From NCBI RefSeq assembly GCF_003752415.1, contig NZ_RKHG01000001.1:1426001-1490000 (forward strand): a stretch of DNA of 64,000 nucleotides, written 5' to 3'. The stretch comes from Luteococcus japonicus (GTDB lineage: Bacteria > Actinomycetota > Actinomycetes > Propionibacteriales > Propionibacteriaceae). Shown in pieces: positions 1 to 64,000 of this stretch. The position numbers and the translations under genes are program-made. The stretch's first letter is position 1. The number at the start of each line of letters is the position of its first letter. The notes under the pieces were generated by a model. The model was not told the DNA's origin and ran no database searches. It was given only the letters and a program-made list of their open reading frames with translations.

Positions 1-399
1 GTAGGGCGCCGTGCCGCCATAGGCCAGGTCTCCGAAGCGGTAGGCCGCCACCGTGTCCCGCGAACCGGTCCGGTCCCCGACGTCGCCCACCCACACCCGG
101 GAGTCGTGGAAGCTGACGGCCTGCACGTCCTGGGGTGTGGCTCCGTAGCTGACCGTGCCCTTGACCTTGCCGTCCGCGCCCACCGCCCGCACCTGCCCGG
201 AGGTACGTGCCGGCACCCAGTAGACCTTGCGGCCGGCGTCGGCGGCCATGCCGGTGACCTCACCGACGGCGGGGTCGGTGCTGATCGTGTCATCGGCGCG
301 AGCGGGAGCCGTGGCGGTGGCCCCGGCGGCCGCGGCCAGCATGCCGGCGACGGTGAGGGCGCGCAGGGCGCGTGCAGTGCCCGCGGGAGAGTCAGCCAT
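1..399 (-). CDS. Secreted protein of unknown function (partial, 3' end outside window)
   Basis: The first 133 codons of a minus-strand gene are visible and the rest runs off the left edge. The ATG at 399 is preceded by GAAGGA at good spacing. The N-terminus reads as a signal peptide: Arg at about residues 10 and 13, an Ala/Val/Leu-rich core, and a likely cleavage after APARA near residue 34. The mature part has short segments such as GRKVYWVPA and SRVWVGDVGD. They resemble the strands of a beta-propeller or NHL-like extracellular protein, but too little is present to assign a family. It lies 22 bases downstream of a possible 32-residue membrane peptide gene. Confidence 0.7.
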   Translation of the reverse strand, partial: MADSPAGTARALRALTVAGMLAAAAGATATAPARADDTISTDPAVGEVTGMAADAGRKVYWVPARTSGQVRAVGADGKVKGTVSYGATPQDVQAVSFHDSRVWVGDVGDRTGSRDTVAAYRFGDLAYGGTAPY

Positions 400-421
400 G
401 TCGTGGAGTCCTTCGTCCGGG

Positions 422-520
422 TCAGCCGAGTACCGCACCCAGCACGACGAGCAGCACCAGGGCGGCGAGCACCCCGGAGACCACCAGGCGACGAGAACGC
501 GGATTCACGAAGCCCACCAT
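422..520 (-). CDS. Possible 32-residue membrane peptide
   Basis: A short frame encodes a basic N-terminus (NPRSRR) followed by one strongly hydrophobic Leu/Val segment that fills the rest of the peptide. It ends 22 bases before the start of the secreted-protein gene on the same strand, so it could be a small leader or membrane peptide transcribed with it. No convincing Shine-Dalgarno sequence precedes the ATG; a GTG two codons in is an alternative. The single-helix composition is the only support. The call is tentative. Confidence 0.3.
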   Translation of the reverse strand: MVGFVNPRSRRLVVSGVLAALVLLVVLGAVLG

Positions 521-571
521 ATGCCGTCGGGCCCACTGCCCGGCCACGCCCGAACGGGCTACCTTGGGTTC

Positions 572-1231
572 ATGGGTGAGTTGCGCATGTACGCCATCTG
601 CATCGACGAGGTCCGCGACATGTTCGGCGCCACCCCGGCCATCGCCGGGACGCTGCGCCAGATCGCCTCCGAGACCTTCCGCGGCGCCCCCGTGCCGCCC
701 CGCGCACCGGGAATGCTCGGCAAGCTCGGTCCCCTGTTCGCCCGGGCACCCGAGGCACCGTTGGTTCCGCACGGCACTCCGCTGCCCTCCGACGTGGAGA
801 ACCTGCTGGCCGGACGCTTCGTGGCGCCCGAGCGTCTGGGGCTCGCCTGGCAGGTCGTCGACGCCTGGCTCGGCCGCCGCAGCCTGGCGCGCCACGTCCT
901 GCACCGCACCCCGCGCGAGGTCGACCAACTGGAATTCGAACTCACCCGTGCCGGACTGCCCAGCCAGTTCGGGATCGGCAAACTGCAGGCCCTCGACGCG
1001 CAGATCCCGCTGCGCCCACTGCCGGGGATGAGCGTTGGCTACTGCAAGCACGCCCACGTGCTGGCCAGCGGACGCGCCCTGCAGGCGGTGCTGCCCGACG
1101 TGCTGCCGCACAGCCACCAACGCGCCGCCGCCCTGGCGGACTTCCTGACCTCCTTCGAGACGCTGGCAGGGGCCGCCCGCGCGAACGGGCGGCCCCTGCC
1201 GGACCTCTTCGTCACCTTCGACCGGGGTTGA
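572..1231 (+). CDS. Conserved hypothetical protein, 219 aa
   Basis: I do not recognise this protein. The start is taken as the ATG of MGELRMYAICIDEV, just after the divergent minus-strand frame; a longer upstream frame exists but is Ala/Arg-rich shadow sequence. The product is soluble, with no signal peptide or membrane segment. It opens with a short beta-strand-like stretch (YAICIDEVRDMFG), as in several small actinobacterial DUF proteins whose N-terminus reads as a strand and then a regulatory-looking helix. It converges with pyc, whose stop lies 24 bases downstream, and no strong terminator separates them. Confidence 0.6.
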   Translation: MGELRMYAICIDEVRDMFGATPAIAGTLRQIASETFRGAPVPPRAPGMLGKLGPLFARAPEAPLVPHGTPLPSDVENLLAGRFVAPERLGLAWQVVDAWLGRRSLARHVLHRTPREVDQLEFELTRAGLPSQFGIGKLQALDAQIPLRPLPGMSVGYCKHAHVLASGRALQAVLPDVLPHSHQRAAALADFLTSFETLAGAARANGRPLPDLFVTFDRG

Positions 1232-1254
1232 CCTCCCCGGCAGTGGAGCTCGGC

Positions 1255-4200
1255 TCAGGCCGGGGTGATCACCAGCAGCAGGTCGCCGCCTTCCAGCTGG
1301 GTGGTCGAGGGCACCGCGACGCGCTGCACCGTGCCCGCCACCGGTGAGGTGATGGCGGCCTCCATCTTCATCGCCTCGATGGTGGCCACCGTGGCACCCG
1401 CCTCGATCTGCTGGCCGGCCTCGACGGTCACGGTCACGGCGCCCGCGAAGGGTGCGGCGATGTGGCCGGGGTCGGACTTGTCGGCCTTCTCGACGGCGCT
1501 GGCCTCGGCCTTGACCGACGTGTCGCGCACCCGCACCGGACGCATCTGGCCGTTGAGCAGGGCGTGCACGGTGCGCTTGCCCTTCTTGTCGGCCTCGCCG
1601 ATGGCGTCGAGCTCGAAGATCAGGCTGACGCCCTTGTCGAGGGTCACCACCTGCTCCTCCCCGGCACGCAGCCCGTACAGGTAGGGAATGGTGGGCACGG
1701 CCGACAGGTCCCCGAAGGTCTCGCGGTAGGCCTCGAAGTCCTTGGTCGGGCCGGGGAAGAGCAGCCGGTTGAGGGTCTCCTGCCGGGTGCGGCCGGGCTG
1801 GGACAGCAGGGCCAGGTCCTCGGCCGGCACCTCGGTGATGCGCGGCGGCGTGCGTCGGCCCTCCAGCGCCTTCGAGCGGAAGGGCTCCGGCCACCCGCCC
1901 TCGGGCTGGCCCAGCTCACCGTTCAGGAAGCCGATCACCGAGTCGGGGATGTCGAAGGCGTGCGGGTCCCGCTCGAAGTCGGCGGGGTCGGCCCCGACGG
2001 CCACCAGGTGCAGGGCCAGGTCACCCACCACCTTGGAGCTGGGCGTCACCTTGGTGGGGCGTCCCAGGATCTTGTCGGCCGCCGCGTACATGGCCTCGAT
2101 CTGCTCGAACTTCTCCCCCAGCCCCAGCGCGATGGCCTGCTGGCGCAGGTTCGACAACTGGCCACCCGGGATCTCGTGGCGGTAGACCCGCCCGGTGGGC
2201 GCGGGAAGGCCGGACTCGAAGGGGTGGTAGACCTTGCGCACCGCCTCCCAGTAGGGCTCCAGCTCCGTGACGGCGCGCGGGTCCAGCCTGGTCTGCTTGT
2301 CCGTGTTGGCCAGCGCCATCACCAGCGCGGAGGCCGGTGGCTGGCTGGTGGTGGCGGCCATCGGGGCGCTGGCGACGTCGACGATGTCGACGTCGGCCCG
2401 GATCGCCTCCAGCAGTGTGGCCAGCTGGCCGCCGGCGGTGTCGTGGGTGTGCAGCGCCAGCGGGACGCTCGGGAACTCCTCGCGCAGGGCGGTGACCAGC
2501 TTCACCGCAGCCGGGGGCCGCAGCAGGCCGGCCATGTCCTTGATGGCCAGGATGTGGGCACCGGCGTCGACGCACTTGCGGGCCAGTTCCACGTAGTAGT
2601 CGAGGGTGTAGATGGTCTCGGCCGGGTCGTTCAGGTCACCGGTGTAGCACAGCGCCACCTCGGCGATGGCCGTCTTCGTCTCCAGCACCGCCTCGATCGC
2701 GGGGCGCATCTGCTCCACGTCGTTCAGGGCGTCGAAGATGCGGAAGACGTCGACGCCGACGGCCGCGGCCTCCTGCACGAAGGCCCGGGTCACCTCCACC
2801 GGGTACGGGGTGTAGCCGACGGTATTGCGGCCGCGCAACAGCATCTGCAACAGCGTGTTCGGCATGGCCTCGCGGAGCTTGGCGAGCCGCTCCCACGGAT
2901 CCTCGCCCAGGAAGCGCAGGGCAACGTCGTAGGTGGCCCCGCCCCAGCACTCGACGCTGAACAGTTCCGGCAGCATCCGGGCGTAGTAGGGCGCGACCGT
3001 CAGCAGGTCACGGCTGCGCACCCGGGTGGCCAGCAGGCTCTGGTGGGCGTCGCGGAAGGTGGTGTCGGTCACCTCGACGCCCGACTGCTCGCGGACCTCA
3101 CGGCTGAAGGCAGCGGGGCCCAGGTCCAGCAGCCGCTGGCGCGGCCCGGCGGGCACCGGAGCGGTCAGGTCGACGCCGACGGGCAGCTTCTCGGCCGGGT
3201 CCAGATTGGTGAGCGGCTCGCCATTGGGCTTGTTGACCGTCACGTCACCGAGCCAGCGCAGCATCTTCGTGCCGCGGTCGGCCGGGGTGCGGGAGGTGAG
3301 CAGGTAGGGACGCTCGTCGATGAAGCTGGTCGAGATGACGCCGCTGGCGAAGTCGGGCTCGTCGAGCACCGCCCGCAGGAAGGGCATGTTGGTGCTGACG
3401 CCACGGATCCGGAACTCGGCCAGAGCGCGACGGGCACGGCTGATCGCGGTCTCGAAGTCGCGGCCGCGGGCGGTCATCTTCACCAGCATCGAGTCGAAGT
3501 GGCCGCTGATCTCCACCCCGGTGGCCACGGTCCCACCGTCCAGCCGGATGCCGGCGCCGGAGGCCGAGCGGTAGGCGGTGATGGTGCCGGTGTCCGGGCG
3601 GAAGCCGTTGGCGGGGTCCTCAGTGGTGATGCGGCACTGCAGGGCGGCACCGCGGATCTCCAGCGTGTCCTGCGACAGGCCCAGCTCGGCGAGGCTCTCG
3701 CCGCCGCAGATCCGCATCTGCGACTGCACCAGGTCGACGTCGGTGATCTCCTCGGTGACGGTGTGCTCCACCTGGATGCGCGGGTTCATCTCGATGAAGT
3801 GGTGTTCCCCGGCGCGCGGCCCTTCCGTCTCCACCAGGAATTCGACGGTGCCGGCGCAGGAGTAGTTGATGGACTGGGCGAACTTCACCGCATCCGAGCA
3901 GAGGGCGGCCCGCAGTTCGTCGCTGAGGTGCGGCGCGGGGGCGATCTCGATCACCTTCTGGTGACGACGCTGGATGGAGCAGTCCCGCTCGAACAGGTGC
4001 ATCACATTGCCGTGCTGGTCGGCCAGGATCTGCACCTCGATGTGGCGCGGACGGCCCACGGCCTGCTCCAGGAAGACCGTGGCATCGCCGAAGGCGCTCT
4101 CGGCCTCGCGCATGGCGGCACCCATCGCCTCGGCCAGGTCCTCGCGACGGTTCACCCGTCGCATCCCTCGGCCACCGCCACCGGCGACGGCCTTGACGAA

Positions 4201-4665
4201 GATGGGGAAGCCGATCTCGTCGGCCTGCTGCGTGAGCCACTCGACGTCGGTGGACGGGTCGCAGGAGCGCAGCGTGGGGATGCCGGCGGCCTTGGCCGCG
4301 GCCAGGGCACGGACCTTGTTGCCGGCCAGCTCGAGCACCTCCGGCGGCGGTCCGACGAAGGTGATGCCCGCATCGACGCAGGCCTGCGCCAGGTCCGGGT
4401 TCTCGCTCAGGAAGCCGTAGCCGGGGTAGATCGCGTCGGCGCCGGCGTGCTTGGCGACGCGGATGATCTCGTCGATGTCCAGGTAGTTGCGCACCGGGTG
4501 ACCCGGCTCGCCGATCTGGTAGGACTCGTCGGCCTTGAGCCGGTGCTCGGAGGCCCGGTCCTCGTAGGGATAGACGGCGACGGTCTTCAGGCCCAACTCG
4601 TAGGCGGCTCGGAAGGCACGGACGGCGATCTCGCCGCGATTGGCAACCAGGACTTTCGTGAACAT
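1255..4665 (-). CDS. pyc: Pyruvate carboxylase
   Basis: A biotin enzyme that carboxylates pyruvate to oxaloacetate with ATP and bicarbonate, feeding the TCA cycle and gluconeogenesis; it is cytosolic. The 1136-residue length matches single-chain bacterial Pyc. The N-terminal biotin carboxylase (about 1-450) starts VLVANRGEIAVRAFRA and carries the Gly-rich ATP loop AGGGGRGMRR at 161-170. The carboxyltransferase (from about 530) opens with EVTDTTFRDAHQSLLATRVR. The biotin carrier at the C-terminus has AMKM with the biotinyl Lys near 1100. All three domains on one chain and the pyruvate-type carboxyltransferase exclude acetyl- or propionyl-CoA carboxylase subunits. It is monocistronic as far as can be seen, with a 270-base gap upstream that holds a long inverted repeat. 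Confidence 0.97.
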   Translation of the reverse strand: MFTKVLVANRGEIAVRAFRAAYELGLKTVAVYPYEDRASEHRLKADESYQIGEPGHPVRNYLDIDEIIRVAKHAGADAIYPGYGFLSENPDLAQACVDAGITFVGPPPEVLELAGNKVRALAAAKAAGIPTLRSCDPSTDVEWLTQQADEIGFPIFVKAVAGGGGRGMRRVNRREDLAEAMGAAMREAESAFGDATVFLEQAVGRPRHIEVQILADQHGNVMHLFERDCSIQRRHQKVIEIAPAPHLSDELRAALCSDAVKFAQSINYSCAGTVEFLVETEGPRAGEHHFIEMNPRIQVEHTVTEEITDVDLVQSQMRICGGESLAELGLSQDTLEIRGAALQCRITTEDPANGFRPDTGTITAYRSASGAGIRLDGGTVATGVEISGHFDSMLVKMTARGRDFETAISRARRALAEFRIRGVSTNMPFLRAVLDEPDFASGVISTSFIDERPYLLTSRTPADRGTKMLRWLGDVTVNKPNGEPLTNLDPAEKLPVGVDLTAPVPAGPRQRLLDLGPAAFSREVREQSGVEVTDTTFRDAHQSLLATRVRSRDLLTVAPYYARMLPELFSVECWGGATYDVALRFLGEDPWERLAKLREAMPNTLLQMLLRGRNTVGYTPYPVEVTRAFVQEAAAVGVDVFRIFDALNDVEQMRPAIEAVLETKTAIAEVALCYTGDLNDPAETIYTLDYYVELARKCVDAGAHILAIKDMAGLLRPPAAVKLVTALREEFPSVPLALHTHDTAGGQLATLLEAIRADVDIVDVASAPMAATTSQPPASALVMALANTDKQTRLDPRAVTELEPYWEAVRKVYHPFESGLPAPTGRVYRHEIPGGQLSNLRQQAIALGLGEKFEQIEAMYAAADKILGRPTKVTPSSKVVGDLALHLVAVGADPADFERDPHAFDIPDSVIGFLNGELGQPEGGWPEPFRSKALEGRRTPPRITEVPAEDLALLSQPGRTRQETLNRLLFPGPTKDFEAYRETFGDLSAVPTIPYLYGLRAGEEQVVTLDKGVSLIFELDAIGEADKKGKRTVHALLNGQMRPVRVRDTSVKAEASAVEKADKSDPGHIAAPFAGAVTVTVEAGQQIEAGATVATIEAMKMEAAITSPVAGTVQRVAVPSTTQLEGGDLLLVITPA

Positions 4666-4803
4666 GGACCCAACCTATCGCCAGGCGGTGTGACCAATGT
4701 CACACGGCGGTCATTGATGGACACCCCTTGACAGCCGCGGTGCCCCCTTCAACCGAGGGCCCGCACCCCGTCCGCACCGAAAGGCCCCCGCCCCCACCGA
4801 AGG

Positions 4804-4879
4804 CTCACCATCCGCACCTGGGGGACCCGATCCACATGTTCGAACATGCGGATCAGGCCCCTTGGGTGCGGATGGTGAG
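4804..4879. repeat. 76-bp exactly centred inverted repeat
   Basis: The outer arms CTCACCATCCGCAC (4804-4817) and GTGCGGATGGTGAG (4866-4879) are perfectly complementary. The centre is the perfect palindrome CATGTTCGAACATG (4835-4848). Both share the same midpoint, so the whole 76 bases fold without a gap. By hand count, 32 of 38 position pairs are Watson-Crick, and all six exceptions are transitions that leave a G-U pair on one strand or the other. It sits between the end of the methyltransferase gene and the start of pyc. There is no U-tract, so it is not an obvious terminator. Confidence 0.85.
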
Positions 4880-4935
4880 AACAGTGGCGATGTGACACAC
4901 GGGACGCCAGGGGGCCACTACTCCGACGGAAACCC

Positions 4936-5748
4936 TCAGGGGCGCCGACGAACAACCAGGGCCACGGCGCAGAGTTCCTGACGGTGGGCCGCAAAGGTGC
5001 GTCGCATCCCCAGCACCCGTCGGCGGGCCTCGGGCCTGCGGAGCAGGTTCACCAGGATCCGCACCAGGCCCACGACTCCCTCGTCGGCCAGCATTCGGCG
5101 CGGCTCGAGCAGGGCCATCTCCGTGGTCTGCGACCACTCGACGTCGTAGCCCTCTTCGTCGAAGAGCTGCCGCCATTCGGCGAGCGTCAACGGGCGGGCA
5201 TTGACCTTGATGGCTCGCGCCAGGTCCTTGCGGATGTCCTCCTTGACCTGCTCGTCCAACTCGTCCGGACGCAGGCCCAGCTCGTGGATGGCATAGCGGC
5301 CGCCCGGCTCCAGCACTCGTCGGACCTCGGCCAGGATCTCCCGCTTGCCGCGCTCGGACTGCATCGTGAGCATGGCCTCCCCCACGACAAGATCCGCGCT
5401 CGCCTCCGGCAGCCCGGTCTGCTCGGCGCTGCCCAGGTGCACCTGGCCACGGGAGCCGATCACCGCGCGCACCGTGTCCGCGGCCTGCGGGTCACGCTCG
5501 ACGGCCTGGTAGCCGGCCGGCTGGAGGTCTAGCAGCCGCGCAGCCGTGACGCCAATCCCCGGCGCCAGCTCCACCACCCGCCGACCCGCCGGTTCCGCCG
5601 CCGCGAGCATTGCCTCGGTGAGCTCCCGACCACCGGGACGCAGCACCCGCTTGCCCAGGGAGGCCAGCACCCAGTGCCCCTGCTGACCGCCCCCCGGACG
5701 CGCCTGGTCGAGCTCCTGCTCGTCGGTCTGGTCCACGCCTCGCTGCAT
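4936..5748 (-). CDS. SAM-dependent methyltransferase, iron-box controlled
   Basis: A class I methyltransferase of 270 residues. Motif I VVELAPGIG is at about 58-66, followed by a strand ending in an acidic residue (YQAVERDP), a SAEQTGLPEASADLV stretch typical of motif II-III, and the post-motif RVLEPGGRYAIHELGL. The substrate is unknown; the UbiE/type 11 resemblance is general. The ATG at 5748 has AAAGGG six bases upstream. It is divergent from a cupin gene, and the 66-base gap between the two starts contains a near-consensus DtxR/IdeR iron box. Iron-dependent repression of both genes is therefore likely. Confidence 0.85.
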   Translation of the reverse strand: MQRGVDQTDEQELDQARPGGGQQGHWVLASLGKRVLRPGGRELTEAMLAAAEPAGRRVVELAPGIGVTAARLLDLQPAGYQAVERDPQAADTVRAVIGSRGQVHLGSAEQTGLPEASADLVVGEAMLTMQSERGKREILAEVRRVLEPGGRYAIHELGLRPDELDEQVKEDIRKDLARAIKVNARPLTLAEWRQLFDEEGYDVEWSQTTEMALLEPRRMLADEGVVGLVRILVNLLRRPEARRRVLGMRRTFAAHRQELCAVALVVRRRP

Positions 5749-5773
5749 GATGGCCCTTTCGTTCGCCGAGTCT

Positions 5774-5792
5774 TTAGGTTAGGTTTACCTAA
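5774..5792. promoter_or_regulatory. DtxR/IdeR-type iron box
   Basis: The 19-mer TTAGGTTAGGTTTACCTAA differs at only two positions from the actinobacterial iron-box consensus TTAGGTTAGGCTAACCTAA (comparison from memory). It lies midway between the divergent methyltransferase (start 5748) and cupin (start 5815) genes. That is where a metal-loaded repressor would block both promoters. Confidence 0.8.
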
Positions 5793-5814
5793 ACCATTAA
5801 CCAAGGAGCCTTCC

Positions 5815-6219
5815 GTGTCAAATGAACAGCTTGAGGAATTCGCACCCGAGGATCCCCGTGCGGGTCACGTCGACCAGGGGGATGACGCCGGCCAGACCGA
5901 CGGCGTCGCCACCTACGTCGCCAGCGCCTTCGAACAGTCCGCCTCGCGCGGCGGCCGGCCCGGTGCCACGGCCGTGGTGGACAACGAGACCACCAAGGTG
6001 GTCGCCTTCGAGTTCGCGGCCGGCGACGAGCTGAAGGAACACGCCGCCCGGCATCCGGTGCTGATCCAGGTGCTGCGGGGACGGGTGGACTTCACGCTGC
6101 CGGACCGCACCGTCGAGCTCGTGCCGGGCTCCTTGCTGCACCTGACCCCGATGCTGCGGCATGCGGTGCGCGCCACCGAGCCCACCACGCTCACGGTGAC
6201 CATGCTGCTCCCCCGCTGA
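5815..6219 (+). CDS. Cupin-domain protein, iron-box controlled
   Basis: A 134-residue protein with an acidic N-terminus and a single cupin fold in the C-terminal two-thirds. The conserved run includes FAAGDELKEHAARHPVLIQVLRGRVDF, whose His residues are metal-ligand candidates, then PGSLLHLTPMLRHAVRA. The GTG start at 5815 is chosen because AAGGAG lies seven bases upstream; the stretch before it is the promoter and iron box. The reaction is unknown: such small cupins may bind metal or act as sensors. Sharing the iron box with the methyltransferase suggests a role in iron limitation. A strong terminator follows the stop. Confidence 0.8.
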   Translation: MSNEQLEEFAPEDPRAGHVDQGDDAGQTDGVATYVASAFEQSASRGGRPGATAVVDNETTKVVAFEFAAGDELKEHAARHPVLIQVLRGRVDFTLPDRTVELVPGSLLHLTPMLRHAVRATEPTTLTVTMLLPR

Positions 6220-6241
6220 CCCGAGCCTGTCGAGCAGCAGA

Positions 6242-6273
6242 AAGGGCCGACACCGTGGAAGGTGTCGGCCCTT
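6242..6273 (+). terminator. Intrinsic terminator between cupin gene and purine permease gene
   Basis: A perfect 13-bp stem, AAGGGCCGACACC / GGTGTCGGCCCTT, with a six-base loop. It lies just after the cupin stop, between convergent genes, and could serve both strands. Confidence 0.85.
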
Positions 6274-6365
6274 GGGTACCGGCCCATCCGGCCGGAGACT
6301 TCTGTCCAAACCGGAATGTTACGCCGCAGCCCGGCCGTACTTCCAACCGGGGGCGGCGACGGGCC

Positions 6366-7943
6366 TCAGATCTTGTCCACCAGGCTCATCAGGATGCCCT
6401 GGGCGAAGTACACGACGAACAGCGCCGAGACCGCCCACAGCAGCGGATGCACCTGCTTCGCCTTGCCCTTGATCAGCTTGATCAGGCAGTAGACGATGAA
6501 GCCCGCGCCAATACCCGTCGTGATCGAGTACGCGAAGGGCATCAGGACGATGGTCAGGAAGGCGGGGATACCGTCCTCCACGTCGTCCCAGTCCACGTGC
6601 GCCACCTGGCTCATCATCAGGTAGCCGACGAAGGCCAGCACCGGGGCGGCGGCCTCGGACGGGATCATGTCGACGATGGGCGTCAGGAAGATGCTCAACA
6701 GGAAGGCGATGCCAGTGACCACCGAGGCCAGGCCGGTGCGGGCGCCCTCACCGACGCCGGCGGCAGACTCGATGTAGGAGGTGTTGGAGGACACACCACC
6801 CAGGCCACCGGCCATCGCGGCGACGGAGTCGACGGTCAGAATCTGCTGCAGGTGTGGCGGGTTGCCCTTGTCGTTGAGCAGGTCACCCTCCTGGCCGATC
6901 GCGACGACGGTGCCGACGGTGTCGAAGAAGTCGGCCAGCAGCAGGCTGAAGACCAGCAGCAACAGGCCCAGGAAGACCTTGAAGGAGAAGTGTCCCTCGG
7001 GGCTGAAGGCACCCAGCATGTCCACCTTGCCGAGCGTGCCCAGACTGGGGCTGGCGAAGTCCGCGGCGCTGGGCAGCTTGGGCACGTTCAGCGCCCAGCC
7101 GGTGGCCTTCTTGCTGCCGTCGGCCAGGAAGGTGGGGCCCACCTTGAAGACGGCCTCGACGACCACCGCGAGCACGGAGGTGAGCAGGATGGACAGCAGC
7201 ATCGCGCCGCGCACCTTGCGGGTGTACAGGATGACCAGCAGCAGGAAACCGGTGATGCACACGGCGATCGGCCAGCCCATCAGGGAGCCGTTGATGCCCA
7301 GTTCGACGGGCGTCGAACCCGCGGGCTTGCGGACCACACCGGCGTCCATCAGGCCGACGAAGGTGACGAACAGGCCAATGCCGACGCTGATCGCGGTGCG
7401 CATCGGTGGCGGTACGGCCCGGAAGACCGCGGTGCGGATGCCGGTCATCACCAGCAGCGTGATCAGGATGCCCTCCCAGACCACCAGGCCCATCGCCTGC
7501 GCCCAGGTCATCTGCGGGGCGATGGCGTAGGCCAGCATCGCGTTCAGACCGAGGCCGGTCGCGAGGCCCAGCGGGTAGCGGCCCCAGACGCCCATCAGGA
7601 TCGTCATCAGGCCGGCGATCAGCGCCGTGCCGGCCGCCACCATCATCTTGGAGTCGGCGACGGCGGCCCAGTCCACCTGGGTCCGGGCGGCGTCGAGGTA
7701 TTTCGGGGCGCCGGAGATGAGCCGTCCCGTGCTGTCTGCCTCGGAGCCGATGATGATCGGGTTGAGCGCGATGATGTAGGCCATCGTGAAGAAGGTGACC
7801 AGTCCGCCGCGCACCTCCCGGCCGACATCGGACCCGCGCTGGGTGATCTCGAACCAGCGGTCCAGACCGCTGAGCTGCGTCTTGTGGGGGGAGCCGGGCG
7901 GCGTGACTGGTGCCGCCTGCGAATTGTTGACCATGGCTGACAT
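6366..7943 (-). CDS. NCS2-type purine permease, AzgA/PbuG subfamily
   Basis: A proton-coupled adenine/guanine/hypoxanthine importer with about 12-14 hydrophobic segments in 525 residues. Family signatures are present: GLVTFFTMAYIIALNP near the N-terminus, GLGLNAMLAYAIA, and SNTSYIESAAGVGEGARTGL in the second half. The last closely matches the AzgA/PurP/PbuG loop. The start is set at MSAMVNNSQ (7943); earlier in-frame codons would overlap the divergent gene. The exact base preference cannot be read from sequence. It is divergent from a DUF2530 gene only 37 bases away, a pairing also known from other actinobacteria. Confidence 0.9.
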   Translation of the reverse strand: MSAMVNNSQAAPVTPPGSPHKTQLSGLDRWFEITQRGSDVGREVRGGLVTFFTMAYIIALNPIIIGSEADSTGRLISGAPKYLDAARTQVDWAAVADSKMMVAAGTALIAGLMTILMGVWGRYPLGLATGLGLNAMLAYAIAPQMTWAQAMGLVVWEGILITLLVMTGIRTAVFRAVPPPMRTAISVGIGLFVTFVGLMDAGVVRKPAGSTPVELGINGSLMGWPIAVCITGFLLLVILYTRKVRGAMLLSILLTSVLAVVVEAVFKVGPTFLADGSKKATGWALNVPKLPSAADFASPSLGTLGKVDMLGAFSPEGHFSFKVFLGLLLLVFSLLLADFFDTVGTVVAIGQEGDLLNDKGNPPHLQQILTVDSVAAMAGGLGGVSSNTSYIESAAGVGEGARTGLASVVTGIAFLLSIFLTPIVDMIPSEAAAPVLAFVGYLMMSQVAHVDWDDVEDGIPAFLTIVLMPFAYSITTGIGAGFIVYCLIKLIKGKAKQVHPLLWAVSALFVVYFAQGILMSLVDKI

Positions 7944-7960
7944 CGTATGGCCCAGCATGT

Positions 7961-7980
7961 GGACGCCTAGAATGGCGTCC
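7961..7980 (+). promoter_or_regulatory. Inverted repeat enclosing a TAGAAT -10 box (leaderless promoter candidate)
   Basis: GGACGCC (7961-7967) and GGCGTCC (7974-7980) form a perfect inverted repeat. Its six-base centre, TAGAAT, is a good -10 hexamer. The right arm abuts the ATG at 7981, giving the spacing of an actinobacterial leaderless transcript. A regulator binding the arms would cover the promoter. Confidence 0.5.
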
Positions 7981-8232
7981 ATGAGCGAGCCCACGCCGTC
8001 GCCCCGCCACCACTTCGTGCAGGCACCCATCCGTCCCCTGGACGAGGACGGGGTGCAGGTGGCCCGGGCGGGAACTGCCCTCTGGCTGGTGGCGACGCTG
8101 CTGCTGTGGCTGCGCCTCGACGCGCTACGGGCCGCAGGTCAGGGCTGGTGGCTGTGGGTCGGTGTCTGTGGCGTGATCCTGGGTCTGGTCGGCATCGTCT
8201 GGTGCACCCGGCGCCGCGCGGCACGTCCCTGA
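7981..8232 (+). CDS. DUF2530 small membrane protein
   Basis: An 83-residue protein with two predicted transmembrane helices (about residues 29-47 and 56-76). The conserved lead-in APIRPLDEDGVQVARAGTALW and the C-terminal basic tail RRRAARP are typical of DUF2530. Its function is unknown. It is divergent from the NCS2 permease, a neighbourhood seen in other actinobacteria, which hints at a link with purine transport. The ATG at 7981 follows a TAGAAT hexamer directly, so translation is probably leaderless. Confidence 0.8.
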   Translation: MSEPTPSPRHHFVQAPIRPLDEDGVQVARAGTALWLVATLLLWLRLDALRAAGQGWWLWVGVCGVILGLVGIVWCTRRRAARP

Positions 8233-8250
8233 GCCGCGTCGGCCCCTGCC

Positions 8251-9371
8251 TCACGGAGCGAAACCCGGCACCGTGCGCCCCAGCCACTGGACGCCGCGCA
8301 CCATCCCAGGAACCCACAGGTTGAAGGAGTGGCCGCCGCGTTGGTTGACCTCCGCCGTGACCGCCATGGGTGCGTGCACCCGCCCGAGGAAGGCATTGGT
8401 CGTCGGCCATGAGGCCTTGTCGTCCTTCGCGGTCTGCACATACAGCGCGACGCGCGGACAAGCACGGCGTGCCACGTCAACCAGGTCGAGCCGACGCGCG
8501 AGGGCGTCGGCCTGGTCCGCGGGCGGCTTGGAGGTACCCCACCAGGGGCGGAAGTAGCCGCCCAGCACCACCCCGGCCGCGAAACGATCGGGGTGGGTCA
8601 TCGGCATCATCGCGGCGCACCAGCCGCCGGCGGAGTAACCCAGCCAGGCCCAGGCGGTGCGCTGCTGCATGACACGGAAGCGGGTACGCACCTGGTTGGG
8701 GACGTCCTGGGCCAGCCACTGCTCCATCTGGGTGGCGCCGTCGGGCCCCAGCACGCATTCGCTGTCGAGGCCGGGGTGATCGACGGGATGACGGCGATGA
8801 AGGGCTGCACCTCGTGCCGGGCCACCACCGGATCCGTGAGCTGCGCAAGGGACATCCGCCCCTGGAAGACGGGGAGACTGCCGGGCACCCCGTGGGCGGC
8901 GAGGAGCACGGGATAGGCACGGTGGGCATTGGCGGGGTCGAAGTAGCCGGCCGGGAGCAGGACGTCGACGGGCCACCGGCGCAAGCCGTCGGCGGTGGAG
9001 ACCTCCAGGTGCTGGAGGCACTGCCCGGGCTGGGGAAGCGCGGGAAGACGCCGGCCATCGGTGCGGACGAGTTGCTCCCGGCCAAAGGTCTTGTGAGGAT
9101 CACGAGCCCCGATGTGGGCCTCCGCGACGGGTTGGCGCCCCTGGACGAGGTCAGCCAGCGTCGGGTACCAGGCATTGGTGACGTTGAGGTAGAGGAAGAC
9201 CGAGCCCAGCAGCACCGCATTGCTGACCAGCAGGGCGAGCACTGCCTTGGCCACGTCGACCCAGCGGCGCCGGGCCCGCAGCGTCACCAAGACCGTCGCG
9301 GCGGCCACCGCCACCAGCCCCAACGCGATCGCCACCCATCGCACATTCGGGTCCAACAGGTTCCATCCCAT
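8251..9371 (-). pseudogene. Membrane-anchored esterase (PF00756-like), frameshifted
   Basis: Two frames together make one alpha/beta-hydrolase of about 370 residues. The first (from 9371) has two membrane segments (about residues 12-31 and 42-62) and the start of an esterase domain up to FIAVIPSITP. The second continues with GLDSECVLGPDGATQMEQWL, the nucleophile elbow GYSAGGWCAA and the late His of HSFNLW. The switch falls at about 8773, in a run of four G on the plus strand. A fifth G would restore ITPGLDS. The family includes Esterase D and mycolyltransferase-like folds. It is either a real frameshift or a homopolymer sequencing error. Confidence 0.8.
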
Positions 9372-9549
9372 GCCACCGCCCCCTCAATGGCCGCCGGATG
9401 GGCCGAAGCCAGTATGGATTGGCAAGGGGGCAAATTGGGCTCGACGACGAAAGCATGCGCGACTGTCGTCGGTGATCCGTGGACCGCGGTGGTACTGGGC
9501 GGGAGCCAGCGCCCGGCCCCGGGTCACCCGGGGCCGAGGCGGGGGCTGT

Positions 9550-10338
9550 TCAGTCGAAGAGGTTGTCGTCGACGCCAATGGTGTCGAAGACGGGGACGCC
9601 CAGCTCCACGCCACGTTCCTCGGCGACGACGTCGGAGTGCCCGCCGCAGCCGTGGTCCACGGCGACGACATTCGCATCGAAGGGCGAGAACTCGTTGGTG
9701 CAGGCTCCGAAGATGCTGCCGAGCCCGCCCTGCAGGCGCACGAAGTAGCCGCAGGTCACGCAGGGTGCCGGGGCCAGCTTGCTGGACTGGTTCTCCGCAC
9801 CGGAGTCGCCGGCGCTCCACCTTTCCGCGGCGACGGCTCGTCCGTGCTGCGACAGGACGCGCTCACGCCCCAGCCCGAGTTCGTTGACCACCGCACGGGT
9901 GGCGGACCACTCGGCCGGGTCGGCGTCGGCGGCGAACTCGCCACCGGTGAAGCCGGGCTCCAGGCGCGGGTCATTGTCCGGCGTGGGCAGCAGCGTCCCC
10001 GGGGCCACGTCCCCGGCCTGGATGCGGTCGCTCCACGGTACCCATGCGGGCGCCAGCAGGGCATCCTCACCGGGCAGCAGCACGATCTCGTTGATCGTGG
10101 CCACCCGGGCGCGCGAGGCACGCACCATGGTGACCGCCCAGCGCCAGCCGCTGTAGGCCGGATGCGGGCACGCGAACAGGTGGGTGACGATGCGCTCGTC
10201 CTCGGCCACGGCGCCGAGGTGCTCACCGACGCCGAAGTCCTTCGCGTGCTCGACGGCCGCCTCGCGGGCCTGCTCGACGGCCGCCGCGGTGACGGCGTCC
10301 AGCTTGGGCGCCCTCGACGTCTTCGCGACCGTCATCAC
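9550..10338 (-). CDS. DUF3027 protein
   Basis: A 262-residue protein of the actinobacterial DUF3027 family, function unknown. Conserved stretches include HLFACPHPAYSGWRWAVT, INEIVLLPGEDALLAPAWVPW, and a Cys pair in PCVTCGYFVRLQGGLG followed by a His/Cys-containing VVAVDHGCGGHSD. The Cys/His arrangement could bind a metal (inference). The GTG at 10338 overlaps the stop of the cold-shock gene as GTGA; an ATG follows as the next codon. It is translationally coupled to the cold-shock protein, a pairing common in the phylum. Confidence 0.85.
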   Translation of the reverse strand: MMTVAKTSRAPKLDAVTAAAVEQAREAAVEHAKDFGVGEHLGAVAEDERIVTHLFACPHPAYSGWRWAVTMVRASRARVATINEIVLLPGEDALLAPAWVPWSDRIQAGDVAPGTLLPTPDNDPRLEPGFTGGEFAADADPAEWSATRAVVNELGLGRERVLSQHGRAVAAERWSAGDSGAENQSSKLAPAPCVTCGYFVRLQGGLGSIFGACTNEFSPFDANVVAVDHGCGGHSDVVAEERGVELGVPVFDTIGVDDNLFD

Positions 10339-10718
10339 AGCTCCAGCTCGTCGGCAACCTTGCGCAGCATCATCGCGATCTGCTTGGAGCTCTTCGGGTC
10401 GGGGTGCCGGCCATGGCGGTAGCCGTTGCCGATCCCGTCGAGCAGCTTGATCAGGTCCTCGGTGATGACCGCCATTTGTTCGGGCTTCTTGCGGCTGGCC
10501 TTGGACAGCGACGGCGGGGGCTCCAGCAGACGCACACTGAGCGCCTGCTCACCACGGCGGCCCTCGATGATGCCGAATTCCACCTTCTGGCCCGGCTTCA
10601 ACGAGGTGACCCCTTCGGGGAGCACGTTGGCGCGCACGTAGACATCGCCCCCGTCCTCCTTGGACAGGAAGCCAAAACCCTTCTCTGCGTCGTAGAAACG
10701 CACCTTGCCGATGGGCAC
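10335..10718 (-). CDS. Cold-shock-domain protein with C-terminal extension
   Basis: A 127-residue nucleic-acid-binding protein. The CSD occupies residues 1-65, starts GKVRFYDAEKGFGFL and contains both RNP motifs (KGFGFL at 13-18 and DVYVRA at 25-30). The extra 60 residues, rich in Lys/Arg, resemble the long CspA-like proteins that precede DUF3027 in actinobacteria. The GTG start at 10718 has GAGG five bases upstream. A role as RNA chaperone is likely. A copy of the 19-bp repeat/palindrome element lies in the divergent upstream region at 10829-10890. Confidence 0.88.
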   Translation of the reverse strand: MPIGKVRFYDAEKGFGFLSKEDGGDVYVRANVLPEGVTSLKPGQKVEFGIIEGRRGEQALSVRLLEPPPSLSKASRKKPEQMAVITEDLIKLLDGIGNGYRHGRHPDPKSSKQIAMMLRKVADELEL

Positions 10719-10828
10719 TTCATCCTCGCTTGGTCGTCTTCACCCGCGCCGGGAGGCACAGGTCATCACAGGATATCTGTCCGGAGCAAGACAGACCACC
10801 GCATTGCTCGGCCGCGTGCGGGTTCTCA

Positions 10829-10890
10829 CCGCTCGGGTTCCCGCAAGCCGCTCGGGTTGCAACACGAGCGGAAATCCGAAACCCACTCGA
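10829..10890. repeat. 19-bp unit/palindrome repeat element, copy C (one unit)
   Basis: One 19-base unit, CCGCTCGGGTTCCCGCAAG (10829-10847), is followed by the palindrome CCGCTCGGGTTGCAACACGAGCGG split over 10848-10871 and an inverted half-unit GAAACCCACTCG. It shares the CCGCTCGGGTT core and the GGGTTGCAAC centre with copies at 44.9, 46.1 and 57.7 kb. It lies in the divergent gap between the cold-shock gene and a membrane-protein gene. Confidence 0.8.
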
Positions 10891-10918
10891 CATCGCGCGG
10901 CCGCCTAGACTGGAGGGC

Positions 10919-11911
10919 ATGGCTGACTGGACCGACGGCGCCGAGTACGCACCCGTGGAGCGACCCGCGGGCTTTGCGACGCCCAGGGCCGGCGCGCTGC
11001 AGGTCATCGAGGCGGAGCCCAGCCCCGCCGATGGCCAGCCACTGGAGGCCCCCGGCGGCTACCGCCAGCCCGACACGACGCCGCTGGAGGCGCTCGATCC
11101 CCGTGATGCCCTGCCCCGCCGGGACCCCCGGGAGGCCTTCTCCACGCACGGCAGCGCAGATTCAGCGTGGGGTGCGGCGCACGCCTCCACCGGATGGGTC
11201 CCGACGATGCCCTTGGGCGATCCCGTCCACGAAGCAGCAGCCGTCGCCGACTTCCCGCCGCCGCAGGGCGCACCGGTGGGTGCGGCCCCGATGGGTGCAA
11301 ACCCCATGCCCGGCGCCACTGGCGGCCCACAACCAGCACCCGCCGTGGTGGAGATCCCGCTCCAGGGGCACTTCCCGCCCCCGACGGTCGCACCGGCACC
11401 CCTGCCCCCGCCTGCCACGGCCGTCCGGCAGGAACCCACTGCCTGGCCACAGCCCCAGCAACAGGCCCCGGCCAGCACGCCCCAACAGTTCAACCCCTTC
11501 GCTCCCGCCCCGCGCAACGGCCAGCAGCCGACGCAGTGGCCCGTGCCGTCGGGCAACCAGCCCGCCCGGCGGGACACCCCGACGAAGCTGACGGCCACCG
11601 CGGTGGTCTCCGAGACCGGCCCGCTGGTCCTGGCGGTGCTGACCCTCGGTGCCCTGATCCCGGGCTTCGGAGCCATCACGCTGGTGATCGCCTCCATCCT
11701 GTCCCGGCGGCAGAACCCCGGCAATGTCATGCTGCGTGCCCTGTACAACGTGGCCATCTGGGCGGTCCTGCTGTCCTGGCTGGCCAGCGCCATCCTGACG
11801 CCCGAGACCAGTTCCTGGCCAGGCAACCTGGGCCGTTGGCTGTGCGCGGTGATGATCCCTGCCAGCCTGACCGCGGTCTACGACGAGCTCCGCAAGCGGA
11901 TCGGCCGGTGA
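10919..11911 (+). CDS. Proline-rich membrane protein of unknown function
   Basis: 330 residues. Residues 1-220 are disordered and rich in Pro, Ala and Gln, with no clear repeats. The C-terminal third has two or three hydrophobic segments (starting TGPLVLAVLTLGALIPGFGAITLVIASIL, broken here only for description) and ends in the basic tail YDELRKRIGR. The ATG at 10919 has GGAGG four bases upstream, and a TAGACT hexamer lies just before it. The stop overlaps the GTG of the helicase-associated gene, so the two are co-translated. Small membrane proteins with a Pro-rich cytosolic tail are common in actinobacteria; no function can be assigned. Confidence 0.75.
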   Translation: MADWTDGAEYAPVERPAGFATPRAGALQVIEAEPSPADGQPLEAPGGYRQPDTTPLEALDPRDALPRRDPREAFSTHGSADSAWGAAHASTGWVPTMPLGDPVHEAAAVADFPPPQGAPVGAAPMGANPMPGATGGPQPAPAVVEIPLQGHFPPPTVAPAPLPPPATAVRQEPTAWPQPQQQAPASTPQQFNPFAPAPRNGQQPTQWPVPSGNQPARRDTPTKLTATAVVSETGPLVLAVLTLGALIPGFGAITLVIASILSRRQNPGNVMLRALYNVAIWAVLLSWLASAILTPETSSWPGNLGRWLCAVMIPASLTAVYDELRKRIGR

Positions 11912-14025
11912 ACGCGCCGCGCTCCATGGCCGACGTCGTCCGCGGCATGTCCCCCGACGAGCTGACCCGTCTGGTGGACCTGCGCCCGGACCTGGCCCTC
12001 CCCCGCCCGCAGGACCTCGCCGAACTGGTGGAGCGCGCCCTGGGAGCAACCTCGACGCAGCTGGCCCTGGAGGGGCTCGACGCCTGGCAGCGCCGGGTGG
12101 CACTCGCCCTGGCCGCCAGCCCCGACGCCATCTCCACCCGCCACCTGGCCGCGCTGATGGGGGCGGAACGCTCCGCCGTCGCGCAGACCATCCATGCCTT
12201 GCAACGGCGGGCCCTGCTGTGGGGCAACGAACGCGGCTGGCACATCACCCACGCCGTGCGGGCCGCCTTCGGAAGCTACCCGGCTGGATTGCCTGGCCAG
12301 TCCGTGATGCCCCTGCCGGACCACCAGATCGACGAGGCCCTGGCCGCCGTCGGGGAGCCCGGACGCGCCGTGCTGGAGCGGCTGCTCTGGGAGAACCCGA
12401 CGGGCAGGGTTACCCAGGCAGATCGTCGCGGTTCGGCCACCTCCACGCGCCCCGTGGACCAGTTGCTGCACCACCGTCTGGTGCGGCCCCTGGACTCCGA
12501 GACCGTCATCCTGCCCCGCGAAGTGGCCCTGCGACTACGCGGCGGACGCCTCTTCCCCGACGAGGTCTCCCCCGTCGTCCCGCCGTGGCCCGCCGGCAGC
12601 GACAGCCGGGTGGCGGACCGCGCCGGACTGGGCAGCGCCTTCGAGCTGGTGTCCACGGTGGAGGTCCTCATCGAGGAGGTCGGCCGTCGCCAGCCCCGCC
12701 CGCTGGCCACCGGTGCGCTGCCCAAGAAGGAGCTCACCGCCCTCGCCCGGGAGGGCGGCGGACCGCAGCGGACGCTGTTGGCCCTGCTGGTGGCCGAACG
12801 CGCCGGTCTGATCACCTCGACGGCGAGCGCCTGGCTGCCCAGCGAGGGCTACGACGAATGGCTTGCCCTTGACGGCTGGGGACGGTGGATCGTGCTGCGC
12901 GACGCGTGGCTGGCGCTGGACGCCTTCGCGGACGTCCAGGCACCGGCCCTGGCACCGGGCAACACCGTCGCCTGGGCCGGGGCGCTGCGGCGGCTGGCCA
13001 TTGAGCAGTTGCGGGCCGCCCCAGAGGGTGCACCCGTCGAGGCGCCGGTACTGGCCTCCCGGCTCGCCTGGTTGAAACCCGCATGGGCCCGGCTGGACCT
13101 GGAGCTGCTCGCAGGTCAGGTGGTGACCGAGGCCAGTTGGTTCGGTCTGGTGGCGCTCGGGCGGCGCACCGGGCTGGTCGATGCCGTCGAGGACCCGGGC
13201 TTCCCGCAACCAGCCGACGAGTTCATGGTCCAGTCGGACCTCACGGCGGTCACGCCGGCGCCACTGCGCGCCGAGGTGATGCGCACCATGGCGCTCGTTG
13301 CGGACCGCGAGTCCAGCGGCGGCGCCGGTGTCTACCGCTTCACCGCGGACAGCATCCGCCGCGCGCTCGATGCCGGTTTGGGCGCCGACGAGGTCCGCGG
13401 CTGGATCCGTGAGCACTCCCTCACGCCGGTTCCACAGGCGCTGGACTACCTGGTCGACGATGTCGCCCGGCGCCACGGCCTGGTGCAGGTGGCGGCGGTG
13501 GCCAGCGTCGTGACCGTCGATGACCCGGTGACCGTCGATGCCATCCTTGGTCGCCCCGGCGCCACCGAGCTGGGCCTGCGGCGTCTGGCGCCCACGGTGC
13601 TGGCCGCCGCAGCAGAGCCGGCGGACGTGGTGATCTTCCTGCGGGAACTGGGCCTGGCACCGGTGGCCCAGGACGCCTCGGGGGCCCGCTTCACCACGCC
13701 TGCATCCCGGCGCGCCAAGGCCCACGTCCCACCTGCCCCCATCGGTGGCCAGCGGGTGGACGCGCACGCGGTGGTGTCGGAGCTGCTGGTCCGCGACGAG
13801 GGCCGTCGGCACGCGGCCGAATCCGGAAACCTGCTCAAGGCCTTGGAGGATTCCATCGGCAAGCCCGGTTGGTGGCACCTTGACCACGTCGCCGACGACG
13901 GGACCCGCCGCACGGCCGAGGTTCGGGTGCTGGCGCTGACCGCAGGCCAGGCCCGCCTGATGAAGAAGGCAGAAGGCCCGTTCACCCTGCCGGTGAGCCG
14001 AATGATCGCGCTGCGCAAAGGTTGA
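11908..14025 (+). CDS. Helicase-associated (XPB/Ssl2-like domain) protein
   Basis: 705 residues starting at a GTG that overlaps the previous stop by four bases. The C-terminal half reads as the helicase-associated domain often annotated XPB/Ssl2-like (PF13625), with DEFMVQSDLTAVTPAPLRAEV and VYRFTADSIRRALDAG as the best segments. The N-terminal half has winged-helix-like pieces (RHLAALMGAERSAVAQTIHALQRR). There is no Walker A or DEAD/H motif, so it is not itself a helicase. Homologues in actinobacteria are often encoded near a XPB-type helicase and a cold-shock/DUF3027 pair, as partly seen here. A DNA-repair or transcription-coupled role is possible but unproven. Confidence 0.8.
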   Translation: MNAPRSMADVVRGMSPDELTRLVDLRPDLALPRPQDLAELVERALGATSTQLALEGLDAWQRRVALALAASPDAISTRHLAALMGAERSAVAQTIHALQRRALLWGNERGWHITHAVRAAFGSYPAGLPGQSVMPLPDHQIDEALAAVGEPGRAVLERLLWENPTGRVTQADRRGSATSTRPVDQLLHHRLVRPLDSETVILPREVALRLRGGRLFPDEVSPVVPPWPAGSDSRVADRAGLGSAFELVSTVEVLIEEVGRRQPRPLATGALPKKELTALAREGGGPQRTLLALLVAERAGLITSTASAWLPSEGYDEWLALDGWGRWIVLRDAWLALDAFADVQAPALAPGNTVAWAGALRRLAIEQLRAAPEGAPVEAPVLASRLAWLKPAWARLDLELLAGQVVTEASWFGLVALGRRTGLVDAVEDPGFPQPADEFMVQSDLTAVTPAPLRAEVMRTMALVADRESSGGAGVYRFTADSIRRALDAGLGADEVRGWIREHSLTPVPQALDYLVDDVARRHGLVQVAAVASVVTVDDPVTVDAILGRPGATELGLRRLAPTVLAAAAEPADVVIFLRELGLAPVAQDASGARFTTPASRRAKAHVPPAPIGGQRVDAHAVVSELLVRDEGRRHAAESGNLLKALEDSIGKPGWWHLDHVADDGTRRTAEVRVLALTAGQARLMKKAEGPFTLPVSRMIALRKG

Positions 14026-14069
14026 GGCTGGCTGCACGCCAACCGCCCGTGCAGCACCACAGGCAGCAG

Positions 14070-14180
14070 CGGGCCGCATGGTCGTCCCGAACAGCGTCAA
14101 ACGCGACCGAGCGCGACAATGTGCGACGAAGGAGCACTTGCGCGAGGGAGGCGAGCTGTCGGGACGAGCCATGCGGCCCG
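14070..14180. repeat. Inverted-repeat element between convergent genes
   Basis: Two 25-base arms, 14070-14094 (starts CGGGCCGCATGGTCGTCCCG) and 14156-14180 (ends ACGAGCCATGCGGCCCG), are complementary apart from one inserted base in each. They enclose 61 bases containing GTGCGACGAAGGAGCA and GCGAGGGAGGCGAG. No frame is present. It lies between the convergent helicase-associated and prs genes and may double as a terminator, but it looks like a small non-coding element. Confidence 0.7.
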
Positions 14181-14196
14181 TTACGGTGGCCGAGGC

Positions 14197-15177
14197 CTAG
14201 GAATTCCCACCAAAGAGGCTGGTGACGGAGCCATCCTCGAAGACCTCGTGGATGGCCTTGGCGATCAGCGGCGCGATCGACAGCACGGTCAGCTTGTCCA
14301 GGTCCTTGCAGGACTCGGGAAGCGGCAGCGTGTTGGTGACGATGACCTCGCTGAAGGCGCTTCCGGCCAGACGTTCCCGGGCGGGGCCGCTGAGCACCGG
14401 GTGGGTGGTGGCGGCGATGACCTGCTTGGCGCCTCGCTCCATCAGGGCGTCGGCCGCCTGGCAGATGGTGCCAGCGGTGTCGATCATGTCGTCGACGAGC
14501 AGGCAGACCTTGCCCTCCACGTCGCCCACGACCTCGTGCACCTTCACCTGGTTGGCGACGTCGACGTCGTGGCGCTTGTGGATGATGGCCAGGGGGCAGC
14601 CGAGTCGATCGGTCCACATGTCGGCCAGGCGTACACGTCCGGCGTCGGGCGAGACGACGACCATCTCCGAGGTCTCGTACTTGTCGATGACGTACTCGGC
14701 CAACGCGGGCAGTGCCCACAGGTGGTCGACGGGACCGTCGAAGAAGCCCTGGATCTGGGCGGCGTGCAGGTCCACGCTCATCACGCGGTCCGCACCGGCG
14801 GCCTTGTACAGGTCAGCCATCAGGCGGGCGCTGATGGGTTCACGGCCCAGGTGCTTCTTGTCCTGGCGCGCATAGGGGTAGAAGGGGGCGACGACGGTGA
14901 TCCGCTTGGCCGAGGCACGCTTGAGCGCGTCGACCATGATCAGCTGTTCCATCATCCACTGGTTGACCGGGGCGCAGTGGCTCTGGATCACGAAGGCGTC
15001 CGCGCCACGTACCGACTCCTCGAAGCGCACATAGGTCTCCGAATTGGCGTAGTCGATGGCACGCGTGGGCACCAGGTCGACGCCCATCAGTTCGGCGATC
15101 TCCTGCGCCAGCTCGGGATGCGCACGCCCCGAGAAGAGCATGAGGTGCTTGTCATTGGGGCGCTTGACACCGCTCAC
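14197..15177 (-). CDS. prs: Ribose-phosphate diphosphokinase (PRPP synthetase)
   Basis: Makes PRPP from ribose 5-phosphate and ATP for purine, pyrimidine, His, Trp and NAD synthesis; cytosolic. 326 residues, the usual length. Signatures: MLFSGRAHPELAQEIA at the start, the flexible-loop PYARQDKKH, the ribose-phosphate region MSVDLHAAQIQGFFDGPVDH, and the PRPP loop VCLLVDDMIDTAGTI. The GTG at 15177 overlaps the glmU stop as GTGA, so the two genes are translated together. This glmU-prs order is common in Gram-positive bacteria. Confidence 0.97.
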   Translation of the reverse strand: MSGVKRPNDKHLMLFSGRAHPELAQEIAELMGVDLVPTRAIDYANSETYVRFEESVRGADAFVIQSHCAPVNQWMMEQLIMVDALKRASAKRITVVAPFYPYARQDKKHLGREPISARLMADLYKAAGADRVMSVDLHAAQIQGFFDGPVDHLWALPALAEYVIDKYETSEMVVVSPDAGRVRLADMWTDRLGCPLAIIHKRHDVDVANQVKVHEVVGDVEGKVCLLVDDMIDTAGTICQAADALMERGAKQVIAATTHPVLSGPARERLAGSAFSEVIVTNTLPLPESCKDLDKLTVLSIAPLIAKAIHEVFEDGSVTSLFGGNS

Positions 15178-16676
15178 TTGTAATCCTCCGGCTTGCGATT
15201 TGCCATCTTCTCCCGGGACGCGGCCACGTCCGGGTGGATTTCGGGGTTTGCCTGGGCTGCGGACGCGGCGGCCTTGGAGGCGGGGCGCTTGCTGGCCACC
15301 CAGCCTTCCTTGACGGCCTGGCGGCCACGGGCGACGGCCATGGCGCCGGCGGGAACGTCCTCGACGAGGGCCGATCCGGCGGCCACGAAGGCCCCATCGG
15401 CAATGTCGACGGGCGCCACCAGCACCGAGTTGGAACCGATGAAGACGTTGTCACCCAGGTGGGTGACCGACTTGTTGGTTCCGTCGTAGTTGGCGAAGAT
15501 CGTGCCGGCGCCGACGTTGACGCCCTCACCGATCCGCGCGTCGCCGCAGTAGGTCAGGTGCGGAACCTTCGAGCCGTCGCCGATCTGGGCGTTCTTGGTC
15601 TCGACGAAGGCGCCGATCTTGCCCTTGGCACCCAGCTCGGTGCCGGGGCGCAGGAAGCTGAACGGGCCGACGGTGGCCCCGGCGCCGATCACGCTCAGCG
15701 AGCCGTGGCTGCGAATGACGGTGGCGTCCTCCCCCACCTCTACGTCGGTCAGGGTGGTGTCGGGGCCGATCACAGCACCGGTGGCGATGCTGGTGGCGCC
15801 CTCGAGGTGGGTGCCGGACAGGATGGTCACGTCCTGCGCGATGTCGACGCCCTGCTCGATCCAGGTGGTCCTCGGGTCCTGGACGGTGACGCCGTTGCGC
15901 ATCCACTTCTCGACGATGCGGCGGTTCATCTCCTCGTTCATCCGGGCCAGCTGGACGCGGTCGTTGACGCCCTCGGTCTGCCACAGGTCGTCGATCATGT
16001 GGGCACCGACGCGCTCATTGTTGCCGCGCGCGGTGGAGATGACGTCGGTCAGGTACAGCTCTCCCTGCGCATTGTCGGTCTTGAGGTGCTTGAGGCCCTC
16101 GTAGAGGGTCTCGGCATTGAAGATGTAGATGCCGGAGTTGATCTCGGTGACCGCGGCCTCGGCCTCGGTGGCGTCCTTCTGCTCGACGATCTTGGCGATC
16201 TGGTCACCCTCGCGGATGATCCGGCCGTAGCCGAAGGGCTCGGGTACCTCGGCGGTCAGCACGGTGATGTGGTTGTCCTTGGTGCGGTGCTCGGTCACCA
16301 GCTCGACCAGCGTCTGACCGGTCAGCATCGGCACGTCGCCGTAGGTGACCAGGATCTCGCCGCGCAGCTCGCCCAGACCCTGCAGGCCGCACTGGACGGC
16401 ATGGCCGGTGCCCTTCTGCTCCTCCTGGACCGCGGTGGTGACATTGGGGGCAATCTCCGACAGGTGCTGCAGCACCTGCTCCCGCTTGTGGCCGACGACC
16501 ACGACGAGGTGCTCCGGCTCCACCTCTTCGGCGGCATTGACCGCGTAGCTGAGCATGGAGTGTCCGGCCACCTGGTGCAGCAGCTTCGAGGTGTTGGACT
16601 TCATGCGCGTCCCGCCACCTGCGGCGAGTACGACGACGGCCGCCACCTGGCGGGCTTCGGGCTGCTGACTGCTCAC
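15174..16676 (-). CDS. glmU: Bifunctional N-acetylglucosamine-1-phosphate uridyltransferase / glucosamine-1-phosphate acetyltransferase
   Basis: Makes UDP-GlcNAc, the precursor of peptidoglycan and of mycothiol. 500 residues from the GTG at 16676, chosen because AAGGAG lies about five bases upstream. The N-terminal pyrophosphorylase has LAAGGGTRMKS at 17-27 and a LVTYGDVPM loop. The C-terminal half is a left-handed beta-helix of hexapeptide repeats (for example IGDGSKVPHLTYCGDARIGEG). A tail of about 40 Ala/Lys-rich residues follows the acetyltransferase domain, as in other actinobacterial GlmU. Confidence 0.96.
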   Translation of the reverse strand: MSSQQPEARQVAAVVVLAAGGGTRMKSNTSKLLHQVAGHSMLSYAVNAAEEVEPEHLVVVVGHKREQVLQHLSEIAPNVTTAVQEEQKGTGHAVQCGLQGLGELRGEILVTYGDVPMLTGQTLVELVTEHRTKDNHITVLTAEVPEPFGYGRIIREGDQIAKIVEQKDATEAEAAVTEINSGIYIFNAETLYEGLKHLKTDNAQGELYLTDVISTARGNNERVGAHMIDDLWQTEGVNDRVQLARMNEEMNRRIVEKWMRNGVTVQDPRTTWIEQGVDIAQDVTILSGTHLEGATSIATGAVIGPDTTLTDVEVGEDATVIRSHGSLSVIGAGATVGPFSFLRPGTELGAKGKIGAFVETKNAQIGDGSKVPHLTYCGDARIGEGVNVGAGTIFANYDGTNKSVTHLGDNVFIGSNSVLVAPVDIADGAFVAAGSALVEDVPAGAMAVARGRQAVKEGWVASKRPASKAAASAAQANPEIHPDVAASREKMANRKPEDYK

Positions 16677-16920
16677 GTGGCTCCTTCGGGTCCGGCAGCT
16701 TCCTGCCACAGACAGGGAGTGACTGCCTCATCAGTGCTCCTGTGGCACTCTACCGCGTCGGGGCCGGTGGACCCGGAGGTCATGGCGCAGCCAGTCTGGG
16801 CCAGGACGACGGCGTCGTGAAGAGGATGACGCCCATCTGGACGCAAGGTGTCAGTCTCCGGCCGTTGATCGACCGCGCGTCTGCCCTCTGCTGACGGCAA
16901 TCCGCGCACGTCATGACATG

Positions 16921-17002
16921 TGGCTCCCCGGAGTGGAGTCGAACCACTGTCGCTAATCCTGATTCAAAGTCAGGCGGGCCCTGCCGGCAGACCAACCGGG
17001 GA
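16921..17002 (-). tRNA. tRNA-Gln (anticodon TTG)
   Basis: The reverse complement folds into a cloverleaf. The 7-bp acceptor stem pairs TCCCCGG with CCGGGGA. The anticodon arm is CCTGA-CTTTGAA-TCAGG, giving anticodon TTG. The T-arm is AGTGG-TTCGACT-CCACT, and the 3' end is an encoded GCCA. The flanks hold no gene: 244 bases to glmU and 216 bases to the TetR gene. Confidence 0.93.
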
Positions 17003-17218
17003 ACGCTCGTGGCGCGCACGAGCTCCCAGTACTCTACGGCACCGGCACCCACGTCGCCCATTCCGTCGCGCCGCGGCTCCCTCTGCGGACCGCGGACCTC
17101 TCCCACATGGTGCACCCGGCGCCACCCCTGCACCTGGCGACGGGCCCCCAAGGCGCAAGGAGCAGGCCCCGGCGCGACGAGCAGGAACCGTCGAGGACCG
17201 ATATGGGATCATGTAGCC

Positions 17219-17962
17219 ATGCCGGAACGCCACGCCACCCCCGAAGAGGTGACCGCGACGCCCCCTGCCCCGGAGCGTCCCACCACCTCCGCTCGTGCCC
17301 GTCGTGGCCGGATCCGGATGACGAGCGAGGAACGCCGCGAGCAACTGATCGGTGTGGCCCGCACCCTGTTTGCCCAGCGTGGCTTCGAGGGCACCAGCGT
17401 GGAGGAGATCGCGGCCACCGCCCAGGTCAGCAAGCCGGTGGTCTACGAGCACTTCGGTGGCAAGGAAGGGCTCTACGCCGTCGTGGTGGACCGGGAGGTC
17501 CGACGGCTGCACGACATGATCCGCACGGCCCTGACCACCCCCGGCGCCAGCTCTCGCGAACTCATCGAGTACGGCGCCCTCGCCCTGATGGACTACCTGG
17601 ACGAACACCCCGACGGTTTCCTGATCCTGGCCCGTGACTCCTCGGTGGTGGCGACCCAGGGCTCCTTCGCCAGCATCCTGTCCGACATCGTCGGCCGCGT
17701 CACGGACCTGCTGGAAGCTCCCCTGAAGAGGCACGGCTTCGAGGCGACGCACTCCGATCTCTACGCCCAGGCGCTGGTGGGCCTGGTGGCGCTGGCCGGC
17801 CAGAGCTGGTTGGACACCCGGGAACCACCCAAGGAGGTCGTCGCGGCACATCTGGTGAACCTGGCCTGGAATGGGATGGCCAATCTGGTGCCCAACCCGG
17901 GCCTCACCGTGCGGGAGATGCCCGAGGACGCCCCTCGGCACCGTCCCAACCGCCGCGTCTGA
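17219..17962 (+). CDS. TetR/AcrR-family transcriptional regulator
   Basis: 247 residues. The N-terminal HTH (about 38-85) has the family pattern REQLIGVARTLFAQRGFEGTS, VEEIAATAQVSKPVVYEHFGG, KEGLYAVVVDREV. The C-terminal two-thirds is the ligand-binding and dimer region. A basic, disordered 35-residue N-terminal extension precedes the HTH. The ATG at 17219 follows the tRNA gene on the other strand. No partner gene is adjacent on the same strand apart from isocitrate dehydrogenase 149 bases downstream, so the target is unknown. Confidence 0.9.
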   Translation: MPERHATPEEVTATPPAPERPTTSARARRGRIRMTSEERREQLIGVARTLFAQRGFEGTSVEEIAATAQVSKPVVYEHFGGKEGLYAVVVDREVRRLHDMIRTALTTPGASSRELIEYGALALMDYLDEHPDGFLILARDSSVVATQGSFASILSDIVGRVTDLLEAPLKRHGFEATHSDLYAQALVGLVALAGQSWLDTREPPKEVVAAHLVNLAWNGMANLVPNPGLTVREMPEDAPRHRPNRRV

Positions 17963-18040
17963 GGCGCCGGCGCACGGCCGTTCCGCCCACCGCCGCGAGC
18001 CCGGGGATGTGTCGCAGCTGTCCGCTAGGGTGGCCCTGAA

Positions 18041-18060
18041 GGCTGGCACGGCTGCCAGCC
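18041..18060 (+). promoter_or_regulatory. Perfect 8-bp hairpin upstream of isocitrate dehydrogenase
   Basis: GGCTGGCA / TGCCAGCC with a CGGC loop, 50 bases before the icd ATG and about ten bases after a TAGGGT hexamer. It could be an operator or a 5' untranslated hairpin. Only the symmetry supports it. Confidence 0.35.
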
Positions 18061-18072
18061 CGATGCCACTGA

Positions 18073-20301
<2,229 letters not shown>

Positions 20302-20324
20302 GAGGCTGATTGACCAATTCTGGT

Positions 20325-20352
20325 GGGGTCCGGGACGTCGTTCCCGGGCCCC
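20325..20352 (+). terminator. Terminator of isocitrate dehydrogenase
   Basis: GGGGTCCGGGA pairs with TCCCGGGCCCC (one G-T wobble) around a six-base loop, 24 bases after the stop codon. Confidence 0.7.
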
Positions 20353-20480
20353 ATCGTCATGCGTGCCGGGGACCGAACACGCCACCTTCAGGAAGTGTTC
20401 AGGCTTCGGCTACCATGTGCGCAGCACGAGGGAGCCACAGGCGGCTCGACCCCCACACCACGTGCTGGAGGAAGAACCCC

Positions 20481-21212
20481 ATGAGCATCGCCCGTACCGG
20501 CTCCGCCCTGTTCGTCGTGGCTGTCGCCGCATCCGCCGTCGTCAACGTCGTCGCCCCTGTGCAGCCCGCAACCCAGCCATCGCCGTCACCATCCGCGTCG
20601 ACGAGTGCGATCGTCCCCGCGCCCGCAAGCCAGGCCAGCACCACGGCCACGAGCGCCCCGGCCAGCACCACCGCCACGGGCCCGCAGCAGGAGACGCAGC
20701 CGCAGGACCAGGACGCCACCACCGCATCGCCCGCGGCCACCACCGAGGCCAGCGCCCCGTCCGCTCCCGTGACAGCGAGTGCCACCCCCAGTGTTTCCGC
20801 GTCGGCCCCCAGTACGCCGCCGCCCAGCCCCCTGGGTGACAGCACCGCACCGTCCGGCGCCCCGGCCACCACCGCGGCCCCCGCGCCCACGGCGTCTGTG
20901 GCGGCCAGCCACCGGCCGAGCCCGGCGCCGCACCCCAGCGCCACGAATTCGCGGCCCACCTCGAACCCGATGTCCACCCGGCCCACGGCCCACCCGTCGG
21001 CGCCGACCCGGCGCCCCAGCGCGACGCCGAGCACGGCCCGCCCCACCGTCACCGCACGGCCGACGGCGAAGCCCACGGCCACAACCACCGCGAAGCCGAC
21101 GGCGAAGCCCACCGCCACGGCGAAGCCCACTGCCACGAACCCGCAGCCGGAACCGACGGCCACCAGGAGCTGCCCCCACGGCCGCACCGGGGAACACGAC
21201 TGCCGCCGCTGA
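20481..21212 (+). CDS. Secreted low-complexity Thr/Ala/Pro/Ser-rich protein
   Basis: 243 residues. An N-terminal signal peptide (RTGSALFVVAVAASAVVNVVA) is followed by about 200 residues built almost only from T, A, P and S. The last third contains repeated KPTAT/AKPTA motifs, and the protein ends CPHGRTGEHDCRR with a Cys pair. The composition fits a heavily glycosylated wall-spanning or stalk-like protein, but no domain is recognised and no LPXTG sorting signal is seen. GGAGGAAG precedes the ATG. Internal codon repeats are likely to make the length variable between strains. Confidence 0.75.
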   Translation: MSIARTGSALFVVAVAASAVVNVVAPVQPATQPSPSPSASTSAIVPAPASQASTTATSAPASTTATGPQQETQPQDQDATTASPAATTEASAPSAPVTASATPSVSASAPSTPPPSPLGDSTAPSGAPATTAAPAPTASVAASHRPSPAPHPSATNSRPTSNPMSTRPTAHPSAPTRRPSATPSTARPTVTARPTAKPTATTTAKPTAKPTATAKPTATNPQPEPTATRSCPHGRTGEHDCRR

Positions 21213-21235
21213 TCGCCTCGGACATCCACCACGAG

Positions 21236-21272
21236 AAGCACCCGTCCACCCCACTGGGGCGAACGGGTGCTT
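21236..21272. terminator. Bidirectional terminator between the low-complexity gene and purA
   Basis: Two 17-base arms (AAGCACCCGTCCACCCC and GGGGCGAACGGGTGCTT, two mismatches) around a three-base loop, between convergent stops. Confidence 0.85.
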
Positions 21273-21290
21273 GTGGTCTGGCGGGAGCCG

Positions 21291-22589
<1,299 letters not shown>

Positions 22590-22642
22590 TCATTCAGCGA
22601 CGCCGCTGGTCCGTGCCCCGGCGCCAGAAACAGGTGAAGCCC

Positions 22643-22658
22643 CTTGCACGAGTGCAAG
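22643..22658. promoter_or_regulatory. Palindrome CTTGCAC-N2-GTGCAAG, operator candidate
   Basis: Perfect 7-bp arms with a two-base centre, 69 bases upstream of the purA start. It resembles a dimeric repressor site; the regulator is unknown. Confidence 0.4.
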
Positions 22659-22787
22659 CGGGCTCTTGCCACACAAGGTTACCTCACCCCCGCCGCCACC
22701 CCGGGAGGTGTCCGCAAACGCCGAAGGATCGCCCAGTGCTCACCTCGCGGCCATCTGGAGGCACCCACGGCGACCTGGCTGGAGTTG

Positions 22788-22800
22788 CTACGTCACGTAG
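22788..22800. promoter_or_regulatory. Palindrome CTACGTCACGTAG, operator candidate
   Basis: Perfect 6-bp arms around a single C, 28 bases upstream of the start of the decayed alkaline phosphatase gene. Its position suits an operator or promoter overlap. Confidence 0.35.
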
Positions 22801-22828
22801 TAGACACCCCACTCACGAGGAGAACCCG

Positions 22829-23874
22829 ATGAACACCCGTCGCATCGCCGCGCCCCTGTTCAGCCTGGCCCTGGTGGCCGGCCTCACCTGTGCAGGAAAC
22901 GTCTCCAGCGCCGACGCCACCGCGCCGCTGCCCGCCAAGAAGGCCAACAAGAAGCCCAAGGCTCCCAAGAACGTCATCGTCCTGATCGGTGACGGCATGG
23001 GCTACAACCAGATTGCCGCTGCCTCGCTGTACGAGAAGGGCCGCAGTTACAAGCAGGCCGTCGGCCAGCCCGGCGCCGTCCGCGAGGTCACCGGCCGTCC
23101 CGTCACCCTGCAGGAGAAGTTCCCGGTGCAGGTGGACATGGCCACCTACTCGGTCAAGGGTTCCCATGACCCCTTGCGCGCCTGGCGGGACTTCGAGTGC
23201 GTCAAGGCCGATCCCACCGGCTCCGCCGCGGCCGGCACCGCGATGTCGACCGGTGTCAAGACCTACAACGCCGGTCTGGGTGTCGATGCCGACGGCAAGC
23301 CCGTCGAGAACCCGTCCGAGCGCGCCATCGCCCTCGGCAAGGCCGCGGGCTCCATCTCGTCGGTGCAGTTCAGCCACGCCACGCCCGCCTCCTACGTGGT
23401 GCACAACAAGTCCCGCAATGACCACATGGGCATCGCGAAGCAGGAGGTCGCCTCCGAGATGACCGTCATGATGGGCGCAGGCAACCCCCACTTCGACGAC
23501 AACGGCAAGAAGCTGAAGGCCCCCAAGTACGGCTACATCTCCTAGGAGGACTACACGGCGCTGCAGCAGGGCACCAAGGGCTGGAAGCTGCTGGAGAGCA
23601 AGGCCGACTTCACAGAAGCTGGCCAAGGGCAAGACCCCCCAAGCGGGTCTTCGGCATCCCGCAGGTGGCCACCAGCCCGCCTGGCACTCAGGCGCGACCA
23701 CACCATCCACCGGTCCCCGTCCATGCCAAGGGCGCCGGTTCCAAGCAGCTGGCCAAGCGCGCCGTCGCGGGCGACCCGGTGCGCGGCAAGTACCTGGACA
23801 ACACGGACCTCGCCAATGTGTTGCTGCAGGACCTGTGGGCCAACTGTTCGCAGGCGATGGGCAAGCGCCGCTGA
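22829..23874 (+). pseudogene. Alkaline phosphatase, degraded
   Basis: The start is intact: GAGGAG ribosome site, a signal peptide (RIAAPLFSLALVAGLTCAGN), then PhoA-family motifs VIVLIGDGMGYNQIAAAS and the nucleophile region PTGSAAAGTAMSTGVKTYNA. Reading stops at TAG 23543, where the following frame continues EDYTALQQGTKGWKLLESKADF. A second frame then reads QKLAKGKTP and a third KRVFGIPQVATS. That runs directly into a C-terminal piece, VPVHAKGAGSKQLAKRAV, and ends QAMGKRR at 23871. The gene thus has one stop, at least two frameshifts and a large internal deletion. Intact homologues are about 450-600 residues. A product of the first 238 codons would lack most metal ligands. Confidence 0.85.
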
Positions 23875-23898
23875 CGCACCTGCGGCTGCAGGGACGCA

Positions 23899-23943
23899 GG
23901 AGGGCCCGCACTCCGATCGTGGTGATCGGGGTGCGTGCCCTCC
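23899..23943. terminator. Bidirectional terminator between alkaline phosphatase remnant and DUF3151
   Basis: 20-base arms starting GGAGGGCCCGCACTCCGATC pair with GATCGGGGTGCGTGCCCTCC (two mismatches) around a five-base loop, between convergent reading frames. Confidence 0.8.
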
Positions 23944-23961
23944 ACGTCGTCGGGGTGCCCG

Positions 23962-24417
23962 TCAGTCCGCGTCGCCCGGCTGACCCTTCGAGAGCTCCAG
24001 GTAGGCCTCCTCGGAGCTGTCGCGCAGGAACTGTGCGCACCGCTCGGCCTCCTCGGTCTCCCGGATCCGTCCGGCGGCGACGGACAGCGCCCACAGGCAG
24101 CGCAGGAAGCCCTGGTTGGGCACGTGGCTCCACGGCACCGGACCGGCCCCCTTCCAGCCGCTGCGCCGCAGGGCATCGAGCCCGCGGTGGTAACCGGTAC
24201 GGGCGTAGGCGTAGCCGGCAATGTCGTCCTCGAGTTCGCCGGTGCGCAGCGATGCCTCGGCGAGCAGTGCCCAGCAGAGGCTGGACGTCGGGTGGTCCTT
24301 GACCACCTCGAGGACGGCGTCGACGCCTCGTTCGGTGAGCAAGGCCAGCGCGGGATCCTCGGGGAGCTTCGTCTGGGGACCGGTGGCCATCAGGTTGGGG
24401 TGCGTCTCAGGAGCCAT
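23962..24417 (-). CDS. DUF3151 protein
   Basis: A 151-residue soluble protein of the actinobacterial DUF3151 family, function unknown. Family hallmarks are HPTSSLCWALLAEASL, AYARTGYHRGLDALRR, GWKGAGPVPWSH and NQGFLRCLWAL, which read like two or three TPR-type helix pairs. It is divergent from typA over 182 bases. The start ATG at 24417 is the first in frame; a second Met at residue 10 is possible. Confidence 0.88.
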   Translation of the reverse strand: MAPETHPNLMATGPQTKLPEDPALALLTERGVDAVLEVVKDHPTSSLCWALLAEASLRTGELEDDIAGYAYARTGYHRGLDALRRSGWKGAGPVPWSHVPNQGFLRCLWALSVAAGRIRETEEAERCAQFLRDSSEEAYLELSKGQPGDAD

Positions 24418-24530
24418 GGCACCACTCTAGGAGACCCCACCTACTCGTGGGGCACGCCTTGCCCAAGGCCGGACCGCGCCCCCTCCAGGGGCCGATGGGG
24501 CCGCGCTTCCTGAGGAGCAGGTGGCGACGT

Positions 24531-24560
24531 GTCAAGAGAGACGCCATCGGGCAGTAGAAT
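24531..24560 (+). promoter_or_regulatory. Promoter candidate for typA
   Basis: TAGAAT at 24555-24560 is a good -10 hexamer, with GTCAAG about 18 bases upstream as a weak -35. The predicted transcript would start about 32-34 bases before the typA ATG. Confidence 0.4.
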
Positions 24561-24599
24561 CGACGAGTCAAATCCCTGTGAAGTTCGGAGTACCCCTGC

Positions 24600-26486
24600 A
24601 TGCCCATCCGCAATGACCTGCGCAATGTCGCCATCGTGGCCCACGTCGACCACGGCAAGACGACTCTCGTCGACGCGATGCTGTGGCAGTCCGGCGCCTT
24701 CCGTGAAGGCTCCGATGTCAACAACCGCGTGATGGACTCGATGGACCTCGAACGCGAGAAGGGCATCACCATTCTCGCTAAGAACACCGCCGTCAAGCAC
24801 ACCATGGGCGACGGCGAAGAGCTGCTGATCAACATCATCGACACCCCCGGCCACGCCGACTTCGGTGGTGAGGTCGAACGCGGCCTCGAGATGGTCGACG
24901 GCGTGATCCTGCTCGTCGACTCCTCCGAGGGCCCGTTGCCCCAGACCCGCTTCGTGCTGCGCAAGGCACTGAACAAGAAGCTGCCGCTGATCGTGGTCAT
25001 CAACAAGGTGGACCGCCCCGACGCCCGGATCACCGAGGTCATCGACGAGACCTACGAGCTGTTCATGGACCTCGTCGACGACGAGAATGCCGAGCAGCTC
25101 GACTTCCCGGTGGTCTTCGCCTCCGCGAAGGCCGGCCGCGCCTCGATGAACCAGCCGGCCGACGGCGAGATGCCCGACTCCGAGACCCTGCAGCCGCTCT
25201 TCGAGGTCATCGCCAAGACGATCCCGGCCCCCACCTACACCGAGGGCGCCCCGCTGCAGGCCCTGGTCACCAACCTGGACTCCTCCCCCTACCTCGGCCG
25301 CCTCGCGCTGTGCCGCATCAAGGAGGGCAAGATCCAGCGCGGCCAGCAGGTCACCTGGATCCGCCGAGACGGCAGCCAGCAGACCGTCAAGTTGTCCGAG
25401 CTGCTGATGACCGATGCACTGGAGCGCAAGCCCGTGGACGAGGCAGGCCCCGGCGACATCATCGCCATCGCCGGTATCCCGCAGATCACCATCGGTGAGA
25501 CCATCGCGGACCCGGCCGACCCGAAGGCACTCCCGCTGATCCACGTCGACGAGCCCAGCATCTCGATGACGATCGGCATCAACACCTCGCCGCTGGCCGG
25601 CCGTGTCGGCAAGCAGCTGACCGCCCGCCTGGTCAAGGCGCGCCTCGACCAGGAGCTGATCGGCAATGTGTCCATCAGCGTCAACAACACAGACCGTCCC
25701 GACACCTGGGAGGTGCAGGGCCGTGGCGAGCTGCAGCTGGCCGTGCTGGTGGAGATGATGCGACGCGAGGGCTTCGAGCTCACCGTCGGCAAGCCCGAGG
25801 TCGTCACCAGCTTGGTCGACGGCAAGTTGCATGAGCCCTTCGAGCGGCTCACCGTGGACTGCCCCGAGGAGTTCGTGGGTTCCGTCAGCCAGATGATGGG
25901 CGTCCGCAAGGCCCGCATGGAGCAGATGGTCAACCACGGCACCGGCTGGGTGCGCCTGGAGTTCGTCCTGCCCGCCCGTGGCCTGATCGGCTTCCGCACC
26001 GAATTCCTCACCGAGACCCGCGGCACCGGCATCATGAACCACGTCTTCGAGGGCCGCTTCCCGTGGGCGGGCGAGATGCGCAACCGCCCCACAGGCTCGC
26101 TGGTGGCGGACCGGACGGGTGTCACCACCTCCTACACGCTGTTCAACCTGCAGGAGCGCGGCACACTGTTCGTCGGCCCCGGCGAGGAGGTCTACGAAGG
26201 CATGGTCGTGGGCGAGAACTCCCGCCCCGACGAGATGGACGTCAATCCCACCAAGGAGAAGCACCTCACCAATGTGCGCTCCGCCACGGGTGACGAGCTG
26301 GAGCGCCTGATCCCCGCGCGTCGGATGAGCCTCGAGGAGTCGCTCGAGTACTGCGCCGAGGACGAGTGCCTGGAGGTCACACCCACCCACGTGCGCATCC
26401 GCAAGTTGCAGCTCAGCCAGAACGACCGCTCCAAGGTGCGCAGCCGCGCCAAGGCCGCCGCCCTGTCCGCGAGCAAGAAGGACTGA
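24600..26486 (+). CDS. typA: Translational GTPase TypA/BipA
   Basis: A ribosome-binding GTPase of the EF-G group, needed for growth under stress and for 50S assembly. 628 residues. The G domain has AHVDHGKTTLVDAML (14-28), the switch region REKGITILAKNTAV, DTPGHADFGGEVERG and NKVDRPDAR. The middle has the EF-Tu-like domain 2. The C-terminus has the TypA-specific run PARGLIGFRTEFLTETRGTG and a basic end. It is monocistronic, with a terminator 24 bases after the stop. Confidence 0.96.
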   Translation: MPIRNDLRNVAIVAHVDHGKTTLVDAMLWQSGAFREGSDVNNRVMDSMDLEREKGITILAKNTAVKHTMGDGEELLINIIDTPGHADFGGEVERGLEMVDGVILLVDSSEGPLPQTRFVLRKALNKKLPLIVVINKVDRPDARITEVIDETYELFMDLVDDENAEQLDFPVVFASAKAGRASMNQPADGEMPDSETLQPLFEVIAKTIPAPTYTEGAPLQALVTNLDSSPYLGRLALCRIKEGKIQRGQQVTWIRRDGSQQTVKLSELLMTDALERKPVDEAGPGDIIAIAGIPQITIGETIADPADPKALPLIHVDEPSISMTIGINTSPLAGRVGKQLTARLVKARLDQELIGNVSISVNNTDRPDTWEVQGRGELQLAVLVEMMRREGFELTVGKPEVVTSLVDGKLHEPFERLTVDCPEEFVGSVSQMMGVRKARMEQMVNHGTGWVRLEFVLPARGLIGFRTEFLTETRGTGIMNHVFEGRFPWAGEMRNRPTGSLVADRTGVTTSYTLFNLQERGTLFVGPGEEVYEGMVVGENSRPDEMDVNPTKEKHLTNVRSATGDELERLIPARRMSLEESLEYCAEDECLEVTPTHVRIRKLQLSQNDRSKVRSRAKAAALSASKKD

Positions 26487-26509
26487 CGTCACCTGACGAA
26501 GTGCTGAGC

Positions 26510-26540
26510 AGCCGGCCCCGAACACCGTTCGGGGCCGGCT
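26510..26540 (+). terminator. Intrinsic terminator of typA
   Basis: A perfect 13-bp stem, AGCCGGCCCCGAA / TTCGGGGCCGGCT, with a five-base loop and a following GCTTGTTT tail. Confidence 0.9.
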
Positions 26541-26710
26541 GCTTGTTTGATCGGGCAGACCGCTGCAGGTGGAGAATGGGGCCGTCGGATGCGAGACTTC
26601 ATGCTGAGCGTCTGAACAACTCTCAGACAAACTCTCAACGAAGTCGGTGCAACCGAAGAGCGCGGTCGGACGTATTGGGAGTAGGAACTCACCACGGAGG
26701 GCAAACAGCC

Positions 26711-27718
26711 ATGACCACCAAGATCTCGCGAGCAGTCGTCGCAGCAGCAGCCGCAGCCGCCATGATGGCGACGCCGTCACTCACGACGCCGGCCCACGCC
26801 GCCCCCATGCCGTCCGCCCCGATCGCGTCCCCCAACGCGGTGGTCGCCAAGCTCGGCAGCCGTGGGGCCACCGTCAAGAGCATCCAGTACAACCTGTACA
26901 AGGTCGGCCTGCTCAGCTCTGACAGCATCACCAGCTACTACGGCACCAAGACCCAGGCAGCCGTCAAGAAGTTCCAGGACCTGCGCGGACGCAAGATGAC
27001 CGGCGTCGTCACGAAGTACGACTACGCCCTGATCACCAAGTTCGGAGCCGCCGTCAAGCCGGCGGCGAAGACGCCGGCAGCGAAGAAGCCGACGTCGCAG
27101 AACACCGTGGTCGCCAAGCTCGGCAGCCGCGGGGCCACCGTCAAGAGCATCCAGTACAACCTGTACAAGGTCGGCCTGCTCAGCTCTGACAGCATCACCA
27201 GCTACTACGGCACCAAGACCCAGGCAGCCGTCAAGAAGTTCCAGGACCTGCGCGGACGCAAGATGACCGGCGTCGTCACGAAGAACGACTACGCCCTGAT
27301 CACCAAGTTCGGAGCCGCCGCCAAGGCCACCAAGCCGCGAGTCCGCCTCGACGGCCGCTGTCTGACGGGCCGCGCGATCTGCATCGACAAGGGTGACCGC
27401 AAGATGTACTGGGTCATCAACGGCAGCGTGAAGGCGACCTACCAGGTCCGCACGGGCCGGGCGAGTCTGCCCACCCGCTCCGGCTCCTTCCAGGTCTACC
27501 TGAAGCACCCGAACTGGTACTCGACGCTCTACCACGTGTACATGCCCTACACCATGTTCTTCTCCGGCGGACAGGCCGTGCACTACTCCAGCGAGTTCGC
27601 CCGCATCGGCTACTCGGGCGCCGGCAGCCACGGCTGCGTGAACATGAACAGCCGCAGCGACGCGAAGTGGCTGTACAGCCAGGTGCGCGTCGGCGACAAG
27701 GTCATCGTCACCGCCTGA
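26711..27718 (+). CDS. L,D-transpeptidase with two peptidoglycan-binding repeats
   Basis: A secreted wall enzyme of 335 residues. The signal peptide ends at AHA (about 30). Two PG_binding_1-like domains (about 44-115 and 133-204) are near-identical, each with VVAKLGSRGATVKSIQYNLY and KTQAAVKKFQDLRG. The YkuD domain (about 215-335) ends with SHGCVNM; Cys309 is the catalytic residue that forms 3-3 peptidoglycan cross-links or anchors wall proteins. The two repeats are almost identical in DNA (see repeat entry). The Ala/Lys linker at 116-132 separates them. GGAGG lies 10 bases before the ATG. A terminator follows. Confidence 0.92.
   Translation: MTTKISRAVVAAAAAAAMMATPSLTTPAHAAPMPSAPIASPNAVVAKLGSRGATVKSIQYNLYKVGLLSSDSITSYYGTKTQAAVKKFQDLRGRKMTGVVTKYDYALITKFGAAVKPAAKTPAAKKPTSQNTVVAKLGSRGATVKSIQYNLYKVGLLSSDSITSYYGTKTQAAVKKFQDLRGRKMTGVVTKNDYALITKFGAAAKATKPRVRLDGRCLTGRAICIDKGDRKMYWVINGSVKATYQVRTGRASLPTRSGSFQVYLKHPNWYSTLYHVYMPYTMFFSGGQAVHYSSEFARIGYSGAGSHGCVNMNSRSDAKWLYSQVRVGDKVIVTA
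26840..27320 (+). repeat. Near-identical 214-bp direct repeat inside the L,D-transpeptidase gene
   Basis: Bases 26840-27053 recur at 27107-27320 with a 267-base period. By eye there are only three differences, at 26861 (T/C), around 27018 (Tyr/Asn codon) and near the last base. Silent positions are conserved too, so duplication or gene conversion is recent. Confidence 0.9.
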
Positions 27719-27755
27719 TCCCGGCCCCGGTCACCCCCGGAGCACCACGAACACG

Positions 27756-27792
27756 GACGAGGTCCCGCACCGAATTGGTGCGGGACCTCGTC
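27756..27792. terminator. Terminator between L,D-transpeptidase and ygfZ
   Basis: A perfect 16-bp stem, GACGAGGTCCCGCACC / GGTGCGGGACCTCGTC, with a five-base GAATT loop, between convergent genes. Confidence 0.9.
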
Positions 27793-27819
27793 ACATCTGG
27801 GGCGTGGGCAGCCCGACGG

Positions 27820-28758
27820 TCAGAGCCGTGGGCGTACGTGCAGGCCCACTTCGGGGTCAACCAGGGTCTCCTGAGCGGCACTGATCCCCCCGGCCTGCAA
27901 CACCGCGTCGACCGGCACATTGCGCTTGACCAGGCCCAGGGCAATGGGGCCCAGCTCGTGATGACGCGCCGAGGCCCCGACGAGACCCACCGGCCGGCCG
28001 TCGAGCTCCAGGGCGGAACCGAGCTCGGGGAGGGCTTCCATCGAGCCGTCGAGGTGCAGCTGCACCAGACGTCGAGGCGGGCGCCCAAGGGTGTTCACCC
28101 GGGCGACGGTCTCCTGGCCGCGGTAGCAGCCCTTGTCCAGGTGGGTACCCACCAGGCCGATCTCATTGGGGATGGTCTTGTGGTCCGTGTCGACGCCGAT
28201 CCGCGGCACGCCCGCGGCGATCCGCAGCGCCTCATGGGCCCACACACCGACGGGGTCGGCGTCGAGCAGCGTCCCGCGGGGCACGATGTGCTCGAGACCG
28301 TCGGCGACCTCGCTGTGTCGGCTGGCGACGGCCTGCTGCGGGAACGCCACGTCGCGGCCGGCCCAGACCACCTCGAGGTCGTCACGCAGGGTGACCTCGA
28401 CGCGCATCATGAAGCGCATCCGGTCCAGCCAGCCGGCCAGGTCCTCGCCGCGGCCGGCCTCGGTCCAGGCCCAGAAGCTGCCATCCCGGTCCACGCCGTG
28501 CAGCACATGTTCGATCCGTCCGTTGGGGTCCAGCACCAGTGCTGTGGTGGATCCACCGTCGGCCAGACCTTCGAGGTGCTGACTGGTCAGCGAGTGCAAC
28601 CAGCCGAGCCGATCGGGGCCACTGATCTGCAGCACGGGACGGTTCGACAGGCTGACCTGTCCACCACCGGACTCCATGGTGCGCTGTTCACGCATCGGGT
28701 CACCCAGGTGCCAGACCAACCCGTCATCGAGGCCACCGTTGACCAGTACCGCGCTCAT
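27820..28758 (-). CDS. ygfZ: YgfZ/GcvT-family folate-binding protein
   Basis: A folate-dependent protein that helps maintain certain iron-sulfur enzymes, such as MiaB-type radical SAM enzymes. 312 residues. The C-terminal KGCYRGQE (209-216) holds the conserved Cys and is the diagnostic YgfZ motif; VSLSNRPVLQISGPDRLGWL is the N-terminal GcvT-like start. It is a single chain with no GcvT aminomethyl active site. Its stop is convergent with the L,D-transpeptidase terminator. The nitrobindin gene ends just upstream on the same strand (12-base gap), so the two may be co-transcribed. Confidence 0.92.
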   Translation of the reverse strand: MSAVLVNGGLDDGLVWHLGDPMREQRTMESGGGQVSLSNRPVLQISGPDRLGWLHSLTSQHLEGLADGGSTTALVLDPNGRIEHVLHGVDRDGSFWAWTEAGRGEDLAGWLDRMRFMMRVEVTLRDDLEVVWAGRDVAFPQQAVASRHSEVADGLEHIVPRGTLLDADPVGVWAHEALRIAAGVPRIGVDTDHKTIPNEIGLVGTHLDKGCYRGQETVARVNTLGRPPRRLVQLHLDGSMEALPELGSALELDGRPVGLVGASARHHELGPIALGLVKRNVPVDAVLQAGGISAAQETLVDPEVGLHVRPRL

Positions 28759-28770
28759 GCTTCCTCCGGA

Positions 28771-29274
28771 TCAGGCCACACGCTGCAGGCGGGCCCACAG
28801 GTAGGGCTGCAGCTGGTGGTTGGTGGTGGCGCGGTCGAAGGTCCACAGCAGGTCGCCCTCCACCTGGCCGTAGAGGCGCGAGCCACCGGTGTACTCGACC
28901 TCGGCGGTGTTGGTGCGCGCCACGGCGTCGGTCACCAGCTCGATGCGCGCGCCGTCGATGGTGCCGGTCCACACCTCGCTCCAGCCCTCGGGTGCGGTGA
29001 GCACCACCTCAAGGTTCTTCTTGTCCTCGCTGGGGCGCCAGAAACCGGTCTCCATGCTGATCGGCTCCACGGGCGTGCCCTTGGAGTCCACCTTGTAGGT
29101 CTGGCAGATGTAGTGCAGGTACGGGCCGCCATTGGTCTCGAAGTCGATCTGCATGCCGTACTCGAAATCGCCGTGGCCGGGCCACGTGCCGTGGCCATTG
29201 CCGCGCCAGCGTCCAATCATCCAGGCCAGCGGGAACAGGGCCGGGTTGAGGTCATCGGGGATCTGGAAGGCCAT
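28771..29274 (-). CDS. Nitrobindin-like heme-binding beta-barrel protein (FABP family)
   Basis: A 167-residue protein of the THAP4/nitrobindin family, a small beta-barrel that can bind ferric heme and react with nitric oxide or peroxynitrite. The family motif IGRWRGNGHG lies at 20-29. A His near the C-terminus (NHQLQPYLWARLQR) is in the region of the axial ligand. The start is the ATG at 29274, because it overlaps the stop of an upstream 42-codon gene as TGATG; an in-frame GTG 33 bases earlier would overlap that gene. Physiological function is unproven. Confidence 0.85.
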   Translation of the reverse strand: MAFQIPDDLNPALFPLAWMIGRWRGNGHGTWPGHGDFEYGMQIDFETNGGPYLHYICQTYKVDSKGTPVEPISMETGFWRPSEDKKNLEVVLTAPEGWSEVWTGTIDGARIELVTDAVARTNTAEVEYTGGSRLYGQVEGDLLWTFDRATTNHQLQPYLWARLQRVA

Positions 29275-29402
29275 CAGGAGTCTCGCTTCGTTCGTCGGGT
29301 CCGCCACTGGGTGGGCACAAGGAGGGTGACCAGCACGCCCACGGCGAGCAGCGCGACGAGCGCGCAGGCGATCGCGAGGACGATGACGGAGATGTTGGCC
29401 AC
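29274..29402 (-). CDS. 42-residue single-helix membrane peptide
   Basis: A short gene starting GTG with one hydrophobic helix (IVLAIACALVALLAVGVLV) and a positive tail, TQWRTRRTKRDS. Its stop and the nitrobindin start overlap as TGATG, so the two are translationally coupled. It lies just after a stop and shares no frame with its neighbours, which supports it being real. Function unknown; the topology would be N-out, basic C-terminus inside. Confidence 0.6.
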   Translation of the reverse strand: MANISVIVLAIACALVALLAVGVLVTLLVPTQWRTRRTKRDS

Positions 29403-29469
29403 CCGCAGAGTCTAACGACCGGCCCTGCGCTTTTCTTCCCGCGAGGCAGGGCTGCCGACGCGCAGGCGG

Positions 29470-29685
29470 TCAGATGCCGCCCATGCCTCCGGATCCCAGG
29501 AAGCCGGTGGTGACCGAGCCCTGGACCATGATCTCCTCGGCATCGGGACGCCGGCGCTCCGGGTAGGTCCCGTCGAGGTCCGCGTCCCCCTCCCGGACGA
29601 GGCGGACCGGCTTCATCACCAATTGCACGAGACGCGAAAGCAATCCCTTGAGGGTCTTCACGACCACCTCTCCCGATTCCGCCAT
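29470..29685 (-). CDS. Small hypothetical protein, 71 aa
   Basis: An amphipathic N-terminal half ([23 protein letters not shown]) may lie on the membrane. It is followed by a charged middle and a Gly-rich end, [16 protein letters not shown] lies six bases before the ATG. I do not recognise a family. It sits upstream of the small membrane peptide and nitrobindin genes, 67 bases away, and is divergent from dtd. Confidence 0.55.
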
Positions 29686-29760
29686 GGAATCCCTTGTGGA
29701 TCAACGCTACACGCCGGCGAGGCCATCCGCGCCCATTCGTCGTCGACTACTGTCACAGGC

Positions 29761-30207
29761 ATGCGATGTGTGGTGCAGCGGGCCTTGGAGGGGCAGGTCA
29801 GCGTCGACGGCGAAGTGGTTGGCAGACTGCCGTCGCCGGGCTTGGTGGTGCTGGTGGGAATCACCCATGATGACGAGCCCACGGTGGTGCATCGGATGGC
29901 CGAGAAGCTGTGGGGGCTGCGCATCCTGGACGAGGAGAGGTCAGCCAGTGATGTGGCCGCTCCCCTGTTGGTGGTCAGCCAGTTCACCCTCTACGCCAAT
30001 GTCCGCAAGGGCCGGCGTCCGTCGTGGAGTGCCGCGGCCCCGGGCCCGGTCAGCGAGCCGCTGGTGGACACCTTCGTGGAGGCCCTCCGCGGGCTGGGAG
30101 CACATGTGGAGACGGGCCGCTTCGGCGCCGACATGCAGGTGAGCCTGGTCAACGACGGACCGGTCACCCTGGTGCTGGACTCCGCCGAGCTCTTCGCGCC
30201 TCGCTGA
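29761..30207 (+). CDS. dtd: D-aminoacyl-tRNA deacylase
   Basis: Removes D-amino acids from mischarged tRNA; cytosolic homodimer. 148 residues. Diagnostic features are [17 protein letters not shown] and the cross-subunit Gly-Pro motif in [11 protein letters not shown]. It starts MRCVVQRAL, as is usual for the family. It ends three bases before the convergent glnR stop, so the pair may share antisense ends. Confidence 0.95.
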
Positions 30208-30210
30208 GGC

Positions 30211-30852
30211 CTATCGGGAAGCCGCGAAACGGTAGCCGACATTGCGCACGGTGGTGATGTGCCCGTCGTACTCGGCGCCGAGTTTGGCGCGGAGGCGCCG
30301 GATGTGGACGTCGACGGTGCGGGTGCCGCCGTAGTAGTCATAGCCCCAGACCTCGCTGAGCAGCGTCTCCCGGCTGAGCACCCGGTTGGGGTGCAGCGCC
30401 AGGTACTTGAGCAGTTCGAACTCGGTGTAGGTCAGTTCCAGTGGCCGGCCGCCCACCGTGGCGGTGTAGGCCGTCTCGTCCACCTCCACCGGGCCGCAGA
30501 CGATCCGGTTGCTGCCCTGTCCCACGTGCGTCAGGAGCCGGACGCGGGCGTCGATCTCCGCCGCCCCGGCCTGGTCCATCACGAAGTCCGCAATCCCCCA
30601 CTGGGGGCTGAGCACGGCCAGTGCCTCCGCACCGACGAGCATCATGATGGGGGCCTCGACGTCCCGCCCCTGGATTCGCAGGCACAGGTCACGGGCCCCG
30701 GCCAGGTCCCTGCGCCCGTCGACCAGGACGACGTCGGCCTCCCGCAGCGCCGAGGAATCGGACTCCACGTCACAGCGGGTGTGTGGCACGAGGGCGAAGG
30801 CCGACGGCAGTTCCGCCGTGGGATCATGTGAGACCACGATGAGCCGAGCCAT
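30211..30852 (-). CDS. glnR: GlnR-type orphan OmpR-family regulator
   Basis: A transcription factor that controls nitrogen assimilation genes in actinobacteria. 213 residues. The receiver-like N-terminus (1-100) has the GlnR pattern ADVVLVDGRRDL and WGIADFVMDQAG, with no canonical phosphoacceptor pocket. The winged-helix C-terminus matches GlnR closely: LTYTEFELLKYLALHP, EVWGYDYYGGTRTVDVHIRR. The ATG at 30852 is chosen because GGAGG lies five bases upstream; a GTG six bases earlier would fall within the ribosome site. No cognate kinase is adjacent, as expected for an orphan. Confidence 0.88.
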   Translation of the reverse strand: MARLIVVSHDPTAELPSAFALVPHTRCDVESDSSALREADVVLVDGRRDLAGARDLCLRIQGRDVEAPIMMLVGAEALAVLSPQWGIADFVMDQAGAAEIDARVRLLTHVGQGSNRIVCGPVEVDETAYTATVGGRPLELTYTEFELLKYLALHPNRVLSRETLLSEVWGYDYYGGTRTVDVHIRRLRAKLGAEYDGHITTVRNVGYRFAASR

Positions 30853-30936
30853 CCCCACCTCCGTCTAGACCGCCCCCTGGTCCGGGAGCATCTGCGGAAG
30901 ATCGTTGCACGGCTTCGCAGCGGCGCGGCAATTGGG

Positions 30937-31584
30937 TCAGCAATCGGGATGCGAGCTCCCACGCCCCGGGGCTCCGCCGTCGGGCTGCTCGCGGCGCAGG
31001 ACGATCGTGTCAGCCTCGGGGTCCACATGGCGTTCCTCATCGGCCGTGATGACGCGCCGAGCGTGGTCCATCCGCTGGGGGAGGACACCACGCGGCCCTG
31101 CCGGGTTGAACTGGTGGATGCCACCGAAGCCGGTGGCGAGGATCGCGGACACGCCGCAGGCAAGCGCCCACCAGTGGGCCTGTTCCTGGCGGGCGGTCTG
31201 CTCGGCCATCTGCAGGCAGGCCCACGGCCCCGCAAGTCCACACAGGACGGCCACCCAGCGCGCCGACGCGGAGGGCGTGAGCAGGTGCATCAGGGACACG
31301 TCCTTGGCGCCCGTCCACTCCTTCTGCGCCTGCCGCCACACGTGGAACTGGAGCAGGCAGACCAGCACGAGCAAGATGCTGGCGAGGTTGGCGACCATCG
31401 GCCACAGCCGGGAGGTCTGCTCCAGCCGCATCAGGGTGTGCGAGGACATCAGGGCACAGCCCAGCCCGATGAGGGAGACCAGCAGGGCGCCCGCGAGCTG
31501 CACGAGCAGGGCGCGCGTACGCGCGGCGACGGCGGGCTGGCGTCGCACACCAGTGACCTCGTCGACAGCCTGCTCGGAACTCAT
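30937..31584 (-). CDS. Membrane protein of unknown function, 215 aa
   Basis: Four predicted transmembrane helices: LVQLAGALLVSLIGLGCALM, MVANLASILLVLVCLLQF, WVAVLCGLAGPWACLQ and ALACGVSAILATGFGG. The C-terminal 50 residues are cytosolic and charged. No family is recognised. It precedes glnR on the same strand with an 84-base gap and could be co-transcribed with it. The mshD gene starts 94 bases away in the opposite direction. Confidence 0.7.
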   Translation of the reverse strand: MSSEQAVDEVTGVRRQPAVAARTRALLVQLAGALLVSLIGLGCALMSSHTLMRLEQTSRLWPMVANLASILLVLVCLLQFHVWRQAQKEWTGAKDVSLMHLLTPSASARWVAVLCGLAGPWACLQMAEQTARQEQAHWWALACGVSAILATGFGGIHQFNPAGPRGVLPQRMDHARRVITADEERHVDPEADTIVLRREQPDGGAPGRGSSHPDC

Positions 31585-31663
31585 GTGAGGAGCCTAGCCT
31601 GCCCCACTGACACGGACCGGTCCACGGTGGTGGCAAGCTGTGGCGTCAATCGGCACCCGCCGG

Positions 31664-31681
31664 TATAGCGTGACTCGTGTG
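31664..31681 (+). promoter_or_regulatory. -10 box and leaderless start of mshD
   Basis: TATAGC at 31664-31669 precedes the GTG start at 31679 by nine bases, with no Shine-Dalgarno sequence between. This fits a leaderless transcript, but the exact start point is unknown. Confidence 0.4.
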
Positions 31682-32569
31682 AACATCGCCATTGCTCGCA
31701 CCGGAGCCCTCACCCCGCACCAGCGCGCCGCCGTTGAGCGGCTGGTGGAGGCCGTCACCGCCCATGACCGTGTCCGCCCGCTGAACGAGGCGGCCGGTTT
31801 CGCGCTGGACGGCAAGGGGCACGCCGTCCACTGGCTGGCCCACCGGGGAGGTGAGGTGGTCGGCTACGCCCAATGCGACCGCAGTACCCACCAGGCCCAA
31901 CTGCTGGTCCACCCGGAGCACCGTCGCCAGGGCGTCGGATCCGCCCTGATGGACCAGGTGCAAAGGGTGGAGCCCCAGACCACCTGGTGGGCCTTCGGCA
32001 ATCTGGAGGAGGCCCGTGGACTGGCCCAGAGCAAGGAACTGCGGCTGGAGCGCGAGCTGCTCATCATGGAACGTGATCTCGCCACCTTCCCGCCCGCTCG
32101 CGAGCCGGCCCCGGAGGGCATCGAGGTCCGCCCCTTCGAGGAGTCCGACGCCCAAGCCCTGGTCGAGGTCAATGCCGACGCCTTCACACATCACCCCGAG
32201 CAGGGTGCCATGACCTTGGAGGACTTCTGGATGCGTGCCGGGGAGGACTGGTTCGACCCGGCGGGCCTGCTTGTGGCCATCGATGATGACTCCGGCGCCT
32301 TCCTCGGCTTCCACTGGACCAAGACGGAGCGCCTGAACCCTGAGCGTCCCGACGAAGTGGTGGGCGAGGTCTACGTGATCGCCGTCGCGCCAACTGCCTC
32401 GGGACGAGGCATCGGCCGGGCCCTGCTGTCCGCCGGCCTGGCCCACCTCGCAGACCGGGGCGTCCAGCGCGTTCGCCTGTACGTCGAGGCTTCGGGCGAA
32501 AGGGTGGTCAAGATGTATGAATCCGCTAGATTTGCCGTTGTCACGCGCGATGCCAGCTATGCCCGTTGA
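31679..32569 (+). CDS. mshD: Mycothiol synthase
   Basis: Acetylates Cys-GlcN-Ins in the last step of mycothiol synthesis, using acetyl-CoA. 296 residues with two GNAT domains (about 40-140 and 150-296). The C-terminal one has [20 protein letters not shown], the acetyl-CoA loop. [17 protein letters not shown] is the matching loop of the inactive N-terminal domain. The start is the GTG at 31679. Its 3' end overlaps the ribosome site of ppk: the mshD TGA lies within GAGGAG. A GTG start and tandem GNAT layout match MshD of other actinobacteria. Confidence 0.9.
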
Positions 32570-32579
32570 GGAGACCACG

Positions 32580-34685
32580 TTGAACGCCAAGGACGTCGTT
32601 GCCCAGGCCGACAAGGCCCTGGACGACCTGCCGCCGAACCGATACTCCGACCGTGAGATGAGCTGGCTCTCCTTCAACAACCGGGTCCTGGACCTGGCCA
32701 AGGACGAGCAGCGCATCCCGCTGCTGGAACGGGCCAAGTTCCTGGCCATCTTCTCCTCCAACCTGGACGAGTTCTTCATGGTCCGGGTCGCCGGCCTGAA
32801 GCGTCGCATCGACGCCGGCGTCGCGGTCCGCAGCGTCACCGGGCAGATGCCGCGTGACCTGCACGACTCAATCCTCGTCCGTACCCAGGAACTGGTGACA
32901 GAACAGGCCGAGGTCTTCGCGCAGAGGGTGCGTCCCCAGCTCGCCGAGAACGGCATCGTCATCCTGCGTTGGGACGAGCTGACCGCCGCCGAGAAGGACC
33001 AGATGCGCACGCTGTTCAGCGAACGCATCTTCCCCGTCCTCACGCCGTTGGCCGTCGACCCCAGCCATCCCTTCCCCTACATCAGCGGCCTGAGCATCAA
33101 CCTGGCCGTCCTGCTGAAGAACCCGCTGACCGGCCAGCGCCAGTTCGCCCGGGTCAAGGTCCCCACCATCCTGAGCCGCTTCATCAAGCTGGACAATGGC
33201 CGCTTCCTCCCGCTGGAGGAGATCATCAGCCGCCACCTCGACCAGCTCTTCAGCGGCATGCAGGTGCTGGAGCACACCACCTTCCGGGTGACCCGCAATG
33301 AGGACCTCGAGGTGGAGGAGGACGACGCGGAGAACCTGCTGTTCGCCCTGGAGAAGGAGTTGCTGCGCCGCAAGGTGGGCCGTCCCCCGGTACGCCTCGA
33401 GGTGCAGGACGACATCGACGACACGATGCTCGAGCTGCTGATGAGCGAGCTGGACGTGCGGGAGAAGGAGGCCTTCAAGCTCCCCGCCCCGCTGGACCTG
33501 ACAGGTCTGTTCAGCCTGGCCGACGTGGACCGCGATGACCTCAAGTACCCCAACTTCCTGCCCATCACCCATCCGGACCTTGCGGAGGTGGAGACCGCCA
33601 AGCCGGCCGACATGTTCGCCGCCCTGAAGAAGCGCGAGGTGCTGCTGCACCACCCCTACGACTCCTTCGCCACCAGCGTCCAGCGCTTCGTGGAGCAGGC
33701 CGCGGCCGATCCCAAGGTGCTGGCCATCAAGCAGACCCTGTACCGCACCAGCGGTGACTCCCCCATCGTCGACGCCCTGATCGAGGCCGCGCTCGCCGGC
33801 AAGCAGGTGCTTGCCGTGGTGGAGATCAAGGCCCGCTTCGACGAGCAGAACAACATCGCCTGGGCACGCAAGCTGGAGAAGTACGGCGTGCACGTCGTCT
33901 ACGGCATGGTGGGCCTCAAGACCCACTGCAAGCTGTGCCTGGTCGTGCGCGACGACGGCGACGGTCTGCGCCGCTATGCCCACATCGGCACCGGCAACTA
34001 CAACCCGAAGACGGCGCGGATGTACGAGGACATGGGCCTGCTCACGTCCAACCCGATCATCACCGACGACGTCGCCCGCCTGTTCAACCACCTGTCCGGC
34101 ATGACGCAGGAGACCAACTACCGTCGCCTGCTGGTGGCTCCGCACAGCATCCGCAAGGGGCTGATCGAGCGGATCGAGAACGAGATCTCCAACAAGCAGG
34201 CCGGCAAGCCCGCCGGCGTGCGGATCAAGGTGAACTCCCTGGTGGACGAGAAGGTCACCGACGCCCTCTACCGCGCCAGCCGCGCGGGCGTTCCGGTGGA
34301 CCTGTGGGTGCGTGGCATCTGCACCATCAAGCCGGGAGTCCCCGGTCTCAGCGAGAACATCCGGGTGCGTTCCGTCCTGGGCCGTTTCCTGGAGCACTCC
34401 CGCATCTTCTGGTTCGCCAATGACGGCAGTCCGACGGTGGGCATCGGCTCGGCCGACCTGATGCACCGCAACCTGGACCGCCGGGTCGAGGTCATGGTGG
34501 GCATCACCAACCAGCGACACATCCGCGAGATCGAGGCGATGTTCGACGTGGCCTTCGACGAAGGGACCGTCTCCTGGCAGCTGGTGGACAACCAGTGGAC
34601 CCCGCACACGACCGACGAGAACGGTGAGCCCTTGATGGACCTGCAGGAGGAGGAGGTCCGCAAGACCTCACAGCGTCGTCACTGA
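32580..34685 (+). CDS. ppk1: Polyphosphate kinase 1
   Basis: Polymerises the terminal phosphate of ATP into long-chain polyphosphate, the main phosphate and energy store. 701 residues. The start is taken as TTG 32580 because GAGGAG (32568-32573) sits six bases ahead. Two ATGs upstream (32517, 32559) are in frame but would overlap mshD and lack a site. The N-terminal domain has [17 protein letters not shown]. The autophosphorylated His is in [14 protein letters not shown] (about 468). The second catalytic half is marked by [15 protein letters not shown]. It is followed, after 92 bases, by mutT1. Confidence 0.94.
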
Positions 34686-34777
34686 CCCACACCCCCTGGG
34701 CCGGACGGACACCGCAGGGTTCCGCCCGGCCACACACCGCCAACCCACCCCGACGAGCACGGCAGGTACGCGCAGAC

Positions 34778-35659
34778 ATGGGCAGCAAGGGCAAGATCAC
34801 CGCGGCTGGAGCCGTGGTGCTCAGGGACGCAAAGAATGGGCGCGAGGTGCTGGTCGTGCGCCGATCAACCTACAAGGACTGGTCCTTGCCGAAGGGCAAG
34901 CCGAAGACCGACGAGGACCTGCCCGCCACCGCGGTGCGGGAGGTGCATGAGGAGACGGGGGTCCGGATCCATCTGGGCCTGCCGGTGGGCACCACGAAGT
35001 ACACCGTCGACAAGCACGCCAAGGTGGTGAAGTGGTGGCTGGGCGTCATCGAGTCCGAGCGACGTCGCCGGCCGGACAAGGAGATCGAGAAGGCCGTCTG
35101 GATGCCGGCCGACAAGGCACTCAAGAAGCTCAGCTATCCCAATGAGGCGGCCATCCTGGAGGAGGCCCTTGCCCTGGAGTCCCGGGCGACGGTGCTGCTG
35201 GTGCGGCATGGCAAGGCAATGCTGCGCAAGCACTGGAGCGGCGCGGACCAGCGTCGACCGCTGTCCAGCCGGGGCCGTCGCCAGTCGAAGCGGATCTCTG
35301 CACTGCTGGCCGCCTACGGCACCAGTGACCTGGTCTCCTCCACGTCGACCCGCTGCCTGCAGACCCTGGAACCCTTTGCGAGCATGCACAAACTGCCACT
35401 GACCGGCGTCGGGCTGCTGAGCGAGGAGGAGGCCGAGGGGCACGGCCCGCAGGTGGAGCACTTCATGGCGGGTCTCCGGCGCCAGGCGGCGGAGAGGGGC
35501 TCCGTGGTGGCGGTCTGCGGACACCGCCCGGTCATCCCGGACATGAGGACGGGGCTGCTCGTCACCGACGCCCCGATGCTGACGGCCGAGGTGCTGGTGG
35601 TGCACCTGGACGAGGACGGCGAGCCGATCGCCGTGGAAACTCACAAATGTGCCTCCTGA
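34778..35659 (+). CDS. mutT1: MutT1-like Nudix hydrolase fused to a histidine phosphatase domain
   Basis: 293 residues with two domains, matching mycobacterial MutT1. The Nudix domain (1-135) has the box GKPKTDEDLPATAVREVHEETG at 40-61, of which the key residues are G40, E47, R54, E55 (approximate), E58 and E59. The phosphoglycerate-mutase-like domain (from about 138) has LLVRHGKA (RHG 143-145). MutT1 removes 8-oxo-GTP/dGTP and diadenosine polyphosphates. It lies between ppk1 and the pst operon, consistent with phosphate and nucleotide housekeeping. A PHO box is 41 bases downstream of its stop, so it is not in the pst transcript. Confidence 0.9.
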   Translation: MGSKGKITAAGAVVLRDAKNGREVLVVRRSTYKDWSLPKGKPKTDEDLPATAVREVHEETGVRIHLGLPVGTTKYTVDKHAKVVKWWLGVIESERRRRPDKEIEKAVWMPADKALKKLSYPNEAAILEEALALESRATVLLVRHGKAMLRKHWSGADQRRPLSSRGRRQSKRISALLAAYGTSDLVSSTSTRCLQTLEPFASMHKLPLTGVGLLSEEEAEGHGPQVEHFMAGLRRQAAERGSVVAVCGHRPVIPDMRTGLLVTDAPMLTAEVLVVHLDEDGEPIAVETHKCAS

Positions 35660-35699
35660 CAACGGAGCATCCACTGCCCTGACGGCGATTCGAGACAAC

Positions 35700-35717
35700 G
35701 TTCACCGAGCGTTAACC
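35700..35717 (+). promoter_or_regulatory. PHO box (PhoP binding direct repeat) upstream of pstS
   Basis: GTTCACC (35700-35706) and GTTAACC (35711-35717) are seven-base repeats separated by GAGC, an 11-base period. This matches the actinobacterial PhoP box known from Streptomyces pst promoters. It is 108 bases before the pstS GTG/ATG. Confidence 0.8.
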
Positions 35718-35824
35718 AGCTGGGGAGAAACAGGACACGTCCTCTCCCTACCGTGACCGTCAGGGGGGCACAGTGCTCCCGGCGCGGCGGCTGCCGCGGG
35801 AGCGACACAAGGAACAACGTGACG

Positions 35825-36913
35825 ATGAATCGCACTGGCAAGTACGCAGCACTCGCCATCCTCGGAACCCTCAGCCTCGCCGCCTGTGGTGGCAATGACG
35901 CCGGGACGGCCGCGACCAGCGCCGCCGGCAGCCTGAAGGGCGAGGGTTCCAGCGCCCAGAAGACCGCCATGGACGAGCTGAAGAAGTCATACCAGGACCA
36001 GTGCGGAAACAAGGGCACCATCGAGTACAACCCCACCGGCTCCGGCAAGGGCATCACCAACTTCAACGCCAAGCTGGTCGACTGGGCCGGTTCGGACTCG
36101 GCCCTGAAGGACAAGCCGAAGGACGACGGCACCATCGAGACCGACGCCGCCAAGAAGCGTTGCGGTGGCAACGAGGCCTGGAACCTGCCGATGGTCGTCG
36201 GCCCGGTCGCCTTCGCCTTCAACCTCGACGGCGTCGACGAGCTCGTGCTGACCCCGGAGATCCTGTCCAACATCTTCGCCGGCAAGATCACCACCTGGAA
36301 CGACGAGGCGATCAAGAAGGCCAACCCTGACGCCACCCTGCCCGGCGACAAGATCACCGTCTTCTACCGTTCCGGCGAGTCGGGCACCACCGAGAACGTC
36401 ACCAAGTACCTGAAGGCCGCCGCCCCGTCCGCCTTCACCGCCGAGACCGGCAAGAAGTGGCCCATGAAGGCCGGCGAGGGCAAGGACGGCTCCTCTGGTG
36501 TTGCCGAGGCCGTGTCCTCCACCAAGGGCGCCATCAGCTACATGGAGTGGAGCTACGCCCAGTCCAACAACCTGAACATCGCCAAGATCGACAATGGTGG
36601 CGGCGCCGTGGAGCTCACCCCCGAAACGGTCGGCAAGGCCGTCGAGGGTGCCGAGGTCAAGGGCAAGGGCAATGACCTCAAGCTCGGTCTGAAGTACGAC
36701 ATCAAGGAAGCCGACGCCTACCCGGCCATCCTGGTCACCTACGAGATCGTCTGCTCGAAGGGCCTGGATGCGGGCAAGACCGCCCTGCTGAAGGACTACC
36801 TGACCTACACCGCCTCGGACGAGGGCCAGGGCCAGCTCGAGGATGCCGGCTATGCCCCGCTGCCGAAGTCGATGCAGACGAAGGTCCAGGAAGCCATCAA
36901 GGCCATCGCCTGA
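35825..36913 (+). CDS. pstS: Phosphate-binding lipoprotein PstS
   Basis: The extracellular phosphate receptor of the Pst importer. 362 residues. The signal peptide ends in the lipobox LAAC, with Cys21 lipidated. The phosphate loop shows as EYNPTGSGKGITNF and FYRSGESGTTENV, and AGSDSALKD is a third ligand segment. A GTG at 35819 has better spacing to the AAGGA site than the ATG at 35825, so the true start may be six bases earlier. It is the first gene of pstSCAB, under the PHO box. Unlike the downstream genes it is spaced by 133 bases from pstC. Confidence 0.93.
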   Translation: MNRTGKYAALAILGTLSLAACGGNDAGTAATSAAGSLKGEGSSAQKTAMDELKKSYQDQCGNKGTIEYNPTGSGKGITNFNAKLVDWAGSDSALKDKPKDDGTIETDAAKKRCGGNEAWNLPMVVGPVAFAFNLDGVDELVLTPEILSNIFAGKITTWNDEAIKKANPDATLPGDKITVFYRSGESGTTENVTKYLKAAAPSAFTAETGKKWPMKAGEGKDGSSGVAEAVSSTKGAISYMEWSYAQSNNLNIAKIDNGGGAVELTPETVGKAVEGAEVKGKGNDLKLGLKYDIKEADAYPAILVTYEIVCSKGLDAGKTALLKDYLTYTASDEGQGQLEDAGYAPLPKSMQTKVQEAIKAIA

Positions 36914-37046
36914 TCCTTCCAGGCGTCCTCGTGACACCACTGCAGTGACCCTGGGAGTGGTCTCCTCGCCCAGAGAGGAGGCCACTCCCTCTCACTGTGA
37001 CCGCCCCCACCGGCACCCTGCAGCACCCACCAGAAGAGGGAAATCC

Positions 37047-38150
37047 ATGCCCACACCAGGCACTGAACCGCGTCGCGGTGCGCCGCCTGTCGACGCCGCC
37101 GAGTCACCCGCGGACATCGTCCACCACCACGAGCCCCACGCCGAGGCGCCCACCCCCGCGGTGAAGCGCGCCGTGGCCAGCAAGAAGCCCGCGGCCTCCA
37201 CCCCCGTCGTCGAGACCGCGCCCGTGAAGCTCGACGAGGTCAAGCGGGGCGCAGACCTGGCCTTCAAGTCGGCCACCGGTCTGTCGGCTGGCCTGATCGT
37301 CACCATCGTGGGCTTCATCGCGGTCTTCCTGCTGGCCCTCGCCGTGCCGGCGCTGGGCCGCAACAACGCCAACTTCCTCACGTCGAACGAGTGGGACCTG
37401 GGCAGCAAGTTCAGCTTCGGCATCTCCGGGCTGATGTGGACCACGGTCTTCAGTTCGATCATCGCCATGATGATCGCCGTGCCGATCGCCATCGGCGTCG
37501 CCCTGCTGATCACCCACTACGCCAAGGGTGCCCTGTCCAACACCATCGGCTTCATGGTGGACCTGCTGGCCGCCGTCCCGTCGGTGGTCTACGGCCTGTG
37601 GGGCCTCCGCGTCCTCGGGCCGGTCCTGGTGCCGGTGGGTGAGTTCCTCTCCAAGATCCTGGGCTGGATCCCCATCTTCAAGCCGGGGCTGCTGCCCTCC
37701 CCCGGTACCGTCTTCACCGCGTCCACCGTCCTCGCAATCATGATCCTGCCGATCGTCACCTCGATCTCGCGCGACGTCTTCGCGCAGACCCCACGTGACA
37801 ACATCGAGGCCGCCTGGGCACTGGGGGCCACCAAGACCGAGATGATCCGTACCGCGGTGATTCCCTACGGCCGCTCCGGTGTCACGGCCGCCGCCATGCT
37901 CGGCCTGGGCCGTGCACTCGGTGAGACCGTCGCCGTGATGATCATCCTGTCCACAGTGCAGGAGCTCGACTTCTCCATCTTCGGTGGTGGCGAGACCTTC
38001 GCCGCCCGGATCGCCAATGGCGCCGGCGAGCTGGACAGCGCGGACAAGACCGGCGCCTACATCGCTGCTGGCCTCGTGCTGTTCGTGCTGACCTTCGTCG
38101 TCAACGCCGTGGCCCGTACCCTCGCCAACGCCGGAAAGGTCAAGGCATGA
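37047..38150 (+). CDS. pstC: Phosphate transport permease PstC
   Basis: A 367-residue inner-membrane subunit with six helices. The EAA loop for PstB contact is near IEAAWALGATKTEMIRTAVIP. A Pro/Ala-rich, disordered N-terminal tail of about 80 residues precedes the first helix, making it about 50 residues longer than many PstC proteins. The ATG has AGAGGG upstream. The stop overlaps the pstA start as ATGA, so the two are coupled. Confidence 0.93.
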   Translation: MPTPGTEPRRGAPPVDAAESPADIVHHHEPHAEAPTPAVKRAVASKKPAASTPVVETAPVKLDEVKRGADLAFKSATGLSAGLIVTIVGFIAVFLLALAVPALGRNNANFLTSNEWDLGSKFSFGISGLMWTTVFSSIIAMMIAVPIAIGVALLITHYAKGALSNTIGFMVDLLAAVPSVVYGLWGLRVLGPVLVPVGEFLSKILGWIPIFKPGLLPSPGTVFTASTVLAIMILPIVTSISRDVFAQTPRDNIEAAWALGATKTEMIRTAVIPYGRSGVTAAAMLGLGRALGETVAVMIILSTVQELDFSIFGGGETFAARIANGAGELDSADKTGAYIAAGLVLFVLTFVVNAVARTLANAGKVKA

Positions 38151-39319
38151 GCACCGCCGTCAACACCACCTCCGCACCCGCCGGGGAGTCGAAGATCGAG
38201 CTGCGAACCCCGTCGGGCAAGCGTCAGCTCATCGACCGCTCGGCCACCGCATTCGTGTGGCTCGCAGGCCTGCTGGCCATCATCCCGCTGTTGTGGATCC
38301 TGGGAACCGTCGCCGTCAAGGGCGCCGCCCCACTCGTCACCGCACAGCCCGACTACATCAAGACCTGCGCCACCAAGGACGGGTCCAAGTGGGTGCGCGT
38401 CGAGCAGTCGCAGTGCGGCGCCGAACCCGCGTCCCCGTTGGACTATCGCTACACAGAGTCCGGCAAGTACGTCGGCGTCGGCGAGCAGATCGAGGGCCTG
38501 TCCAAGGGCAAGGAGCCCACAGCGGTCTCCACGGAACTCCGCATCGGGGAGCCCCAGGGTTCCTCCGCTGGCACGGCCAAGGAGTTCAGCCTGCAATGGT
38601 GGACCTCCGACGAGGGACAGGCCACCCAGAACTCGTCGGCCGGTGGCGCCAAGCACGCCATCATCGGCACCCTGCTGATCGGCCTGATCACGTCGTTGAT
38701 CGCCGTGCCGATCGCAGTGCTGGGAGCCGTCTGGCTCGTCGAGTACGCCCGGGCGACGAAGGCCGCCAAGGTGGTCAGCTTCGCCATCGACATCCTGTCC
38801 GGCGTGCCCTCCATCGTCGCGGCACTGTTCGTCTTCGCCCTGGTGATCACGATCGGCGGCATGGACCGCTCCACCTTCGCCGCCTCCCTGGCGTTGGTGC
38901 TGCTGATGCTGCCCACCGTGCTGCGCTCCACCGAGGAGATGCTGAAGCTGGTGCCCGACAGCCTGCGAGAGGCCTCCTACGCCTTGGGCGTGCCGAAGTG
39001 GAAGACCATCCTCAAGGTGGTCATCCCCACCTGCAGCTCCGGCATCCTGACCGGCATCGTGCTCGGCCTGGCCCGCGTGATGGGCGAGACCGCCCCGCTG
39101 CTGATCCTGGTGGCCTTCGCCACCGGCACCAACTGGAGCCCCTTGGCCTCCAACATGGGCTCCCTGCCGACCATGATCAACGAGGACCGTCGCTTCGCCG
39201 TCGGTTCCACCGGTGAGGTGCGCGCCTGGGGCGCGGCACTGACCCTGGTCCTGCTCGTGATGATCCTCAACCTCATTGCTCGCGGCATCGCCCGCATGGG
39301 CAAGATCGCCGACAAGTAA
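38147..39319 (+). CDS. pstA: Phosphate transport permease PstA with extracytoplasmic insertion
   Basis: The second permease subunit, 390 residues. Between helix 1 (about 38-58) and the next helix (about 168-190) lies a 100-residue extracytoplasmic loop with two Cys (in IKTCATKDG and QSQCGAE) that may form a disulphide. PstA is usually under 310 residues, so the loop is an insertion. The EAA loop is LREASYALGVPKWKTILKVV. It starts four bases inside pstC, and the pstB ATG follows 15 bases after the stop. Confidence 0.92.
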   Translation: MSTAVNTTSAPAGESKIELRTPSGKRQLIDRSATAFVWLAGLLAIIPLLWILGTVAVKGAAPLVTAQPDYIKTCATKDGSKWVRVEQSQCGAEPASPLDYRYTESGKYVGVGEQIEGLSKGKEPTAVSTELRIGEPQGSSAGTAKEFSLQWWTSDEGQATQNSSAGGAKHAIIGTLLIGLITSLIAVPIAVLGAVWLVEYARATKAAKVVSFAIDILSGVPSIVAALFVFALVITIGGMDRSTFAASLALVLLMLPTVLRSTEEMLKLVPDSLREASYALGVPKWKTILKVVIPTCSSGILTGIVLGLARVMGETAPLLILVAFATGTNWSPLASNMGSLPTMINEDRRFAVGSTGEVRAWGAALTLVLLVMILNLIARGIARMGKIADK

Positions 39320-39334
39320 GCAAGGAAGACACCA

Positions 39335-40111
39335 ATGGCCAAGCGCATCGAGGTCAAGGACCTCAACATCTACTACGGCAAGTTCCACGCGGTCGACAGC
39401 GTCTCCTTCACCGTGGAGCCCCGCACCGTCACCGCCTTCATCGGCCCGTCGGGCTGCGGCAAGTCAACCGTGCTGCGCACCCTGAACCGCATGCACGAGG
39501 TCATTCCCGGCGCCACCTGCACCGGCGAGGTCCTGCTCGACGGCGTGAACCTGTACGGCGACGGCGTCGATCCGGTGGCCGTGCGCCGTCTGGTGGGCAT
39601 GGTCTTCCAGCGCCCCAACCCCTTCCCATCGATGAGCATCTACGACAATGTCGTGGCGGGCCTGCGCCTCAACGGCGTCACCAACAAGGCCAAGCTCGAC
39701 GAGGTGGTGGAGCGCTCGTTGCAGGGCGCCAACCTGTGGAATGAGGTCAAGGACCGCCTGGACAAGGCCGGCACCGGCCTGTCGGGTGGCCAGCAGCAGC
39801 GTCTGTGCATCGCCCGCGCCATCGCCGTGGAGCCCGAGGTGCTGCTGATGGACGAGCCCTGCTCCGCCCTGGACCCCATCTCCACCCTGGCGATCGAGGA
39901 CCTGATCCAGGAACTGAAGGAGAAGTTCACCGTCGTCATCGTGACGCACAACATGCAGCAGGCAGCTCGAGTGTCGGACCAGACGGCCTTCTTCAACCTT
40001 GCCGCGACCGGCAAGCCCGGCCAGCTGGTCGAGATCGGTGCCACCGAGAAGATCTTCTCCAACCCGGACCAGAAGGCCACCGAGGACTACATCACCGGCC
40101 GCTTCGGCTGA
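39335..40111 (+). CDS. pstB: Phosphate transport ATP-binding protein PstB
   Basis: The ATPase of the Pst importer. 258 residues, typical length. Walker [10 protein letters not shown] is at 37-45, the signature [15 protein letters not shown] near 149-163, Walker [13 protein letters not shown] follows, and the H-loop THNMQQA is near residue 206. No phoU gene follows; a terminator 44 bases after the stop ends the operon. Confidence 0.96.
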
Positions 40112-40154
40112 TCAACCTGGCTCTTGGGCGCTCCTCGCACCCGAGTGCTACATG

Positions 40155-40188
40155 CGACGCCCCCCGCGAATTCTCGCGAGGGGCGTCG
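40155..40188. terminator. Bidirectional terminator between pstB and the MFS gene
   Basis: CGACGCCCCCCGCGA pairs with TCGCGAGGGGCGTCG (one mismatch) around a four-base ATTC loop, between convergent genes. Confidence 0.85.
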
Positions 40189-40223
40189 TCGCTGACGAGG
40201 TCTGGGCGACCGTCGGATCGTGA

Positions 40224-41453
40224 TCAGCTGGGCTCAGTGCGGCCGAGGGCGAACCAGACCAGTACGGCGACGGCATAGGCGACCAGCATGATCACGGCCA
40301 TCGGCAACGGGCCGCCGGTCCCGAAGAAGCCCACCACCGGCGCGATGGCGGCACCCAGGATGAACTGCCCGGCCCCGAGCAGCGCCGAGCCGGCGCCCGA
40401 GGCATGCTGGGCGAGCGTCTGCCCAAGGGTCATCGTCGAACCGATGATCCAGGCCAACCCCAGCTGGGTGACGAACAGGCAGATCCAGGTGACCACCATG
40501 GTGTCGCCGTGGACGACGTCGAAGAGCACTTGTGCCAGCGCCCCGGTCAGGCTCAGGCCGATGCCCAGCGGCAGCAGTCGTTCCAACGGGAAATGGGCCG
40601 ACAGACGGCCGAAGACCATCGAGGAGAGGATCACGGCAGCGGAGTTCACGGCGAAGACGATGCTGTAGCCGGTGGGCGACATCCCGTAGTGCTCCTGGAA
40701 GACGAAGGTGGAGCCGGAGATGTAGGCGAACATTCCGGCCGAGGCAGCACCGAGCGTCAGAACCATGCCGAGGAAGCGCTTCAACGCGACCAGCTCGATC
40801 ATCGGGCGGGTCGACGCGCCGAGGTTGCCTGTCGTGCGCAGGTGCTCGGGATGGCTCTCGGGAACCAGACGGGCGGCGAGCAGCAGGGCGATCAGACCGG
40901 CCGCCGCCAGCACGACGAAGATGGCATTCCACGGGGCCACGCGCAGCACCGCCGCACCGATCACCGGAGCGATCACGGGGGCGACGCCTATCACCATGAT
41001 GAGCACCGAGTAGGCCTTGGCCAGCTCCGTGCCACGCAGCTGGTCGGTGAGCACTGCGCGCGCCACGACCATGCCGACGGCACCGCAGAAGCCCTGCAGG
41101 AAGCGCGCGCCGACCAGCAGACCGGCGCTCGGAGCGATGGCGGCAAGCAGCGAGAAGCCCACGAAGGCCGCGGTGCCGAGCAGCAGCGGACGTCGACGTC
41201 CGATCTTGTCGCTCAGCGGACCGACGACCAGCTGACCCAGGACGATGCCCACCAGGCACGCGGTCATGGAGAGCTGGATGGAGGCGGCCGGGACGGCCAG
41301 GGAGCGGGCCATCGCCGGGAAGGCAGGGACGTACATGTCGATCGACAGCGGGGCCAGCGCGCTGAGGAAGGCGAGAACTGCCACGAGCCCGCCCATCCCT
41401 CGTCTCTCCTGTGCTGACTCGATGACGGGCGATGGAATGGTGCTGGTACTCAC
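40224..41453 (-). CDS. Bcr/CflA-type MFS multidrug efflux transporter
   Basis: 409 residues with 12 hydrophobic segments. Family marks are PLSIDMYVPAFPAMA in helix 1 and the MFS signature GPLSDKIGRRRPLLLG between helices 2 and 3. Bcr/CflA members export drugs or small metabolites; the substrate is unknown here. It is divergent from a MarR-family regulator over an 87-base gap, which probably carries the shared operator. Confidence 0.92.
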   Translation of the reverse strand: MSTSTIPSPVIESAQERRGMGGLVAVLAFLSALAPLSIDMYVPAFPAMARSLAVPAASIQLSMTACLVGIVLGQLVVGPLSDKIGRRRPLLLGTAAFVGFSLLAAIAPSAGLLVGARFLQGFCGAVGMVVARAVLTDQLRGTELAKAYSVLIMVIGVAPVIAPVIGAAVLRVAPWNAIFVVLAAAGLIALLLAARLVPESHPEHLRTTGNLGASTRPMIELVALKRFLGMVLTLGAASAGMFAYISGSTFVFQEHYGMSPTGYSIVFAVNSAAVILSSMVFGRLSAHFPLERLLPLGIGLSLTGALAQVLFDVVHGDTMVVTWICLFVTQLGLAWIIGSTMTLGQTLAQHASGAGSALLGAGQFILGAAIAPVVGFFGTGGPLPMAVIMLVAYAVAVLVWFALGRTEPS

Positions 41454-41540
41454 TGGCAGACTTTCGAGGTGGACTCCGGAATCCGATCAGACTCCGAAAA
41501 ACCGTAACACGATAGACAACTGGTTTACCAAAGGAGCGAC

Positions 41541-42038
41541 ATGACAGAGACCCCGCAGACGATGGTGGCCCGAGCCTGGCAGGAGAACTTTCCGGGTCTC
41601 GACGTCAGCCCCATCGAGATCTTCGGACGCCTGCGGCACCTCCAGGAGCAGCACGAGGAGGCCCTCGCCCCGCTCTACGAGGGCGCGCCGATCAGCCAGG
41701 GGGAGACCGCCGTCCTCATCTTCCTCCGTCATGCCGAAGGCCCCACGATCGCCCGACGGCTCGCCCACCAACGGGGCTGCTCCGCTGCGGCGATGGGCAA
41801 GCTGCTGTCGAAGCTGGAGCGTCGAGGCATGGTCACCCGACGCCCGAACCCTGCAGACCGTCGCTCCGCGCTGGTCGAGATCACCCCCACCGGCGCCCGG
41901 ATGGTGGACGACTACTTCCCCCGCCAGCTGGCCCTCGAGGCCAGCATCCTGGACGGCCTGCCCCAGGAATGGCGCCAGCAGTTCGTCGAGGCCATGGACG
42001 TCCTGTCGGACCGGCTCCGCCCCCTGGCGGGGCCATAG
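41541..42038 (+). CDS. MarR-family transcriptional regulator
   Basis: 165 residues. The winged helix spans about 60-120, with GPTIARRLAHQRGCSAAAMGKLLSKLERRG as the recognition-helix region and RRPNPADRRSALVEITPTG as the wing, shown here in part. It is divergent from the MFS efflux gene and is likely its repressor. The ATG has AAAGGAG seven bases upstream. The gap contains AAACC and GGTTT arms that could form part of an operator, but no clear palindrome is seen. Confidence 0.9.
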   Translation: MTETPQTMVARAWQENFPGLDVSPIEIFGRLRHLQEQHEEALAPLYEGAPISQGETAVLIFLRHAEGPTIARRLAHQRGCSAAAMGKLLSKLERRGMVTRRPNPADRRSALVEITPTGARMVDDYFPRQLALEASILDGLPQEWRQQFVEAMDVLSDRLRPLAGP

Positions 42039-42048
42039 GGTGGAGACC

Positions 42049-42924
42049 ATGACCACATGCAGCGACGGATGGGACGGGGCCGGGATTCCCGCGCTGGGAA
42101 CGGCACCCGACGCGCGCTTCTGGGTGGCGCTGGAACAGCCCGGACCCTGGGGCGCCAAGGCCTTCACCCAGTCCCGGCTGGATCCGGAGCTGGGTCAACG
42201 GCTGGAAGCCGCCGTCGCGGCTCGAAAGGGACGGCTGCTGCTGGTCCGCAACCCCCTCTCCCACCCGGACGAGGACGGGCCACGACGCCTGGTCGTCGGG
42301 GCCGGCCCGATGCATGCACCGTGGGTGGCCGAGACCGTCATCGAGAACGCGGCAACCCTCCTGCACCTCCTCGACGGATGGCCGGACCTGGACATCGTCG
42401 AGACTCCCCCGCCGCCCCTGCAGCCCTGCGAACCGGTCCTGCTGGTGTGCACCAATGGCAAGCGCGACGTGTGCTGTGCCGTCAAGGGTGCCCCACTGGC
42501 ACGTCGGCTGGCGGCGCGCTTCCCCGAGCGGGTCTGGGAGGCCACCCATCTGGGAGGGCACCGCTTCGCCTGCACGGCCCTTGCGCTGCCCTCGCGCCAG
42601 ATGCTGGCTCGCATGGCCGAGTCTCTGGCCGTCCGGGCGATGGACGGCGAGCTACTGGCCCTGGACGCCCACCACGACCGCGGGCGCTCCGAGCTGCCCC
42701 AGCTGGCCCGCGTCGCGGACGCCTGGTTGCGAGGCGGCACCGGCGAGACCGATCCGGGAGCCGTCGCGTTCACCGTCGACGGCGACGTGGTGGCCGCAAC
42801 GCACCGCGACGGCCGCAGCTGGACGCTGCAGATCACCAAGCACTCCAGCGACGAGCTGGAACTTCCCGAGAGTTGCGGCAAGCCCGCGGTGCCCGCCAGC
42901 TGGTGGCAGGTCACCGAGCTCTGA
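42049..42924 (+). CDS. Sucrase/ferredoxin-like protein (SUF family)
   Basis: 291 residues. The C-terminal half carries a thioredoxin-like Cys cluster, VCTNGKRDVCCA (Cys134, 142, 143), and HLGGHRFACTAL (from 167), as in the Apd1/sucrase-ferredoxin family. The family binds a [2Fe-2S] cluster in fungal Apd1, using Cys and His; this is unproven here. The ATG at 42049 is 10 bases after the MarR stop and has GGTGGA ahead of it; a GTG nine bases earlier is possible. It may be co-transcribed with the MarR gene. Its stop TGA at 42922 begins a tandem repeat. Confidence 0.8.
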   Translation: MTTCSDGWDGAGIPALGTAPDARFWVALEQPGPWGAKAFTQSRLDPELGQRLEAAVAARKGRLLLVRNPLSHPDEDGPRRLVVGAGPMHAPWVAETVIENAATLLHLLDGWPDLDIVETPPPPLQPCEPVLLVCTNGKRDVCCAVKGAPLARRLAARFPERVWEATHLGGHRFACTALALPSRQMLARMAESLAVRAMDGELLALDAHHDRGRSELPQLARVADAWLRGGTGETDPGAVAFTVDGDVVAATHRDGRSWTLQITKHSSDELELPESCGKPAVPASWWQVTEL

Positions 42925-42979
42925 TGTAGTTTCGACAGCTCTGAGTAGTTTCGACAGCTCTGACTGGTCATGACAGCTC
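42922..42979. repeat. Three tandem 19-20-bp repeats ahead of the XRE gene
   Basis: Units TGATGTAGTTTCGACAGCTC, TGAGTAGTTTCGACAGCTC and TGACTGGTCATGACAGCTC follow head to tail. The shared core is GACAGCTCTG. They begin at the stop of the sucrase/ferredoxin gene and end 136 bases before the XRE regulator. They could be operator sites. Confidence 0.65.
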
Positions 42980-43115
42980 TGGGCATACCGCCTTGTCACG
43001 GTGGGGGCAACGGAGAATGGCGGGCCGGCATCCAGACGTGTCCCTCCGATGACAGGCCGACGGCCCCGCCCGGGCCTAGCGTCGTGATCACCAACCACGA
43101 GCCCCAGGAGCACAC

Positions 43116-43727
43116 ATGACCACCGCCGGCCGAATCCGCGAATGCCGCACCACCGCGGGCCTCTCGCACGCCGAACTGTCCAACCGCCTGTCGGTCTCCC
43201 GGCAGGCCGTCAGCAAGTGGGAGTCCGGCGCGGGCCTGCCCGACGTCGAGAACCTCAAGCAGATGGCGAAGCTCTTCGACGTCAGCGTCGACCACCTGCT
43301 GGTCGACGAAACGGCCACGGACCGGGGCGAGGTCGCCATGCGCCAGCCGATCGACCTGGCATCGATGCAGCCGTACACAATCCCCGGCAAGAGGATGGGC
43401 TCCCGCGCCCACGCCGCGGTACTGGCTGCCTACCCCCAGGCCACCAGCGTCTGGGCGTTGGCTCGGAGCCAACGCAACACCCGCTCGCAGAACGCGCTGG
43501 AGTGGATCATCTCGCTCTTCTCCGATGCCAACGGTTTTGGCATCTTCGGCACCGCCGACGCACTGTCCGACCACGACGCCCGCTACCTGGTGGAGTCCGC
43601 CAACCGGCAGCTGCTGGTCAGCGTCGGACAGCACGAGATCACCAGCCGAGAACTGGGCGAGCGCATCACGGGCAAGAAGTTCACCATCGGCCAGGACAGT
43701 TTCCGTCGTGCCGTCCAGGTTCGCTGA
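43116..43727 (+). CDS. XRE-family transcriptional regulator
   Basis: 203 residues. The N-terminal HTH (about 6-60) is RIRECRTTAGLSHAELSNRL, SVSRQAVSKWESGAGLPDVE, LKQMAKLFDVSVDHLLVDE, a textbook Cro/CI pattern. The C-terminal 130 residues carry no recognised domain. Unusually, that part contains a run, ATSVWALARSQRNTRSQNALEWIIS, that reads as an effector or membrane-associated region without clear helices. The ATG follows GGAG at about eight bases. It is convergent with mtnN, with seven bases between the stops. Confidence 0.85.
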   Translation: MTTAGRIRECRTTAGLSHAELSNRLSVSRQAVSKWESGAGLPDVENLKQMAKLFDVSVDHLLVDETATDRGEVAMRQPIDLASMQPYTIPGKRMGSRAHAAVLAAYPQATSVWALARSQRNTRSQNALEWIISLFSDANGFGIFGTADALSDHDARYLVESANRQLLVSVGQHEITSRELGERITGKKFTIGQDSFRRAVQVR

Positions 43728-43734
43728 GCTCGCG

Positions 43735-44409
43735 TCAGAGCTGGGCCACCAAGCGCCACACCGCGGCGGCGGAACGGGCGGCGACGTCGTCGATGTTGCC
43801 CTTGAAGTCCTGCCCCGCCTCCGGTGCGCACAGGTCGCTGATCGAGCGCACGCAGACGAAGGGCAGCTTGGCCGCCCACGCCACCTGGGCAATGGCGGTG
43901 GACTCCATGTCCGCCGCCAGAGCCTCGGGGAAGCGTTCCCGCAGGGTGTGCGCCAGCTCACCGGCAACGAAGGAGTTGCCGCTGACGATCTCGCCCAGGT
44001 GCACGGTGGCGTCGCTGTCGTCAGCCTGCATCAGGCCCAGCAGGCGCTCGTCGCCCGGGAAGCTGACGGGCATCGACGGGATCTGGCCGTACTCGTAGCC
44101 GAAGGCCGTCGCATCGGCGTCGGCGTAGCGGTAGGACCGGCCGACGATGATGTCGCCCACCCGCACGTCCTTGCCCAGCCCACCAGCCGATCCGAGGGAG
44201 ACGATCACGTCGGGCCGGTGTCGTTCGATGGCGACGGCGGTGGCCGCGGCCGAGTTCACCAGGCCGATGCCGCAGGTCACCAGGGTGACGGTGCGCTCAC
44301 CGTCGACGGCACGCCAGACGCGGCCCTCCTCGACGGCATCGAAACTGCGGCCCGCGATGACGGGTGCGGTCTCCTCGGCCATCGCCGCCAGCAGCAGGAT
44401 GTGGGTCAT
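43735..44409 (-). CDS. mtnN: 5'-Methylthioadenosine/S-adenosylhomocysteine nucleosidase
   Basis: Hydrolyses MTA and SAH to adenine and the thioribose or ribosylhomocysteine; the latter feeds LuxS. 224 residues. Diagnostic segments are [14 protein letters not shown] at the N-terminus, [19 protein letters not shown], and the active-site [11 protein letters not shown] with VRSISD. The ATG at 44409 overlaps the luxS stop as ATGA. This places both genes in one operon, in the order luxS-mtnN, the two steps of SAH recycling. Confidence 0.93.
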
Positions 44410-44867
44410 GCCATCACCTGCGACCACTCGTCGCGCTTGGCGAGCATGGCGCGGGCAGCCTCCTGGGCCTCCTCGAGAGTGTGGTTGGCGCCCCAGCCGC
44501 ACTGCACCTCGTTGGCGGCGGGAACCTCGGTGGCCTGCAACACGTCGCCGAGCGTGGCCGCCACCAGTTCCTCGATCTCGGCCTGCTCATGGTCCCCGAC
44601 GGTGATCAGGTAGAAGCCGGTCTGGCAGCCCATCGGCGAGAAGTCGACGATGTAGTCGGCATGGTTGCGGAAGTTCTCGGCCATGGTGTGCTCCAGCGAG
44701 TGGATCACCGGCATCTCCAGGTGCTCCTGGTTCGGCTGGCAGAAACGCACGTCGAACTTGGTCAGCACGTCACCCTGCGGCAGCTCCTTGCGGTCGGCGA
44801 CGCGGATGTAGGGCGCGGCGACCAGCGTGTGGTCCAGGTTGAAGCTCTCGACATTCATCTTCGGCAT
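44406..44867 (-). CDS. luxS: S-ribosylhomocysteine lyase (LuxS)
   Basis: Cleaves S-ribosylhomocysteine to homocysteine and DPD, the AI-2 precursor. 153 residues. The metal site HSLEH is at 56-60 with Cys123 (VQCGWGANH) as third ligand, and Cys81 (MGCQTGF) is the catalytic base. The start at MPKMNVESF is the usual one. A copy of the 19-bp repeat/palindrome element lies 44-170 bases upstream of the start, between luxS and the AbiEi-like gene. Confidence 0.96.
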
Positions 44868-44919
44868 GTCACCAAGGCTACCCGCGGATCCCCCGTACCA
44901 ACGGCGCTCAGGTTCCCGC

Positions 44920-45040
44920 GATCCGCTCGGGTTTGTGGGATCCGCTCGGGTTCGTGGGATCCGCTCGGGTTCGTGGGATCCGCTCGGGTTCGTGGGATCC
45001 GCTCGGGTTGCAACCCACGCGGATCATGGGAACCCACGCG
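44920..45040. repeat. 19-bp unit/palindrome repeat element, copy A (four units)
   Basis: Four 19-base units (44920-44995), GATCCGCTCGGGTTYGTGG, are followed by the 30-bp palindrome 44996-45025 (GATCCGC ... GGGTTGCAACCC ... GCGGATC) and an inverted half-unit GGGAACCCACGCG at 45028-45040. The first unit has T at position 15 and the other three have C. The palindrome side faces the AbiEi-like gene. Confidence 0.9.
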
Positions 45041-45043
45041 TCT

Positions 45044-45952
45044 TCACCGGGGGCGCCCAGAACGCAGTGCCTGCTCCAGCTCCTTGCTCCACACAGCAGG
45101 CACCCGGAGCCCAGGATCGGTCCAGCGATGCACCCACCATCCCTGGGTGCGCATCCGTTGCTCCCGGAACCGCTCGTCGCGCAGCACGTCGGAGAGCTGC
45201 TGCCCGGGTTTCAACAGACGGCCGTACTTGACCCACCCGTCGAACTCGCCCAGGACGCCCAGGTCCGGCCACGCAAAGTCCGCGCGCCCGATCCGGTTCC
45301 CCTGGGAATCGACAACCCAGAACTGCAGCACTGGGACGGGCAGGTTGAACTCGTGCATGAACCAACGGCTCCGTGACTCCCCGGCGCTTTCTGCCAGTGG
45401 ATCCCCCAGCGCCACGATTGCCCTGGCCCGGGGCGCCCCCGTCATCCGCCCCTGCATCTCGACGATCTCCGCCAGCAGCACCGGATCCGCCCCTTGCCGC
45501 AGCGCCGCGTCAACCACGACCAGCCCTCGGTCCGGAGTAAGGATCCTCGCGAGGTCTGCCGCCGTGCGCTCGAGGGTGGTCACAGGCAACCCGTCCACCT
45601 CGGTCACCTCGACGTCGTCGAGGCGGGCGCGGTGCACCTGGACGCTGGCACGGCGCACCCCGCCGGCATCCCCCACCCGCGTGACGTGTACCCGCCCCAG
45701 ATCGTGCGACGGCAGCGGAAGCCCGTGCAGGGCCGCGGCCGAGTGGTGACTGAGGACTCCCGAATGGAGGCGCGGCCAGGTCGCCTGGACCAGGATGCGA
45801 TGCCTGTCCTCGAACTGTGGCACTGGACGCGTCGACGTGTCCAGGTAGTCACCGCGCCGGACGCGTGCAAGGCTCCCCTCGCCGACGAGTCGTCGGATGT
45901 CGCTGTCGGTCACGCCCCGCTGGGCCAACTGTGCTCTGGTGAAAGTGTTCAT
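45044..45952 (-). CDS. AbiEi-like antitoxin-domain protein with nuclease-like C-terminus
   Basis: 302 residues. The N-terminal 90 residues (AQLAQRGVTDSDIRRLVGEG, LARVRRGDYLDT) form a winged-HTH of the AbiEi antitoxin type, with ALHGLPLP typical of the family. The C-terminal third (RADFAWPDLGVLGEFDGWVKYGR) has an E-x-D-x-K-like acidic/Lys arrangement, as in DUF559/Vsr-like restriction-fold domains. Such stand-alone proteins are common in actinobacteria, and no AbiEii toxin gene is beside it. Its role is unknown. It is bracketed by two inverted copies of the repeat element. Confidence 0.7.
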   Translation of the reverse strand: MNTFTRAQLAQRGVTDSDIRRLVGEGSLARVRRGDYLDTSTRPVPQFEDRHRILVQATWPRLHSGVLSHHSAAALHGLPLPSHDLGRVHVTRVGDAGGVRRASVQVHRARLDDVEVTEVDGLPVTTLERTAADLARILTPDRGLVVVDAALRQGADPVLLAEIVEMQGRMTGAPRARAIVALGDPLAESAGESRSRWFMHEFNLPVPVLQFWVVDSQGNRIGRADFAWPDLGVLGEFDGWVKYGRLLKPGQQLSDVLRDERFREQRMRTQGWWVHRWTDPGLRVPAVWSKELEQALRSGRPR

Positions 45953-46072
45953 ACCTACGTTATGTGCGGCGCGCCCCGAAAATTTTCACCTGTCCACAGG
46001 GACACTTGACCCAGTAGCTGTCCACAGGGTCCCGTCGGGAAGGCGTGGCGGCCAAGACGCCTGGGTTCCCGT

Positions 46073-46125
46073 GATCCGAGTGGGTTGCAACCCGAGCGGA
46101 TCACGCGAACCCGAGCGGATCCAAC
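46073..46125. repeat. 19-bp unit/palindrome repeat element, copy D (inverted orientation)
   Basis: A 34-bp near-palindrome GTGATCCG...CGGATCAC (46073-46106), centred on GGGTTGCAACCC, is followed by one inverted unit, GCGAACCCGAGCGGATCC (46107-46124). It is the mirror orientation of copy A, so the two face each other across the AbiEi-like gene. It borders the 3' end of the potassium-channel remnant. Confidence 0.85.
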
Positions 46126-46145
46126 GGGGGGTTGGCATCGGCGCG

Positions 46146-46697
46146 AGCTAGGCCCCAGGGCGTCGATGTCCTGGGTCGAGCCGGAGACGATCAGCGCCTC
46201 CCCCATGCGCAGCACACGGTGCTCGGGCGGGTTGGCCTCGTAGTTGCCGTCGTCGTGGCGGATGGCCATGGTTGCCATCCCGCGACGACGCAGGTCGGCC
46301 ACGGACTTGCCATCCAGCTGCGCATCGACTCCGATCTCCTCCAGGCTGAAGGACAGGTCACCGCGCCGGGACGCGTGGCCAGCTGCACCGCTCGTCGGCC
46401 CGCCATCACATAGGGCGAGATGGCGCGGTCCGCGCCGGCCGGCTCCAGCTTGTGCATCACGGCCTTCGTGCTGGCCCTGGACACGATGAAGAGCTCCGGG
46501 TTCAAGGCTCGGGCGCTGATGGTGGCGTGGACATTGTCGGCATCGTCGTCGATGGCCGTCACGAAACCTGCGGCCCGGGTGATCCCGGCCGTCAGCAGCG
46601 TGTCGTCATTGGTGCCATTGCCCGGCACCACCAGGTAGCCGTCGGCTGCCCACCAGGCGCCGGTGGTGGCGCAGGCCGCCCGGGCGTCAGTCGTGTT
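46146..46697 (-). pseudogene. TrkA-domain potassium channel remnant
   Basis: The remnant begins within a TrkA-N (RCK) domain: GYLVVPGNGTNDDTLLTAGI and VTAIDDDADNVHATISARAL, then GADRAISPYVMAGRRAVQLA. A frameshift with a loss of about a dozen codons near 46360 leads to DLSFSLEEIGVDAQLDGKSV, a TrkA-C start, in another frame. That frame ends STQDIDALG at about 46150 without a stop and runs into repeat copy D. The membrane pore and the nucleotide-binding glycine loop are absent. It is the wreck of a voltage-independent K+ channel, likely trimmed at both ends. Confidence 0.75.
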
Positions 46698-46743
46698 TCA
46701 CTCCCGTGATCCTGGTCCTCTCACCCGGTGAACAGGCACGACA

Positions 46744-46780
46744 TGACGAATGCCCCGCCGGTCTGGCGGGGCATTCGTCA
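46744..46780 (-). terminator. Terminator of leuS
   Basis: A perfect 16-bp stem, TGACGAATGCCCCGCC / GGCGGGGCATTCGTCA, with a five-base loop, just after the leuS stop. Confidence 0.9.
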
Positions 46781-46789
46781 CGGGAGGTC

Positions 46790-49732
46790 TCAGGCGGGGA
46801 CCACGTTCACCAGCTTGGGTGCCCGCACGATCACGGTCCGCACCCCGTTCTCGGTTGCCGCGACGACCTTCGGGTGGGCCAGGGCCAGGGCCTTCAGCTC
46901 GTCCTCCGTGATGCCGGCGCTCACCTCGAGCGTGGCGCGCACCTTGCCCTTGATCTGCAGCACGCAGGTCACCTGGTCGTCGACGAGCTTGCTCTGGTCG
47001 GCCACCGGGAAGGGGGCGTAGGCGATCGTCTCGCCATGCCCCAGACGCTTCCAGAGTTCCTCGGCGATGTGCGGGGCCACCGGGGCGGTCATCAGCACCA
47101 GGGCTTCGGCGGCCTCGCGGGGGACGGCGTCGAGCTTGGTCAGAGCATTGTTGAACTCGATCAGGCGGGCGATGCCGGTGTTGAAGCCCAACGTGGCGTA
47201 GTCCTTGCGCACCGCGTCGATGGTCTTGTGCATCGCCTTCTCGGTCTGGGGGTCGAGCGGCTGGTCCACCACCACGACCTCGCCGGTCTGCTCGTCGACG
47301 ATGTTGCGCCACAGCCGCTGCAGGAAACGCTGCGAACCGACCACGGCGCGGGTCTCCCACGGGCGGCTCAGGTCCAGCGGACCCATGCTCATCTCGTAGA
47401 CGCGCAGCGTGTCGGCGCCGTAGGCCTCGTACATCTCGTCGGGGCTGACGGCATTCTTGAGGCTCTTGCCCATCTTGCCGGCGCGACGGGTGACTTGCTC
47501 GCCCCCATCACCGTTCGGGTCGTACCAGTAGGTGGTGTCCTTGCCCTCGCCGCGCTCCTCGATCTCCGCGGCGGGCACGTAGACCTCGCGGCCGTCGGTG
47601 TAGGCGTAGGCCTGGATCATGCCCTGTGCGAAGTACTTGCGGAAGGGCTCCTCCGAGCTGACGTGGCCCAGGTCGAAGAGCACCTTGTGCCAGAAGCGGG
47701 CGTAGAGCAGGTGCAGCACCGCGTGCTCGGCGCCACCGACGTAGAGGTCGACACCGCCCGGATCCTTGCTGCCGGAGACGGCACCGGCGGCGGCCTGGTC
47801 GTGCTTGCCCATCCAGTACTGCTCGACGGCCGGGTCGACGAAGGCCTGGTCATTGGCCGGATCCAGGTAGCGCAGGTAGTACCAGCAGGAGCCCGCCCAC
47901 TGGGGCATGGTGTTGGTCTCGCGGCGGTACTGCTGGGGGCCGTCGCCCAGGTCGAGGGTGACGTTGACCCACTCGGTGGCGCGGGCCAGCGGCGCCTCGG
48001 GACGCGAGTCGCGGTCGTCGGGCGCGAAGGTGCGCGGCGAGTAGTCGTCCACCTCGGGCAGCTCCAGCGGCAGCATGCTCTCGGGCAGCGCGTGGGGCAC
48101 CCCGTCGGCGTCGTAGACCACCGGGAAGGGCTCACCCCAGTAGCGCTGGCGGCTGAACAGCCAGTCGCGCATCCGGTAGTTGACGGTGCCGGTGCCGGTG
48201 CCCTGCTGCTCCAGCCAAGCGATCATCGCCTGCTTGCTCTCGGTGACGCTCATCCCGTTCAGGTCGAGGCTGTCATTCGCGGAGTTGACCAACACGCCCT
48301 CGCCAGTAAAGGCCTTGCCGTCGGCGACGGTGCCCTCCCAGCCGGCCTGGGCCTTGCCGTCGCCGTCGACGGGGCTGATCACGTCGATGATGTCGATGTC
48401 GAAGGCCTGCGCGAACTCGAAGTCACGGTCGTCGCCACTGGGCACGGCCATGATCGCGCCGGTGCCGTAGCCCATCAGCACGTAGTCGGCGATGAAGACG
48501 GGCACCTTGGCGCCGTTGACCGGATTGGTGGCCCAGGCGCCGGTGAAGACGCCGGTCTTGGTCTTGTCATCCATCTGGCGCTCGACGTCGGACTTGCGGC
48601 CGGCCTCACGCTGGTAGTCCTCGACGGCCTGCTTCGGGGTGGCTGCGCCGCCGGTCCACGCGTCGCGGGTGCCCTCGGGCCAGCTGGTTCCCTCGCCGAC
48701 CAGCGAGGCGACCAGCGGGTGCTCGGGGGCCAGCACCATGAAGGAGGCACCGAAGAGCGTGTCGGGACGGGTGGTGAAGACCTCGAGGTCCTCGCCGTTC
48801 GGGCCCGTGAAGTGCACGCGGGCGCCGTGGCTCTTGCCGATCCAGTTGCGCTGCAGCGCCTTGATGTTCTCGGGCCACTCGACGCGGTCCAGGTCTTCGG
48901 CCAGCCGATCGGCGTAGGCGGTGATCCGCATCTTCCACTGGCGCAGGTTGGCCTTGAAGACCGGGAAGTTGCCGCGCTCGCTGCGACCCTCGTTGGTGAC
49001 CTCCTCGTTGGCCAGCACGGTGCCCAGACCGGGCGCCCAGTTGACCGGCGCCTCGTCGGCATAGGTCAGGCGGAAGCCGTCCAGGTAGTCGCCCTGCTCC
49101 TTGTTGCTGAGCTCGGACCACTGGCGTCCGGCGAAGTCACCCACCAGTTCTCGGCTGCCGTTGGCCAGTTCATCGACCAGTTCGCTGATCGGGCGCGCCT
49201 TGCCCAGACCACCGTCGGCGCGCACGGCCTCGGGGTCGTACCAAGCGTTGAAGATCTGGGTGAAGATCCACTGGGTCCACTTGTAGTAGCCGGGGTCGAT
49301 CGTCTTGATGCTGCGACGGTCGTCGTGGTCCAGGCCCAGACGGCGCAGTTGGCGCTTGTAGGTGACGATGTTCGCCTCGGTGGTGACGCGCGGGTGCGTA
49401 CCGGTCTCGATGGCGTACTGCTCGGCGGGCAGGCCGAAGGCGTCGTAACCCATGGCGTGCAGCACGTTCTTGCCGAGCATCCGGTTGTACCGGCTGAACA
49501 CGTCGGTGGCGATGTAGCCCAGCGGGTGCCCCACGTGCAGACCGGAGCCCGACGGGTAGGGGAACATGTCCAGCACCAGCAGCTTCTCGCGTCCCTGGGC
49601 CTTGTCGGGCTCGGCCCAGGGGCCGGCCGGGTTCGGGGCCTGGAAGGTGCCCTCGGCCTCCCAGCGGTCCTGCCAGGCGGTCTCGATCTGGCCGGCCAGT
49701 TCGGCGGTGTAGCGGTGCAGCGGCTCGTTCAT
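46790..49732 (-). CDS. leuS: Leucyl-tRNA synthetase
   Basis: Charges tRNA-Leu. 980 residues, somewhat longer than the 860-residue E. coli enzyme, as in other actinobacteria. The HIGH motif is HVGH at 66-69, after PYPSGSGL. The KMSKS loop is KMGKS near 752, a Gly-for-Ser change known in the family. The editing domain (CP1) lies between, with [13 protein letters not shown]. The terminator follows the stop. No leader T-box is evident in the 136 bases before the ATG. Confidence 0.97.
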
Positions 49733-49868
49733 CTTGTCCTCAAGCTCGTCGGAAGTCGTCTCGCGACGTACCCACTGAGGTTATCCCAGCCTGGTACCCG
49801 ACGCCCGTTGGTCCCAGCCGCGCCACCGCGGCCAGCCGCAAGGGTGGAGGTCTCATCGAACTGGCGGG

Positions 49869-50099
49869 TCAGTGAGCCTGCTTGCGGGCCTCGTCCCGAC
49901 GCATGTACTCCCACGCGACACCACACGCGATCGCAAGCCCCATCCCGGGGAAGGATGCCTCGATCCAGCCGTAGTCCATGGCACTGGTCACCAGCTTCGT
50001 CACCACCCAGCAGGCAACCCAGATGGCCATGGTCACCAGCGAGTAGTAGCCCATCCGGATCCAGCCGAACTCGGTCTTGGGGGTCTTGTCGATGTCCAT
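49869..50099 (-). CDS. Small membrane protein, 76 aa
   Basis: Two predicted helices (YYSLVTMAIWVACWVVTKLV and FPGMGLAIACGVAWEYM) with a charged basic C-terminus, RRDEARKQAH. No family recognised. It is between leuS and a P-loop kinase gene on the same strand. The gap to leuS (136 bases) holds nothing recognisable. Confidence 0.65.
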   Translation of the reverse strand: MDIDKTPKTEFGWIRMGYYSLVTMAIWVACWVVTKLVTSAMDYGWIEASFPGMGLAIACGVAWEYMRRDEARKQAH

Positions 50100-50156
50100 G
50101 GCTCAATTCCACCGCGCCGGAGTGCCGCGCGCATCAGTCCGGTGCATGGTTCGTGC

Positions 50157-50723
50157 TCATCCCACGGGTGGATTGCGCAGTTCAGCCAACAACTCCGTGA
50201 GCTGTCGTGGGTGCGTCAGCCGCAGGACCGCGGGGCCATCCGTCGCGGCTTCGAAGGCCCGCATCCGCCGGCGCTTGTTGGCGAAGGAACGGGAGTGCCA
50301 CGCGATGATCGACTCCGACGAGAACGTCTGCCGCAACGTCTCGACATTGCCATTGCACTGCGGTTCCTTCGTGACCACGCGCCGCACGGTCCGGCGGACG
50401 AGGCGGGCCAAGGTCAACCACCGCGGGTAGTCGAGCGCGAGGATGACCTCGGCGCGGGGCAGCACGAGGTCGCGCCAGTGCCCGTAGGCGGAGTCCAGGA
50501 TCCAGCCGGGCTCCGCCACCATGGATGCCGCCAGCTCGCGCTGCTCCGGGGCGGGGCGCTGTCGCCAGCCAGGCAGCCAGCCGATCTCGTCGTCCACCAG
50601 GTGCACCGGGAGCCCCAGCAAGGCGCCCAAGGCCAGCGCGGCCGTCGACTTGCCACTGCCCGTCACGCCGTAGCAGAGCACCCGCTGGGCCGTGCGGAGG
50701 TGATCGAGGGTCGCGGCGGGCAT
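50157..50723 (-). CDS. P-loop kinase, adenylate-kinase/topology-modulation type
   Basis: 188 residues with a Walker A, GVTGSGKST, at about 19-27 and a short Asp/Leu Walker B-like strand (VILALDYPRW). The rest is Arg-rich, with an RRTVRRVV helix of the kind seen in FlaR/topology-modulation proteins. The substrate is unknown. Its start lies three bases after the stop of the GH3 lipoprotein gene, so the two are coupled. Similar genes are common in actinobacteria. Confidence 0.75.
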   Translation of the reverse strand: MPAATLDHLRTAQRVLCYGVTGSGKSTAALALGALLGLPVHLVDDEIGWLPGWRQRPAPEQRELAASMVAEPGWILDSAYGHWRDLVLPRAEVILALDYPRWLTLARLVRRTVRRVVTKEPQCNGNVETLRQTFSSESIIAWHSRSFANKRRRMRAFEAATDGPAVLRLTHPRQLTELLAELRNPPVG

Positions 50724-50726
50724 GTA

Positions 50727-51974
50727 TCAGGCCTTGCACTCCACCAGACCGACCTCGGCCTTCAGTGCCAGGACGCGGGCGGCGTGCTCGGGCAGGTCAT
50801 CGGCGAAGGCCTGGTCCTCGTCGGCCTTCTTCGCCAGCCCCTCGGCCATCTCGCCGACGCTGGACGGATCGGCATTGATCACGAGGTCGCCGCCGGCCTG
50901 CACGAAGCGCACCGCGCGCTCGGCCACGGGAACCTCCTTGACCGCCGCGGCGGCGCCCAGGTCATCGCTGATCACCACCTTCTGCCAGCCCTCCTTGCCA
51001 CGCAGCCCCTCGGTGATGATCTTGGAGCTGAAGACCGCGTGCACCCCGGGATCGACCTTGGAGTAGATCGTGGAGCTGATCATCACCGAGCTCGCGCCGG
51101 CCGCCATCGGGCCGGTGAAGCTGGCGGTGTCGTCAAGGGTGGTGACGTCGTCGGTGGCGGAACCGAAGTCCGTGTTCACCGCGGCTCGGCCCAGTCCCGG
51201 ATAGTGCTTGAGGCTCGACGCGACACCGGCATCCCTCAGCCCCTCCACCACGGCGGTCGCCTTGGCCGAGACAGTCTCCGGATCGCTGCCGTAGTGGCGC
51301 TTCAGGGCACCGACGGCGGCATTGCCGGACTCCGTGCCGGCGGGAACGACGTCGGCGTCGGGGGCAAGGTCATAGAGCACCCCGGCATCCTTGAGTTCCT
51401 GGCCCCAGGTCAGCCACTTCGAGCGCAGCTCGGCCTCGGACAGCCTGCCCTGGGTCACGGCCGACGGCAGGTCAGAGAATCCCTCGCCCTCGAGCCGCTG
51501 CACCTGACCGCCCTCCTGGTCCGTCGCGAATAGCAGCGGAGGCTGGGCACCCGTATTGCCCTGCAGGTTCTCCCCCACCTTCGCGGTGCCGGACAGGCTG
51601 CGGGGCCCCGGGCCGAGGTAGAGCACGGAACCGATGCCGTACTCCTTGATGGCCTCGGCCACCGACGGTTCGGGTTCCACGGTGTTGGTGCCCACCATGA
51701 GCAGCTGACCGATCTGGTCCTTGCGGTCCAGCTCCTTGGCCATGTCGAGGCAGCTGGTGGCCGACTCCCCTTCACTGGACTGGGTGTCCGTGGGCTGGGC
51801 CGCGGTGTCACTGGCCGCGGAATCCGGTCCGTCGGTGGGTGCGGGGGCCGAGGATGACGCCGCCGATTCGGGGGAATCGGCCTGCTGGCTGCCACCACCG
51901 CAGCCGGAAAGGCCCAGACTGAGGGCGCAGGCGGTGGCCAGGACGGCGATGTGTCGTGCGGGGGAAACGATCAC
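50727..51974 (-). CDS. Glycoside hydrolase family 3 lipoprotein (NagZ-like)
   Basis: 415 residues from the GTG at 51974. The signal peptide ends in the lipobox LSGC, followed by a Ser/Ala/Asp-rich linker of about 60 residues. The GH3 barrel has KELDRKDQIGQLLMVG, LFATDQEGGQVQRL, and SLKHYPGLGRAAVNTDFG where NagZ usually has KHFPG..D(S/T)H. The nucleophile Asp is likely in SDDLGAAAAV. The changed His position suggests altered or lost acid/base catalysis, though this form is frequent in actinobacterial lipoproteins (recollection). It may recycle wall fragments. Confidence 0.85.
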   Translation of the reverse strand: MIVSPARHIAVLATACALSLGLSGCGGGSQQADSPESAASSSAPAPTDGPDSAASDTAAQPTDTQSSEGESATSCLDMAKELDRKDQIGQLLMVGTNTVEPEPSVAEAIKEYGIGSVLYLGPGPRSLSGTAKVGENLQGNTGAQPPLLFATDQEGGQVQRLEGEGFSDLPSAVTQGRLSEAELRSKWLTWGQELKDAGVLYDLAPDADVVPAGTESGNAAVGALKRHYGSDPETVSAKATAVVEGLRDAGVASSLKHYPGLGRAAVNTDFGSATDDVTTLDDTASFTGPMAAGASSVMISSTIYSKVDPGVHAVFSSKIITEGLRGKEGWQKVVISDDLGAAAAVKEVPVAERAVRFVQAGGDLVINADPSSVGEMAEGLAKKADEDQAFADDLPEHAARVLALKAEVGLVECKA

Positions 51975-51981
51975 GGGGAAA

Positions 51982-53412
51982 CTACCTTGCCTTGTCGGCC
52001 TGCTCGACGAGCCCGAGCAGGGCATTTTCGACCACCTCGGTGAGTGCCGGGTGGATCCAGTACTGCCCACGCGCCATCTCCCGGATGCCCAGACCGAAGC
52101 TCATGGCCTGGACCAGTGGCTGGATGAGGGTTGAGGCCTGCGGACCGATGATGTGCGCCCCGAGCAGCTGGCCCGCCTCAGGGTCGCTGAGCAGTTTGAC
52201 GCAGTGCTCGGTGTCCTCCATCGCCCAGCCGTAGGCGACGTCGCCATAGGCCTGCACCGTGGCCAGGTAGGGGGTGCCCGCTGCGCGCAGTTCCTGCTCC
52301 GTCCTGCCCACCGACGCGATCTGGGGATCGGTGAAGATGGCGTGCGGCACGAAGCGGTGGTCCGAGCTGACCAGACCGTCGCCGGTGCCGGTGATCTCGT
52401 GCAGCAGGTTGGCCTGGACCACCCGCATCTCGTGGTTGGCCACGTGCTTGAGCTGCGACGGGGAACACACATCGCCCAGGGCCCAGATGTGGGGCTGGCT
52501 GGTGCGCTGGTGCTCGTCGACGACGACATAGCCATTGCTGTCCACCTCGATGCCGGCGGCCTCCGGCTGCAGGAGGTCCGCATTGGGCACGCGCCCCAGG
52601 GCCACCAGCACCACCTCCGCCTCGTAGCCGTACTCGATGCCGTTGGGGTCCTTGGTGACCACCTCGACACCGCCGTCGACGGGATTCACGCCGGTCACCT
52701 GCTGGTTCAGCTTGAGCCCGACCCGCTCGGAGATGATCTTGGTGAACCGTTCGCTGATCTCGTCGTCCTCGCGGCGCAGCAGGCGTTCACTGCGGTTGAT
52801 CATGGTCACCCGGGTGCCGTAGGCGCTGAAGACGTGGGCGAACTCGCTGGCGATGTAGCCGCCACCCAGGATGATCATGGACGCGGGCAGTGCCGGCAGC
52901 CGCATGATGCTGTCCGAGGTGTGCACCCGGGCGGCGACCTCGGGGTCATTGACGCCGGGGACGTCCAGCAACGTGGCGCGGGAGCCGGCGGCCAGCACGA
53001 AGCGGTCACCGCTGATCCGCACCGGCTCGGCCTCGCCCTGGACGGCGATCTCCATCACGTCGCGCTCGACGAAGTGCCCGGTGCCGGTGAAGACGGTGAC
53101 ATTGTCGCTCTTCTCCCGCCACTGCTTGCCGCCCGAGGAGATGGGGTCGATCCGGCCGAAGATGCGGTCCCGGATGGCGTCGAAGTCCACGCCCTCGAGC
53201 TGCAGGTCCACCCCGATCCGCCCGGCAGCCGCCGGCGAGACCGCATAGTCCGCGGGCAGCACGAACATCTTGGTGGGGATGCAGCCGACGTTCAGACACG
53301 TCCCGCCGTAGACGCCGCGCTCCACCATGGCAATCCGCAGGCCGTCGAAGCGCTCGTCGATGAGTGAATTGCCCGAACCGGAGCCGATGATGACCAGGTC
53401 GAAATGTTCCAT
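51982..53412 (-). CDS. mtr: Mycothione reductase
   Basis: Reduces mycothiol disulphide with NADPH, keeping mycothiol reduced; FAD enzyme of the glutathione-reductase family. 476 residues. The redox site GGTCLNVGCIPTKM has Cys39 and Cys44, and the FAD loop GSGSGN is at 10-15. The NADPH loop is ILGGGYIASEFAHVFS. HPALTEV near residue 454 is the His/Glu dyad. The ATG at 53412 is chosen; a TTG nine bases earlier overlaps the ribosome site. With mshD it gives the window two mycothiol genes. Confidence 0.93.
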   Translation of the reverse strand: MEHFDLVIIGSGSGNSLIDERFDGLRIAMVERGVYGGTCLNVGCIPTKMFVLPADYAVSPAAAGRIGVDLQLEGVDFDAIRDRIFGRIDPISSGGKQWREKSDNVTVFTGTGHFVERDVMEIAVQGEAEPVRISGDRFVLAAGSRATLLDVPGVNDPEVAARVHTSDSIMRLPALPASMIILGGGYIASEFAHVFSAYGTRVTMINRSERLLRREDDEISERFTKIISERVGLKLNQQVTGVNPVDGGVEVVTKDPNGIEYGYEAEVVLVALGRVPNADLLQPEAAGIEVDSNGYVVVDEHQRTSQPHIWALGDVCSPSQLKHVANHEMRVVQANLLHEITGTGDGLVSSDHRFVPHAIFTDPQIASVGRTEQELRAAGTPYLATVQAYGDVAYGWAMEDTEHCVKLLSDPEAGQLLGAHIIGPQASTLIQPLVQAMSFGLGIREMARGQYWIHPALTEVVENALLGLVEQADKAR

Positions 53413-53449
53413 GCCCTCCAACCTACCGGGCCCCTACCCGGGATCGGGG

Positions 53450-54532
53450 TCACGACGCGGGGCGGCTGCGCAACTGCACCTGGCTGGCCTTGACCTGGGC
53501 GAAGAGTGCGGCCCCCGGCGCGAGGTCCAGGGCCGCGACGCCCTGCGCCGTCAGGTCCGCCGCCAGCACCTGGCCGCCACTCATGGCCAACCGGACCCTG
53601 ACGATCGCCCCGCGAGGCTCCAGGCCGGTGACCACCACCGGCCAGACATTGCGTGGGCTGCCGCCGGGGCGGGTGCAATGGAGCGCCACGGCCGCGGGGT
53701 CGAAGACCGCCAGCGTCGGCCCCACCGAGGCGCCGTCCGGCTCCTCCCACAGACCAGTCACCGTCTCCTCCCCGATGACCACCACCTGCCCGTCGCCGTG
53801 ACCCTGCAGCAGGTTCGCGCCACACAGCTCGGCCAGGAACCTGGTCGTCGGGCGCGCCAACACGTCGCTGACCGGCCCCTGAGCCGTGATGCGACCACCC
53901 TCCAGACAGACCAGCCGCGTGGCCAGGGCCCAGATGTCCAGGGGATCGTGGGTGACCAACAGCACGGTCGGGCGGCTGGCTCCCGTCAACCGGGTGGCGA
54001 GCACCCGACGCATGGCGGCGGCGGAAGCGACGTCCAGGGCGGCGAGGGGTTCGTCGAGCAGGAGCAGCGTCGGGTCGGTGGCCAGGGCCCGGGCCAGCGC
54101 GACCCGTTGCGCCTGGCCACCGGACAGGGTGGTGGGGTGACGCCGGGCCAAGTCGGCGATCCCGACCGCTGCCAGTTCTCGTTCCGCCCGCTCCCGCGCC
54201 TCCCGACGCGAGGCGCCCCCGGCTCGGGGCCCGAAGGCGACATTTCCCAGCACGTCGAGGTGGGCGAAGAGCATCGGCCGTTGCTGCAGCAGGGCGATCG
54301 GGCGCCGGTGAGTGGGGACGTGGTGGTAGGCGTCACTCACCGTCTCCTCCGCGATGGAGACGCTGCCCCGGTCCGGCCGCAGCTGGCCGTCGAGCAGCTG
54401 CACGAGGGTGGACTTCCCCGCACCGTTGGGCCCCACCAGGGCCGTCGTGGTGCCCGCGGGCAGTGCGAGCTCGACCGCGACGTCGCGGTTGGTCACCTCG
54501 GCGCCGATCCGGGCGCCCACCCGCTCAGCCAT
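53450..54532 (-). CDS. modC: Molybdate ABC transporter ATP-binding protein ModC
   Basis: 360 residues. Walker A GPNGAGKST at 34-42, the signature LSGGQAQRVALARALA near 130-145, and Walker B LLLLDEPLAALD. The C-terminus has a Mop/TOBE domain (about 295-355: VTGLEPRGAIVRVRLAMSGGQ), which binds oxyanion and identifies it as ModC. It overlaps modB by eight bases in the modABC order of this operon, all on the minus strand. Confidence 0.93.
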   Translation of the reverse strand: MAERVGARIGAEVTNRDVAVELALPAGTTTALVGPNGAGKSTLVQLLDGQLRPDRGSVSIAEETVSDAYHHVPTHRRPIALLQQRPMLFAHLDVLGNVAFGPRAGGASRREARERAERELAAVGIADLARRHPTTLSGGQAQRVALARALATDPTLLLLDEPLAALDVASAAAMRRVLATRLTGASRPTVLLVTHDPLDIWALATRLVCLEGGRITAQGPVSDVLARPTTRFLAELCGANLLQGHGDGQVVVIGEETVTGLWEEPDGASVGPTLAVFDPAAVALHCTRPGGSPRNVWPVVVTGLEPRGAIVRVRLAMSGGQVLAADLTAQGVAALDLAPGAALFAQVKASQVQLRSRPAS

Positions 54533-55316
54533 CCGACGGCCTGCGCATCACCCAGCCGGACAGCCCCATCAGGGCGGCGGCCAGCACCAGCAGCACGAAG
54601 GACAGCGCCAGGGCCCCATCCGGGTCGCTCTCCCGGGTCAGGTAGATGGCCTGGGGCAGCGTCTGGGTCACCCCGGGCAGGGAGCCCGCGAAGGTGAGGG
54701 TGGCGCCGAACTCCCCCAGGGCCCGCGCCATGGCCATGGCGGCGCCCCCGACGAGGGCCGGTGCGAGTACGGGCAGTGTCACCCGGCGCAGGGTGTGGCT
54801 GGGTGAGGCCCCCAGCGTGGCGGCCACCCGCTCCAACTCGGGGTCCAGGGTGCGAAGCGCCCCCTCCAGGGCGACGACGAAGTAGGGCATTGCCACGAAG
54901 CTCTGGCCGATCACCACGGCCAGGGTGGTGAAGCCGACCTCGAGACCCAGGACGGACAGGTGCTGACCCACCAGCCCGCGTCGCCCCAGGGTGACCAGCA
55001 GCGCCAGGCCGGCCACCACCGGCGGCAGCACCATGGGCAGCACCGCGAAGAGGCGCGCCAGGCCGGCCAGCGGGCCACGGGACCGGGCCATCACCAGGGC
55101 CAGGGGCAGGCCGAGGACCACCACCACGGCCAGCGAGGCGGTGCAGGTGAGCAGGCTGAGCCGCAAGGCCTGGACTGCGGTGGGTGCGGTGACCAGCTCC
55201 ACCAGCCGGGGCCACGGGATCCGGGCCAGCAGGCCGACCACCGGGAGCATCACCAGCAGCAGTGCCGCCCAGGCGAGCCCCTGAACCCAGCGTGGCAGTG
55301 GGGCCGGAGCCCTCAT
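54525..55316 (-). CDS. modB: Molybdate ABC transporter permease ModB
   Basis: 263 residues with six hydrophobic segments. The EAA loop is ELERVAATLGASPSHTLRRVTLP, shown here as the contact to ModC. MAMARALGEFGATLTFAGS is typical of the CysT/ModB permeases. Its ATG overlaps the modA stop as ATGA. Confidence 0.92.
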   Translation of the reverse strand: MRAPAPLPRWVQGLAWAALLLVMLPVVGLLARIPWPRLVELVTAPTAVQALRLSLLTCTASLAVVVVLGLPLALVMARSRGPLAGLARLFAVLPMVLPPVVAGLALLVTLGRRGLVGQHLSVLGLEVGFTTLAVVIGQSFVAMPYFVVALEGALRTLDPELERVAATLGASPSHTLRRVTLPVLAPALVGGAAMAMARALGEFGATLTFAGSLPGVTQTLPQAIYLTRESDPDGALALSFVLLVLAAALMGLSGWVMRRPSDG

Positions 55317-56071
55317 GGCTTCCCGAAGCCGGCGTCCGTGAGGACCTGCTGCCCCGGCTCTGCGGTCACGGCGTCGACGAACTGCTGGGCCAGCTCGGCC
55401 CGCTTGCTGGAGCTCGTCACCGCGATCGGGTAGCGGTTGACGGCCTTCTCGGCGCCCTTGATCGACACCGCGGAGGCCTTGCCGCTGGCCGAGGTGACGT
55501 CGGTGACGTAGACGACGCCGGCATCGGCCTCCCCGGAGGTGACCTTGCCCAGCACGTCGGTGACGCTCTGCTCCGCCGACACGGGCTTGAGCGTCGCCCC
55601 CAGGGCGGTGGAGAGCTTGGCTGTGGCATTGCCGCAGGGCACACCCTCGGCACAGATGACGAGCTTCCTGCCATCCAGGGACTTGTCCAGACCCGTCAGT
55701 TCCAGCGGGTTGCCCGGCGCGACGGCCAAGGTGAGCACATTGGTGGCGAAGACCTTCGGGCTCCCGGTCACCAGCTTGCCGTCGGTGGCCTTGGTCATGT
55801 TCTTCTCGTCGGCCGAGGCGAAGACGTCGGCGGGGGCCCCCTCCTTGATCTGGGTGACCAGCGTGGAGCTGCCGTTGAAGGACAGCGCAACGGTGGTGCC
55901 GGGATGGCTGGCCTCGAAGTCCTTGGCGATGGTGCTGAAGGTGGACTTCAGGGAGGCCGCGGCGAAGACATTGAGCGTGGTTCGTTCCTGCTCGGCACCG
56001 CCGGGGGCGCAGGCGGTCAGCGGAAGCAGCAGACACAGGGCCGCAGCGGCGGCGAGATGGCGACGGGGCAT
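55313..56071 (-). CDS. modA: Molybdate-binding lipoprotein ModA
   Basis: 252 residues. The signal peptide ends in the lipobox LTAC, with Cys21. Family marks are LNVFAAASLKSTFSTI, SFNGSSTLVTQI, GAPADVFASADEKNM and YPIAVTSSSKRAEL. It binds molybdate or tungstate outside the membrane and hands it to ModB. The stop overlaps modB (ATGA). The regulator gene lies eight bases upstream. Confidence 0.93.
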   Translation of the reverse strand: MPRRHLAAAAALCLLLPLTACAPGGAEQERTTLNVFAAASLKSTFSTIAKDFEASHPGTTVALSFNGSSTLVTQIKEGAPADVFASADEKNMTKATDGKLVTGSPKVFATNVLTLAVAPGNPLELTGLDKSLDGRKLVICAEGVPCGNATAKLSTALGATLKPVSAEQSVTDVLGKVTSGEADAGVVYVTDVTSASGKASAVSIKGAEKAVNRYPIAVTSSSKRAELAQQFVDAVTAEPGQQVLTDAGFGKP

Positions 56072-56079
56072 GGGGGATC

Positions 56080-56466
56080 TCAGTTCTCGAGGACGACATT
56101 GGTGGCCTTGACCCGGGCCGTGGTGACGACTCCGGGCTCCAGGCCCAGTTCGCGCACGGCCTCGGTGGAGATCAGGGAGACGACGCGGTAGGGGCCGCAC
56201 TGCAACTCCACCTGGCTCATCACCTGGTCGCTGAGCACGCGGGTGACCAGGCCCCGGAACTGGTTGCGGGCTGACGTGTGCTCCGGACGGCTGGCCTGGG
56301 CGGCGGCATTCTCCTGGGCAACCCGGGCGACGTCCACGCCGTCGACGACGCGGCGCCCGGAACCGTCCTGCGCGGCGGGCAGGCGCCCGGCATCGATCCA
56401 GCGACGCACGGTGTCATCGCTGACCCCCAGCAGGCTCGCGGCCTCCGAAATCCTCATCTGCGGCAT
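56080..56466 (-). CDS. Molybdopterin/Mop-domain HTH protein (ModE-like regulator)
   Basis: 128 residues with an excisionase/MerR-type HTH at the N-terminus (MRISEAASLLGVSDDTVRRWIDAGRLPAA, shown in part) and a Mop/TOBE domain at about 65-128 (NQFRGLVTRVLSDQVMSQVEL). The single Mop domain binds molybdate, so this probably senses it and represses modABC. It is not a true ModE, which has a different HTH. It is the first gene of the operon, with modA eight bases downstream. Confidence 0.85.
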   Translation of the reverse strand: MPQMRISEAASLLGVSDDTVRRWIDAGRLPAAQDGSGRRVVDGVDVARVAQENAAAQASRPEHTSARNQFRGLVTRVLSDQVMSQVELQCGPYRVVSLISTEAVRELGLEPGVVTTARVKATNVVLEN

Positions 56467-56494
56467 GAAGTTACGCTATCAGCCCGCAAATGCG

Positions 56495-56914
56495 TCAGTT
56501 GACGTCCCCGTCGAGGTAGACCCAACGGCCGGCGCGCCGCGCGAAGAAGCTGCGTTCGGTCAGGACGCCGTGCGCCCGGCCCCTTCGCCAGCGGGCCGTG
56601 AAGGCCACCTCGCCGGCCTCGTCGTCCTCATCGCCGTCCACCACCTCGGTGATGACCAGGCCCTCCCAGGCCTGCCCAGGGTCCGGGGTGACGTCCTCGG
56701 GGCGCTTCGACGGATGCCATGTGCGCCACAGGTGATTGGCGGCCGACGCGTGGCGGCCGGCCAGCGCGAAAGCGGTGTAGCGGGAACGCATCAAGGCCTC
56801 GGCCGTCGGGGCGGGATGCCCGTCCAGGTAGGGACCACAACACTCTGCGAAGGCGCGGCCCGTGCCGCAGGGGCACGGCGCCGCATCCAGCGTGCTCACT
56901 GCTCGTGCTGTCAT
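56495..56914 (-). CDS. YchJ-family SEC-C protein
   Basis: 139 residues. The N-terminal SEC-C motif CPCGTGRAFAECCG carries Cys14, 16, 25 and 26, which bind zinc. The rest (RSRYTAFALAG, WEGLVITEVVDG, ARWRRGRAHGVLTERSFFAR) is the YchJ/UPF0225 fold. Function unknown. It overlaps the SDR gene stop-to-start as ATGA, so the two are co-translated. Confidence 0.85.
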   Translation of the reverse strand: MTARAVSTLDAAPCPCGTGRAFAECCGPYLDGHPAPTAEALMRSRYTAFALAGRHASAANHLWRTWHPSKRPEDVTPDPGQAWEGLVITEVVDGDEDDEAGEVAFTARWRRGRAHGVLTERSFFARRAGRWVYLDGDVN

Positions 56915-57678
56915 CGCTTGGTGGGAGCGACGACCCGGCGGGCCACGGGCACCGCGATGCGGGCCGGCATCACCTTGGCGAAGTGCCCCTGGACGGCGTT
57001 GACGAAGCCGTCGGTGACGCTGGGCTGGCGACGGTCCAGTGCCCGGAAGGTGCTTGCCACCACCTGGTCCGGTGTGCGGCGGTTGGCCAGCACCTTGTCA
57101 TCGCCGGCGGCGTCGAAGAAGGCGGTGTCGGTGGGGCCCGGGCAGATGGCGGTGACCCGGACCGGGGTGCTGCGGGTCTCCTCCCAGAGCGCCTGGGTGA
57201 AGCTCAGCACGAAGGACTTGGTTGCTGCGTAGACGGCCATCGTCGGAATGGGCTGGAAGGCGGCGGTGCTGGCGACATTGATGATGGAGCCACTGCCCTG
57301 CTCCAGCATCCCGGGCAGGAAGAGGCGGCTCAGGTGGGCCACCGCGCCGCAGTTGAGACCGATCTCGTCGTTGAGCCGGTCGACGTCGGCCATGGCCAGT
57401 TCCCCGATGGTGCCGAAGCCGGCATTGTTCACCAGCACGTCGACGTGGATGCCGCGACGCCCCAGCTCCGCGGCCAGCTCGTTGCGGGCGGCCTCCTCGC
57501 TGAGGTCTGCGGGCAGCACGACGGCGTCGACGCCGAACTTGGCGCGCGCGTCGGCGGCAATGCGTTCCAGCTGGTCGGTGCGGCGGCTGACCAGCACCAG
57601 GTCATGGCCCTGGGCGGCGAGGTGGTTGCAGAAGGCCTGTCCCAGGCCGCCGGATGCTCCGGTCACGAGTGCATGCAT
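56911..57678 (-). CDS. Short-chain dehydrogenase/reductase
   Basis: 255 residues of the classical SDR family. The NAD(P) loop TGASGGLG is at 6-13, the NNAG motif at about 84-87, and the catalytic Ser137, Tyr150 and Lys154 (YAATK) are present. Substrate unknown. The ATG at 57678 starts 36 bases after the four-unit repeat element copy B. It is co-translated with the YchJ gene. Confidence 0.9.
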   Translation of the reverse strand: MHALVTGASGGLGQAFCNHLAAQGHDLVLVSRRTDQLERIAADARAKFGVDAVVLPADLSEEAARNELAAELGRRGIHVDVLVNNAGFGTIGELAMADVDRLNDEIGLNCGAVAHLSRLFLPGMLEQGSGSIINVASTAAFQPIPTMAVYAATKSFVLSFTQALWEETRSTPVRVTAICPGPTDTAFFDAAGDDKVLANRRTPDQVVASTFRALDRRQPSVTDGFVNAVQGHFAKVMPARIAVPVARRVVAPTKR

Positions 57679-57713
57679 GCGGCCAGCCTAGTCGGGAGCT
57701 CACAAGGACAGAG

Positions 57714-57832
57714 CCGCTCGGGTTTGTGCGATCCGCTCGGGTTTGTGCGATCCGCTCGGGTTTGTGCGATCCGCTCGGGTTTGTGCGATCCGCTCGGGTT
57801 GCAACACACGCGGACCGCAGGAACCCGAGCGG
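57714..57832. repeat. 19-bp unit/palindrome repeat element, copy B (four units)
   Basis: Four exact 19-base units, CCGCTCGGGTTTGTGCGAT, span 57714-57789. They are followed by CCGCTCGGGTTGCAACACACG, with its palindromic centre, and end in the inverted half-unit GAACCCGAGCGG (57821-57832). The unit equals that of copy A except at two positions. It lies between the SDR start and the ccsB stop. Confidence 0.92.
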
Positions 57833-57853
57833 CTGCCGGGGCACCCCGTGAAA

Positions 57854-58795
57854 TCAGATGCCGGCGTAGGAGTGCAGCCCACTGACCAGCAGGTTGACCC
57901 CGATGAAGTTGAACCAGAAGCTCACCACGCCGATGATCGCGATGATCGCGGCATTGCGGCCCCGCCAACCGGCCGTCGCACGGGCGTGCAGGTACATGGA
58001 GTAGATGATGAAGGTGACCAGGCTCCAGGTCTCCTTCGGGTCCCAGCCCCAGAAGCGACCCCAGGCGTACTCGGCCCAGATGGAGCCGGCGGCGATGGTG
58101 AAGAACCACACCGGGAAGGCGAAGGCGTGGGCCCGGTAGGCGAAGGTGTCCATCACCTTGGCCGAGGGCAGCTTGGCCAGGTAGCCGGTGCGCGGCGCCC
58201 CATCGGCCTTCTTCTCGGCGCGTTCCTGGAAGAGGTAGATGATCGAGGCCATGCCGCCGACATTGAAGGCGGCGCCCGCGATGCAGGCGGCGACGATGTG
58301 GATCAGGAACCAGACCGAGTGCAGCGCTGGCACCAGCGGGGCGATCGCGACGTAGAAGACCGTCGCGGCCAGGCCATTGCCGACGGCCAGCAGCAGGGTG
58401 ATGGGCAGGCCGAGCCAGCGCATGTCCTTGGTGAGGGCCAGGACCACGTAGGCGACGGCGACGAAGAGCAGCGCCGAGATGGTGAACTCGTACATGTTGC
58501 CCCACGGCGCCCGGTGGGCCGCGACGCCGCGGAGCACGACGCCCAGGGCATGGCTGACCAGGGCGATCACCGTGATGCCGATGCCCATCCGGCCGAGCAT
58601 GTCGACGCGAATGCGGGCCTTCTCGTCGTTCTCCGCGTCCCCCGGGCCTGCCTCGACGAGCTCGGCCGACGCGAACTGCGGATCGGCCGCGAGCCCGCGG
58701 GCGGAGGCCCATTCGGCGGCGTGGGCCATGAAGGCCACCAGGTAGAGCACGGCCGCGGTGACGATGCCCAGGGCGGACAGTTCGGAAATGCTCAC
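57854..58795 (-). CDS. ccsB: Cytochrome c biogenesis protein CcsB (CcsA-like heme exporter)
   Basis: 313 residues with about eight hydrophobic segments. The WWD-type heme-handling region is WGRFWGWDPKETWSLVTFIIY, and conserved His residues flank it. With ResB it forms the System II heme-attachment complex. The GTG at 58795 overlaps the resB stop as GTGA. It is the last gene of a hemL-tlpA-ccdA-resB-ccsB run; copy B of the repeat element follows. Confidence 0.9.
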   Translation of the reverse strand: MSISELSALGIVTAAVLYLVAFMAHAAEWASARGLAADPQFASAELVEAGPGDAENDEKARIRVDMLGRMGIGITVIALVSHALGVVLRGVAAHRAPWGNMYEFTISALLFVAVAYVVLALTKDMRWLGLPITLLLAVGNGLAATVFYVAIAPLVPALHSVWFLIHIVAACIAGAAFNVGGMASIIYLFQERAEKKADGAPRTGYLAKLPSAKVMDTFAYRAHAFAFPVWFFTIAAGSIWAEYAWGRFWGWDPKETWSLVTFIIYSMYLHARATAGWRGRNAAIIAIIGVVSFWFNFIGVNLLVSGLHSYAGI

Positions 58796-60369
58796 TTCTT
58801 CTCCTCGGTGGCGGTGCCGGTTGCGGCGGCGGTGAGTTCGTCGACGTGTTCGGACAGCCCGGTACGGGCGTCGGCGCGGTCCAGGCCGGCCACCTCGATC
58901 GCCGTGCCCTCGTCGTTGGTACGGGTGCGGATCCACAGACGGCGGGGCCGCACGAACAGGCTCAGGCACAGCCCCAGGATCGAGGCGGCGATGGAGCCGA
59001 AGGTCATCGGCAGACCGGGTGCGCGGCTGATCTGCACCTTGCTCCAGCGGCTCCAGCCGTCGAAGGTGACGGTCCCGGTGCCGTCGGGCAGGGTGTAGCC
59101 CTCTCCCGGCTTGAGCATGAAGCTCAGCACGTCGTCGCCCTCCTTGAACTGCGTCAGGCCCGTGGTATCCAGCGCGTAGATGTTCTCCGGCTTGCCGGTC
59201 TCGGTCTTGGGCGCGCCATGGTAGGCGTTCAGGAAGAGCTTGGGATTGACGGCGTCAGGGAAGAGCGACTGGCCCATCATCCCCTGCTCCGGCGCGGTGG
59301 GGAGGAAGATGCCCTGGAAGGCGAGGCGCTCGGGGCGGGCATCGGGGGCCTTGATGACGCCCGAGGAGGTGAAGTTGCCGTCCTGTGGCAGGAAGACGAC
59401 CGGCCCCTGCCAGGCCTTGTCTCCCTTGCCGTCGGTGACGGTGACGTGGGCGGCGTAGCCGTGCCCGATCAGGTGGATCTTGTTGCCGTCGATGGTGATC
59501 GGGTGGTTCACCCGGACCAGGTCGGAACGGGTGCCCTGCTCATCCGTGACGTCCATGGTGGCGCGGAAGTCACGCGCGGCGCCGCGCTGCACGGGGCCGG
59601 TCTCGAACTTCACGATGAACTGCTTGAGCTTCATGCTGAAGGGCGACAGGTTGTCCGTGTCCACCCAGGCGCCGGCGTGGTACTCGTCGTACTGGGTGAT
59701 GGAATTGCTGAAGCCCTGGCCCTCGACGAGGATCGTCGAGCCCTTGAAGCCCAGCATGTTGTTCCAGGCGATGCCGAGCAGCACGAAGACCAGACTGAGG
59801 TGGAAGAGCAGGTTGCCGAACTCGCGCAGGTAGCCACGCTCGGCGCTGAGCCCGGCCGATCCGTCGGGCAGGGTGGTGCGCTCGACGCGGAAGCGGCGCT
59901 TGCGCAGCCACGCCTCCGCACGCTCCAGGCCCTCGTCGGCAGTGATGCCCACGGGAGCCGCCAGCCGGTGTTCGGGCAGCCGGTCAAGCCGCGACGGGAT
60001 GCGTGCCGGGCGGCCACGAAGGGCCTTCCAGTAGACCCTGATCCGGGGGATGATGCAGCCGATCAGGCTGGCGAAGAGCAGCAGGTAGATGGCGCTGAAC
60101 CAGGGCGAGGTGTACACGTCGTACATGCCCAGCGGCTCGTAGACCTTGTCCAGGACCGTGTGCGCCTGCTTGAAGTCGGACACCTTCATCGCGCTCTGGC
60201 TGCGCTGCGGGATCAGCGATCCTGGAATGGCGCCCAGCGCCAGCAGGAAGAGCAGTGCCAGGGCGGTGCGCATGCTGGTCAGCTGCGTCCACACCCAGCG
60301 AATCATCTCGACGGGGCCCAGCGGCTGGGGGCGGGTGCTGCTGCTCATCGTGTCCTTGCTCTTCTTCAT
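58792..60369 (-). CDS. resB: Cytochrome c biogenesis protein ResB (Ccs1)
   Basis: 525 residues. The N-terminal membrane part has three helices (LALLFLLALGAIPGSLIPQ at about 40-58), then a large extracytoplasmic domain (about 190-440) and a fourth helix near residue 455. The conserved FGNLLFHLSLVFVLLGIAW region is typical of Ccs1. It delivers heme to apocytochromes with CcsB. The start and the ccdA stop overlap as TGATG. Confidence 0.9.
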   Translation of the reverse strand: MKKSKDTMSSSTRPQPLGPVEMIRWVWTQLTSMRTALALLFLLALGAIPGSLIPQRSQSAMKVSDFKQAHTVLDKVYEPLGMYDVYTSPWFSAIYLLLFASLIGCIIPRIRVYWKALRGRPARIPSRLDRLPEHRLAAPVGITADEGLERAEAWLRKRRFRVERTTLPDGSAGLSAERGYLREFGNLLFHLSLVFVLLGIAWNNMLGFKGSTILVEGQGFSNSITQYDEYHAGAWVDTDNLSPFSMKLKQFIVKFETGPVQRGAARDFRATMDVTDEQGTRSDLVRVNHPITIDGNKIHLIGHGYAAHVTVTDGKGDKAWQGPVVFLPQDGNFTSSGVIKAPDARPERLAFQGIFLPTAPEQGMMGQSLFPDAVNPKLFLNAYHGAPKTETGKPENIYALDTTGLTQFKEGDDVLSFMLKPGEGYTLPDGTGTVTFDGWSRWSKVQISRAPGLPMTFGSIAASILGLCLSLFVRPRRLWIRTRTNDEGTAIEVAGLDRADARTGLSEHVDELTAAATGTATEEKK

Positions 60370-61151
60370 CAGATCGGGGCTCCGTAGGCGACGGCCCACT
60401 GACGCACCACGGCCATCGCCCGGTCCCACAGGCCGGTGACCAGCAGGATGCCGACGAGCACCATCAGTCCCCCGCCGGCGCGCTGGACGGCCAGTTGGTG
60501 GCGCTTCACGAAGCCGATGGCGCCGGCCATCCGGCTCATCGCCAGCCCGGCCAGCACGAAGGGAATGCCCAGGCCGAGGGCATAGCAGAAGGCCAGGACA
60601 CCGCCCCTCAGTTGCGAACCCTCGTTGAGGGCCAGCCCCAGGACGACGGCCAGCGCCGGCCCCATGCACGGGGTCCAGCCGACACCGAAGACGATCCCCA
60701 GCAGTGGGGCGGCGAGGATTCCGAGACGGGGCACCCGGTGCAACCGCACGTCTCGTTGGCCCAGCGGGACGAGCCCCAGGAAGATGGCGCCCAGCAGGAT
60801 GGTGAGCAGGCCGATCACCACGGTGATGGCGCGCTGGTGCATCACCAGCGCGGAACCGAGGCTGCCGATCACGGCGCCCGTCGCGACGAAGACGGCGGCG
60901 AAGCCCAGCACGAACAGGCAGCTGCCGAGCAGCATCCGGCCGCGCCGGCCCCCGTCGGCCACCTCGGCGGCGCTCAGGCCCGTCGCGAAACTCAGGTAGC
61001 CGGGCAGCAGGGGCAGCACACAGGGAGAGAAGAAGCTGAGCAGGCCGGCCAGGGCTGCGACGGGAATGGCGAGCAGCATGGAGCCCCCGATGGCGGATTC
61101 CACCCAGGAAGCCTGCAGCGGGACGAGGCCCGGCCACGACGTGGTCAGCAT
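60369..61151 (-). CDS. ccdA: Thiol-reductant membrane protein CcdA
   Basis: 260 residues with about six helices. The redox Cys pair is in FFSPCVLPLLPGY (Cys44) and GWTPCMGP (Cys162). CcdA passes electrons across the membrane to the TlpA-type thioredoxin so that apocytochrome Cys residues stay reduced. It ends seven bases before the tlpA gene's stop on the coding strand side, and is one gene of the cytochrome c operon. Confidence 0.92.
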   Translation of the reverse strand: MLTTSWPGLVPLQASWVESAIGGSMLLAIPVAALAGLLSFFSPCVLPLLPGYLSFATGLSAAEVADGGRRGRMLLGSCLFVLGFAAVFVATGAVIGSLGSALVMHQRAITVVIGLLTILLGAIFLGLVPLGQRDVRLHRVPRLGILAAPLLGIVFGVGWTPCMGPALAVVLGLALNEGSQLRGGVLAFCYALGLGIPFVLAGLAMSRMAGAIGFVKRHQLAVQRAGGGLMVLVGILLVTGLWDRAMAVVRQWAVAYGAPI

Positions 61152-61158
61152 GGGCAGC

Positions 61159-61737
61159 TCACTTGCCGGCGGCGATGTCGTCGACGACGCCCACCAGGGT
61201 GGAGGCCGTGGCCTCGCCCAGGATGCGGGCGGCGATGCGACCCTCGGCGTCGATCACCAGGGTGCTGGGGATCGCCTTGGCGGGCAGCACCTTGAACTTG
61301 AGCAGCAGGGCACCGTCCGGGTCGTGCAGGTTGGGATAGGTGATCCCGAAGCTGCGCACGAAGGCCTGTCCCTGGGTGGTGTTGACGTCGCGGGTGTTGA
61401 GGCCGACGAACTGTGCCTTCCCGGCGGTGCGCTTGGCCGCCTCCACCAGGGCGGGCGCCTCGTGCCGGCAGGGCGAGCACCATGAGCCCCAGACGTTGAC
61501 CACGACGACTTTTCCTGTGAAGTCCGTCAGGGAAAGCTTCTTGCCGTCCAGGGTCGGGCCCTCGATGGCGGGCGCGGGCTTGCGTCGGTCCACGGGGACG
61601 ATCGAGTAACCGCCGTCCCCCACGGCGAAACCGTCCTCGGCTGCAACGCCCGTGGAATCGCTGCACCCGGGGAGACCCAGCAGCGGAAGGCTGGCGGCGC
61701 CGGCGAGCAGGGCGCGTCGGCTGGTTGGCACCGTCAC
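61159..61737 (-). CDS. TlpA/ResA-type thioredoxin lipoprotein
   Basis: 192 residues. The signal region has RR at 7-8 and a lipobox LPGC (Cys25), so it is a lipoprotein that may go through Tat. The active site WCSPC (Cys87, Cys90) follows VVVVNVWGS. It probably keeps apocytochrome c thiols reduced for ResB/CcsB. The GTG at 61737 overlaps the hemL stop as GTGA, coupling heme supply to cytochrome c assembly. Confidence 0.9.
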
Positions 61738-63059
61738 AAGGCCTTTCGTGCCGCTGCGGCTGCCTTGGGCAGTGCATCGATGACCCGGCCGACGACATTC
61801 TCGTCGTGCGCCGCGGACAGGAACCAGCACTCGTAGCCCGACGGGGGCAGGTAGATGCCCTGGTCCAGCATGGAGTGGAAGAAGGCGGCGAAGGCCTCCT
61901 GGCTCTGTGTCTGGGCCTGCTCGTAGTTGGTGACCGCGCTCTCGGCGCCGAGGAAGACGCTGAACATGCTGTTGGCCGTGTTGATCACGTGCGGGACGCC
62001 GAAGGCCTGCAAGGCCGTGGTGACGGCCTGCTGCAGCTTGGCGGACATGGCGTCCAGGTGGCTGTAGACGTCGTCGGTGCACAGCTTGAGGGTGGTGGCT
62101 CCCGCCACCGAGGCCACCGGATTCCCGCTCAGGGTGCCGGCCTGGTAGACACCGCCGACGGGAGAAAGGTGCAGCATGTGCTCCGCGGAACCGCCGAAGG
62201 CAGCCGTCGGGAAGCCGCCACCCATCACCTTGCCGAAGGTCATCAGGTCCGGTTCGACGCCGTCCTTGCCGAACTGGCCGCTGCGAGTGACGCGGAAGCC
62301 GGTCATCACTTCGTCGCTGACGGACAGGGCGCCGTGGGCATGCGCGGTCCGCTTCAGGAAGGCGTTGAAGTGCTCGCCGTTCTCGGTGCCGGGCTCGATG
62401 ACGCCCATGTTGCCGGGGCTGGCCTCGGTGATGATGCAGGCGATCTCGTCGCCGTGCTCGGCGAAGATCTTCTCCACGGCCGCACGGTCGTTGTACGGGG
62501 CCACCAGCGTGTCCGCGGCCACCGCGTCCGGGACGCCGGGGCCGGCGGGGACGGCGCGGGAAGCGGCATCGCCCAGGGTGGCGACGCCGGAACCGGCGGC
62601 CACCAGCAGTGAGTCGACGTGGCCGTGGTAGCAGCCGGCGAACTTCACGATCTTGTTGCGGCCGGTGATGCCGCGGGCCAGGCGGAGCACGCTCATGGTG
62701 GCCTCGGTGCCCGAGTTGACCAGGCGCACCATCTCGATGGGTGTGCGCTCGACGATGAGTTCGGCGAGTTCCACCTCGGCCTGGGTGGGGGCACCGAAGG
62801 AGGTGCCCCGGGCGGCGGTGGCCTGGACGGCGTCCAGCACCTGCGGGTGGGCGTGGCCCAGGATCATCGGCCCCCAGGAACCGACCAGGTCGACGAGCTC
62901 GTTGCCGTCGGCATCGGTGACGAAGGCTCCCTTGGCGGAGGTGATGAAGCGCGGCGTGCCTCCGACGGCACGGTAGGCGCGGACCGGGGAGTTCACTCCC
63001 CCGGGGATGACCCTCTGCGCGCGGGCGAACAGGTCTTCGGAGGCAGGCACGGGTTGCAT
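61734..63059 (-). CDS. hemL: Glutamate-1-semialdehyde 2,1-aminomutase
   Basis: Makes 5-aminolevulinate from glutamate semialdehyde in heme synthesis. 441 residues. PLP Lys277 is in [12 protein letters not shown], with the family marks [26 protein letters not shown] and [10 protein letters not shown] second Met three codons upstream is possible. It is preceded on the same strand by the GIY-YIG gene, with hemB beyond; a CTCGACAAGCTCGGG repeat lies in the 170-base gap. Confidence 0.95.
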
Positions 63060-63148
63060 GGCCGCCAGCCTATGCGCCCAGCCAAGGAAGGCCGAATCCG
63101 TGGACCGGAGGGTGGGCACCGGGCACAGAATCGACCGAGCCCGCTCAA

Positions 63149-63167
63149 CCCCTCGACAAGCTCGGGG
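63149..63167. repeat. CTCGACAAGCTCGGG dispersed repeat, copy 1
   Basis: CCCCTCGACAAGCTCGGGG is a near-palindromic 19-mer. The same core recurs at 63213-63227, 63555-63573, 63595-63610 and 63615-63634, and in degenerate form at 6221-6234. Confidence 0.7.
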
Positions 63168-63212
63168 ACCAAGGTGGAGACACGCGCGAGGACCAGGGCC
63201 CACACCCGACGG

Positions 63213-63227
63213 CCGAGCCTGTCGAGG
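63213..63227. repeat. CTCGACARGCTCGGG dispersed repeat, copy 2 (inverted)
   Basis: CCGAGCCTGTCGAGG is the reverse complement of the core with R=G, just after the GIY-YIG stop. Confidence 0.65.
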
Positions 63228-63229
63228 CC

Positions 63230-63511
63230 TCAGCGTTGCGACGGAGGCTTGGCGAGCCGCTTGATCTCTCCCCAGCCGCGAATCAGAGCCTCGCGCTTTT
63301 GGGCACCCCAGCCATGCAGCTTGCGCTCCCTGCGCCACGCGTCCCCGACATTGGAGAACTCCTGGAACCAGACGAGCTGGATCGGCAAGCGTTCCGCCGT
63401 ATGGCTGGCGCGGTGTCCGGATGCATGCTGGTGCAGCCGGTTCTCCAAATTCTTCGTCCTCCCGACATAGAGCGTGCCATCGCTGCAGCGATGCATGTAG
63501 TCCCATGTCAT
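63230..63511 (-). CDS. GIY-YIG nuclease superfamily protein
   Basis: 93 residues from the ATG at 63511. The catalytic core is [21 protein letters not shown], where LYVGRT carries the second Tyr and the Arg, followed by [12 protein letters not shown] and a late Glu in [18 protein letters not shown]. The first Gly-Ile-Tyr is replaced by a Tyr-Met-His context. It is the UPF0213/YhbQ-like small group, whose substrate is unknown. The gene is flanked on both sides by copies of a CTCGACARGCTCGGG repeat. Longer upstream frames overlap those repeats. Confidence 0.85.
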
Positions 63512-63554
63512 GCGGCGATCATTCGCCGTCCGGCCAGTTATGACCACCAGCAGA

Positions 63555-63634
63555 GCCCTCGACAAGCTCGGGCAGCGAGAAGGGTGCGGCCTCTGGACAG
63601 GCTCGGGTCACCCAGCCCTCGACAGGCTCGGGGC
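63555..63634. repeat. CTCGACARGCTCGGG repeats, copies 3-5
   Basis: GCCCTCGACAAGCTCGGGC at 63555-63573, GGACAGGCTCGGGTCA at 63595-63610 and GCCCTCGACAGGCTCGGGGC at 63615-63634 lie in the 144-base gap between the GIY-YIG start and the hemB stop. Confidence 0.7.
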
Positions 63635-63655
63635 CGGGGCACGGGCGGCGTCGCG

Positions 63656-64000
63656 TCAGCGCGCCTGGCGCTGGGCCCACTCCAGGGCCCAGTAGCTCAG
63701 GGTGATGTCGGCACCGGCGCGACGGATGGCCAGCAGGCTCTCGTCGATGGTGCGCTCCCGGTCCAGCCAGCCATTGGCAGCGGCGGCCTCCACCATGGAG
63801 TACTCACCGGAGACGTTGTAGGCGGCCACCGGGATGTCCACCGCGTCGGCCACCTGGCGCAGGATGTCCAGGTAGGGCAGGGCCGGCTTGACCATCACGA
63901 TGTCCGCACCCTGTTCCACATCGGCGAAGACCTCGCGCAATGCTTCGCGGGCATTGGCCGGGTCCTGCTGGTAGGTCTTGCGGTCGCCCTGCAGCGAACT
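63656..64000 (-). CDS. hemB: Delta-aminolevulinic acid dehydratase (porphobilinogen synthase), partial
   Basis: The last 114 codons are visible; the 5' part lies beyond the right edge. It joins two 5-aminolevulinate into porphobilinogen. Segments [29 protein letters not shown] and [18 protein letters not shown] are diagnostic of HemB. It is upstream of the GIY-YIG and hemL genes on the same strand, so the heme genes are close but not overlapping here. Confidence 0.95.

Follow-up and report, generated by a model that had tools for sequence, protein, structure and literature searches.

The chromosome of Luteococcus japonicus carries a family of intergenic compound dyads, all of which lie in the half of the chromosome around the replication origin, and elements with the same geometry, written in other letters, recur in other genera of the Propionibacteriaceae. 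The parts of this picture are of known kinds, namely dispersed dyad sites and modular tandem repeats. New is the combination of a fixed 19-15-19 geometry, a sequence specific to each genome and confinement to the origin half; a search of the open-access literature returned no description of such an element. The pattern of conservation makes it probable that the elements are sites bound by a putative protein. That such binding would in addition serve a role on the scale of the chromosome, working much as nucleoid occlusion does through Noc and SlmA, is a tentative proposal that we stop just short of calling probable.

Anatomy of the element

The window, the whole stretch of 64,000 nucleotides that was analysed, spans bases 1,426,001-1,490,000 of a single 3.453-Mb contig. 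An earlier note on this DNA had described four sites sharing a 19-bp unit, and all four are present: the window contains 16 instances of CCGCTCGGGTT with at most one mismatch where 2.4 are expected, and 0 of 100 shuffles reached 16. Their assignment to one family holds in that they are copies of one element, with the correction that the site seen at 46073-46125 belongs to the opposite strand:

10826..10893, plus strand: element with two plus two units, centre 10859/10860, in a divergent intergenic region
44904..45044, plus strand: element with five exact direct units preceded by one degenerate unit, and two reversed units, centre 45010/45011, core 44977-45044
46054..46121, minus strand: element with two plus two units, centre 46087/46088
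57714..57835, plus strand: element with five direct units (four and the inner one) and two reversed units, centre 57801/57802, 68-bp core 57768-57835

Aligned on their centres, the four sites follow a single plan, in which at least two direct 19-bp units CCGCTCGGGTTnnnnnGAT are followed by GTTG/CAAC and then by at least two reversed units. Because at least two units stand on each side of the centre in 32 of 33 aligned L. japonicus copies, the core is taken as 2+2 units; it is 68 bp long and the 33 copies align over it without gaps. The reversed half-unit that had been thought to close the array is thus replaced by at least two full reversed units. Half-sites with the core GCTCG..TT are spaced by 19 bp around a dyad centre that reads TTGCAA or CTGCAG. 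Extra tandem units occur in about half of the 33 copies and reach six on one side, beyond the one to four units counted before. Consecutive units abut, with just a short variable stretch within each, in agreement with the earlier view that this is not a CRISPR. The 57.7-kb element is the top match of the whole genome to our profile R1 (77.8 bits).

Several neighbours of the window elements could be labelled by reading their sequences. The element at 10826..10893 lies upstream of two divergent genes, a cold-shock-like one on the minus strand and another on the plus strand. Between the two oppositely oriented elements near 45 and 46 kb lies a gene for an AbiEi/DUF559-like protein (45044-45952), and a frame-broken, apparent remnant of a TrkA-like potassium-transport gene (46147-46690, minus strand) adjoins an element. 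The luxS-leuS interval of the sister genome has a different content, with neither the AbiEi/DUF559-like gene nor the elements.

Copy number and chromosomal position

Across the genome there are 56 exact instances of CCGCTCGGGTT, whereas a reversed control has 2. The sequence-only profile R1 identified 37 distinct elements of variable unit number, consisting of the 33 copies in the model and four more. The pattern is therefore not absent elsewhere, and the many copies predicted from the window do exist, although its density is not kept across the genome.

All of these approximately 37 elements fall within 1.263-2.718 Mb of the 3.453-Mb chromosome. The genes dnaA (by Pfam), yidC, gidB, parA and parB (by reading the proteins) are found at 2.109-2.120 Mb, and dnaA together with parAB places the origin at 2.11 Mb. 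GC skew, sampled in twenty 20-kb stretches, changes sign at about 2.0-2.6 Mb and near 0.35-0.5 Mb. With the origin located by these genes and by the skew, every element belongs to the origin half. Neighbouring elements within 5 kb were merged before position statistics; the origin half then holds 31 of 31 sites (binomial p 5e-10), and the largest element-free arc covers 58% of the circle, whereas none of 20,000 random placements left an arc larger than 45%.

Other accounts of this distribution were considered. A role of the sites as marks of the terminus was dropped, since dnaA and parAB put the origin at 2.11 Mb. A shortage of intergenic space was rejected as well: in the samples, the non-coding share is 11% in the terminus half and 14% in the origin half, so that room is not what limits the former. 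No alternative dyad sequence appeared in 240 kb sampled from the terminus half. As a KOPS- or Ter-like directional signal the element also fails, its orientation being independent of the replichore (p 0.46).

An unrelated intergenic repeat, CTCGACAAGCTCGG, is present in 46 copies in L. japonicus, with window occurrences at 63152-63165 and 63558-63571. Its strand follows the replichore, being plus in 22 of 31 copies left of the origin and minus in 12 of 15 to the right (p 0.0016). This repeat, too, is biased towards the origin half (28 of 36 merged sites), and since the bias is shared it may have a general cause.

Relatives in the family

In other genera R1 gave weak matches, the better of which have the same architecture in other letters. 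Twenty-six relatives, extending to three further genera, align without gaps with five L. japonicus copies and keep the 19-15-19 spacing. The features standing out in this cross-genus alignment are GCT in the left outer half-site, a C in the inner half-sites and a TGCA-like centre. A second profile, R2, matched 27 of 198 family genomes (L. japonicus included) in 8 of 29 genera, counting some genomes with a single weak match that is possibly due to chance; most of the 198 gave no match at the thresholds used.

Copy number differs widely even within one genus, from 1 (G137) to about 56 (G136). The latter is a complete genome that, by reading, starts with dnaA, and its origin half holds 37 of 50 merged sites (p 5e-4). 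The sole genome of the same genus as L. japonicus (G001, 79% complete) has no element by profile search. There the gap orthologous to the 57.7-kb site measures about 59 bp, as against 174 bp here, and is thus shorter by about 115 bp. The empty sites anticipated in a sister are supported to that extent, but the junction is not clean. In a further genome (G160), single intergenic regions contain whole dyads in tandem at intervals of 80-112 bp (L155 5867-7502; L156; L157; L104), some of them at contig ends.

Among 84,980 species genomes scanned for two exact tandem units none was positive, and a degenerate core pattern matched four unrelated genomes, none with a full dyad. Plasmids, phages and viral contigs yielded no element, the five viral 16-mer matches being devoid of dyad structure.

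Constraint on the half-sites

The distribution of substitutions among copies informs us on what has been conserved. Between the 33 L. japonicus copies, identity amounts to 92% in half-site columns and 48% in the ten spacer columns. The two arms pair at 73.0%, compared with 72.5% for shuffled partners, showing no excess of covariation, and columns 27/42, 28/41 and 30/39 beside the centre are mostly non-pairing. Both observations argue that the duplex is conserved and not a hairpin. Left and right spacers give no sign of shared descent (Mantel r 0.003, p 0.47), and near-identical copies are absent, the closest pair being 93% identical.

In G136, 52 copies have an outer half-site GCTCG that is invariant except for one base. 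Two types of outer half-site, GCTCG-GGT-T and GCTCG-ATC-T, are about equally frequent in these copies (L211-L250 and others), and the GGT and ATC types combine independently across the two arms (p 0.58). The match between arms in this genome is slightly above that of shuffled arms (78.6% versus 75.8%, p 0.007), an excess that perhaps stems from a subfamily. One small subfamily (L213, L225, L234, L250, L113) was seen to have (A)AGTCGCTCGGGTT-like ends and GTCGCTC inner units; the majority form is GATCTGCTCG.

The contrast between half-sites and spacers, the unlinked spacers and the independent half-site types together have the look of binding half-sites under selection, and on these sequence patterns binding is predicted. 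A copying process that accepts only functional templates could also preserve half-sites. Even so, binding sites kept by selection fit the data better than do a hairpin RNA, a terminator and a repeat of recent mobility.

A putative compound operator and its alternatives

In the explanation we favour, the element would be a compound operator, with four or more half-sites at 19-bp spacing arranged as a dyad around the centre. As double-stranded DNA it would be bound by multimers, for example a dimer of dimers, of one putative sequence-specific protein in each genome. Given sites throughout the origin half and none in the terminus half, the bound protein would mark origin-proximal DNA. It may thereby restrain division over unsegregated DNA as Noc and SlmA do, or it may organise the origin half in another way. 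Copies so patchily distributed among genomes would be unexpected in a central cell-cycle system, unless the specificity of the protein drifts past detection. Carried further, the elements might belong to a chromosome-marking system of the whole family, in which a protein on 19-15-19 dyads would mark the origin half and either time division or organise segregation, its specificity changing by genus while the geometry stays fixed; at this breadth we consider the proposal rather unlikely.

The earlier note had offered two readings, of which the binding array of a protein is now the better supported; a miniature mobile or palindromic repeat is its main rival, with evidence on both sides. The rival supposes that a miniature, non-autonomous repeat, mobile or REP-like, spread through several family lineages, that it is now mostly inactive and that its 19-bp units later grew in tandem by slippage. 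It would explain the patchy presence, the very uneven copy number and the genome-specific consensus, and it agrees with the copy-free genome of the same genus and its shorter orthologous gap, with the growth of tandem units and with the whole-dyad tandems of G160. However, Y1 transposase (PF01797, the sole transposase family searched) was found in 0 of 10 genomes, with control genomes positive. As nine of the ten have copies, no Y1/RAYT enzyme tracks the repeats, as the earlier note had suggested a transposase might. Flanking direct repeats of at least 7 bp occur at 1 of 33 copies (null 2.7%), the element ends being uncertain by a few bases. Also unfavourable are the best copy pair at just 93% identity, the unlinked spacers within a copy, the strong contrast between half-sites and spacers, and the 58% of the chromosome wholly without copies. 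Patchiness between genomes and the origin bias of CTCGACAAGCTCGG leave this explanation a substantial minority of the weight, and we regard it as a serious possibility, short of a probable one.

Either reading must account for the empty terminus half. Elements bound by a protein would open a direct way into the means by which these actinobacteria couple division or segregation to position along the chromosome. As a mobile repeat, the elements would form a class of fixed geometry and fast-changing sequence, with a total avoidance of more than half a chromosome still to be explained.

Gene context bears on a third explanation, operators of a large regulon. Genes called by a simple ORF finder place the 33 copies in 19 tandem, 8 divergent and 6 convergent gaps; a few of the predicted gene ends, themselves uncertain, run into an element. 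Since copies occur in all three gap types, the sites follow neither promoters nor gene ends. A transcription factor acting upstream of many genes would suit a dyad of conserved half-sites and the many copies that have a start codon at a distance of about 70-130 bp, but it is improbable in view of the six convergent copies and of a distance and orientation to starts that are not fixed, and it would not lead one to expect confinement to the origin half.

A transcribed hairpin, either a bidirectional terminator or an mRNA-stabilising stem, is very improbable: the 57.7-kb element folds at -72.9 kcal/mol, against -49.1 kcal/mol for shuffles (z -6.1), but good folding comes with any near-palindrome by construction, the L. 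japonicus arms lack covariation and conserve mismatches at the centre, none of the 33 copies has a run of four T within 20 bases on its right side and just two have AAAA on the left, and eight copies lie between divergent genes. The absence of T-runs and of any terminator call at the sites confirms the earlier exclusion of a terminator, and no Rfam match above the gathering score in the window points to an annotated RNA family.

Comparison with known systems

Among mobile repeats, MITEs differ in that no target site duplication is evident at the 33 copies, whose ends are uncertain by a few bases. REP/REPIN sequences resemble the element as short units in inverted pairs, intergenic and in many copies. 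Those associated with RAYT carry a GTAG or CGTC tag adjoining the hairpin unit (PMC3733652). In L. japonicus, by contrast, the alignment of the copies (A1) contains no invariant GTAG/CGTC tag, the unit itself is not a hairpin, compensatory stem changes are missing and no Y1 transposase accompanies the repeats. BOX of Streptococcus pneumoniae, in the excerpted description (PMC3049150), is a composite intergenic repeat whose middle modules stand in tandem and vary in number. Variable tandem modules within an intergenic composite element are found here as well; BOX, as excerpted, is made of the distinct modules boxA, boxB and boxC and not of a dyad of one unit, and that excerpt describes no restriction to the origin half.

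Dyad sites confined to one chromosomal domain are also known from the matS/MatP system of enterobacteria, where they mark the terminus; here it is the terminus half that is empty. The closest likeness in working would be to nucleoid-occlusion sites. SlmA binds as a dimer of dimers. Noc has about 70 sites per genome and SlmA 24-52, both under-represented near the terminus (PMC4726725). As with Noc of Bacillus subtilis and SlmA of E. coli, tens of dispersed palindromic sites, depleted at the terminus, are found here (about 37-56 per genome). Their sites are short single palindromes, whereas the present element is a 68-bp compound dyad with tandem units and a genome-specific sequence. Its protein and effect being putative, we liken it to nucleoid-occlusion sites and do not class it among them.
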